This document shows, in pieces, positions 1 to 33,545 of a stretch of DNA of 33,545 nucleotides (positions are counted from its first letter, which is position 1; every line of letters begins with the position of its first letter). Origin of the DNA: Candidatus Cybelea palsarum (GTDB lineage: Bacteria; Vulcanimicrobiota; Vulcanimicrobiia; Vulcanimicrobiales; Vulcanimicrobiaceae); contig PMUK01000176.1 of the NCBI GenBank assembly GCA_003166915.1, forward strand, positions 128 to 33,672. The letters run 5' to 3'. The position numbers and the translations under genes were made by a program. Below the pieces are notes generated by a model, which did not search any database, had not been told where the DNA came from, and was given only the letters and a program-made list of their open reading frames with translations.

Positions 1-486
1 CGGCGCAACTTTCCATGGAACCGAGTTCCCAGATATATCGCGGCGCAGTTCGCGGGTGGCATCGCCGCGGCGTGTTTCCTTCGCGTAATGTTCGGCAACG
101 TTGGGTTGCTCGGGGCTACGGTTCCCGGCCCCGGCATCAGCGATCTCAAGACGCTGATTTTGGAAGTGTTGTTAACTGCGGGTTTGGTCAACGTAATTCT
201 CGGCACCGCGTCGGGCGCGCGAAACATCGGCAGCAACGGAGCGATCGCGGTCGGCGGGTATATTGCCCTCGCCGGTCTGTGGGCGGCGCCGATCAGCGGC
301 GCCTCGATGAATCCCGTGCGATCGTTCGCGCCCGACTTGCTCCGCGGCAATCTTCGCACCGACTGGATTTATATCGTTGGCCCAATACTCGGCGCGATGG
401 TCGCCGTCGGCTTTGAATGGATCCTCAAAGGCGCCCCGACCCAGGCCGGCAGCTTAGCGGCGCAGGGCGACGGAAAGCAACCGTAA
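1..486 (+). CDS. Aquaporin / MIP-family channel, 5'-truncated
   Basis: C-terminal two thirds of a major intrinsic protein channel, which passes water or small neutral solutes across the inner membrane. The frame is open from base 1, and the residues before the first ATG (RRNFPWNRVPRYIAAQ) match the aquaporin loop before transmembrane helix 4, so the gene begins outside the window. Three or more hydrophobic helices follow. The second half-helix box reads SGASMNPVRSFAPDLL, where the usual Asn-Pro-Ala is Asn-Pro-Val and the selectivity-filter Arg follows as expected. The first NPA box is not in the window. The tail after the last helix is short and polar. The gene converges on the next one with a 13-bp gap. 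Family assignment is firm; the substrate (water or glycerol-like) cannot be told from this fragment. Confidence 0.93.
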   Translation, partial: RRNFPWNRVPRYIAAQFAGGIAAACFLRVMFGNVGLLGATVPGPGISDLKTLILEVLLTAGLVNVILGTASGARNIGSNGAIAVGGYIALAGLWAAPISGASMNPVRSFAPDLLRGNLRTDWIYIVGPILGAMVAVGFEWILKGAPTQAGSLAAQGDGKQP

Positions 487-499
487 TCCACTCGCCGAG

Positions 500-907
500 T
501 CACGAAGTCGCGATCTCCGCACAAGCGACGTATTTTGTCATATCGGCGCTACTGAAATGGACGTCAATTACATAGTTGCCTTTGAGCAGATCGCCGAGGG
601 TGATGCCCGGTATTGTCGCCGTGCTGATTCCACGGAGGAGGTCGGTGAGGTGATACTTGGGTACCAGGTTCAGTCTCTTGCAGGTTCCTTCATGGATGTG
701 AATGGGCTCTCTGCCGTTACCCTGGCCGGCCATCCTGACGACGACGTTGACGCCATTTGGCACCTGCTCGAACGTCGCCGTGCCGGTTTCACCCGGCCGA
801 TTTTGGGCGTACAGTTTCAGCTGTAGGATGGATGGATTGGCGCCGGCCGCCGCGCAGCTGATTGCGGCGAGAGCGACTGCGGCCAATGCCGCGCGCAGTG
901 CGTACAT
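500..907 (-). CDS. Secreted CHRD-like / SOD-fold-like small protein
   Basis: About 135-residue exported protein. The ATG at 907 is chosen because AAGGAG lies 7 bases upstream; the frame stays open further upstream but without initiation signals. Residues 1 to about 22 are a signal peptide rich in Ala and Val ending near AAAGAN. The mature part has the pattern HIHEGTC, then a Leu/Pro stretch, then VIDVHFSS and a terminal YVACAEI. That layout is seen in small secreted proteins related to CHRD or Cu/Zn superoxide dismutase-like folds; the two His-containing strands recall that fold. No complete copper site can be claimed. Function is unknown; an envelope or stress-related role is only a guess. 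It lies 120 bp downstream of the DoxX gene on the same strand, with its own good ribosome binding site. Confidence 0.75.
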   Translation of the reverse strand: MYALRAALAAVALAAISCAAAGANPSILQLKLYAQNRPGETGTATFEQVPNGVNVVVRMAGQGNGREPIHIHEGTCKRLNLVPKYHLTDLLRGISTATIPGITLGDLLKGNYVIDVHFSSADMTKYVACAEIATS

Positions 908-1027
908 TATTAGGCTCCTTGACCGAAAAGAACGATGCTGTTTCCTCAAGGGTGTACCCGAAAACGGACCGGTTCTGTGAGAAGGGGCTACCTTGAATTT
1001 CACGATACCGGTGCAGAAAGTTAAGTG

Positions 1028-1417
1028 CTACGATGAAGGACAGCGCATTTCGCGCGAACGAGTGACCAACCAGACGCAGGCAATGATGGCGAGCTGGAGC
1101 GGAAGCCGAATATAAAACGCTATCGCGCTCCCGATATCGGCGTAGAGCTCGGGATGTTGCGCCATTTGAACGTTGGCCGGAAATACCGCGATCAAGAGTG
1201 CGATGAGGCCGATGCCGGCGAGTCGTCGAGTCCTTGGAATCAGCACGCCGATCCCGCCGAGGCACTCGCAGACGCCGCTGATCGCAACGAGCAGGGCGTG
1301 ATCCGGCAAATAACGCGGCACGATCCGGAGATAAAAACCGGGGTGTATGAAGTGATTGGCGCCGGCTGCGATAAAGAATAGTCCGAGCAGAACCAGCGCG
1401 ACGGACTTCGGCGTCAT
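1028..1417 (-). CDS. DoxX-family inner-membrane protein
   Basis: About 129-residue protein with four predicted transmembrane helices. The sequence FIAAGANHFIHPGFYLRIVP near the start and the block CECLGGIGVLIPRTRRLAG are typical of DoxX/DoxD-like quinone-associated membrane proteins. The start at 1417 is chosen because it forms an ATGA overlap with the stop of the upstream PaiB-like gene, so the two are probably translationally coupled. DoxX proteins are often found with redox or thiol-stress enzymes, but a specific reaction for this member cannot be read from the sequence. Pairing with a putative FMN-binding protein fits a redox-linked role (inference). Confidence 0.85.
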   Translation of the reverse strand: MTPKSVALVLLGLFFIAAGANHFIHPGFYLRIVPRYLPDHALLVAISGVCECLGGIGVLIPRTRRLAGIGLIALLIAVFPANVQMAQHPELYADIGSAIAFYIRLPLQLAIIACVWLVTRSREMRCPSS

Positions 1418-2028
1418 CGATCTAACGATCGTCGCATATCTTCGGCGCACTCGCGATCGAGAGCGTCCGCCGACTCCGAAAGCTGCTGGATCACCCGTAT
1501 CCTGTCGGCATCGCTGCGGTTCTGACTGAGTTTTGCCTTGGCGTAAATCCGTTCGGCGCGCAACTCAAAAGCAACGATCCCGCGCAGCTGCTTTTCACGA
1601 AAGTCCGTTTCCAGGCGCCGCGGATCCCACGCGTCGGCTCGTTCCCGCTCGAACTTCGCGGTGAGGCGCATCAGTACGTCCCACGCGTCGCCCTCTTGCA
1701 GCGTCCCGCAGAGCTGTGCGGCGGTATAATTCCACGTCGGTACCGTAACGTAGGGTTCTTCGTACCAGCTTGCCGATACGTAGGCGTGCGCGCCTTGGAA
1801 TGCGATCGTCGCGGGGCATTGGTTGCCAATGGATTGGGCGTGTCCGTTGGCGCGGGCAACGTGACCGAGCACCCAGAGCTTTCCATTGCGCAGCTCCGCG
1901 ATCATCGGCAGATGCGTTAGGCGCGGATACGGCTCCTCGTTCGTGACCAGTAATCCAAACGGAAACCGATCGATGAGCGTGACGACCGCTGCGCTGTCAG
2001 CGACCTCGAAATCCGGCGGTATGTACAT
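1414..2028 (-). CDS. PaiB-like FMN-binding negative transcriptional regulator family protein
   Basis: 204-residue cytoplasmic protein of the PaiB family, which has a split-barrel flavin-binding fold. It begins MYIPPDFEV and has the family blocks FGLLVTN, HLPM, LWVLGHVARANGHAQ, AYVSASWYE and VPTWNYTAAQLCG, covering the whole usual length. In Bacillus, PaiB was described as repressing sporulation and protease genes, but most homologues have no known target and may simply bind flavin or heme. No Shine-Dalgarno sequence is visible before the ATG. It is the first gene of a coupled pair with the DoxX gene and sits 85 bp downstream of the DUF1345 gene on the same strand. Confidence 0.9.
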   Translation of the reverse strand: MYIPPDFEVADSAAVVTLIDRFPFGLLVTNEEPYPRLTHLPMIAELRNGKLWVLGHVARANGHAQSIGNQCPATIAFQGAHAYVSASWYEEPYVTVPTWNYTAAQLCGTLQEGDAWDVLMRLTAKFERERADAWDPRRLETDFREKQLRGIVAFELRAERIYAKAKLSQNRSDADRIRVIQQLSESADALDRECAEDMRRSLDR

Positions 2029-2113
2029 GCACCGCTAGGGGTTCGCGGCCCAAGCGCCGATCCACTATCGTCGAACCGGCGAGTTAATCGCTGCCGGCAA
2101 AAGCCCTGAGGCC

Positions 2114-2779
2114 CTACCCGTGCAGGAGGTTCGAAACGACGTTGACGACCAGCGCTAGAATCGCCGTGTTATAGCCGAATGAAATCAACCCGTGCCCGAG
2201 CACGAGGCGGCGGATGTGGCGGTCGGTGATCTGCACGTCGGAAACCTGGAACGTCATGCCGATGACGAACGAGAAGTACGCAAGATCGCAGTAGCTAGGG
2301 TCGGCCCGTCCTGGGAAGATGAGACCGCCATCGCCTTCGTTATTCCTATCGCGATCGCCATAGTACAGATGCGCGTAGCGGAACGAAAAAATCGTGTGGA
2401 CCAGCAGCCATCCCAACACGACTGCGCAGAAGCCTGAAGCAAAAATAATCACCTCGTGCCTCGCGGTTCGGTCGTGCGGTCCAGGGCCGAGGATATCGAA
2501 CGCGGCGACGAACCCAAAGGCGACCGCCAGAAGAATGACCGTGAAGATCGCATCTCGGCCCGGGTCTTGAGCGGCCGCGCGCACCTTCGTGTTCGAAGCA
2601 CTCGTTCGCAGGACGACATTCCAATACCAGATCAATATCACGATCGCCGCAACGTCGTAGCAGGCAACGACGCGCACCATGGGTTTGAGCCAGTGCGGCG
2701 CAAACAACGTCATGGCCAGTGCAGCGAGCCCCGCAGCGAACAGCGAGAGGGCGATCGGTGCGATTGCGCGATTCTTCAT
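2114..2779 (-). CDS. DUF1345 family membrane protein
   Basis: 221-residue integral membrane protein with about five hydrophobic helices. The diagnostic DUF1345 segment is near the C-terminus: CDLAYFSFVIGMTFQVSDV followed by HIRRLVLGHGLISFGYNTAI. The central loop has a Tyr/Asp/Arg-rich stretch (YYGDRDRNNEGDGG) likely to be exposed. No biochemical function is established for the family. Start is the ATG at 2779, followed by a hydrophobic first helix; no clear ribosome binding site is seen. It may be the first gene of a run with the PaiB-like and DoxX genes (85-bp gap). Confidence 0.88.
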   Translation of the reverse strand: MKNRAIAPIALSLFAAGLAALAMTLFAPHWLKPMVRVVACYDVAAIVILIWYWNVVLRTSASNTKVRAAAQDPGRDAIFTVILLAVAFGFVAAFDILGPGPHDRTARHEVIIFASGFCAVVLGWLLVHTIFSFRYAHLYYGDRDRNNEGDGGLIFPGRADPSYCDLAYFSFVIGMTFQVSDVQITDRHIRRLVLGHGLISFGYNTAILALVVNVVSNLLHG

Positions 2780-2946
2780 GCGTTTAGCACTTCAGCTAAC
2801 ATTCGTTCGGGCAGAACCCGTTCCTAGCGATATCCGTTGCGCTCCGCTGCAGCATCCGCGACGACCTGCTCAAAAGAGGTTAGATTGTGCGTGTAACCTT
2901 GTTCGGTCTTTCTGGTTCGCAGCGTGCAGAACAAAAGAATCTCAAA

Positions 2947-3408
2947 ATGAAAGTTGAGTATTTTATGATGGATTTAACGAAGACCGCTCCGCGCAGCGTC
3001 AAGGAAACGATGCTCGGCATCGTGCAGCTCGCTCGAACGACCGACAAGGCGAAGGCCGTAGTTGACGGCCAGGTTGGCGAGTATCACTACGATTGCCCGA
3101 TGGATCGAGCTCTGTTTGACTTTCTTGCGATGGACCCGAAGGAGTTCCTCGACGCCGTAAAGACCGCGAAGAACGATTCGGAGATCGAAGCATATGCGAA
3201 GCCGTTTGTTGCCAAGAAGGATGGGCAGTCACTCGAGGCTTTCAACAAGAGCTGGCTTTCCACCGTTCCGACCGGAGAATCGCTGATGCACTTCAACGAA
3301 CTGCGGGCGAAAATCGCGCCCAGCCGCACGGATGTGACTTCGTGGCCCGACCTGCTCGATCTAGATGAGGGCCGCACGGTTCCCCACCGTGAGACCGTTC
3401 ACGCATAG
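2947..3408 (+). CDS. DUF5069 family protein
   Basis: About 153-residue soluble protein. The block MDLTKTAPRSVKETMLGIV, then LARTTDKAKAVVDGQVGEYH, YDCPMDRALFDFLAMD and EFLDAVK identify DUF5069, whose function is unknown. Start is uncertain: most relatives begin at MDLT (2968), the ATG at 2947 adds seven residues, and a GTG at 2887 has a GAGG eight bases upstream and would add 27 residues. A TAGATT box ends directly before that GTG and could instead be a -10 element. The gene stands alone on this strand and converges with the desaturase gene across a strong bidirectional terminator. Confidence 0.82.
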   Translation: MKVEYFMMDLTKTAPRSVKETMLGIVQLARTTDKAKAVVDGQVGEYHYDCPMDRALFDFLAMDPKEFLDAVKTAKNDSEIEAYAKPFVAKKDGQSLEAFNKSWLSTVPTGESLMHFNELRAKIAPSRTDVTSWPDLLDLDEGRTVPHRETVHA

Positions 3409-3438
3409 CAACCACGCACCGGCCGTAGCCACTACGAA

Positions 3439-3470
3439 AAAGAGCGCGATGCACATCGCGCTCTTTCTTT
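3439..3470. terminator. Bidirectional intrinsic terminator between convergent genes
   Basis: A perfect 12-bp stem (AAAGAGCGCGAT / ATCGCGCTCTTT) closes on a 4-base GCAC loop. It is followed by CTTTTCC on the plus strand, and by a T-rich run after the stem when read on the minus strand. It lies 30 bp after the DUF5069 stop and about 20 bp after the desaturase stop, so it can end both transcripts. Confidence 0.88.
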
Positions 3471-3487
3471 TCCTAGCCCTAACTACT

Positions 3488-4357
3488 TTAGGTAACGTAC
3501 GACTGCGAGCTGCGCGAGCCGCTCCGCGCGATGTCGCGCAGGCGTTGCTGCATCGCCTTGGTTGGCACTTTGACTCGGTCTGCGAGCCGGAGAAACGCGA
3601 GAACGCGAACGTGCCACCAGGTCAGATCGACTTCAAACCAACGTAACCCGTGCCGTGCCGAAAACGGAAAGGCGTGGTGATTGTTATGCCAGCCCTCACC
3701 CCAACTGATGAGCGCCACCCACCAGCAGTTCGTGGATTGGTCCGGGGTCGCAAAGGTGCGGTAACCGAGCATATGGGCTGCGCTGTTGACCAGCCAGGTC
3801 GTATGATAGCTAACCGCGAGCCGGACGAAAATGCCCCAAACCACCCACGACCATCCGCCAAAGGCGAAGAGCCCGAGCGCTAGCGCGACTTGAAGCGGGA
3901 TGTTGAGGTACTGCAGCGCGCGATAGAACGGTTCGGCGTAGAGGTCCGGGGCGAAGTGGCGCATTTCCTCATCCGACGGCAGCGCGATGTTATGCCGGTA
4001 AATCCAGTCCATGTGCGCCCACTTAAAGCCATCCGCAATACTATGCGGGTCGCCCTCGTGATCGGCATGGGCGTGGTGTTTCCGGTGCACCGATACCCAG
4101 CGGATGGGATCGGCTTGCAGCGCGAGCGTCCCAAAGATCGCAAAGAGGTATTCGATTGGCTTGAGGAGTCGCAGGCTGCGATGCGTCAGGATGCGATGAA
4201 AGCAGAGCGAAATCCCCAGGGCCACGGTCGCATACGATACGACGCCTGCGGCCGCCAGCGCCGACCAACTGAAGAAACCGGGCCAGAAGGCCGCGAGCGC
4301 TCCAATGTGGATGCCAATGAGGCCAAAACCTTTGATTCGGCTATAAGTCTGATGCAT
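3488..4357 (-). CDS. Membrane fatty-acid (acyl-CoA/acyl-lipid, delta-9-type) desaturase
   Basis: 289-residue di-iron membrane desaturase that introduces a cis double bond into a saturated acyl chain and so adjusts membrane fluidity. All three histidine boxes are visible: HRILTH (54-59), HRKHH (91-95) and GEGWHNNHH (220-228), plus the conserved NSAAHMLG His at 195. Four hydrophobic helices separate them. Length matches bacterial delta-9 desaturases without a fused cytochrome b5. The start lies 6 bp after the stop of the STAS gene, so the two are probably cotranscribed. Substrate (acyl-CoA or phospholipid) and exact position cannot be deduced. The electron donor is not encoded nearby. Confidence 0.95.
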   Translation of the reverse strand: MHQTYSRIKGFGLIGIHIGALAAFWPGFFSWSALAAAGVVSYATVALGISLCFHRILTHRSLRLLKPIEYLFAIFGTLALQADPIRWVSVHRKHHAHADHEGDPHSIADGFKWAHMDWIYRHNIALPSDEEMRHFAPDLYAEPFYRALQYLNIPLQVALALGLFAFGGWSWVVWGIFVRLAVSYHTTWLVNSAAHMLGYRTFATPDQSTNCWWVALISWGEGWHNNHHAFPFSARHGLRWFEVDLTWWHVRVLAFLRLADRVKVPTKAMQQRLRDIARSGSRSSQSYVT

Positions 4358-4363
4358 ATCTGT

Positions 4364-4783
4364 TTAGTTGAGCGCTCCTACTGCGGACACGAATTGAATA
4401 CGCCGAAGGGCCGTTCGATGAGCGGGCCGGACTGCGTCGATGGCTCCCTCGAACGCATGACGCACGATGGGGGCCAACTCCTTCTTATCGACGGCCTCGT
4501 CGACGGTTTCGACGACTCGAAGGACGTCTTGCATCTGCAAGAGCTCGAAGACCCTGCGAACGAGCGGTCGATGCAGAACGACCGTCTCGCGGCCGAAGCC
4601 GTTTGCGTGGCGACGCTCGTGCAGACGGAGCAACTCCGTCATGCAGGTCGCATCCAAATAGGTCACGTTGCTAAAATCAATGATGACGTTAGGTTCGCAG
4701 GACAGGCGCTCGAGTTCCTCGCGCCATTGCTTTCTGCAACTTACGTCGTACTCACCCGAAAAAACGACTAGGGCCGTACGCAA
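4364..4783 (-). CDS. STAS-domain protein, anti-sigma-factor-antagonist-like
   Basis: 139-residue protein. Residues 5 to about 105 form a STAS domain: VVFSGEYDV, then IIDFSNVTYLDATCMTELLRLH, where the DATCM segment occupies the place of the DSSG phosphorylation loop of SpoIIAA and RsbV, with Thr where the phosphorylated Ser usually sits. The last 30 residues are an Arg/Ala-rich tail. The start codon is TTG at 4783, supported by AAGGAAGG seven bases upstream. It is followed at once by the desaturase gene. By family it would bind an anti-sigma kinase or act in partner switching; no partner kinase is in the window. Its product may link a stress signal to membrane lipid desaturation (inference from operon). 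Confidence 0.85.
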   Translation of the reverse strand: MRTALVVFSGEYDVSCRKQWREELERLSCEPNVIIDFSNVTYLDATCMTELLRLHERRHANGFGRETVVLHRPLVRRVFELLQMQDVLRVVETVDEAVDKKELAPIVRHAFEGAIDAVRPAHRTALRRIQFVSAVGALN

Positions 4784-4798
4784 GACTCAACCTTCCTT

Positions 4799-4838
4799 TG
4801 AAACACCCTCACTTTACCTGAAACACCCTCACTTTACC
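4799..4838. repeat. Perfect 2 x 20-bp tandem repeat in STAS-gene leader
   Basis: Two identical adjacent copies of TGAAACACCCTCACTTTACC (4799-4818 and 4819-4838). The block abuts the STAS Shine-Dalgarno (4791-4798) and is 40 bp after the LuxR-gene stop. On the coding (minus) strand each copy contains TAAAGT and GAGGG. It could be a doubled activator/repressor site or a replication-slippage duplication. Confidence 0.9.
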
Positions 4839-4878
4839 GCAACGCAAGGACGGGGGGCATAGTGAAAAGCCGGATTCT

Positions 4879-5925
4879 TCAGGTGGGAGGAGTCCTTTCC
4901 CAACCTAGGACGCGAGCGATCAGCTCGGTTCGGTTCCGGCTTTCCGTCTTGTCGACCATGCTCTTGATGTGATCCTGAATCGTTGAAGAGGTGATGTGCA
5001 GCTTTTGCCCGATCTCCTCGAGCTTTGCGCCATCGAGGAGCAGCGCGAGCACTTGCAGCTCCCGCGGCGTGATATGGAAGCGGGCCGCGGGGCCGGCCAG
5101 CGAGTTCGAGGGCGCAAACCGGTCGATCCGCACCCCGATAAAGAGTCCGGCGGGCCCGGACATCGGCTGCGTGCGCACGACCAAGAACGGCACCGGATGG
5201 GCAACGCCCACTTCCTGGGTGGCAGAGTCGCTCTTCCAGCCCGCGACCAGGCCCCGGACCGTCTCCTCGAGGACTGCCGGCAACCGGTCGGCCAGCCGGG
5301 TACGCAACCCGGTGAGCGCGATGCGCCGCTGGTCTTGCGAAGACCACGCCAGGACGATCTGCAAGTCGCTGTCGAGCACGTAGAACGATTCTCCCGAGCT
5401 CCCGGGGGCCTGCGCCCCATCGAGGCTGGCCTCGTGTGCGTTGAGGCGCAATGCCGAGAGACGCTCGGACGTCGCGTCGAGCGCCAAGGTTAGGACGCTG
5501 ATTTCGCTCGACGTGAAGGGTCCGAGCTCGTTTGTGCGCAGGAGCGTGAGAATACCAAAGTTGGCATGGGCATCGGCAAATAAGAGTGTGATGCCGCTTG
5601 CGAAATCGCCGAGCGAGCCGAGCGTCGCCGCAATGCGCGCCCCGGTCTTGGCCTTCCCTCCCTGGCGCTCGAACTCGTTTTGGAGGCGCGCCAGCTCGCC
5701 GCCGTTGCCTTGCGAATCCAGGAGCATGCCCAGGTCGCCATCCGCCGTCACGCGTGCAAACGCCCAGCGCGAAGCCGGAACGACGCGAAGGATCGCCTCG
5801 ATGACGGGATATGCCGGATCCGACTCCGGCACGAAGTTCGCTAGGAGCGGCTCGCCGGCAGTCACGCCAGCGCTATCGTTCTTTTTCACGATGGTAGTCT
5901 TTCGGTTCCAATGGTACGATGACAA
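4879..5925 (-). CDS. LuxR-type transcriptional regulator with GAF/PAS-like sensor
   Basis: About 348 residues. The C-terminal 60 residues are a LuxR/GerE helix-turn-helix: ITPRELQVLALLLDG, then LEEIGQKLHITSSTIQDHI and the final helix. The N-terminal about 270 residues look like a GAF-like domain (approximately 30-160), followed by a PAS-like segment beginning SFYVLDSDLQIVLAWS. No receiver domain or phospho-Asp is seen, so activity is probably tuned by a ligand or redox signal rather than by phosphorylation. Start is uncertain: TTG at 5925 (used here), or GTG at 5889, which starts the polar segment KKNDSAG; neither has a convincing ribosome binding site. It lies upstream of and in line with the STAS-desaturase pair, so it may regulate them. 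Confidence 0.85.
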   Translation of the reverse strand: MSSYHWNRKTTIVKKNDSAGVTAGEPLLANFVPESDPAYPVIEAILRVVPASRWAFARVTADGDLGMLLDSQGNGGELARLQNEFERQGGKAKTGARIAATLGSLGDFASGITLLFADAHANFGILTLLRTNELGPFTSSEISVLTLALDATSERLSALRLNAHEASLDGAQAPGSSGESFYVLDSDLQIVLAWSSQDQRRIALTGLRTRLADRLPAVLEETVRGLVAGWKSDSATQEVGVAHPVPFLVVRTQPMSGPAGLFIGVRIDRFAPSNSLAGPAARFHITPRELQVLALLLDGAKLEEIGQKLHITSSTIQDHIKSMVDKTESRNRTELIARVLGWERTPPT

Positions 5926-5972
5926 AAAGCTTCTTCTCTGCTCGAAGCTCCTCTCCCTGAAAGCGTATCATC

Positions 5973-6383
5973 ATGGCTCGCGTATGCTGTTTGGCGGCCG
6001 TCTCTGCCGAGGATGTTCAGGTGCTCGGTGCGGCTCTCGAAGGTGCCGGCGAGCCGGCTACCACGATCGTAACGCATCTCGAAGTGCCGGCACTCAAAAA
6101 GATCGCGCCCGACGTTCTCGTCGCCGATCTCGATCGGTGCCAAGGCGATCCGCTCGAGAAGTTGCGTCAGCTACGCTTCGTTTTACCGAACTGCGTCATC
6201 GTCGTCTATACGGCGAACATGCAGCCCTCTTTCGGGCGTGACTGCCACCTCGCGGGGGCGAGTTGCCTACTTTCAAAAGAATCGCACCAACTGCAACTCC
6301 AATCCGGCTTACGGCAAGCGATGAAGAGCGGCTGCTTTACCGACGTGCACTTTAGTGTACACAGTCTTAAGGGCGTGGTATAA
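5973..6383 (+). CDS. Stand-alone response-regulator receiver-like domain protein
   Basis: 136 residues, a single domain with the pattern of a CheY-like receiver: PDVLVADLDR (Asp52 or Asp54 at the phosphoacceptor strand), CVIVVYTAN (Thr80), and LLSKES (Lys102 at the conserved Lys position). The N-terminal acidic pair is weak (SAED), so phosphorylation is uncertain and it may be a pseudo-receiver. No output domain. It is divergent from the LuxR gene (47 bp between starts). Its last 75 bp overlap, tail to tail, the 3' end of the glycosidase-like lipoprotein gene on the other strand. Confidence 0.72.
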   Translation: MARVCCLAAVSAEDVQVLGAALEGAGEPATTIVTHLEVPALKKIAPDVLVADLDRCQGDPLEKLRQLRFVLPNCVIVVYTANMQPSFGRDCHLAGASCLLSKESHQLQLQSGLRQAMKSGCFTDVHFSVHSLKGVV

Positions 6384-7775
6384 AGCGTTGTTGGGCGTGA
6401 CTTCTTCAACGAAGTACCACCAGAACGTTCCACCGCCGGAATAGGCGTATCCCATAATCGCCGATTGATACGCCGCGGCGACGGCGTCGCGCCCCTGCAC
6501 GATCGAATCTTGGGAGCCCCACCACCATCCTCGTCCGCGGTCGTAGTCGAGCTCCGTTATCATGATTCGCTGTTGCGGGAAGGCTGCGTGTAACGCGGAG
6601 ACGACGCGGTCGAAAGACTCGCCCATCGGGTTCTGCCGCGGATAGAGCGAGACGCCGATATCGTCGACGTACGGAGCAATTGAGGTCATGTTCGTTTGCG
6701 CCCAATTGAAGATCGCGTTGGCGGCCCGGCCCGTGCCCAGCTCCCAGTACAGCGTCACAAGCACGCGCGCGCGGGTGTGCTCCTTGACGTACTTCGAAGC
6801 AAAAAGCGTCTTTGCAACGACGCTCGACATCGACCCCAGCCAATTTCCGTTGACTTCGTTGCCGGTCTCCCACTCGTCCACATCGGGCAGTGCGCCGACG
6901 TACTCTCGCGTGCGCCGTTCGAACGCGCCGACGCTGATGCGGCGCATCTCGGAAGAGTCCGTGATCTGTCCGACGACGCGCAGCCCAAGCGCGTGAGCGT
7001 GCGAGATTTCCGCTGCATAGTATCCTGGCTTTACCCCGGGGTCGAAGCAAATGCGGAGCCAGCCGTCTTTGGGATAGAGGTTCGCCTCGACTTTGAGGCC
7101 GGCGACCCGGCCCCTGATCGTGTCAAACGTTGCACCCCAATCCTCAGTATTCGGATGCGCTCGCGCGTAAGCGACTCCGGCTTGCGCGAGCAGCTTCATC
7201 TCGGCGCGCACGCCGGCGTCGAGTGACTGCGCGTAACGCTGTCGAGCGAATTCGCTCTTCGCCATGCGGTGGAGCCCGACGAACTTCGTTCCGGGATGGT
7301 ACCATGGTCGCTGGACGAGGCTAACGCGAATATCGCCGAGCACTTGCGCCGCGGCCAACTTGTTGAAGTCGTACGTCCCGCCATCTGCCGGCAAGGCAAT
7401 GACGAGGTTCGAATAGCCGTCGCCTGCCGGCCACGCGAGAGAGAGGGAACTTGTACCGCGCGGAAGCGTCAGCGAAGGATCGCCATCGCCCATTCCATTG
7501 GAGGAGAAGAGGGGACCGGTGCGCGCCAGCACCAGCGTTGCCGGATCCAGCAACGCATCGTTGCGATAGCCTCCGGGGCCGTTCTCCTCGAGCCGACGAA
7601 ACGCGTTCCAATCGATGCGCTTACCCTCGGCATCGACGACGTGAAAGACGATGCGTCGCGTGGCTTCTTGATCTGCGCCGACGGTCGCCGGAATGCTTCG
7701 CGAAAAATATGCCGAGCAGCCGGCGAGAACAATTAGCATGCAGGCGCTCGAAGCCTGCGCAACCCTTCCGATCAT
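6309..7775 (-). CDS. Lipoprotein with glycoside-hydrolase (clan GH-A-like) TIM barrel
   Basis: About 488 residues from the ATG at 7775. Residues 1-20 are a lipoprotein signal peptide ending VLAGC. Residues about 35-160 form a beta-rich N-terminal region. From about 185 a (beta/alpha)8-like domain follows, with WETGNEVNG (Glu307, the acid/base position after Asn) near the end of strand 4 and IMITELDYD (Glu408, the likely nucleophile) near strand 7. Several Trp near 417-420 and in FWWYF could line a sugar site. These features suit retaining GH-A enzymes, but the specific family and substrate are not recognised. The TTG at 7817 is a less likely start because it precedes the signal peptide by 14 residues. 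A TATCAT box sits 7 bases before the ATG. Confidence 0.75.
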   Translation of the reverse strand: MIGRVAQASSACMLIVLAGCSAYFSRSIPATVGADQEATRRIVFHVVDAEGKRIDWNAFRRLEENGPGGYRNDALLDPATLVLARTGPLFSSNGMGDGDPSLTLPRGTSSLSLAWPAGDGYSNLVIALPADGGTYDFNKLAAAQVLGDIRVSLVQRPWYHPGTKFVGLHRMAKSEFARQRYAQSLDAGVRAEMKLLAQAGVAYARAHPNTEDWGATFDTIRGRVAGLKVEANLYPKDGWLRICFDPGVKPGYYAAEISHAHALGLRVVGQITDSSEMRRISVGAFERRTREYVGALPDVDEWETGNEVNGNWLGSMSSVVAKTLFASKYVKEHTRARVLVTLYWELGTGRAANAIFNWAQTNMTSIAPYVDDIGVSLYPRQNPMGESFDRVVSALHAAFPQQRIMITELDYDRGRGWWWGSQDSIVQGRDAVAAAYQSAIMGYAYSGGGTFWWYFVEEVTPNNALYHALKTVYTKVHVGKAAALHRLP

Positions 7776-7782
7776 GGTAAGA

Positions 7783-7788
7783 ATGATA
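7783..7788 (-). promoter_or_regulatory. Putative -10 box for near-leaderless lipoprotein mRNA
   Basis: TATCAT on the minus strand, separated by 7 bases (TCTTACC) from the ATG at 7775, with no Shine-Dalgarno. The spacing would place the transcription start at or next to the start codon. No good -35 is seen. Confidence 0.4.
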
Positions 7789-7849
7789 CTACTTAAACGC
7801 GCTACGGCAGAAAGCAAGATTCGGATGGACGCCGCCGGTCCCTCAGCGA

Positions 7850-7855
7850 TAGCTT
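7850..7855 (+). promoter_or_regulatory. Putative -10 box for leaderless ada-type mRNA
   Basis: TAGCTT followed by exactly 6 bases (AGTGGC) and the ATG at 7862. There is no ribosome binding site. The same TANNNT-N6-ATG arrangement occurs before the aldo-keto reductase and the second LuxR gene. Confidence 0.45.
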
Positions 7856-7861
7856 AGTGGC

Positions 7862-8710
7862 ATGCACCACCTTCCGAACGACCTCGAACCGATCCGCATC
7901 GTCTGCCGCTACATCGAGCAGCACAGTGACGAAGCGCTCACGCTCGATGCGCTCGCCGCCATGGCGGGCCTGAGCAAGTATCACTTCGCCCGTCGCTTCA
8001 AAGCCGTCGTGGGCGTAACCCTGAAGGAATATGCGTCGGCCGCGCGGCTGCGCCGCCTCAAAGACGGGCTCAACGACGATCGCTCCATCGATGCAGCGGT
8101 GTATGAGGCTGGTTATGGCTCGCCCAGCCGCGTCTACGAGAACGCCGCGCGCAACCTGGGAATGACTCCCGCGCAATACCGAGCCGCGGGCAAGGGCGTT
8201 TCGATCTCGTATGCGGTACTCGAAACGCCATTAGGGCCGATGCTGATCGGCGCGACCGATTGCGGCATTTGTTTCGCGCAGTTCGGCGAGTCCGAAGAAG
8301 AGTTGCGCAAGAAGCTGCAAGCCGAGCACGTCAATGCCGAGATCGCGCCGATGCTGCAACCCTACCATCCCGATTTTGCGAGGTGGACGGATGCGATTGT
8401 CCGCTATCTGGCGGGCGAACGGCCGGATCTCAACCTTCCGCTCGACATCCGCGCGACGGCCTTTCAAATGCGCGTTTGGAAGTATCTGCAGTCGATCCCC
8501 AGCGGTGACGTTGCGTCGTACGGCGAGGTCGCTGCCGGCATCGGCCGGCCGAAGGCTGCCCGGGCCGTGGCGAGCGCCATCGCTCGCAACCCCGTCGCAC
8601 TTATCATCCCGTGCCACCGCGTCATTCGCGACTCGGGCGCGCTGGGTGGCTACCGCTGGGGGCTCGAGCGCAAGAGAACGTTGTTGGATATCGAACGCGT
8701 AGCCCGATGA
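7862..8710 (+). CDS. AraC-HTH / O6-methylguanine-DNA methyltransferase fusion (Ada-type)
   Basis: 282-residue fusion that repairs O6-alkylguanine by transferring the alkyl group to its own cysteine, and probably regulates transcription. Residues 10-107 are an AraC-type double helix-turn-helix (LDALAAMAGLSKYHFARRF, then ending GMTPAQYRAAG). Residues 115-278 are the methyltransferase: FQMRVWKYLQSIPSGDVASY, then the active site IIPCHRVI with Cys251 and GGYRWGLERK. The N-terminal zinc/Cys phosphotriester-accepting domain of E. coli Ada is absent, so methyl-phosphotriester sensing by that route is not possible. Its stop overlaps the start of the pentapeptide-repeat gene (ATGA). It is divergent from the glycosidase-like lipoprotein gene. 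Confidence 0.95.
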   Translation: MHHLPNDLEPIRIVCRYIEQHSDEALTLDALAAMAGLSKYHFARRFKAVVGVTLKEYASAARLRRLKDGLNDDRSIDAAVYEAGYGSPSRVYENAARNLGMTPAQYRAAGKGVSISYAVLETPLGPMLIGATDCGICFAQFGESEEELRKKLQAEHVNAEIAPMLQPYHPDFARWTDAIVRYLAGERPDLNLPLDIRATAFQMRVWKYLQSIPSGDVASYGEVAAGIGRPKAARAVASAIARNPVALIIPCHRVIRDSGALGGYRWGLERKRTLLDIERVAR

Positions 8711-9423
8711 AACCGATCTTGATCGCCGTAGGCGCAGTGGCGCTCTCGTTGATATGCCTTCGGTCGGCAAATGCCGATGCGACGAAGTTCTGCGAGGGTT
8801 GCAACTACGCCGGAGCGGCCCTGGCGAACTCGGACTTTGCCAACGGCGTTCTGATCGGTACGAACTTCGAAGGCGCGGCGCTTAACGGCTCGTCGTTTCG
8901 CGGCGCACGGCTTATCGCGGTAAACTTTGAGAAAGCCGATCTTCGGGGCACGCACTTCGATGCTGCCAGTTGCGTGGCGTGCAACTTCGAGCAAGCGCGC
9001 TTTGACGGCGCGACGTTTTCCAACGTGCGCATGGTAGCCGCAAACTTTAAAGGCTTTAGTTCGTCCGTGGAGGACGCGCAGTTACGGCAGCTACTCGGCG
9101 GCTGCATCTCGTGCAACTTCAGCGGAGGCCATCTGAACGCGCGCGATCTGTCCGGAGTGACGCTGATCTCCGTCGACTTTTCGCAAGCCGATCTTCGGGG
9201 TACGAACTTCACCGGTGCAGTTCTTTGCTGGAATAAGGTGAACGGCGCGCAGCGGGTTGCGGCATGCGATCCCATGCACGACGCCCTCACTACCGGTGCA
9301 AACTTTAACAACGCGCAGCTCTGCGATAACCCTTTGGACCGGGCCGGCTGCGCGGCAGCGCCCGCCGACGTGCTGGAGCGCTCGTTTGGACCCAAGCCGA
9401 GTCCGTCGCCCGACCCTCCCTAG
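8707..9423 (+). CDS. Secreted pentapeptide-repeat protein with three CxxC motifs
   Basis: 238 residues. Start at 8707 is chosen because it gives a signal peptide (residues 1-24, ending SANADA) and an ATGA overlap with the Ada-type gene. Most of the mature protein consists of A(D/N)LXX/F-type pentapeptide repeats (for example ADLRGTHF, ARFDGATF, ADLRGTNF), which build a right-handed beta-helix. Three CxxC motifs lie in the repeats: CEGC (29-32), CVAC (89-92) and CISC (133-136), each followed by Asn-Phe/Tyr. A Pro/Ser tail ends the protein. Function is unknown; the Cys pairs could form disulfides or hold metal. Cotranslation with a DNA-repair gene is unexpected for an exported protein. Confidence 0.85.
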   Translation: MKPILIAVGAVALSLICLRSANADATKFCEGCNYAGAALANSDFANGVLIGTNFEGAALNGSSFRGARLIAVNFEKADLRGTHFDAASCVACNFEQARFDGATFSNVRMVAANFKGFSSSVEDAQLRQLLGGCISCNFSGGHLNARDLSGVTLISVDFSQADLRGTNFTGAVLCWNKVNGAQRVAACDPMHDALTTGANFNNAQLCDNPLDRAGCAAAPADVLERSFGPKPSPSPDPP

Positions 9424-9448
9424 CGCTCCCATGCAGTTCGGCTAATCA

Positions 9449-10771
9449 ATGGATGCAGATATCATCGTCATCGGTGCCGGGGCGGCGGGTTTGGTGGCCG
9501 CGCGACGCGTTGCGCGGCGAACGCGGCGAGTGCTCGTGCTCGAAGCGCGCGACCGGATCGGCGGCCGCGTGCTGCCGCATCCGTTAACGCGGATCGCAAC
9601 GCCTGCGGAGCTCGGCGCGGAGTTCATTCACGGAGCGGCCGAACGCACGAAGGCATTGCTACGCGAGGCCGGCAGCGCCGCGATCGATATGGGCGGCGAT
9701 TCGTGGGTTCGAAAAAGCGGCGAGCTCCAATGTAACGACGACAATTTCTCATCGTCCGCACGCATATTCGAAGGCTCGCGCTCCCTCCCGGACGACGAAA
9801 GCGTGGAGCAGTTTCTTAGACGCTTCGAAGGCGACGATGCGCTGCGTGAAACCGCACAGGCGGCGCGAGCGTTCGTCGAGGGATTCGAGGCCGCCGATCC
9901 GCAGCTTGCAAGCGCCAAAGCGATTGCCGACGAATGGGAATCGGGTACGGATTCCACAAGTGCGCGCCCGCTGGGCGGATACGGCCCGATGTTCGCGCAC
10001 CTTCACAACGACTGCGAGCGCGCCGGGGTTCGCTTCGCGTTCTCGACGCGCGTGCGCCGGATTTCGTGGCGTCGCGACGGCGTCGCCGTCGACGTCAGAG
10101 GCCCGCTCGGCGAATCGCAAACGCTGCGCGCGCGCGCGGCGATCGTGACGCTTCCTGTCGGCGTCTTACGCCACCGCGGCGACGATGCTGAAATTACATT
10201 CGAGCCCGAGCTGCCGGCGCCAAAGCGCGAAGCGCTTGCGCACATCGAGATGGGGCACGTCGTGAAGGTCGCGCTCTGGTTTCGAACGTCGTTTTGGGAG
10301 CGTGTCGCGCGCGGACGTTACCATAACGCAGCGTTCTTCCACATCGATGGGCAGCCGATCCCGACATACTGGACGCAGTTGCCCGTACGCAGCGAGCTGA
10401 TCGTCGCGTGGGTCGGCGGACCGGGCGCGGTTGCCTTGAGCGGCCGTTCACAGCCAGAGCTCGTCGAAATGGCGCTTGCGGGCTTGGGGGAGTTGCTCGG
10501 AGAGGTAGAGCTCGCGCGCGGGGAGTTCGAGGGCGGCCTCACTCACGATTGGAGCGGCGACCCCTTTGCGCGCGGAGCGTATAGCTACGTCGCCGTCGGC
10601 GGCGGCAACGCGCGCGCAGCACTTGCTGTACCCGTGGGCGAGTCGCTTTTCTTTGCGGGCGAAGCGACGTCGAGTGATGGTCAAGGCGGCACCGTCAACG
10701 GCGCCATTGAAACCGGCGAACGCGCAGCGGCGCAAGCGGTGGCCGCGCTGGGGGTGAAGGAAATTGCCTGA
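9449..10771 (+). CDS. FAD-dependent amine oxidase family protein
   Basis: 440-residue flavoprotein. The N-terminal dinucleotide-binding motif is IVIGAGAAGLVAARR (Gly 9, 11, 14), followed by VLVLEARDRIGGRV, the typical second FAD motif. The C-terminal flavin motif is LFFAGEATSSDGQGGTVNGAIETGERAA. This set marks the monoamine oxidase / polyamine oxidase / phytoene-type superfamily. No membrane anchor and no signal peptide. It would oxidise an amine to imine with H2O2 production; the substrate is not deducible. The downstream membrane-protein gene starts 8 bp before its stop, suggesting coupling. Confidence 0.93.
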   Translation: MDADIIVIGAGAAGLVAARRVARRTRRVLVLEARDRIGGRVLPHPLTRIATPAELGAEFIHGAAERTKALLREAGSAAIDMGGDSWVRKSGELQCNDDNFSSSARIFEGSRSLPDDESVEQFLRRFEGDDALRETAQAARAFVEGFEAADPQLASAKAIADEWESGTDSTSARPLGGYGPMFAHLHNDCERAGVRFAFSTRVRRISWRRDGVAVDVRGPLGESQTLRARAAIVTLPVGVLRHRGDDAEITFEPELPAPKREALAHIEMGHVVKVALWFRTSFWERVARGRYHNAAFFHIDGQPIPTYWTQLPVRSELIVAWVGGPGAVALSGRSQPELVEMALAGLGELLGEVELARGEFEGGLTHDWSGDPFARGAYSYVAVGGGNARAALAVPVGESLFFAGEATSSDGQGGTVNGAIETGERAAAQAVAALGVKEIA

Positions 10772-11300
10772 ACCCGCAGCGCCTTTTCTACCCGCATGGT
10801 CGAACTTTTATGTTATTGCCGGCTCGTCGGCCGCGGCGTTGACCGGCCTGATGTTCGTGGTGATCACGTTGGTGCGTGGGGAGGAGCAATCGCAGGTGCG
10901 TCATGATGGCATCGCCACGTTCAGCACGCCGACGGTCATGCATTTCTGCGCCGCGTTGCTCGTATCGGCAATTCTTTGCGCGCCGTGGCGTTCGCTAGTC
11001 TCCGTCGCCGTCATCGTCGGGCTGGTCGGATGTTACGGGATCCTATACCTTGCCCGCGTGGCGCGGCGGGCGAAGCGTTTAACGAAATATACTGCGGACG
11101 TCGACGATTGGATGTGGTATACGATCCTTCCGTTGCTCGCGTACGGAGCGCTCCTCGCGGGCGCGGTCTTTCTGAACGCCGTCCCGCGAGACGCGCTCTT
11201 CGCGCTCGCGGGCGGCGTACTCTCGCTGATCTTCATCGGCATTCGCAACTCATGGGACGTCGTCACGTTTCTCGCCGTCGGCGGCGACAAGGAATCTTAG
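10764..11300 (+). CDS. Hypothetical four/five-helix membrane protein
   Basis: 178 residues, not recognised as a named family. The TTG at 10764 is used because GAAGGA lies just upstream and the first helix follows (FYVIAGSSAAALTGLMFVVI). Further hydrophobic stretches are near residues 60-75, 80-100, 120-140 and 145-165, with a short basic loop RVARRAKRLTK. The gene begins inside the amine oxidase gene (8-bp overlap) and is probably coupled to it. Its last 4 bp overlap the stop of the convergent AHSA1 gene. Confidence 0.75.
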   Translation: MPEPAAPFLPAWSNFYVIAGSSAAALTGLMFVVITLVRGEEQSQVRHDGIATFSTPTVMHFCAALLVSAILCAPWRSLVSVAVIVGLVGCYGILYLARVARRAKRLTKYTADVDDWMWYTILPLLAYGALLAGAVFLNAVPRDALFALAGGVLSLIFIGIRNSWDVVTFLAVGGDKES

Positions 11301-11785
11301 GCGAGAATTTCTTCAAGGCGATCGAAGCTTGCAGCCACACCCTTCTCCATTCCCGATTCGATTGCGGCATCGCGCCCTTCGCGCGAATCGAAAAGCTGCG
11401 CCATCGTAACGGTTGTAGAGCCGACGCGCTCGGCGAACGCCGTCGTAACGATGACGTCGCACGGATACCACGACTGATCGAAGTTTTCGGCGTGCACGAC
11501 TCGCTCGTGCGGCGTAGCCTCGCGATAGACTCCGTGTAAGCCGAACTCCTTACCGTCCGAATCGTTGCGCCACACGTAGTGGAACGTTCCGCCCACCCGC
11601 AAATCGACGTCGCAGACGGGCATCGACCAGCCGTCCGGCCCCAGGAGCCAGCGTTTGATCAATTCGGGTTTCGTAAATGCGTCGAAGACCAACGTGCGGG
11701 GCGCACGCACGACGCGTGTCATCACGATCTCGCGATCGCTCGGGGTCGCGATCGCAAGCTCGGGTTTCGCTTGCGCAGACATCAT
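11297..11785 (-). CDS. AHSA1/SRPBCC-domain protein
   Basis: 162-residue START-like hydrophobic-pocket protein. Typical motifs: REIVMTRVVRAPRTLVFDAF, TKPELIKRWLLGPDGW, VGGTFHYVWRN, HERVVHAENF, then the C-terminal GMEKGVAASFDRLEEIL. It starts 3 bp after the ArsR stop, so the two are one operon. ArsR-AHSA1 pairs are common; the AHSA1 protein may bind a small hydrophobic ligand, but ligand and role are unknown. Two ATG codons lie in tandem at the start; the first is used. Confidence 0.92.
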   Translation of the reverse strand: MMSAQAKPELAIATPSDREIVMTRVVRAPRTLVFDAFTKPELIKRWLLGPDGWSMPVCDVDLRVGGTFHYVWRNDSDGKEFGLHGVYREATPHERVVHAENFDQSWYPCDVIVTTAFAERVGSTTVTMAQLFDSREGRDAAIESGMEKGVAASFDRLEEILA

Positions 11786-11788
11786 GGT

Positions 11789-12175
11789 TTATCTCTTCTG
11801 CCTCGTGGCGCGTTTAGAGTGCTTTGCATCGTTTTGGAACTCGCCGAGCAGGGCATCGAGCCGCGCGAAGTTGCCTTCCCACCGCTCGCGATAACGCGCG
11901 AGCCAGCCGCTCGCCTCGGTGAGCGGTTTCGTCTCCAGGCGGCACGGCCGCCGCTGAGCGTCGCGGCTGCGCGAAATGAGCCCCGCGCGCTCGAGCACCT
12001 TGAGGTGCTTGGAGATCGCCGGTTGGCTCATCGCAAACGGCAATGCCAACTCGAGAACCGATGCCTCGCCGGACGCCAGGCGCGCGAGGATTGCCCGGCG
12101 CGTTGGGTCGGCCAGCGCGGTGAAGGTCGCGTCGAGACGCTCGGCCGAACGACGTCCATAACCTATTGGTTCCAT
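11789..12175 (-). CDS. ArsR-family transcriptional regulator
   Basis: 128-residue winged-helix repressor. TFTALADPTRRAILARLASGE, then LPFAMSQPAISKHLKVLERAGLI is the ArsR helix-turn-helix and wing. The canonical ELCVCDL metal site is replaced by SVLELALP, without Cys, so it belongs to the non-metal ArsR group usually paired with AHSA1 genes. It is preceded by a near-consensus promoter whose start would leave only about 5 leader bases, and it probably represses its own operon. An AACC-tatt-GGTT dyad lies around codons 2-6 (12155-12168) and is a possible operator, but this is weak. Confidence 0.93.
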   Translation of the reverse strand: MEPIGYGRRSAERLDATFTALADPTRRAILARLASGEASVLELALPFAMSQPAISKHLKVLERAGLISRSRDAQRRPCRLETKPLTEASGWLARYRERWEGNFARLDALLGEFQNDAKHSKRATRQKR

Positions 12176-12186
12176 AACGTAACGGT

Positions 12187-12215
12187 AATATACGCGCGCT
12201 GGGACCGCTTGTCAA
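12187..12215 (-). promoter_or_regulatory. Sigma-70-type promoter of the ArsR-AHSA1 operon
   Basis: On the minus strand TTGACA (12215-12210), 17 bases, then TATATT (12192-12187). The expected start point is about 5 bases before the ArsR ATG at 12175, so the mRNA would be almost leaderless. A second TTGACA promoter with the same GGC just upstream precedes the VOC-MarR operon. Confidence 0.8.
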
Positions 12216-12277
12216 GCCGGGCAGTTCAGACTTTTTTCATCCACCTGTGCGGTACTGTCGCAATAGGAGGGCCTGAC

Positions 12278-13945
12278 GTGACCGCTCGAGCGCTGACCAT
12301 TACCGTCGTTTCGCTCCTGTGCTTTTGGGGCTGCTCGCAGTCGAGCGTTCCGACCGGCGCGGCGCCGCTCGTGACGTCGCATTTTTCCGGGACTCAATCG
12401 GCTTTACCGCAGCTCGCGTACTATAACACGCCATCTCGTAATGCGTGGCCGTTATATATCACCGCCGGTCCGCAAAAAGCGCTGTGGTTTACGGAGGCAT
12501 TCGTCGAGAAGATTGGGCGCATCACGACCGACGGGGCAATCACCGAATTTCCCATCTCAAATGGCCAGGAGCCCGAAGGCATCACTGAAGGTGCCGACCA
12601 CGATTTGTGGTTTACCGAACCGGGCGCGAATGCGATCGGCCGCATGACTCCCAATGGCGTGGTGGAGATATTCTCAATCCCGGGTAGCGATCCGGATCCG
12701 CGCGGCATTACCCTCGGCCCGGACGGGAACGTTTGGTACACCGAGTTAAATGACGGTTACATCGGTCGCGTGACACCGCAAGGAAAGATCACACGGTTTC
12801 AAATCCCCGACGGATCTTCCGAGCCGTGGGCCATTACGGCCGGTCCCGACGGCGACGTATGGTTCACTGAATCGCTGGCAAGCGCGATCGGACGGTTCGA
12901 TCCGCGAACGCTGCGTTTTAAGCCCTCGTTGAAGGTGACCTATGGAAGTACGCCCTGGGGCATCGTCCTTGCGCCCGACAAGCACATCTGGTTCACGGAG
13001 CGTAACGGGAATAAGATCGCACAAGTCGACGGGAAGAACATCCGCGAGTACGAGATCGCGCAGTCGGGGAGCTACCCGGAGGCGTTAACGCCGGGACCGG
13101 ATGGGGATCTGTGGTTCACCGAAAGCCAAGCCCAAGACATCGGCCGCATCGATCCCGCCACCGGCAAGTTTGGTCCCGTCATAGCGCTCCCGAGCGGAGA
13201 CATTCCGAACGGGATTGCGATCGGCGCCAACGGCAACGTCTTTTTCACGCTTGATGCCTATTACGACCCAAGTCAAATAGGCGAGTTGATGTTTCACGGG
13301 GTTCGCAAGAGTTCTTGCGAGATTGTTAGGAGTTCCATGAACAGAATCATGATCGGAACGGCAGCAATGTTTTTCGGCCTTGGCGCGGCCGGCTGCGCAG
13401 AGCGCGCCCCTCAAGGTGGCACGAGCGTCGTGTTGCCCTCGATCAGCCGGGACTTAGTAATCGTCGCGGTACTTCCGAGAGACACAATTGGCGAGAAGCT
13501 TTCCTCCGAGGGCTTATGGTCGATAGACTCGGTAAAGTGGAAAGCGGAGTTGGGCGGCTTTACGCAAGAAACGTATTCGCAGGCTCTCGGCTTTCCCACG
13601 AACACGAAGCTTACGATCCACAATCTTTCGACGAAATATACGCACACGCTCGACGTGGTGAAAGTAATCACGGCGCCGCCCGCCGTTTTTCCAAAGGGCA
13701 TAAAGCTTCCCATAAAAGCAGAAGGCGACGGTAAACTCGAGGCAGGCTACGCGAGCGGACCGATCAAACCGGGCAAATCGGTCACGGTCACGCTGACGAA
13801 AGCCGGAACCTCTCTGATCGGTTGCGCGTACCACTACGACCTGGGAATGCACGACGTTTTGGTGGTCGGGCCTCACGCGGCGCCGGGACCGCAAGCAACC
13901 CCCACGCCGCACGGCGGCGGCAGCGGTAGCGGCTGGGGCGGCTAG
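12278..13945 (+). CDS. Vgb/streptogramin-lyase-like beta-propeller lipoprotein, in-frame fused to a cupredoxin
   Basis: Open frame of 555 residues. The GTG at 12278 has AGGAGG about 8 bases upstream and opens a lipoprotein signal peptide (residues 1-19, ending WGC). Residues about 45-335 are a beta-propeller of repeated blades such as GPDGNVWYTE and GPDGDVWFTES, typical of the Vgb family. There is no stop at its end: the frame runs through a 17-residue linker straight into a second signal peptide and copper domain (listed separately from 13337). Either one long fusion is made, or the propeller gene has lost its stop while the second gene still starts at its own ATG. The Vgb name denotes fold; virginiamycin cleavage is not implied. 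Frame is continuous and the proposed start fits the signals. Confidence 0.85.
   Translation: MTARALTITVVSLLCFWGCSQSSVPTGAAPLVTSHFSGTQSALPQLAYYNTPSRNAWPLYITAGPQKALWFTEAFVEKIGRITTDGAITEFPISNGQEPEGITEGADHDLWFTEPGANAIGRMTPNGVVEIFSIPGSDPDPRGITLGPDGNVWYTELNDGYIGRVTPQGKITRFQIPDGSSEPWAITAGPDGDVWFTESLASAIGRFDPRTLRFKPSLKVTYGSTPWGIVLAPDKHIWFTERNGNKIAQVDGKNIREYEIAQSGSYPEALTPGPDGDLWFTESQAQDIGRIDPATGKFGPVIALPSGDIPNGIAIGANGNVFFTLDAYYDPSQIGELMFHGVRKSSCEIVRSSMNRIMIGTAAMFFGLGAAGCAERAPQGGTSVVLPSISRDLVIVAVLPRDTIGEKLSSEGLWSIDSVKWKAELGGFTQETYSQALGFPTNTKLTIHNLSTKYTHTLDVVKVITAPPAVFPKGIKLPIKAEGDGKLEAGYASGPIKPGKSVTVTLTKAGTSLIGCAYHYDLGMHDVLVVGPHAAPGPQATPTPHGGGSGSGWGG
13303..13320. promoter_or_regulatory. 8-bp inverted repeat at the propeller/cupredoxin junction
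   Basis: Perfect dyad TCGCAAGA-GT-TCTTGCGA. It lies 16 bases before the ATG at 13337, just upstream of the AGGAG ribosome site. No T-run follows, so it is not an ordinary terminator. It may be an operator or an RNA hairpin covering the ribosome site region. Confidence 0.6.
13337..13945 (+). CDS. Cupredoxin (type-1 copper) lipoprotein, internal start
   Basis: 202 residues from the ATG at 13337, preceded by AGGAG six bases upstream. Residues 1-20 are a lipoprotein signal peptide ending AAGC. The mature domain has His103 (YTHTL) and CAYHYDLGM with Cys163, His166 and Met171 in the C-x2-H-x4-M spacing of plastocyanin, so a blue copper site is likely. The C-terminus is a Pro/Gly/Ser-rich tail. It would be an electron carrier or copper-binding protein at the envelope. 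It is in the same frame as the upstream propeller gene with no stop between; an independent start is favoured by the ribosome site and signal peptide. Confidence 0.8.
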   Translation: MNRIMIGTAAMFFGLGAAGCAERAPQGGTSVVLPSISRDLVIVAVLPRDTIGEKLSSEGLWSIDSVKWKAELGGFTQETYSQALGFPTNTKLTIHNLSTKYTHTLDVVKVITAPPAVFPKGIKLPIKAEGDGKLEAGYASGPIKPGKSVTVTLTKAGTSLIGCAYHYDLGMHDVLVVGPHAAPGPQATPTPHGGGSGSGWGG

Positions 13946-14013
13946 CGAGCTCCCCCAAAGCACGCCAATCCCAATTCCGTATGCCAGCTAGCAAGCGGGG
14001 ACCGAAATCACGG

Positions 14014-14019
14014 TAGAAT
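14014..14019 (+). promoter_or_regulatory. Putative -10 box for leaderless aldo-keto reductase mRNA
   Basis: TAGAAT followed by 6 bases (AGCGCC) and the ATG at 14026; no Shine-Dalgarno and no good -35. Confidence 0.5.
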
Positions 14020-14025
14020 AGCGCC

Positions 14026-14993
<968 letters not shown>

Positions 14994-14997
<4 letters not shown>

Positions 14998-15365
14998 GTA
15001 CCCCGGCGGATCTCGACGATTACATCGGCGGCTTTCCCGAAGAAGTGCAGACGCTGCTTAGGAAGATGCGCCTAACGATCCGGAAAGCCGCTCCAAACGC
15101 GGAGGAGACGATCAGCTACAACGTGCCGGCTTTTACTTTGCGCGGGAAGAAGCTGGTCTGGTTTGCCGCCTTCAAGTCACACGTCGGCTTTTACCCGGGC
15201 GCTGCGGCCATCGCGGAATTTAAGAAAGAACTGTCACGGTACAAAACTGCAAAGGGATCCGTACAGTTCCCTTTCAACGATCCACTGCCGCTCGACTTGG
15301 TGAGCCGAATCGTGAAATTTCGGCTGAACGCTCAGCCGTTTAGCGAACGATCGGCCCGCGCGTGA
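14994..15365 (+). CDS. DUF1801 / YdhG-like protein
   Basis: 123 residues. The GTG at 14994 overlaps the aldo-keto reductase stop. Motifs: [44 protein letters not shown], and the C-terminal [15 protein letters not shown]. These match the DUF1801 family, of which B. subtilis YdhG (a frataxin-like iron chaperone) is a member. Role here is unknown. Confidence 0.92.
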
Positions 15366-15476
15366 GATCCGCTGCCCCGTGCTCCCCGATATGTTATCGG
15401 AGATGGAGGAGGGAAAGCGGGCACGAAGTACGTTTTCGAAAATGACGTTGAGAGTTTGCGGTATCGTGCTCACACG

Positions 15477-16349
15477 ATGATCATAGATTACCGGATCGTC
15501 GACGTCTTCACGCAAACGCCGCTCGAGGGCAATGCGCTAGCCGTCTTCTATGACGCGACTGGCCTCGACGACGCTACGATGCAGAAGATTGCGCGGGAAA
15601 CAAATCTCTCGGAGACGACGTTCGTCTTTCCGGCTCAGCGCTCGGCATCTGCCGCGCGAGTTCGCATCTTCACGCCCGTCAAAGAGATGATGTTCGCCGG
15701 CCACCCTACCGTCGGAACGGCTTGGGTGTTGCGGGACGTCGGGAAAGTTGCTAAAGACCAACGTCGGTTTGTGCTCGACGAGAACGTCGGGCCGGTCGAC
15801 ATTCGCATCGACGACGAAGGCTTGATTTGGCTGCGCACGCCGCCGATTCGCACGTCGCGCGACTACGATCCGGCGCTCTGTGCGGCAGCGATCGGCCTTG
15901 TGCCCGGCGACGTGCTCGACAACGTGCCGTGCCAGAACGTCTCCGCGGGAAATCCCGCGGTTTTCATTCCGCTGCGCGATGAGGCCGCCGTCGATCGCGC
16001 CGAGGTCGACACCGTCGCGCTGCGCGGGCTCGTGGCTAACGAGTCGGAGCCGACGTGCCTTTTCGTCTTTTCACCGACCGTCCGGGGCGCGTATTCGCGG
16101 ATGTTCGCCAACGATTTCGGCATCGTCGAGGATCCAGCAACCGGTAGCGCGACCGGTCCCCTCGCCGCTTTCATGATGGCGCATGGCCTGGCGCCCAGCG
16201 CAGACGGAACCCGGTTCATCAGCGAGCAAGGCACGAAGATGGGGCGCCGCAGCATTCTCCACGTTCTCATCGACGGCCAACGCGGCGAACGCGGCATCGA
16301 AATCGGGGGCCACGTTACCCCGGTTGCAAGAGCGACGCTGGCGCTCTAA
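15477..16349 (+). CDS. PhzF-family isomerase/epimerase-like protein
   Basis: About 290 residues with the two-domain diaminopimelate-epimerase-like fold. Motifs: YRIVDVFTQTPLEGNALAVF, RETNLSETTFVF (Glu46, in the position of the catalytic Glu of PhzF), FAGHPTVGTAWVL, and DPATGSATGPLAAFM. Start at 15477 (ATG) fits family N-termini; a TTG at 15456 is possible but less likely. The substrate is unknown, as the family includes many uncharacterised isomerases outside phenazine pathways and no phenazine genes are nearby. It ends in a 4-bp overlap with the convergent amidohydrolase. Confidence 0.93.
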   Translation: MIIDYRIVDVFTQTPLEGNALAVFYDATGLDDATMQKIARETNLSETTFVFPAQRSASAARVRIFTPVKEMMFAGHPTVGTAWVLRDVGKVAKDQRRFVLDENVGPVDIRIDDEGLIWLRTPPIRTSRDYDPALCAAAIGLVPGDVLDNVPCQNVSAGNPAVFIPLRDEAAVDRAEVDTVALRGLVANESEPTCLFVFSPTVRGAYSRMFANDFGIVEDPATGSATGPLAAFMMAHGLAPSADGTRFISEQGTKMGRRSILHVLIDGQRGERGIEIGGHVTPVARATLAL

Positions 16350-18136
16350 TCAGGCAGCCCCGCGGCTCGAACAATTGCTCCGCCGGTCACGGTATACGTG
16401 ACGGTTGCGTCGAGCACGGCGCCGTTGGCGAATCCCGTCACGTGCTCTTTGTCGACGACCGTTTCGCCGTTTGCGTTGCGGTCGACGATCTCCACGTGCA
16501 GCTGCGGGTTGCTCGCGAAGAGGCTCTCGTAGGCTGACGCAATCGCGGCGCGATTCTTCACGTGGGAACCGGGGCGTTGGACGACGGCATAGGTCGCGTA
16601 CGTTTCCGCGAAGACCTGCGCGTCGTGATAGTTATAAGCGTTGACTTGGCGCTGCACGATCTGCTCGGGGGTCTCATTCAAGATCGCGGCGGCATCGAAG
16701 ACCCGCCCGCCTTTGACGACGAACTTGACCGAGCCGAGCGCGGCGATATCGTCGAGCGGATTGCCTTTCACAATGGCCAGGTCGGCGAGCTTGCCGCGTT
16801 CGATCGTTCCGAGGTCGCTCGACCGCGCGATCATCGCAGCGCCGCCGCGGGTGGCCGTCAGCAACACCTGCTTCGGCGAAAGCCCCGAGGCGACCATCTC
16901 CAGCGCCTCGTCGTAGAGCGACGACGCATGCTGCGTGCCGATGTTTCCGGCATCGGTGCCGGCCGCGATGCGAATCCCCGCCTCGTGTACGCGCTTGAGG
17001 TTGCGCATCGCCGCGTACGGCGGCTCCGTCGGCCGCATGGCGCGGATTCGCTCCAGAACGTCGGGTGGCAACGAGCTCTCGACGTCCTGCATGTTGAAGA
17101 GCGTTCCGACGACGTCGGGATTGGCGACGCGGAGATCGTACGACGTAAGATTCGGCGCGCCGTGGAAGGTGTAGCCGTAGTTGCCCAGCACGATGAGCGT
17201 CGGACAGTAGATGACGTTGCGCGACCGCACGAGTTCGAGGAACGCGTCGTCCACGTCGACATCGAAGACGCTGTGCGCGAGGATATCCGTCCCCGACTCA
17301 ACGGCGAGCCGCGCGGTTTCAAGCTGCGTCGCATGGATAACGACACGCGCCCCGCGCGAATGCGCGTACTCGATCGCCGCGCTCGCTATCGGCTGGAAGG
17401 CGGCTGCGGGATGCTCCGGCGTCACGATCCACCAGAACTTCACGAAATCGGTTTGCGCGTTGATTTCGCGGTCGATTAACTCGCGGGCCGCCGCGATCGT
17501 GTCGATCTTCACGATCGGAGGATCGTTGTACGGATCGAGAATGCTGCGATCGACGCTCGAGATGAGCGGTCCGGCGACCATCACACGCGGACTGAGGAGC
17601 GTTTGTTGCGCCTGCGTGCGGACGTTGTAGTTCCAAAATGGTCCGCCGACGTCGACAACCGAAGTGATGCCGGCGCGCAGATAGCGCGCGAACGTGTCCT
17701 GTAGATTGTTGCGGATCCACTGGATCTCGTCGGTATACGGACGCACGGAGCGCAGATCGATTGCGTCGGGACGCGTATAGAGGCCGCCCGATTGGAAGAA
17801 GTGGACGTGACTGTCGATTAGGCCGGGGATCGTAAAGAGACCGGTCGCGTCGATGCGGAAGGCCGACGCCGGAATGGCGACGTTGCGCGCGGGCCCGATC
17901 GCTTCGATTCGCTCTCCGCGCATCAGGATCGTGGCGTCGCTCAGCGGAGCTAGATCGTCGCCGATCAGCGCCGTCGAGCCGAAGACCGCCGTCAGGTCGC
18001 GGCCCGCGTTGAGATTTTGCGCGGACGGCACGCCGCTGATCGAGGGCATGACCGGCAGCGCACTCACGGCCGCGAGGCCTTTGAGTACTTGCGCGCGGGT
18101 CAACGAGTCGGTGAACGGCGAGTGGAAGAAACACAT
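16346..18136 (-). CDS. Exported amidohydrolase with C-terminal SnoaL-like domain
   Basis: About 596 residues. The ATG at 18136 lies 2 bp after the thioesterase stop. The N-terminus (SLTRAQVLKGLAAVSALP) looks like a Tat-type signal in which the twin Arg is reduced to one. Residues about 50-465 are an imidazolonepropionase-like amidohydrolase: IPGLIDSHVHF (metal His pair), DFVKFW (possible bridging Lys), VVIHATQ, DILAHSV, and IAAGTDAGN (metal Asp). After KGGRVFD the last about 110 residues (NETPEQIVQRQVNAYN onwards) are a SnoaL/NTF2-like domain. Substrate is unknown. Last gene of the VOC-MarR-G1-thioesterase operon. Confidence 0.88.
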   Translation of the reverse strand: MCFFHSPFTDSLTRAQVLKGLAAVSALPVMPSISGVPSAQNLNAGRDLTAVFGSTALIGDDLAPLSDATILMRGERIEAIGPARNVAIPASAFRIDATGLFTIPGLIDSHVHFFQSGGLYTRPDAIDLRSVRPYTDEIQWIRNNLQDTFARYLRAGITSVVDVGGPFWNYNVRTQAQQTLLSPRVMVAGPLISSVDRSILDPYNDPPIVKIDTIAAARELIDREINAQTDFVKFWWIVTPEHPAAAFQPIASAAIEYAHSRGARVVIHATQLETARLAVESGTDILAHSVFDVDVDDAFLELVRSRNVIYCPTLIVLGNYGYTFHGAPNLTSYDLRVANPDVVGTLFNMQDVESSLPPDVLERIRAMRPTEPPYAAMRNLKRVHEAGIRIAAGTDAGNIGTQHASSLYDEALEMVASGLSPKQVLLTATRGGAAMIARSSDLGTIERGKLADLAIVKGNPLDDIAALGSVKFVVKGGRVFDAAAILNETPEQIVQRQVNAYNYHDAQVFAETYATYAVVQRPGSHVKNRAAIASAYESLFASNPQLHVEIVDRNANGETVVDKEHVTGFANGAVLDATVTYTVTGGAIVRAAGLPD

Positions 18137-18138
18137 CG

Positions 18139-18600
18139 TTAATCGAGCCTCATGTACGTCACTTGCGCGACGGCGACCAATACGCCGTCGTCGCCCCAAA
18201 AATTGGAGGTTACCGGAATTAGCGTGCGTCCCTGTTTGATCGCTTGCGCGAAGAGCCTAACGTCGCTGCGGGCGGGCGCGAGAAAGCGGATGTTCATGTC
18301 GGTCGTAGTGATGCGGCTCTGTGCGCCCCAGACGGTTAGGCTGACGATCGCGGCGGCGGAGTCGGCAGCAGTCATCAGCAAGCCGCCGTGAAATGAGTCG
18401 AAGATACCGTCAAACTGCTTATTGCGAGCGACGGTGCAGTCGAACCAGCCGACGCCGAAGCGTGGCTGCGAAAAATCTAGGCTCTTGAAGATCGGAATCG
18501 ACTGCATGCGGTCGCGAATCGCCTTTTCCATATCGGGTTCCAGCGGCGGCAGTTCGCCGGAATACGGCGCCATGAGCAAGCCGGGGGCGAGGGGATTCAC
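18139..18600 (-). CDS. PaaI-like hotdog-fold thioesterase
   Basis: 153 residues. The GTG at 18600 is chosen because it overlaps the stop of the G1 peptidase gene (GTGA) and removes a longer, poorly supported TTG start. Core hotdog motifs: FDSFHGGLLMTAADSAAAIV, TTDMNIRFLAPARSDVR, VTSNFWGDDG and VAVAQVTYM. These match the 4HBT/PaaI group, which hydrolyses acyl-CoA or aryl-CoA thioesters. The substrate is not deducible. Part of the MarR-controlled operon. Confidence 0.88.
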   Translation of the reverse strand: MNPLAPGLLMAPYSGELPPLEPDMEKAIRDRMQSIPIFKSLDFSQPRFGVGWFDCTVARNKQFDGIFDSFHGGLLMTAADSAAAIVSLTVWGAQSRITTTDMNIRFLAPARSDVRLFAQAIKQGRTLIPVTSNFWGDDGVLVAVAQVTYMRLD

Positions 18601-19730
18601 GATTGCCGGCAACGCTTGGGCTTCCGTTCGAGGTCGCCCTGTTGACCAGGCGTCGAGATAACGTAAGGCGTGCGGGAGAACGTAACGGCTTGCGGAGCGC
18701 TGATCTCCGCGCAGGCGAGCAGCGTGCCCTTTTTCGACAACGGAATGGCGTTCCAGGTCATCCAGTCGATGTTCGGCGTCGCGCCGTTGAAATGCCTCAT
18801 ATCGTAGACGACACCGTCTACATCGGTGGCGGCCACTTGAGTCATCGGAACGACGCCGAAATCGTCCAACGTGTTCGGTAGCGATTTCCGGTAGGCGCTA
18901 TAGAACGTGGCCTCGACGATCCACTCCGCCGTGTCGCCGGCGAGCCGGGCGGGGCGGCTGAACCGCGTGCCGCAATCGACGCAGCCGGAGTCGAACGTGC
19001 GCGACGGCAGGTAGAAGCCGGTCGTTTCGTTTACGAACCACAGCGTTGCCCGTTGCCAAGCGTGCGGGCCAGCTGTGTCCGCAGCGATACGGACGAAGAT
19101 CGTGTCGCCGGCGTGCAGCGGAAGATTGCGCGAATGCCTCGTGACGGCGACGTTCCTCGTGCCGGACCATTCGATCCAGAAGTAGGCAGAAGTTGGATAT
19201 TTCGCTGCTTTGCCATGGTAACAATGAACGTCCGACTCTGAGCCCGCCTGCAAAATGTCCGTCGAATCGTACGTATGCCACTTGCCGTCTCTTTTGGCGT
19301 GGGCCTTGAATGTCGCCATCCAGCCGTCGATTGCAATCCACAACGACGAGCCGTCGGTCTGTTCAAATCGGTTCGAGCAGTTGATCGTCGGGCGCGCCTT
19401 GGGGACCGTCCACTCGCCTTCGACCGCGCAAAAGCGATGTGCCGGAATCTGCAGCGGCTTCGCGCCGGGTGCAAAGAGCACTGGGCCCGCCCAATCCGGC
19501 TGATACACGCGCTGAATCGATCGCTGTGGCGACGCGATGAAGGTAACGTCGAGGGGCCGCTTGGCGTTGCGCATCGCGCGCAGCGACGCTTGATCGCGAT
19601 TCGGAAACGACCCCGCGCTGCAGGGTGCGGGCGTTGGAACGGCGGCTAGCGGCGGCGCGACCGCGTTTGTGTTGCAGGCTGCGATTGCCACGAGCCCGGC
19701 GTACGCGGCGGCGCTGCGCAGTTTTGCCAT
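18597..19730 (-). CDS. G1-family (eqolisin) glutamic endopeptidase-like lipoprotein
   Basis: 377 residues. Signal peptide ends VAIAAC (lipobox Cys19), so it is probably a membrane-anchored exported protein. The G1 fold is seen as GEWTVP (105-110), SSLWIAIDGW (128-137), DILQAGSE with Gln161, and GDTAEWIVEATF (265-275) with Glu269/Glu273. Gln161 and a Glu of AEWIVE match the Gln/Glu catalytic dyad of the family. A Cys-rich insert FDSGCVDCGTRF precedes the second motif. G1 peptidases are acid-active in fungi and are known in bacteria and archaea; activity here is unproven. It lies 23 bp after the MarR gene. Confidence 0.82.
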   Translation of the reverse strand: MAKLRSAAAYAGLVAIAACNTNAVAPPLAAVPTPAPCSAGSFPNRDQASLRAMRNAKRPLDVTFIASPQRSIQRVYQPDWAGPVLFAPGAKPLQIPAHRFCAVEGEWTVPKARPTINCSNRFEQTDGSSLWIAIDGWMATFKAHAKRDGKWHTYDSTDILQAGSESDVHCYHGKAAKYPTSAYFWIEWSGTRNVAVTRHSRNLPLHAGDTIFVRIAADTAGPHAWQRATLWFVNETTGFYLPSRTFDSGCVDCGTRFSRPARLAGDTAEWIVEATFYSAYRKSLPNTLDDFGVVPMTQVAATDVDGVVYDMRHFNGATPNIDWMTWNAIPLSKKGTLLACAEISAPQAVTFSRTPYVISTPGQQGDLERKPKRCRQS

Positions 19731-19753
19731 GACGCCTATTTAAGAGAGCCTGC

Positions 19754-20182
19754 TTACCGAGCCTGCGGGAAGATCGCCGCCAGTGCTTTTCCGAGCAGAG
19801 CGATGTCCGCACGCTCGTTGCGCGAGAGCAAGCCGTCGATCAAGTCCAAACGGGCGGCGCGGGCTTTTTCCAGCGCCGCGGTACCCTTCGCCGTCGCTTC
19901 GACGATCGAGGAGCGCGCATCGTCGGGCGAAGGCGTGAGGCGGATGTAGCCGTCGCGCCGCAACGCCGCAACGATTCGAGTCATCGTCGGGGGAGCCACC
20001 TGCTCGGCATCGGCAAGTTGGCGGAGGTTGCGCGGGCCGCCGAAGACCAGCACCGAGAGCGCCGAGAGCTGCGCCGGGCCCATCGCGCTCCGGCGATCTG
20101 CCTGTCTCGCGTAACGGAGCACGTGGATCGCGGCGGAATGCAGTCGCTCCGCCACGCGCCGCCGCTCGCTACTGCGGGCCAT
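19754..20182 (-). CDS. MarR-family transcriptional regulator
   Basis: 142 residues from the ATG at 20182, which lies inside the VOC gene (14-bp overlap). Motifs: GPAQLSALSVLVFGGPRNL, then QLADAEQVAPPTMTRIVAAL (recognition helices) and GYIRLTPSPDDARSSIVEATAKG, the typical MarR wing. MarR proteins bind dyads and release DNA on binding phenolic or other small ligands. A perfect dyad overlaps the operon promoter (20542-20560) and is the likely operator, so the operon is probably self-repressed. Confidence 0.92.
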   Translation of the reverse strand: MARSSERRRVAERLHSAAIHVLRYARQADRRSAMGPAQLSALSVLVFGGPRNLRQLADAEQVAPPTMTRIVAALRRDGYIRLTPSPDDARSSIVEATAKGTAALEKARAARLDLIDGLLSRNERADIALLGKALAAIFPQAR

Positions 20183-20519
20183 AAAACGAGCAGTAGTGCC
20201 CGTCGGGATCTCTGAAGTTGACGGCCCAGTTCTCCGCATTGACCGGGCGCGGCTCGTTGATAAAGGCAATGCGATCCTTTAGGGCCGCGTGAGTGCGACT
20301 GACGCTCGCAACACCGAAAACGCATTCCTGCGTGGGGCCATCGGCGCCGGCAGAAGCAAGTTCGCCGCTCAGTGCGAGCGTCGTCTGCCCGGTCTCGAAA
20401 AACACGAAGTTATCGAAGCGGCCGCTCACGCGAAGTCCAAGGATCTCGCCGTAAAACGCAACCGCGCTGTCGAGGTCGCTCGTACCAAGCATCACAAAGG
20501 CCAGGGTTGGATCACGCAT
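20169..20519 (-). CDS. VOC-family (glyoxalase/bleomycin-resistance-like) protein
   Basis: 116 residues with one vicinal-oxygen-chelate module pair: LAFVMLGTSDLDSAVAFYGE, ILGLRV, FFETGQTTLAL and NFRDPDGHYCSFYG. GGAGG lies about 9 bases before the ATG. Family members act as glyoxalases, dioxygenases or binders of antibiotics; the metal set here is not clear enough to assign. First gene of the operon controlled by the dyad promoter. Confidence 0.9.
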   Translation of the reverse strand: MRDPTLAFVMLGTSDLDSAVAFYGEILGLRVSGRFDNFVFFETGQTTLALSGELASAGADGPTQECVFGVASVSRTHAALKDRIAFINEPRPVNAENWAVNFRDPDGHYCSFYGPQ

Positions 20520-20541
20520 TGGGGAGCCTCCGAGGTGGGTT

Positions 20542-20586
20542 TAGTTAGCTAAGCTAACTATATGGCGTCGACCCGGCACCTGTCAA
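20542..20586 (-). promoter_or_regulatory. Promoter with overlapping MarR-type operator
   Basis: On the minus strand TTGACA (20586-20581), 18 bases, TATAGT (20562-20557). A perfect inverted repeat TAGTTAGC-TAA-GCTAACTA covers 20542-20560 and so overlaps the -10 box and start point. A repressor bound there would block transcription of the VOC-MarR operon. The element lies within the last codons of the NiCoT gene, whose stop is at 20554-20556. Confidence 0.82.
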
Positions 20587-21606
20587 GCCGATCCGCACCG
20601 GGAGCTCGTCGTAGCGGCGAAGCTTGTAGATTGCGGTCGACACTCCCCAGCTCACCAGAAACACCCCAACGATGATGAAGCCGAGCGTTCCGAAGTTGCC
20701 ACTTAAGGCGTCGACCGCGTCCCAGATTCCGCCGCTCAATTGGAGCTGCGAGGCGACGACGCTCGCGGCTTCGATTGCGCCGATGATGAGCGCGACGAGC
20801 ACCGAAACGAGCGTGATGACCAAGTTGTAGTAGAGTTTTCGCATCGGTTTGATAAAGGCCCAGCCGTACGCACCGAGCATGAGGATGCCGTCGGTCGTAT
20901 CGAGCAGCGACATTCCGGCCGTAAAGAGCAACGGGAAAATGAGAATGTCATAAACCGGAAGCCCCTTGCCGGCCTCGACGGCCGCGATGCCGAGGAGCCC
21001 GACTTCGGTCGCCGTATCGAATCCCAGGCCGAAGAGCAGGCCGATCGGATACATCTTCCAACTGCTGTCGACCAGCTTGAGAAGCGGCCGGAAAAAGCGT
21101 CCGATGAGGCCGCGCCCATCGAGCATTTCGTCGACGCCTCGATCGTCATAGGATTCGCCCCGGCGCGCACCGCGAAACGCGCGAAAGATATCGATCAGCA
21201 CGATCAGGTTGATCGCTGCGACGAGCAGCAAGAAAGTGGCGGAGACGCTGGTGCCGACCAGCTCGCCGGTCCGTTGCAGTGCGGGCAGCCGGCCTTTGAC
21301 GATCGAGGCGGCCACGGCGATCCCCACCGTGAGCGCGATCACGACGGTGGAATGCCCGAGTGAGAAAAAGAAGCCGACTCCTACCGGCCGCTTGCGATCC
21401 TGCATCAGCCGTCGCGTGACGTTGTCGATCGCGGAGATGTGATCGGCATCAACGGCATGGCGCAGCCCGAACGTATAGGCGAGCAACGCCGTTCCCAACA
21501 GCAGCGGATGCGATGCAAAGAGCCAGAACGCCAAGCCCCACGCGGCAAGGTTGAGACCGATTAAGAAAGCGTAGAGGAGGTAGACCTTATTACGCAGTTC
21601 GGTCAT
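20554..21606 (-). CDS. NiCoT-family (HoxN/NixA-like) nickel/cobalt transporter
   Basis: 350 residues, about eight membrane helices. The ATG at 21606 overlaps the TPR gene stop (ATGA). The NiCoT signatures are all present: RHAVDADHISAIDNVTR in helix 2, FFSLGHSTVV, LFGLGFDTATEVGLL and LLFTAGMSLLDTTDG. The family imports Ni2+ or Co2+ with high affinity. Only the length and motifs are certain; Ni/Co preference is not. Last gene of the operon that begins with a NicO-type transporter, so the cluster has two unrelated Ni/Co permeases. Confidence 0.95.
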   Translation of the reverse strand: MTELRNKVYLLYAFLIGLNLAAWGLAFWLFASHPLLLGTALLAYTFGLRHAVDADHISAIDNVTRRLMQDRKRPVGVGFFFSLGHSTVVIALTVGIAVAASIVKGRLPALQRTGELVGTSVSATFLLLVAAINLIVLIDIFRAFRGARRGESYDDRGVDEMLDGRGLIGRFFRPLLKLVDSSWKMYPIGLLFGLGFDTATEVGLLGIAAVEAGKGLPVYDILIFPLLFTAGMSLLDTTDGILMLGAYGWAFIKPMRKLYYNLVITLVSVLVALIIGAIEAASVVASQLQLSGGIWDAVDALSGNFGTLGFIIVGVFLVSWGVSTAIYKLRRYDELPVRIGLTGAGSTPYS

Positions 21607-22916
21607 TTCGAAATCGCGACGAGAATCCGGCGTGCGTCGTCGGCGTAGACTGGGTGAAACTGCGCATCGACGGCAAGCGCTGCCGAAAGGCGGCGCCGCG
21701 CCTCGCCGGTGTGGCCCGTATGCAAGGCAATGACGCCGCAATGATACTGCAGCTCGGGATCCGCGGTATCGTAACGCGCCGCGCGCACTGCGTAGACGCG
21801 CGCTTCCTTCCAACGGCCCATCGCGGCCAAGACCCACGCCATCGTGTCGTCCGCATAGATTTCGTTTCCGCGTTTGCCGATGTCGGAGCGAGCCGCGGCT
21901 AAGGCGTCGTTCAAATGCTCGCGGTGTTCGGCGTAGTACATGGCCAAAAGCCGGTCGTTAATGCCCTGCACGTTGAAAAGCCGCTGCTCGGCCGCAATCA
22001 GCGCATCGGTCCTGCTCGCGCCTTCGTCGTCACCTAAAGCTCGCTGCGCGTCGGCCTCGTATCCTAACGCTTGCGGAAGCGGGTAGAGCTCGGCGCTGCG
22101 GGTGGCCGCTGTCAGCGCACGCTGCCAGTCGTGGTGCGCGCGGTAGAACTTCGCCGCAAAGAGCAGCGCCATCGCGTTGTCGGGATAGATTCGAAGCGCT
22201 TGGGTAAACTCCGAAGCGGCGGTCTCGCCGTCTCCGGCTTCAAATGCAAGCTGCGCGTCGCGAAGGTGGTACCAAGAGCGCGCGTAGGCAGATATGCTGA
22301 TCATCCGATCGACTTGTTGGGTCGCCTCGGCCATGAAGACTCGTGCCCCGGTGAGATTGCCGGTCACTTCGTCGTAGCGAGCGCGGATCGACACCCACGT
22401 CGGATCGACGTCGGGATCCGCCGGATGCGTCAAAATGTCCCGGGCCTCTTCGTAACGCCCCAGCTCCATGAGAATCGAGGCGCTCTGCGCGCTCGCATCG
22501 TCGTTTTTCGGATCGCCTTCCAAGGAGGAGCGTTCGGCTGCGAGCGCCGCGGGAAAGTGGTGAAAGACGATGTCGCTAGATGCAATGACGCTCAACGCTT
22601 GGGCGTTACTTTGAGGTTGCAGCGCCAGGGACCGCTCGGCCATTGCATGCGCGCGCGTAACGTCGTTGAGATCGCCCGTTTCGCGGAACCGCTGTAGATA
22701 TTCGCTCCCAAGCATTCGACGCGTGATCTGATCGCTGGGATCGCGTCGCGCCTGCTCCTCGTAAAAGGCGATGAGCCGGTCGCGCTGCCGGTAATCGGTG
22801 GATATCGGGGCCGGTGGCATTCCGGATGCCTGCGCTCGATGCGAGGCAAACCACGGCCATGCTGCCCCAAGGGCGATCGCCGCCAAAAAGGCGACGATCG
22901 CCGCCGGCGTCTTCAC
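21603..22916 (-). CDS. Exported/anchored TPR-repeat protein
   Basis: 437 residues. The GTG at 22916 follows the DUF4331-type lipoprotein stop by one base. An N-terminal membrane segment (FLAAIALGAAWPWF) leads to an extracytoplasmic alpha-helical domain with several tetratricopeptide repeats, for example ALSVIASSDIVFHHFPAAL, AMALLFAAKFYRAHHDWQRA and PELQYHCGVIALHTGHTGEA. It probably acts as a scaffold between envelope proteins. No catalytic motif. Coupled to the NiCoT gene downstream. Confidence 0.88.
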   Translation of the reverse strand: MKTPAAIVAFLAAIALGAAWPWFASHRAQASGMPPAPISTDYRQRDRLIAFYEEQARRDPSDQITRRMLGSEYLQRFRETGDLNDVTRAHAMAERSLALQPQSNAQALSVIASSDIVFHHFPAALAAERSSLEGDPKNDDASAQSASILMELGRYEEARDILTHPADPDVDPTWVSIRARYDEVTGNLTGARVFMAEATQQVDRMISISAYARSWYHLRDAQLAFEAGDGETAASEFTQALRIYPDNAMALLFAAKFYRAHHDWQRALTAATRSAELYPLPQALGYEADAQRALGDDEGASRTDALIAAEQRLFNVQGINDRLLAMYYAEHREHLNDALAAARSDIGKRGNEIYADDTMAWVLAAMGRWKEARVYAVRAARYDTADPELQYHCGVIALHTGHTGEARRRLSAALAVDAQFHPVYADDARRILVAISK

Positions 22917-22917
22917 G

Positions 22918-23508
22918 TTAGAGAGGCGCCTGGATGTACGGGAACGTCTTCGTGTTGGATTTATCGTAAGACACGTTGTCGAGGGCGAGACAGGGCGCTT
23001 CCTTCTTATCGTCGGGAATCAGGCCGAGAGCCGAGAGGGTATTGCCGAAAATTGCGCCGAGCGAGATGTCTATGACGTCGTCGTCAAGCGCGCGGCCGCC
23101 CCACTTGCTGCCGGTCGCGCCACCCGTCTCGTAGCCGAGATAGGACGCCGTGGTAACATCTTGCGAAAGATCGGCCTTCATTACGTTGGGATAGAGGATG
23201 GCTTGCAGCGTTTCGGCGTTTTGCTTGCTGCGGAACATCAGCGTGAACGACTTGATCTGCGCTTGCAGAACGGGATCGGCGTACGGTTCAGCGTGGTTGG
23301 TCTTGTTATGATCTTCGAAGAGTTCGAAGGCTTCTTTGACGGCCGGCCGAGAGAGCAGTTCGATCTGCTTATACACGGTCGCTCCCGCGATCGGGGTTGT
23401 GCCGGCGCCTGCCTGCGGGTTGAAGACGCCCGCGCCCGAACTGCAGCCACCGATAATTGCTCCAGCGAGGATCGTAGCAAGAAGCGCGAGTTTATACCTT
23501 GATGTCAT
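22918..23508 (-). CDS. DUF4331-related lipoprotein (C-terminal-module-like)
   Basis: 196 residues from the ATG at 23508, with AGGGGA about 8 bases upstream. Signal peptide ends IIGGC (Cys22). The mature region contains EAFELFEDHNKTNHAEPYAD and later GGRALDDDVIDISLGAIFGN, which resembles the C-terminal part of DUF4331 proteins. It lies 13 bp after the gene for the N-terminal-type DUF4331 protein, suggesting that what is one protein elsewhere is split into two here. Function unknown. Confidence 0.72.
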   Translation of the reverse strand: MTSRYKLALLATILAGAIIGGCSSGAGVFNPQAGAGTTPIAGATVYKQIELLSRPAVKEAFELFEDHNKTNHAEPYADPVLQAQIKSFTLMFRSKQNAETLQAILYPNVMKADLSQDVTTASYLGYETGGATGSKWGGRALDDDVIDISLGAIFGNTLSALGLIPDDKKEAPCLALDNVSYDKSNTKTFPYIQAPL

Positions 23509-23521
23509 GTTGCTGTTCCCC

Positions 23522-24337
23522 TTACTCTGATTTGCCTGGTGAGGCAGTGGTGGCCCAAAGGCCGATGACGCCTGGCGATCCACTCGCCGGAGCGAGCAGC
23601 TTCTTGGGCATCTCGATGACGATCGAGAGCACGTCGTAGGGCGCTAAGAAATCCTTCGGCTTTGCAATCTTGCAGCCGTTGGAGCCGGCGGTTCCATAGC
23701 TAACGCCATTGAGGACGATCTCTTGCGACCGCGAAGCGAAGCGAAACGAGGTCGCGGTAGCCGGGGGAGTATGCGGGTGGTTCATGTAGTTGCGATCGGG
23801 TAGGATCTTAAAAAACTGCGCCAAGTCGAAGAAGAACGGATCGCGCCGGGGGCCCACGAAGACCTTAATATTGTCCTTAAGCGACGCGACTTTTCCGAAC
23901 GTGAACGTCCCGGTCTTACCAATGAGCGTATTGGACGTTCCGACTTCGTTAGGTTTGCCAGGTCCGTAGAGCGTGATGTTTTGTCCTGTTCCGGCGGAAT
24001 CGGCCGTGAACTGGATCACGGTATTCTCGGTAAATGAACCGGATGCCACGCCGGTGTTAGCGATCTTAAACTGATAAAGCAGGCTGGGATCGAGTGCGAT
24101 CCCGCCGTACATGCCGCTCGGAATGAGCGGACGCACGTTCATAACTAACGCGACCTTCGAGGCGTCGTGCGGATCGGGGAACGCGAAGACATCGGTAATG
24201 TCCGCGAGTGGGTTGGCGACGACGGTCGGTGAGTCTTGGTGGTCGGATCCCCGGGCGGCTCTAACTGAGTAGAGCGAAACCGAGAAGGCGAGCAAAAAAA
24301 CCACCGCCATCGTTACGATGGGTCGAAGCAGTTTCAT
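23522..24337 (-). CDS. Secreted DUF4331 protein
   Basis: 271 residues. Signal peptide to about residue 28 (VFLLAFSVSLYSVRAARG). The mature N-terminus GSDHQDSPTVVANPLADITD, then VFAFPDPHD is the hallmark of DUF4331, whose His/Asp pattern suggests metal contact, though none has been shown. Two further motifs: FFDLAQFFKILP and DFLAPYDVLSIVIEMPK. The ATG overlaps the NicO-gene stop (ATGA). Function of the family is unknown; the operon of metal transporters hints at metal handling (inference). Confidence 0.88.
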   Translation of the reverse strand: MKLLRPIVTMAVVFLLAFSVSLYSVRAARGSDHQDSPTVVANPLADITDVFAFPDPHDASKVALVMNVRPLIPSGMYGGIALDPSLLYQFKIANTGVASGSFTENTVIQFTADSAGTGQNITLYGPGKPNEVGTSNTLIGKTGTFTFGKVASLKDNIKVFVGPRRDPFFFDLAQFFKILPDRNYMNHPHTPPATATSFRFASRSQEIVLNGVSYGTAGSNGCKIAKPKDFLAPYDVLSIVIEMPKKLLAPASGSPGVIGLWATTASPGKSE

Positions 24338-25848
24338 ACGGGCTCCTTTATGGCCAGTGGGTGGTGGTGTGTGGAACCTGTCGAGAGAAGCGACGGGATA
24401 ATGGCGAATGCAGCGATGCTGCAGAGCGTGAGCGCAATCACGCCGAGGCTGGGCACGCCGGCGCCTTGATCGGCGAGGCCCTGGGCGAGCATGATCGCGC
24501 CGATGGTCGAGATGACGCCCGAACTAACGAACGGCGCGATGCGCGTAAGGCGCGCGAAGGACGACCTTCGTTGCAGCCATGCGGCACCGTGAACGACGGC
24601 GAGGCCCAGACCAGTCAGAATCGTCGCTAAGCCAAGGCTGAAAACGACGATGAGAAATAATCCGTAACCGACTCGGTGCAGGTGCAGGGCGGCGAGCAGC
24701 ACGACGATTGCCGCCGGACACGGCGCAATGCCGCCGCTCATTGCTGCGATCACGGCGCTCGGGAAATGGAGTGGTGCGCCGCCCGGGATTGCGTGCGCGT
24801 GTTCGTGATCGTCGTGATCGTTGTGATCGTGGTCTTTGTGGTGATGGTGGTGATGCTCGTGCGCGTGTCTCGCGCGCCTGACGGCTGCCGACAGCGTACG
24901 CGCGCCGATGACGGCAACGGCCGCGCCGGAGAGCAGCGTGATCCACGTGAAGAGGCTCTCCGTGGCGAACCCGGCAGCAAAGAAGAGTAACGCTCCGAGC
25001 AAGAGCACGGCGATGGTATGCGCGAAGGTCAGTGCGGCCGCCAAAATCCCCGCTTGTTTGAACGTTGCTCGAGCCCCCACGAGCGTAAAGGCGAGCAACG
25101 CTTTGCCGTGGCCCGGTTCGAGGCCGTGGAGCGCTCCGAGGCCAAACGCGGCGAGGATCGTAAGAAAAATCAAGAGCGGCGTCTGCGTGCCGCGCGCGAA
25201 GAGATCGGACAGAGCGGACGACCGCACTATCGAACTCACTCCCCAGGAGGCCGCATCGTCACCAGTAACGCGCGCGTCCGCGACGCGTCCGTTGACGAGG
25301 TCGAACGTCGCGACGTCGTTGTGACGGGGTGAGCCGATCAAGGCGCTGGGATACGAGCGGAGTTCGTCCGTCGGCTCCGACAAGCCGGGCAACACGATGT
25401 CCTTCCAACCAATTCGTCGATCGGCGTAGACGAGGTCGCGGACGGTTATTGTTGACTTTAAAGGCGCCGAGACGATGAAGTCGCCGGTCCAATACAAGAT
25501 GGGAAGGCCCCCGGCACCCGGACGCGTGCGGGACGCTACACGCTCGAGGTGCATCGGAAGCGCGGCGCCGCCAGCCTCGATGGAAAGGCCGTTGCCCACG
25601 CGCAGCGCCTCTTCACCGTCCCAGTCGCGCTGCTGCTGCGGCGTCCACGAGCCCGTCGCATGCATGATTTGAAACGTCGGAATCTCCGCAATATCTAAAA
25701 CGTAGTGGATGCGCAGGTCTCCGCGCTGCGGACGAATCTCGGCGAGGTGATTGATCGTGAAGTTTCCGAGCGGATGCGCTGAGGCGCCGCCGGCGGCGGC
25801 AAGGAAAAAGAAAGCACTCCAAGCACCCAAAGCCGCTGACCGCGTCAT
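24334..25848 (-). CDS. NicO/RcnA-like nickel/cobalt transporter with exodomain and His-rich loop
   Basis: 504 residues. Signal peptide to about 24, then HPLGNFTINHLAEI at the start of an about 200-residue extracytoplasmic beta domain (to about 215), as in NicO proteins of other phyla. About six membrane helices follow. Signatures: GALHGLEPGHGKALL (239-252) and SGGIAPCPAAIVVLLAAL. A cytoplasmic or loop segment at 328-352 has His-rich runs (AHEHHHHHHKDHDHNDHDDH), typical of RcnA-like efflux or metal-sensing permeases. It could be an exporter or importer of Ni/Co; the sequence does not decide. First gene of the coupled five-gene operon. Confidence 0.92.
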   Translation of the reverse strand: MTRSAALGAWSAFFFLAAAGGASAHPLGNFTINHLAEIRPQRGDLRIHYVLDIAEIPTFQIMHATGSWTPQQQRDWDGEEALRVGNGLSIEAGGAALPMHLERVASRTRPGAGGLPILYWTGDFIVSAPLKSTITVRDLVYADRRIGWKDIVLPGLSEPTDELRSYPSALIGSPRHNDVATFDLVNGRVADARVTGDDAASWGVSSIVRSSALSDLFARGTQTPLLIFLTILAAFGLGALHGLEPGHGKALLAFTLVGARATFKQAGILAAALTFAHTIAVLLLGALLFFAAGFATESLFTWITLLSGAAVAVIGARTLSAAVRRARHAHEHHHHHHKDHDHNDHDDHEHAHAIPGGAPLHFPSAVIAAMSGGIAPCPAAIVVLLAALHLHRVGYGLFLIVVFSLGLATILTGLGLAVVHGAAWLQRRSSFARLTRIAPFVSSGVISTIGAIMLAQGLADQGAGVPSLGVIALTLCSIAAFAIIPSLLSTGSTHHHPLAIKEPV

Positions 25849-25988
25849 GTTAAAGGCATCGCCCCCCTTTGATGGCTTAGGAAACGCAGGCGAGACGCTT
25901 TTGGATTGCGGTCCCGCGGCAGCCGGCTCGGGTACTCCATCGCAAGGGTTTCTTAAAGCTCCGTAATGGGACTTTAAGAATCGCTTGC

Positions 25989-25994
25989 TAGCAT
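25989..25994 (+). promoter_or_regulatory. Putative -10 box for leaderless LuxR-type mRNA
   Basis: TAGCAT, then 6 bases (TGTCGC), then the ATG at 26001; same geometry as at 7850 and 14014. No Shine-Dalgarno. Confidence 0.45.
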
Positions 25995-26000
25995 TGTCGC

Positions 26001-27323
26001 ATGGATGTCGTCGGCGAAGAGCAAGCCGAGCAATTGATAGCGCGTTGCGGCCTTACTGAGGCGGCGGCGCGACTCGCCGCGGCTAGCTACGAAGGCGGCG
26101 ATGCCCAGGGCTCGCGCAGGCGCCTCTGCGCTGGAGTCTATGCGCTGATGGGCGACGACCGAAATCTCGCGGCAGTGGTCGCGCCGCAGTTGCTCGCGTC
26201 TCGCACGGCCGTCGCCGTGGCCTCGCACTTCGAATCGCTCGGAGGCCAACCCGCTTCGCACGACTATCTAACCGGCGCGGTCACGCTCTCGTGGGTAACG
26301 GATGCAGCAGGAACCTACGAGCTCTTCCGGAGCGCGCACGATCGCGCGATTGCCGAGAAACGCTTTCATTTCGCCGTAGGCGCGCGCGAACGGTTGGCGC
26401 ACCACGCCATCCTCTTCGGCGACGTCGAGATTGCGCGAAATGCGCTTGAAGACGCCGTGCGTCTCGCGTCGCTTCACCGTCTTTCGGAATGGTTTTTGCG
26501 CAGTGCGGCTGCGGCCGCGCGTTTGGCACTCGACGTCGGCGATTCCGACCGCGCCGCACAGTTAATTGAACGTGCGCAGATGCACGCGCGCACCCCCGAA
26601 GCGATTGCTTTATTGGCGCCCGTCGGCGCCGCGCTGGCGATCGCCGCCGGAGACGATGAGGCCGCGGCTGCATGGAGCTCCCCGGAGATCCTCGACACGG
26701 CGCTGGGCTCGCAGGACCTGGAAAGCGCGATCGCGGCGACCATTGCGCTGCTCTGCGCGCGCGCGTTGGTTCCCGGCTCCCCACTGGCGATTGCGCTGCG
26801 ACGGGCCTTGCTGCGGGCGAGCGGGACAACGTACGCCGTCGAGCTTTTCTCGCTGGCGGCGCGATACGGTGATATCGAAGAGGCCCGGCTTGGCGCGGAT
26901 ACGCTAAATGCTCTGGTCGCTCCCAATCGCAAGTACTGCAAAGCGCATGCGCTCCTTGCCCGGGCGCACCTGCTCTTTCGAGGCGGCGAGCGCGCGGCAT
27001 GGATCGACCATGCCGGCGACGCGGCACGAGCCTTTAATGCGATGGGGATGCGACGCTGGATGAATGAAGCGATGCTTCTGCTCGTCTGGCAAGAAAACGA
27101 AAGCTTTCCACGACGCCGTGGGCGTCCGATGGGTTCGGCCCTGACCGGACGCGAGCAGCAGGTCGCACATCTTATTCGGCGCGGGGCTCGTAATCGCGAG
27201 GTAGCCGCGGCGTTGCAAATCAGCGAGCATACCGTCGAACGGCACGTAAGTTCAATCCTGGGGCGCCTCGGCCTGCGTTCGCGGTGGCAAATTGCCGACC
27301 CGAAGAACGCTTCCGAACATTAA
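26001..27323 (+). CDS. LuxR-type regulator with TPR-like helical N-terminus
   Basis: 440 residues. The C-terminal 60 residues form a LuxR helix-turn-helix: LTGREQQVAHLIRRGARN, then EVAAALQISEHTVERHVSSIL. The preceding about 370 residues are Ala/Leu-rich helical repeats similar to the solenoid of MalT/LAL regulators, but no P-loop ATPase is present. It is divergent from the NicO operon (152 bp between starts) and may regulate it; no matching operator was found by eye. Confidence 0.88.
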   Translation: MDVVGEEQAEQLIARCGLTEAAARLAAASYEGGDAQGSRRRLCAGVYALMGDDRNLAAVVAPQLLASRTAVAVASHFESLGGQPASHDYLTGAVTLSWVTDAAGTYELFRSAHDRAIAEKRFHFAVGARERLAHHAILFGDVEIARNALEDAVRLASLHRLSEWFLRSAAAAARLALDVGDSDRAAQLIERAQMHARTPEAIALLAPVGAALAIAAGDDEAAAAWSSPEILDTALGSQDLESAIAATIALLCARALVPGSPLAIALRRALLRASGTTYAVELFSLAARYGDIEEARLGADTLNALVAPNRKYCKAHALLARAHLLFRGGERAAWIDHAGDAARAFNAMGMRRWMNEAMLLLVWQENESFPRRRGRPMGSALTGREQQVAHLIRRGARNREVAAALQISEHTVERHVSSILGRLGLRSRWQIADPKNASEH

Positions 27324-27388
27324 GCTTTGCTCAAGTTGCCTTAGCTATCCCGCGAGTTCCAGGATGCACGGCAGATGAGCATCCCTAG

Positions 27389-27682
27389 CATTCGAGTTGG
27401 AAGAGGCCGGCAAGTGACGCCGACTTCTCCGTTGCTGTTGGGAGTACAGTTTGTTCACCGGCTCCGCTGGGGCTTATTCCCAACGAGCACGTGAACACGG
27501 TGGTTGCCGCGCTGATCGCCGATCCGCCGCGCGAACTGATCTATACGCTCCAATCGACCGACGGAGAACTCGGCGTTTACGGCTTGCCCTTAGGCGGAGG
27601 CGCGAAACCGGTGCTTGCGCTCAAGTGTCTGGCCGGCGCGTCGAACTGCTCCGCGCACGAGCACCTCTTCCTCGCGCCGTAG
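27389..27682 (+). pseudogene. Possible gene remnant or small ORF in a 428-bp gap
   Basis: The space 27324-27751 has no convincing gene. One frame is open from 27389 to the stop at 27682. Its only plausible start is GTG at 27491, giving 63 residues (PRELIYTLQSTDGELGVYGL, then LGGGAKPVLALKC). The text faintly resembles blades of the propeller lipoproteins further right, and the frame is open upstream without a start, as expected for a decayed fragment. No ribosome site. No terminator is seen after the LuxR stop. Confidence 0.3.
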
Positions 27683-27751
27683 TCTCACTCGCCTCGAACT
27701 CGGACACGTTGGCGGAGGAATCCATCCCAACGAACCCGCAGAAGCGGCCGT

Positions 27752-28441
27752 ATGGTTCGAGTGATTGGCCTCGGCGCGCTGCTGGCGCTCTGCGCGTGCA
27801 GCGGGTCGTTCGGCGAGCGCGTTCACGAACAGTTCCATCGAGCCATCGACAGTGGTGCGACGCCGATCGTTCACGTCGACAATATCGCCGGAGCCGTTGC
27901 GATTGCGGCGTGGGGCAAACCGGTGGTGAATATCGTCGCAACCAAGTACGGCTACGACGCTTCCGAGTTACGCAGCGTCACGATCAACGTCAACCGCGAG
28001 GGTGACGGTATCTTCGTCGTTACGACGTACGCCGGCGGCAATCATAGCGGCGGCGTGCGTTACCGAATCTCGGTTCCGGCCGGCGCCTCCGTGCAGGTTG
28101 GCAACGTTGCCGGTTCGGTCTCCGTCGGCGGCGTTACCGGCGACGTCAGCGTCGAGACGCAGGCGGGAACCATTGACGCAACTCTCGGCCGGGTCGACGG
28201 AAATCGCTCGATCGACCTGCGCGCCACGACGGGGACGATCACGTTGCGAATTGCGCGCGAAAGCAGCGCGACCGTCAACGCGGAGAGTACGGTCGGCAGC
28301 TTTTCCAGCGACGCGCCCGAAATCGTGCAGAGCCGCGAGAACGTGGTCGGCGTGCGGGCAAGCGGCAACCTAGGATCGGGGACCGCGCGTATTCGATTGA
28401 ACACAACGACCGGAGCCATCGCACTTCGAACGACGGAGTAG
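27752..28441 (+). CDS. DUF4097-family lipoprotein
   Basis: 229 residues. Lipoprotein signal peptide ends ALCAC (Cys16). The rest is a beta-helix-like domain of short repeated strands such as VQVGNVAGSVSVGGVTGDVS, VETQAGTIDATL and IRLNTTTGAIALR, characteristic of DUF4097 (adhesin-like, related to LiaG). Function unknown; probably cell-envelope. It precedes the MBL gene by 45 bp on the same strand. Confidence 0.88.
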   Translation: MVRVIGLGALLALCACSGSFGERVHEQFHRAIDSGATPIVHVDNIAGAVAIAAWGKPVVNIVATKYGYDASELRSVTINVNREGDGIFVVTTYAGGNHSGGVRYRISVPAGASVQVGNVAGSVSVGGVTGDVSVETQAGTIDATLGRVDGNRSIDLRATTGTITLRIARESSATVNAESTVGSFSSDAPEIVQSRENVVGVRASGNLGSGTARIRLNTTTGAIALRTTE

Positions 28442-28486
28442 CGCGCCTCGGGGAGACCGCAAAGGCCTGCCGAAAGAGCCGCAGCT

Positions 28487-29899
28487 ATGGATTTCCGCAT
28501 CGTTAGTCACGCCTGTCTCGATGTGAAGGCTCGCGGCAAGCGACTGATCATCGATCCCTGGTTGAACGAACCGACCTACTGGTCGTCCTGGTGGCACGCG
28601 CCGCCTCCCGTCTTCGAGCCGGACCTCTTTGGCGCGGACTACGTCTATATAACGCACTGGCACTTCGACCATTTCGATCCGCGAACGCTCAAGAAGTTCG
28701 CGAAGACGACGACGGTCATCGTACCGCAATTCCCAATTTCGGGTTTACGCGAACAGCTTGCCGACATCGGATTCGAACGGATCGTCGAGCTTCCCCACGG
28801 CAAGACCGTCGAACTCGCCCCGGGCTTCTCGCTAACGAGTTATCAAATCAGCTTCCAGGACGACAGCGTAGCGGTCGTAGAGGCCGACGGTACGGTCTTG
28901 GTCGATCTCAACGATGCCAAGCCGCTGCCTTCGACCTGGCGAACGCTCCGCAGGAAGTATCCGAAGGTCGACTTCATTCTGCGCAGCCATTCCCCAGCAT
29001 GGTCGTATCCCACGCGCTACACGTTCGAAGACTCCGCCGATCGTTTGCCCGTCGACGCCCGGACGTACATGGAAGCGTTCGTCGCAGCCGCACAACAGAT
29101 GTGCCCGCGCTATGCAATCCCATTTGCGAGTGGAATTTGCCACTTGCACCGCGAGGTGCGCGACGAAAATCGGTTCTTGGTCTCGGGGCCGCAGATGAAG
29201 GAGTATTTCGAAGCCAATGCTTCGCGTGTTCCGTCGGCGTCGCTCGTGCTGATGCCGCCCGGCAGCCGCTGGTCGCCCGAATCGGGTTTCACCATCGCCG
29301 AAAATGGCATGGTCGCCGACATGGTTGGCTACGCCGAGCAGCGGGCCATCGAAGAGAACGAGCGTCTCGAAAAAGTCTACCGGTCGGAAGGCGAGAAGCA
29401 GATCGCCTTCGATGACTTTTCCAACTACTTTACAAAGTTCTTCAAGGCAACGCGGCTCCTACGGCCGCTCATGCGTAAGACGCGGTGGCTCTTCACGATC
29501 GAACAGCCGCAGCTCGAGTATTGGTGCGTCAACTTCGGCGACTCGACGATTACGCGCTCGACGCAGATGCCAGCCGTCTACGACAGCGCTATCACGGTTT
29601 CGCCGGCGGTTCTTTCGGCGTCATTGCGGAACACCGTCTTCACCAACGTCGACATCTCCAAGCGTTGGCGGGTGCATATCAAGCGCGGCAGCGCGATGCG
29701 GCATTTTATCGTTGCGAACCTCCTGCTACTCTTCGAGGCGGAGTATCTCTCTCCGAAAAAGTTGCTATCCCGGCGCTTCGTAACGGGGTACTTGCGGCGC
29801 TTCCCTGAGGTGCTGGATTACGTGCAGATGGCGTTTCGAACGGCCACTCAGGGCAAGGACTCACTGGTCAAGGCCGTAACCAGCATTGCCGAGGGCTAA
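28487..29899 (+). CDS. MBL-fold metallo-hydrolase, UlaG/CMP-Neu5Ac hydroxylase-like
   Basis: 470 residues. Residues 1 to about 210 form a metallo-beta-lactamase fold with the metal motif THWHFDHFD (His57, His59, Asp61, His62), VLVDLNDAKP (metal Asp) and FILRSHSPAW. The N-terminus FRIVSHACLDVKARGKRLIIDPWLN is typical of the UlaG-like/CMP-N-acetylneuraminate hydroxylase branch. The C-terminal about 200 residues are an additional domain of the kind seen in those longer proteins; no Rieske cysteines are present. Substrate unknown. Confidence 0.88.
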   Translation: MDFRIVSHACLDVKARGKRLIIDPWLNEPTYWSSWWHAPPPVFEPDLFGADYVYITHWHFDHFDPRTLKKFAKTTTVIVPQFPISGLREQLADIGFERIVELPHGKTVELAPGFSLTSYQISFQDDSVAVVEADGTVLVDLNDAKPLPSTWRTLRRKYPKVDFILRSHSPAWSYPTRYTFEDSADRLPVDARTYMEAFVAAAQQMCPRYAIPFASGICHLHREVRDENRFLVSGPQMKEYFEANASRVPSASLVLMPPGSRWSPESGFTIAENGMVADMVGYAEQRAIEENERLEKVYRSEGEKQIAFDDFSNYFTKFFKATRLLRPLMRKTRWLFTIEQPQLEYWCVNFGDSTITRSTQMPAVYDSAITVSPAVLSASLRNTVFTNVDISKRWRVHIKRGSAMRHFIVANLLLLFEAEYLSPKKLLSRRFVTGYLRRFPEVLDYVQMAFRTATQGKDSLVKAVTSIAEG

Positions 29900-29902
29900 A
29901 CA

Positions 29903-30198
29903 GCTTACGCAGTCTTAAACATGCCCCGCTAGGGGGGCCCCGCTTGCTCGGCAGACGTAAGCAAGCAAAGCGAAAAAAAGTCTCTCAAAAAAATAACCGG
30001 TGAGACTTTCCGGCAGGGGAGAGCTTCAGCAAAAGCCAAGGTCGTCAATGGGAGCCTCATATCAATGTAGTCCGTTCTGGCTTGCGGGAGCCTGTGTTTA
30101 TTGCTCGCTCTTCATGCCAAGCGGTCTGCCTACCACGGAGTCCCCAGTCACGCTTCCCGAGAGAGCTTGACGACCCCCCATTTACACTTTCATGAAAG
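29903..30198 (+). other. 319-bp intergenic region with alternative hairpins, unknown function
   Basis: Between the MBL stop (29899) and the first propeller start (30219). GCTTACG (29903-29909) can pair with CGTAAGC (29956-29962). GCTTGCT (29942-29948) can pair with AGCAAGC (29960-29966), which overlaps the former partner, so the two stems exclude each other. AAAGTCTC (29977-29984) pairs with GAGACTTT (30002-30009). GGGAGCCT occurs twice (30050 and 30087 areas). A 12-bp palindrome CTTTCATGAAAG lies at 30187-30198. A-rich runs separate the stems. Could be a structured leader RNA, a terminator plus promoter, or a small RNA; no known riboswitch class is recognised. Confidence 0.4.
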
Positions 30199-30218
30199 AA
30201 ACGGAGCAGATTTTTATA

Positions 30219-31238
30219 ATGAGCATCTCGAGTCTGTCCAAGTACGCCTTGGGCGCGGTCGCGGCGGCCGGCATTCTTGCCGGATGCAGCAACGGCGGCC
30301 AAACCGGCGGCATGGGCGCGTCGGGCGTCACCCCGGCAGCAGGTCACGGCTTGTCGACGAGCGTCGCGCATAACGGTATCCTGCACGCCATCTCCGGACC
30401 GTCCAGAGTTTCGCCCGATAAGAAGGCCAAGGGCGAGTTTGCCTACATCTCCGATTCCGGCACCAACACGATCTACGTCTACGACTACAGTTCCAAGACA
30501 GGCTCGTTCGGCTCGGAAGTCGGCAGCACGACCACCAGTCTTTCTGAACCGCAGGGTGCTTGCTCGCACAAGAAAGACGCTTGGGTCACCAACACCTCAG
30601 ATTCCAACGTCCTCGAATTTGTGAATGGTTCTACCACGTCTTCGGGTAGCCTGAGCATTTCGGGCGAATATCCGGTCGGATGCTCGGTTGACAAGAAGGG
30701 CGACATTGCGGTCTCCGACATCATCACCACCGCCGATGGCGCCGGCAACGTCGAGATCTTCAAGGGCGGAAAAGGCACGCCGACCTCGGTGACCTGCCCC
30801 AACCTGGAGAAATACTACTTCATCTCCTACGACACGAAGGGCAACATTTGGGTCGACGGCACTGCTACGCTTTCCTCAACCGGGATCGGATTGTGCGAAA
30901 TTCCCAAGGGCGCCACCAGTGGCACGGCCATCTCGTTGAGCGCCGTTCCGGGGTTCCCAGGCGGCGTGACGGTCGCTGGTAAGGATATCGACATCCTGGA
31001 CCAGGACGCGGCCACCATCGATCAGTACACCGTCAGCGGAACGACCGGCACCGAAGTCGGTACCGTCACGCTTAGCGGCGTCACGGATCCAGTCCAAGAT
31101 TGGCAAGCCGGGAAGTTCGTTCTGACCGCGAACGCCGCTAGCGCAAGTGCTACCTCGTTCGCGTACCCTGCCGGCGGTTCTGCCGTTAGCACGGTCAGCG
31201 GTCTAACCGAGCCGATTGGCGTCTCAGTCTCTAAGTAA
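30219..31238 (+). CDS. Vgb/NHL-like beta-propeller lipoprotein, copy 1
   Basis: 339 residues. The ATG at 30219 is chosen over 30192 because it opens a lipoprotein signal peptide (LGAVAAAGILAGC, Cys23). Propeller blades follow: EFAYISDSGTNTIYVYDY, LSEPQGACSHKKDAWVTNTS, EYPVGCSVDKKGDIAVSD and NVEIFKGGKGTPTSVTCPNL. Same family as the two following genes, but diverged in its second half. Function unknown; likely a surface-anchored binding or scaffold protein. GGAG lies 12 bases before the ATG, and a TATAAT overlaps the start codon but has no matching -35. Confidence 0.85.
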   Translation: MSISSLSKYALGAVAAAGILAGCSNGGQTGGMGASGVTPAAGHGLSTSVAHNGILHAISGPSRVSPDKKAKGEFAYISDSGTNTIYVYDYSSKTGSFGSEVGSTTTSLSEPQGACSHKKDAWVTNTSDSNVLEFVNGSTTSSGSLSISGEYPVGCSVDKKGDIAVSDIITTADGAGNVEIFKGGKGTPTSVTCPNLEKYYFISYDTKGNIWVDGTATLSSTGIGLCEIPKGATSGTAISLSAVPGFPGGVTVAGKDIDILDQDAATIDQYTVSGTTGTEVGTVTLSGVTDPVQDWQAGKFVLTANAASASATSFAYPAGGSAVSTVSGLTEPIGVSVSK

Positions 31239-31254
31239 GCTCCTCTCCTTCAGT

Positions 31255-31290
31255 TCCTAACGAAGGAACAAATCCTAACGAAGGAACAAA
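31255..31290. repeat. Perfect 2 x 18-bp tandem repeat before a terminator
   Basis: Two identical adjacent copies of TCCTAACGAAGGAACAAA (31255-31272, 31273-31290), between the copy-1 stop and the terminator. Each copy can form a small TCCT/AGGA hairpin. Confidence 0.9.
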
Positions 31291-31317
31291 ACGAGCCCGC
31301 TGCGGCGGGCTCGTTTT
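31288..31317 (+). terminator. Strong intrinsic terminator
   Basis: 13-bp stem AAAACGAGCCCGC / GCGGGCTCGTTTT with loop TGCG, ending in TTTTC. It follows the copy-1 propeller gene and would isolate it from the downstream paralogues. Confidence 0.93.
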
Positions 31318-31371
31318 CATTTTAGAAAGGGCGCCCAGGGGCAGCGCGGGCGGTGGCAAGAAGTGTAGGTA

Positions 31372-31461
31372 ATGGAGCTTTCACTCGTTTACCGTTGCTG
31401 CGGAACGGCTCTCCTCGCTGCGACAGTAAGCGCCTGAAGCGGCGTAACACCGCAACCGACC
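31372..31461 (+). pseudogene. Interrupted lipoprotein signal peptide of propeller copy 2
   Basis: In frame with the following ORF, ATG at 31372 reads MELSLVYRCCGTALLAATVSA, then TGA at 31435-31437, then SGVTPQPTV into the propeller. A Cys codon (TGC/TGT) in place of TGA would give a regular lipobox VSA-C. One base change can explain it. The ATG has only a weak ribosome site. The stretch 31318-31371 shows nothing recognisable. Confidence 0.6.
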
Positions 31462-32319
31462 GTGAGTAACTCCATCGCGCAAACAACGGCTTTTCGGGCT
31501 GCTGGCGGCTCGATGGGTCGCCTAATTTACGTCAGCGACAGCGGGACCAACACCGCATACTTTTACTCGTACCGGAGCGGCAAGCTCAAAGGCAGCTTCA
31601 GTGTCGGCCTCTCGGAACCGCAGGGTCTTTGCAGCGACCAGAAAGGTAACGTCTGGCTCGCGAATACGGCGGAATCAGACGTCGTCGAGTATGCCCACGG
31701 TGCGACCACACCGAAACAGACGCTCGCGACGACGGGTCAATACCCGGTCGGCTGCTCGGTCGACAAGAAGGGCGACGTTGCGGTTTCCGACATCATTTCC
31801 ACTAGCGATACCGGAGGTAATGTCGAGATCTTCAAGGGCGGAAAAGGCTCGCCGACCTCGGTGACCTGTCCCAACCTGGATCGCTACTACTTCCTTGGCT
31901 TCGACTCGAAGGGCAACATCTTCGTGGACGGCGAGGACTCGAGCTATGCGTTCGCATTCTGCGAAATTCCCAGCGGCGGCAACAGCGGCGAGGCGATCAT
32001 GCTCAACGCTCCTCCGGAGTTTCCCGGCGCGGTGCAGTGGGACGGCACGTACATAGTGATCGAGGATCAAGAAACGGGCGCCATCGATCGCTTTCGAATT
32101 CGCGGGACGACGGGCACCTTAAGGGGCACCGTTGTGCTCAATGGCGCCAGTTTTGGGTTCTTTCTACCGAGCCGAGATCGAGTGCTCTCATTCTTATCGG
32201 GGTCGCAGGGTATTGGGTTCTTCAAATATCCGGCGGGTGGCAACGCCATCAAGACGTTGCCGCTCGGCGGCCTCTCCGAGCCCGTCGGCTTTACGGTCAG
32301 CCCTACGTCGATACTTTAA
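31462..32319 (+). CDS. Vgb/NHL-like beta-propeller, copy 2 (signal peptide cut off)
   Basis: 285 residues if initiated at GTG 31462. The mature propeller is intact and close to copy 3: MGRLIYVSDSGTNTAYFY, LSEPQGLCSDQKGNVWLANT, QYPVGCSVDKKGDVAVSDI and GIGFFKYPAGGNA. No export signal remains downstream of the UGA, so the product would be cytoplasmic and unlipidated, or not made. GTG has no clear Shine-Dalgarno. No other defect is visible, so inactivation is recent, or the stop is bypassed or is an artefact. Confidence 0.7.
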   Translation: MSNSIAQTTAFRAAGGSMGRLIYVSDSGTNTAYFYSYRSGKLKGSFSVGLSEPQGLCSDQKGNVWLANTAESDVVEYAHGATTPKQTLATTGQYPVGCSVDKKGDVAVSDIISTSDTGGNVEIFKGGKGSPTSVTCPNLDRYYFLGFDSKGNIFVDGEDSSYAFAFCEIPSGGNSGEAIMLNAPPEFPGAVQWDGTYIVIEDQETGAIDRFRIRGTTGTLRGTVVLNGASFGFFLPSRDRVLSFLSGSQGIGFFKYPAGGNAIKTLPLGGLSEPVGFTVSPTSIL

Positions 32320-32340
32320 ATTCGTTACGAGGAGCGCGAC

Positions 32341-33291
32341 ATGCACCTTCGTCCAATTCTTGCTAGTGCGTTCATCGCTGCGGCATTCGCATTGACGGGA
32401 TGCGGCGGTGCCACGACGCCGTCTGCGGCCGGCAACATCCCTGCGATTGCGGCCTTACGACCTCAGATCCGGCTTCCCGGCGCCGGCTCGATGGGTCGCC
32501 TGATCTATGTCAGCGACGCAGGGACCAACACCGTAAGCTTTTACACATACCGCGGCGGCAAGCTCGAAGGCAGCATCACCTCCGGCCTCTCGGAACCGCA
32601 GGGTCTTTGCAGCGACCCGAAAGGTAACGTCTGGGTCGCGAATACGGCGGAGTCCGACGTCGTCGAGTATGCCTACGGTGCGACCACACCGAAACAGACG
32701 CTCGCGACGACGGGTCAGTACCCGGCCGGTTGCTCGGTCGACAAGAACGGCGATGTTGCGGTTTCCGACATCCTGTCCACCAGCGGTGGCGAAGGTAACG
32801 TCGAGATCTTCAAGGGCGGAAAAGGCTCGGCGACCTCGGTGACCTGTCCCAACCTGTCTCACTATGGAGGCGTCGCTTATGACAATAAGGGAAACCTCTT
32901 TGTTACCGGCGAGAATGCGACCGACGCGTTTGGTTTGTGCGAAGTTCCCAATGGGAAAACCGGTGGCGAGGCAATCAGGCTGAATACGCCTCCGGAGTCC
33001 ACCGGCAACGTGCAGTGGGACGGCACGTACGTCGCGATCGGCGATGCCACTATCGAACGCTTTTTAATTCGTGGGACGAAGGGCTCCTTAAAGCGAACCG
33101 TTACGCTCAACGGCACGAGCTCGGGCGGAATGTTCCTTTTACCGAGCCGAGGCCGAGTGCTCTCATTCGAATCCGGGGAGCAGGGTATTGGGTTCTTCAA
33201 GTATCCGGCCGGTGGCAATGCCCTCAAAACGATTTCGATCGTTGAGTCCGAGCCAATTGGATTCACCGTAAGCCCGATGCGTGTGCTCTAG
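32341..33291 (+). CDS. Vgb/NHL-like beta-propeller lipoprotein, copy 3
   Basis: 316 residues. GAGGA seven bases upstream of the ATG. Signal peptide ends AFALTGC (Cys21). Blades: MGRLIYVSDAGTNTVSFY, LSEPQGLCSDPKGNVWVANT, QYPAGCSVDKNGDVAVSDIL, then NVEIFKGGKG and GIGFFKYPAGGNA. DNA from about 32584 to 32730 is almost identical to 31605-31750 of copy 2, pointing to recent duplication or gene conversion. Function unknown. Confidence 0.87.
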   Translation: MHLRPILASAFIAAAFALTGCGGATTPSAAGNIPAIAALRPQIRLPGAGSMGRLIYVSDAGTNTVSFYTYRGGKLEGSITSGLSEPQGLCSDPKGNVWVANTAESDVVEYAYGATTPKQTLATTGQYPAGCSVDKNGDVAVSDILSTSGGEGNVEIFKGGKGSATSVTCPNLSHYGGVAYDNKGNLFVTGENATDAFGLCEVPNGKTGGEAIRLNTPPESTGNVQWDGTYVAIGDATIERFLIRGTKGSLKRTVTLNGTSSGGMFLLPSRGRVLSFESGEQGIGFFKYPAGGNALKTISIVESEPIGFTVSPMRVL

Positions 33292-33393
33292 CCTCGACGA
33301 TGTGCCTGTACCTTATGGGCCGCTGGTGACGCGTGTGCAGGATGTTCTGGGCCAAATCGAGCAGCAGTCAAACCTGGCGGCGGCACCATCTGA

Positions 33394-33545
33394 ACGCCCT
33401 CCGATGGTAGCGAATTCTACAGCAACGCTTCGGATGCGGAAGGTCTCATTAACGCGTATCCAAATCCGGACAGTAAAAACAGCGCGCCGACTTGTACGAT
33501 CGATGGTTATGCAATAAATGGTTGGGCGTCGATCTCCAGCAGAAC
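33394..33545 (+). other. Unassigned open frame at window edge
   Basis: After the copy-3 stop, no complete gene is seen. One frame is open from the TGA at 33391 to the end, with protein-like text (GSEFYSNASDAEGLINAYP, then TCTIDGYAINGWASISS) but no ATG/GTG/TTG near its beginning. It could be a gene remnant or one needing a frameshift. The competing frame 33281-33517 has a Lys/Arg-rich, unconvincing product. Confidence 0.25.

Follow-up and report, generated by a model that had tools for sequence, protein, structure and literature searches.

A conserved operon of an anglerase-like NicO permease, a split DUF4331 protein, a TPR protein and a second permease points to transition-metal handling in the bacterial envelope

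Two permeases of nickel/cobalt type enclose an exported, split DUF4331 protein and a TPR protein in a 33,545-nucleotide stretch of DNA (here called the window) from a soil bacterium in Eremiobacterota, a phylum about which little is known. The question raised by this locus is whether its genes serve one system and, if so, what that system would handle. The conserved module is real, and its components suggest that the envelope is where a transition metal is handled. Our reading, held with roughly even confidence, is that the operon encodes one envelope system for the capture and transport of a transition metal, most likely Ni2+/Co2+ and possibly Cu2+. We infer the identity of the metal, the direction of uptake, the roles of the DUF4331 and TPR proteins and the formation of a physical complex.

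The five tightly spaced genes of the original prediction were located correctly, and all are intact (Table 1). NicO and the DUF4331 N-terminal half share an ATGA overlap, as do the TPR and NiCoT genes; a 13-bp gap separates the N-terminal half from the lipoprotein, and a 1-bp gap separates the lipoprotein from the TPR gene. On the basis of this spacing, the genes putatively form a single transcript. All five are under purifying selection, with dN/dS values of 0.08 to 0.21 against five relatives (NicO, 0.14 to 0.21; DUF4331 N-half, 0.08 to 0.15; C-half, 0.10 to 0.15; TPR, 0.13 to 0.20; NiCoT, 0.08 to 0.17). The nearest named relatives of the source genome are Candidatus Eremiobacterota MAGs, in which NicO is 91% identical.

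Table 1. Positions of the operon, its parts and the adjacent regulator gene in the window
Feature	Position	Strand	Basis or remark
Five-gene operon	25848-20554	minus	4-bp overlaps or 1-13 bp gaps; all intact
NicO permease, 504 aa: signal peptide, exodomain, RcnA-like membrane domain	24334..25848	-	PF03824 1.3e-7, PRK10019 118 bits
Anglerase-like exodomain of NicO, residues 25-232	25153..25776	-	AlphaFold2 and Foldseek
His-rich loop between NicO membrane segments, residues 328-352	24793..24867	-	Sequence reading; relatives have the loop too
DUF4331 N-terminal half, secreted, PF14224 positions 1-~240	23522..24337	-	Pfam; signal sequence
Ser-Asp-His, predicted mature N-terminus of DUF4331 (X-X-His, ATCUN-like)	24239..24247	-	(-3,-1) rule
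DUF4331 C-terminal half, lipoprotein, PF14224 positions 251-421	22918..23508	-	Pfam; lipobox
Lipobox Ile-Gly-Gly-Cys of DUF4331 C-half	23443..23454	-	Sequence
TPR protein, 437 aa, N-terminal membrane anchor, GTG start	21603..22916	-	Pfam TPR_19 2.8e-18
Canonical NiCoT permease, 350 aa	20554..21606	-	PF03824 1.7e-100; TIGR00802 397 bits
LuxR gene, divergent from operon	26001-27323	opposite to operon	Beside the operon only in the closest relatives

In genomes across Eremiobacterota, the NicO gene is clustered with the TPR gene and with those of the two DUF4331 halves. Within the window's genus the gene order is fixed, which is compatible with a linkage due to chance or to the shared ancestry of close relatives. 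A NicO alignment was used to scan 84,980 species genomes, yielding 338 relatives, and the 79 top-ranked loci were read; those from L117 on, 39 in all, were counted as outside Eremiobacterota. Among these best-ranked outside loci, DUF4331 was present in 28/39 and the TPR family common to the window locus and its relatives in 36/39; by our reading, a contig end truncates 8 of the 11 loci that lack DUF4331. These figures for other phyla were obtained by starting from NicO and come from its highest-ranked relatives, so no statement is made on more distant NicO proteins. By record title, the loci belong to Acidobacteriota, Chloroflexota, Ignavibacteriota, Deltaproteobacteria, Rokubacteria, Binatota, Abditibacteriota, Cyanobacteriota, Actinomycetota and Nevskia, or roughly ten phyla overall; single labels may be wrong because many records are MAGs. 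Annotated plasmids of Nostoc and Streptomyces likewise carry DUF4331, TPR and permease genes side by side. The neighborhood search proposed with the original prediction thus found a conserved linkage of exodomain-bearing NicO, DUF4331 and TPR. The recurrence of the set in many phyla, with shuffled order and with split, fused and replaced parts, refutes the explanation by chance or close kinship, to which we give next to no credence.

The NicO protein matches PF03824 in two stretches (32 bits, 1.3e-7), and PF13795 (HupE/UreJ-2) was absent from it in the Pfam search. The two permeases of the operon, at first described as unrelated, both match PF03824 and are distant members of one Pfam family. 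The best NCBIfam model for NicO is PRK10019 (RcnA), at 118.3 bits and thus below the family cut-off of 195. RcnA is the nearest model to the NicO membrane domain and shares with it a His-rich loop, but unlike NicO it has no large exodomain. The RcnA similarity and the His-rich loop would suit a detoxification system, in which NicO exports excess Ni/Co while the DUF4331 and TPR proteins bind metal in the envelope. Such a role appears improbable, given that a canonical importer in the same operon and, in some relatives, the fusion of NicO to a second permease of its superfamily are unlike simple efflux.

Cleavage sites of the NicO exodomain and of DUF4331 were assigned by the (-3,-1) sequence rule. 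Cleavage that leaves His at position 1 of the exodomain satisfies the rule in 83/83 proteins, with Ala at -1 in 82 of them, and the other offsets tested fit at most 44. The exodomain is therefore predicted to start with a conserved His after signal cleavage. Across 62 sequences, H1, D28, E31 and W124 are invariant. The AlphaFold2 model of the exodomain (pLDDT 86.5) found as its top Foldseek match in the PDB 9gce, the copper-bound Ang-1 domain of a HupE/UreJ-2 protein (E 1.5e-6, probability 1.00, TM 0.40/0.47), followed by the zinc-binding protein ZrgA. The model has the beta2-helices-beta3 layout reported for Ang-1 (PMC12537917) and suggests an Ig-like beta-sandwich of the Ang-1 type, although the TM scores reach only 0.40 to 0.47. 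Sequence searches of the PDB with NicO, the exodomain, an exodomain profile and DUF4331 gave no significant match; because no similarity was detected at the sequence level, common descent of the exodomain and Ang-1 is unproven.

Ang-1 binds Cu with a Kd of 74 nM and Ni with a Kd of 220 nM, by a mono-histidine brace formed through its N-terminal His, and anglerase domains have been proposed to catch ions and feed them to the attached permease (PMC12537917). The exodomain shares with Ang-1 and Ang-2 an exported beta-sandwich, a predicted N-terminal His and fusion to a permease of the nickel-transporter type. In contrast, the permease attached here is NicO/RcnA-like and belongs to PF03824, whereas that of the anglerases belongs to PF13795, and the operon adds DUF4331, a TPR protein and a second permease. 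Ang-1 is reported to have DUF4198, indigoidine-like and PfkB proteins as neighbors, and the main text of that paper makes no mention of NicO, DUF4331, TPR or a second permease (PMC12537917). Because the permease family differs, the module is not filed as an anglerase-permease system, though it would work alike.

The original prediction counted a DUF4331 protein and a DUF4331-like lipoprotein as two proteins. They are the complementary N- and C-terminal halves of one PF14224 domain, covering positions 1 to ~240 and 251 to 421, and score 103.5 and 54.6 bits against a cut-off of 27. Each half carries its own export signal, a signal sequence in the N-half and a lipobox in the C-half, the latter present in 50/50 C-halves tested. 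DUF4331 is encoded by two genes, rather than as one polypeptide, throughout Eremiobacterota and also in Abditibacterium (L140); full-length copies exist elsewhere in some Eremiobacterota genomes. A split in a Deltaproteobacteria MAG (L122) looks like a frameshift and was left out of the true splits. AlphaFold2 modeled a full-length cyanobacterial homolog as a single compact protein (pTM 0.90), in which the split point lies near the transition from a mainly beta to a mainly helical part. A Foldseek search of the PDB with this model returned nothing at E ≤ 0.001, and the matches obtained were rejected as chance (TM by query length ≤ about 0.20).

Mature DUF4331 appears to begin X-X-His, since 61/64 DUF4331 proteins conform to the (-3,-1) rule when the conserved His is placed at position 3, and other offsets fit at most 29/64. 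Eremiobacterota proteins commonly have Gly at -1, a weaker cleavage site, and this N-terminus therefore remains a prediction. A free NH2-X-X-His terminus constitutes the ATCUN motif, a binder of Cu2+ and Ni2+, and the predicted N-terminus of DUF4331 is accordingly a putative Cu/Ni site of this type. Asp, Arg and His positions are strongly conserved in the family. The open-access literature search found no paper that names DUF4331.

The second permease of the window is a canonical NiCoT. It matches PF03824 with 336 bits (1.7e-100), scores 396.7 bits against the TIGR00802 cut-off of 333.05, and carries HAVDADH, GHSTVV and LGFDTATE, thus including both HAxDADH and DTATE. Most of its relatives differ from the canonical NiCoT proteins (HoxN/NixA/NicT) in having a shorter permease at this place: in most other Eremiobacterota it is an HGADPDH permease about 31% identical to the window NiCoT, and other second permeases carry HxTDPDH. 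We take the HGADPDH/HATDPDH permeases to be possible kin of the UreH Ni transporters, from the resemblance of their motifs. The second permease resembles UreH as a small secondary transporter, but it has no adjacent Ni-enzyme genes, whereas UreH genes have been reported to adjoin such genes (PMC2667541). Across 83 distinct NicO loci, the second permease is separate in 43, fused to the NicO C-terminus in 14 (Acidobacteriota, Ignavibacteria and one Nevskia) and not found in 26, several of which are contig ends.

On the NicO tree, with only the rows bearing the HGADPDH or the canonical NiCoT type considered, the exchange of one for the other needs two changes; the canonical NiCoT arises once within the clade of the window and a second time in L107. 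In the source genome, PF03824 has three matches: two are the operon permeases NiCoT and NicO, and the third is another NiCoT, on contig C111; with all three accounted for, no HGADPDH permease was found by this search. Since members of the NiCoT family are Ni/Co importers by experiment (PMC2667541), the replacement supports Ni/Co as the metal handled at this place.

Copper could instead be the metal handled by the same architecture. X-X-His and N-terminal His motifs are strong Cu2+ binders; in addition, the affinity of Ang-1 is higher for Cu than for Ni, and Cu has the greatest stabilizing effect on Ang-2 (PMC12537917). We nonetheless regard copper as unlikely, because a canonical NiCoT took the place of the second permease twice and the partner permeases retain a motif of the H-x-x-D-[AP]-D-H type.

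Under the preferred reading, of a single envelope capture and transport system, the two-piece exported DUF4331, with its X-X-His N-terminus and lipid-anchored C-half, would bind the ion outside the inner membrane, and the membrane-anchored TPR protein would keep the parts together. The NicO exodomain would then take the ion via its N-terminal His, as proposed for anglerases, and pass it to the NicO membrane domain, with the second permease (NiCoT here) as the partner channel. This reading is supported by the linkage in multiple phyla, the fold match of the exodomain, the N-terminal His and X-X-His motifs, and the swap of a permease for a canonical Ni/Co importer. Against it stand the proximity of the NicO membrane domain to the exporter RcnA, the failure to find a second permease in about a third of the loci, the modest TM of the 9gce match together with its lack of detectable sequence similarity, the assignment of cleavage sites by sequence rule, the lack of detectable classical Ni/Co enzymes, and an Rfam search of the window in which no metal-sensing riboswitch or other RNA exceeded threshold. 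The earlier suggestion that the envelope proteins capture a metal or keep it in balance thus gains from the linkage, the fold, the N-terminal motifs and the permease swap; unrelated permeases, separate DUF4331 proteins and LuxR as a conserved regulator are unsupported.

More tentatively, and at somewhat less than even confidence, the module may be an undescribed, widespread envelope metal relay for Ni, Co or Cu, comprising a one- or two-piece DUF4331 carrier with X-X-His, a scaffold formed by the TPR protein, and a permease of anglerase type that is either fused to a second permease or paired with it, for which classical Ni enzymes would not be required. A literature search, including combined terms, found no paper describing the module. 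The reading would give DUF4331, a family of many phyla, its first concrete functional hypothesis, and would extend the anglerase idea of 2025 to another permease family with added partner proteins. Permease swaps, fusions and conserved N-terminal residues make it directly amenable to testing in bacteria that can be cultured, among them Granulicella, Nostoc and Streptomyces.

Which enzymes could use the metal bears on the main rival. The window proteins that were scanned include no recognizable Ni/Co enzyme, in agreement with the original prediction. In the source genome (94.8% complete), NiFe-hydrogenase, urease, CobN, CbiC, LarA and ARD were not detectable and four B12-binding domains were present; in the Ni-SOD search of this genome the controls were silent. 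Because the genome has no detectable classical Ni/Co enzymes, metal supply to exported DUF4331 is kept as the main rival: NiCoT would import the metal, the RcnA-like NicO would export it to the envelope and the TPR protein would aid its insertion into DUF4331, as a metal-dependent enzyme or structural protein. Consistent with such a client are the closeness of NicO to the exporter RcnA, the failure to find the Ni/Co enzyme families sought in the source genome (B12-binding proteins excepted), and the conserved Asp, Arg and His residues and compact model without a PDB match of DUF4331. A precedent exists in cable bacteria, whose RcnA, likewise an RcnA-like permease with a His-rich loop, is proposed to deliver Ni into the periplasm, where it would serve a Ni cofactor; the main text mentions neither a TPR nor a DUF partner for it (PMC11247825). 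However, the anglerase-like exodomain suggests capture from outside and is not obviously needed by an exporter, and DUF4331 also occurs apart from NicO (e.g., L067 and L073). We consider the client explanation a minority prospect. A link of DUF4331 to NiFe-hydrogenase within the phylum was considered and rejected, as DUF4331 is present in 20/33 genomes with hydrogenase (P = 0.07). It is present in 14/15 genomes with urease (P = 1e-4), an association that is uncorrected for relatedness and is therefore given no weight.

The LuxR gene is divergent from the operon, as first described, but it adjoins the operon only in the closest relatives, and it is therefore placed outside the conserved unit; as a dedicated regulator of the system it was rejected for the same reason. 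Outside Eremiobacterota, 110 neighbor genes include nine with matches to ECF-type sigma factors and five with a match to an RskA anti-sigma domain. To judge from gene positions, several Chloroflexota operons seem to follow a sigma/anti-sigma pair.

The synonymous divergence of the gene for the N-terminal DUF4331 half was 0.88 in the comparison with locus L077 and 0.39 in that with L078, whereas the values for NicO in the same pairs were far lower, at 0.23 and 0.17, respectively. Recombination could be the source of this excess. The NicO proteins of two MAGs labelled Rhodospirillales (L098 and L100) were placed within the Eremiobacterota clade, and these taxonomic labels are probably wrong.

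Distant operons with DUF4331 halves and NicO are present in family f14 genomes (L038 and L041). Their NicO exodomain differs from that of the window NicO; judging from the sequences AHETGR and AHESGR, histidine seems likewise to come first, after alanine. An ECF sigma factor gene and an RskA-type anti-sigma gene seem to precede the Chloroflexota operons L124, L128, L129, L130, and L137.

A thioesterase-like gene adjoins the predicted peptidase gene (see table).

Coordinates of the genes discussed
Feature	Location	Strand	Remarks
Predicted Peptidase_A4 (glutamic peptidase) family protein	window 18597-19730	minus	PF01828, 1.3e-17
Glyoxalase-family and MarR-family genes	window 19754-20519	minus	34 bp past operon
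DUF4331 N-terminal half	window 23522-24337	minus	
Single-chain DUF4331-like gene (L001)	G000:C187:15178-15867		

The genome that contains the window (G000) carries a second, single-chain DUF4331-like gene, for which neither a NicO nor a TPR gene, nor any obvious signal sequence, was seen within the 3.7 kb read. A second NiCoT gene lies on contig C111 of G000 (L164). Its relative in another genome (G037:C3, L165) is located upstream of a NiFe-hydrogenase gene, a gene not adjacent to the second NiCoT in G000.
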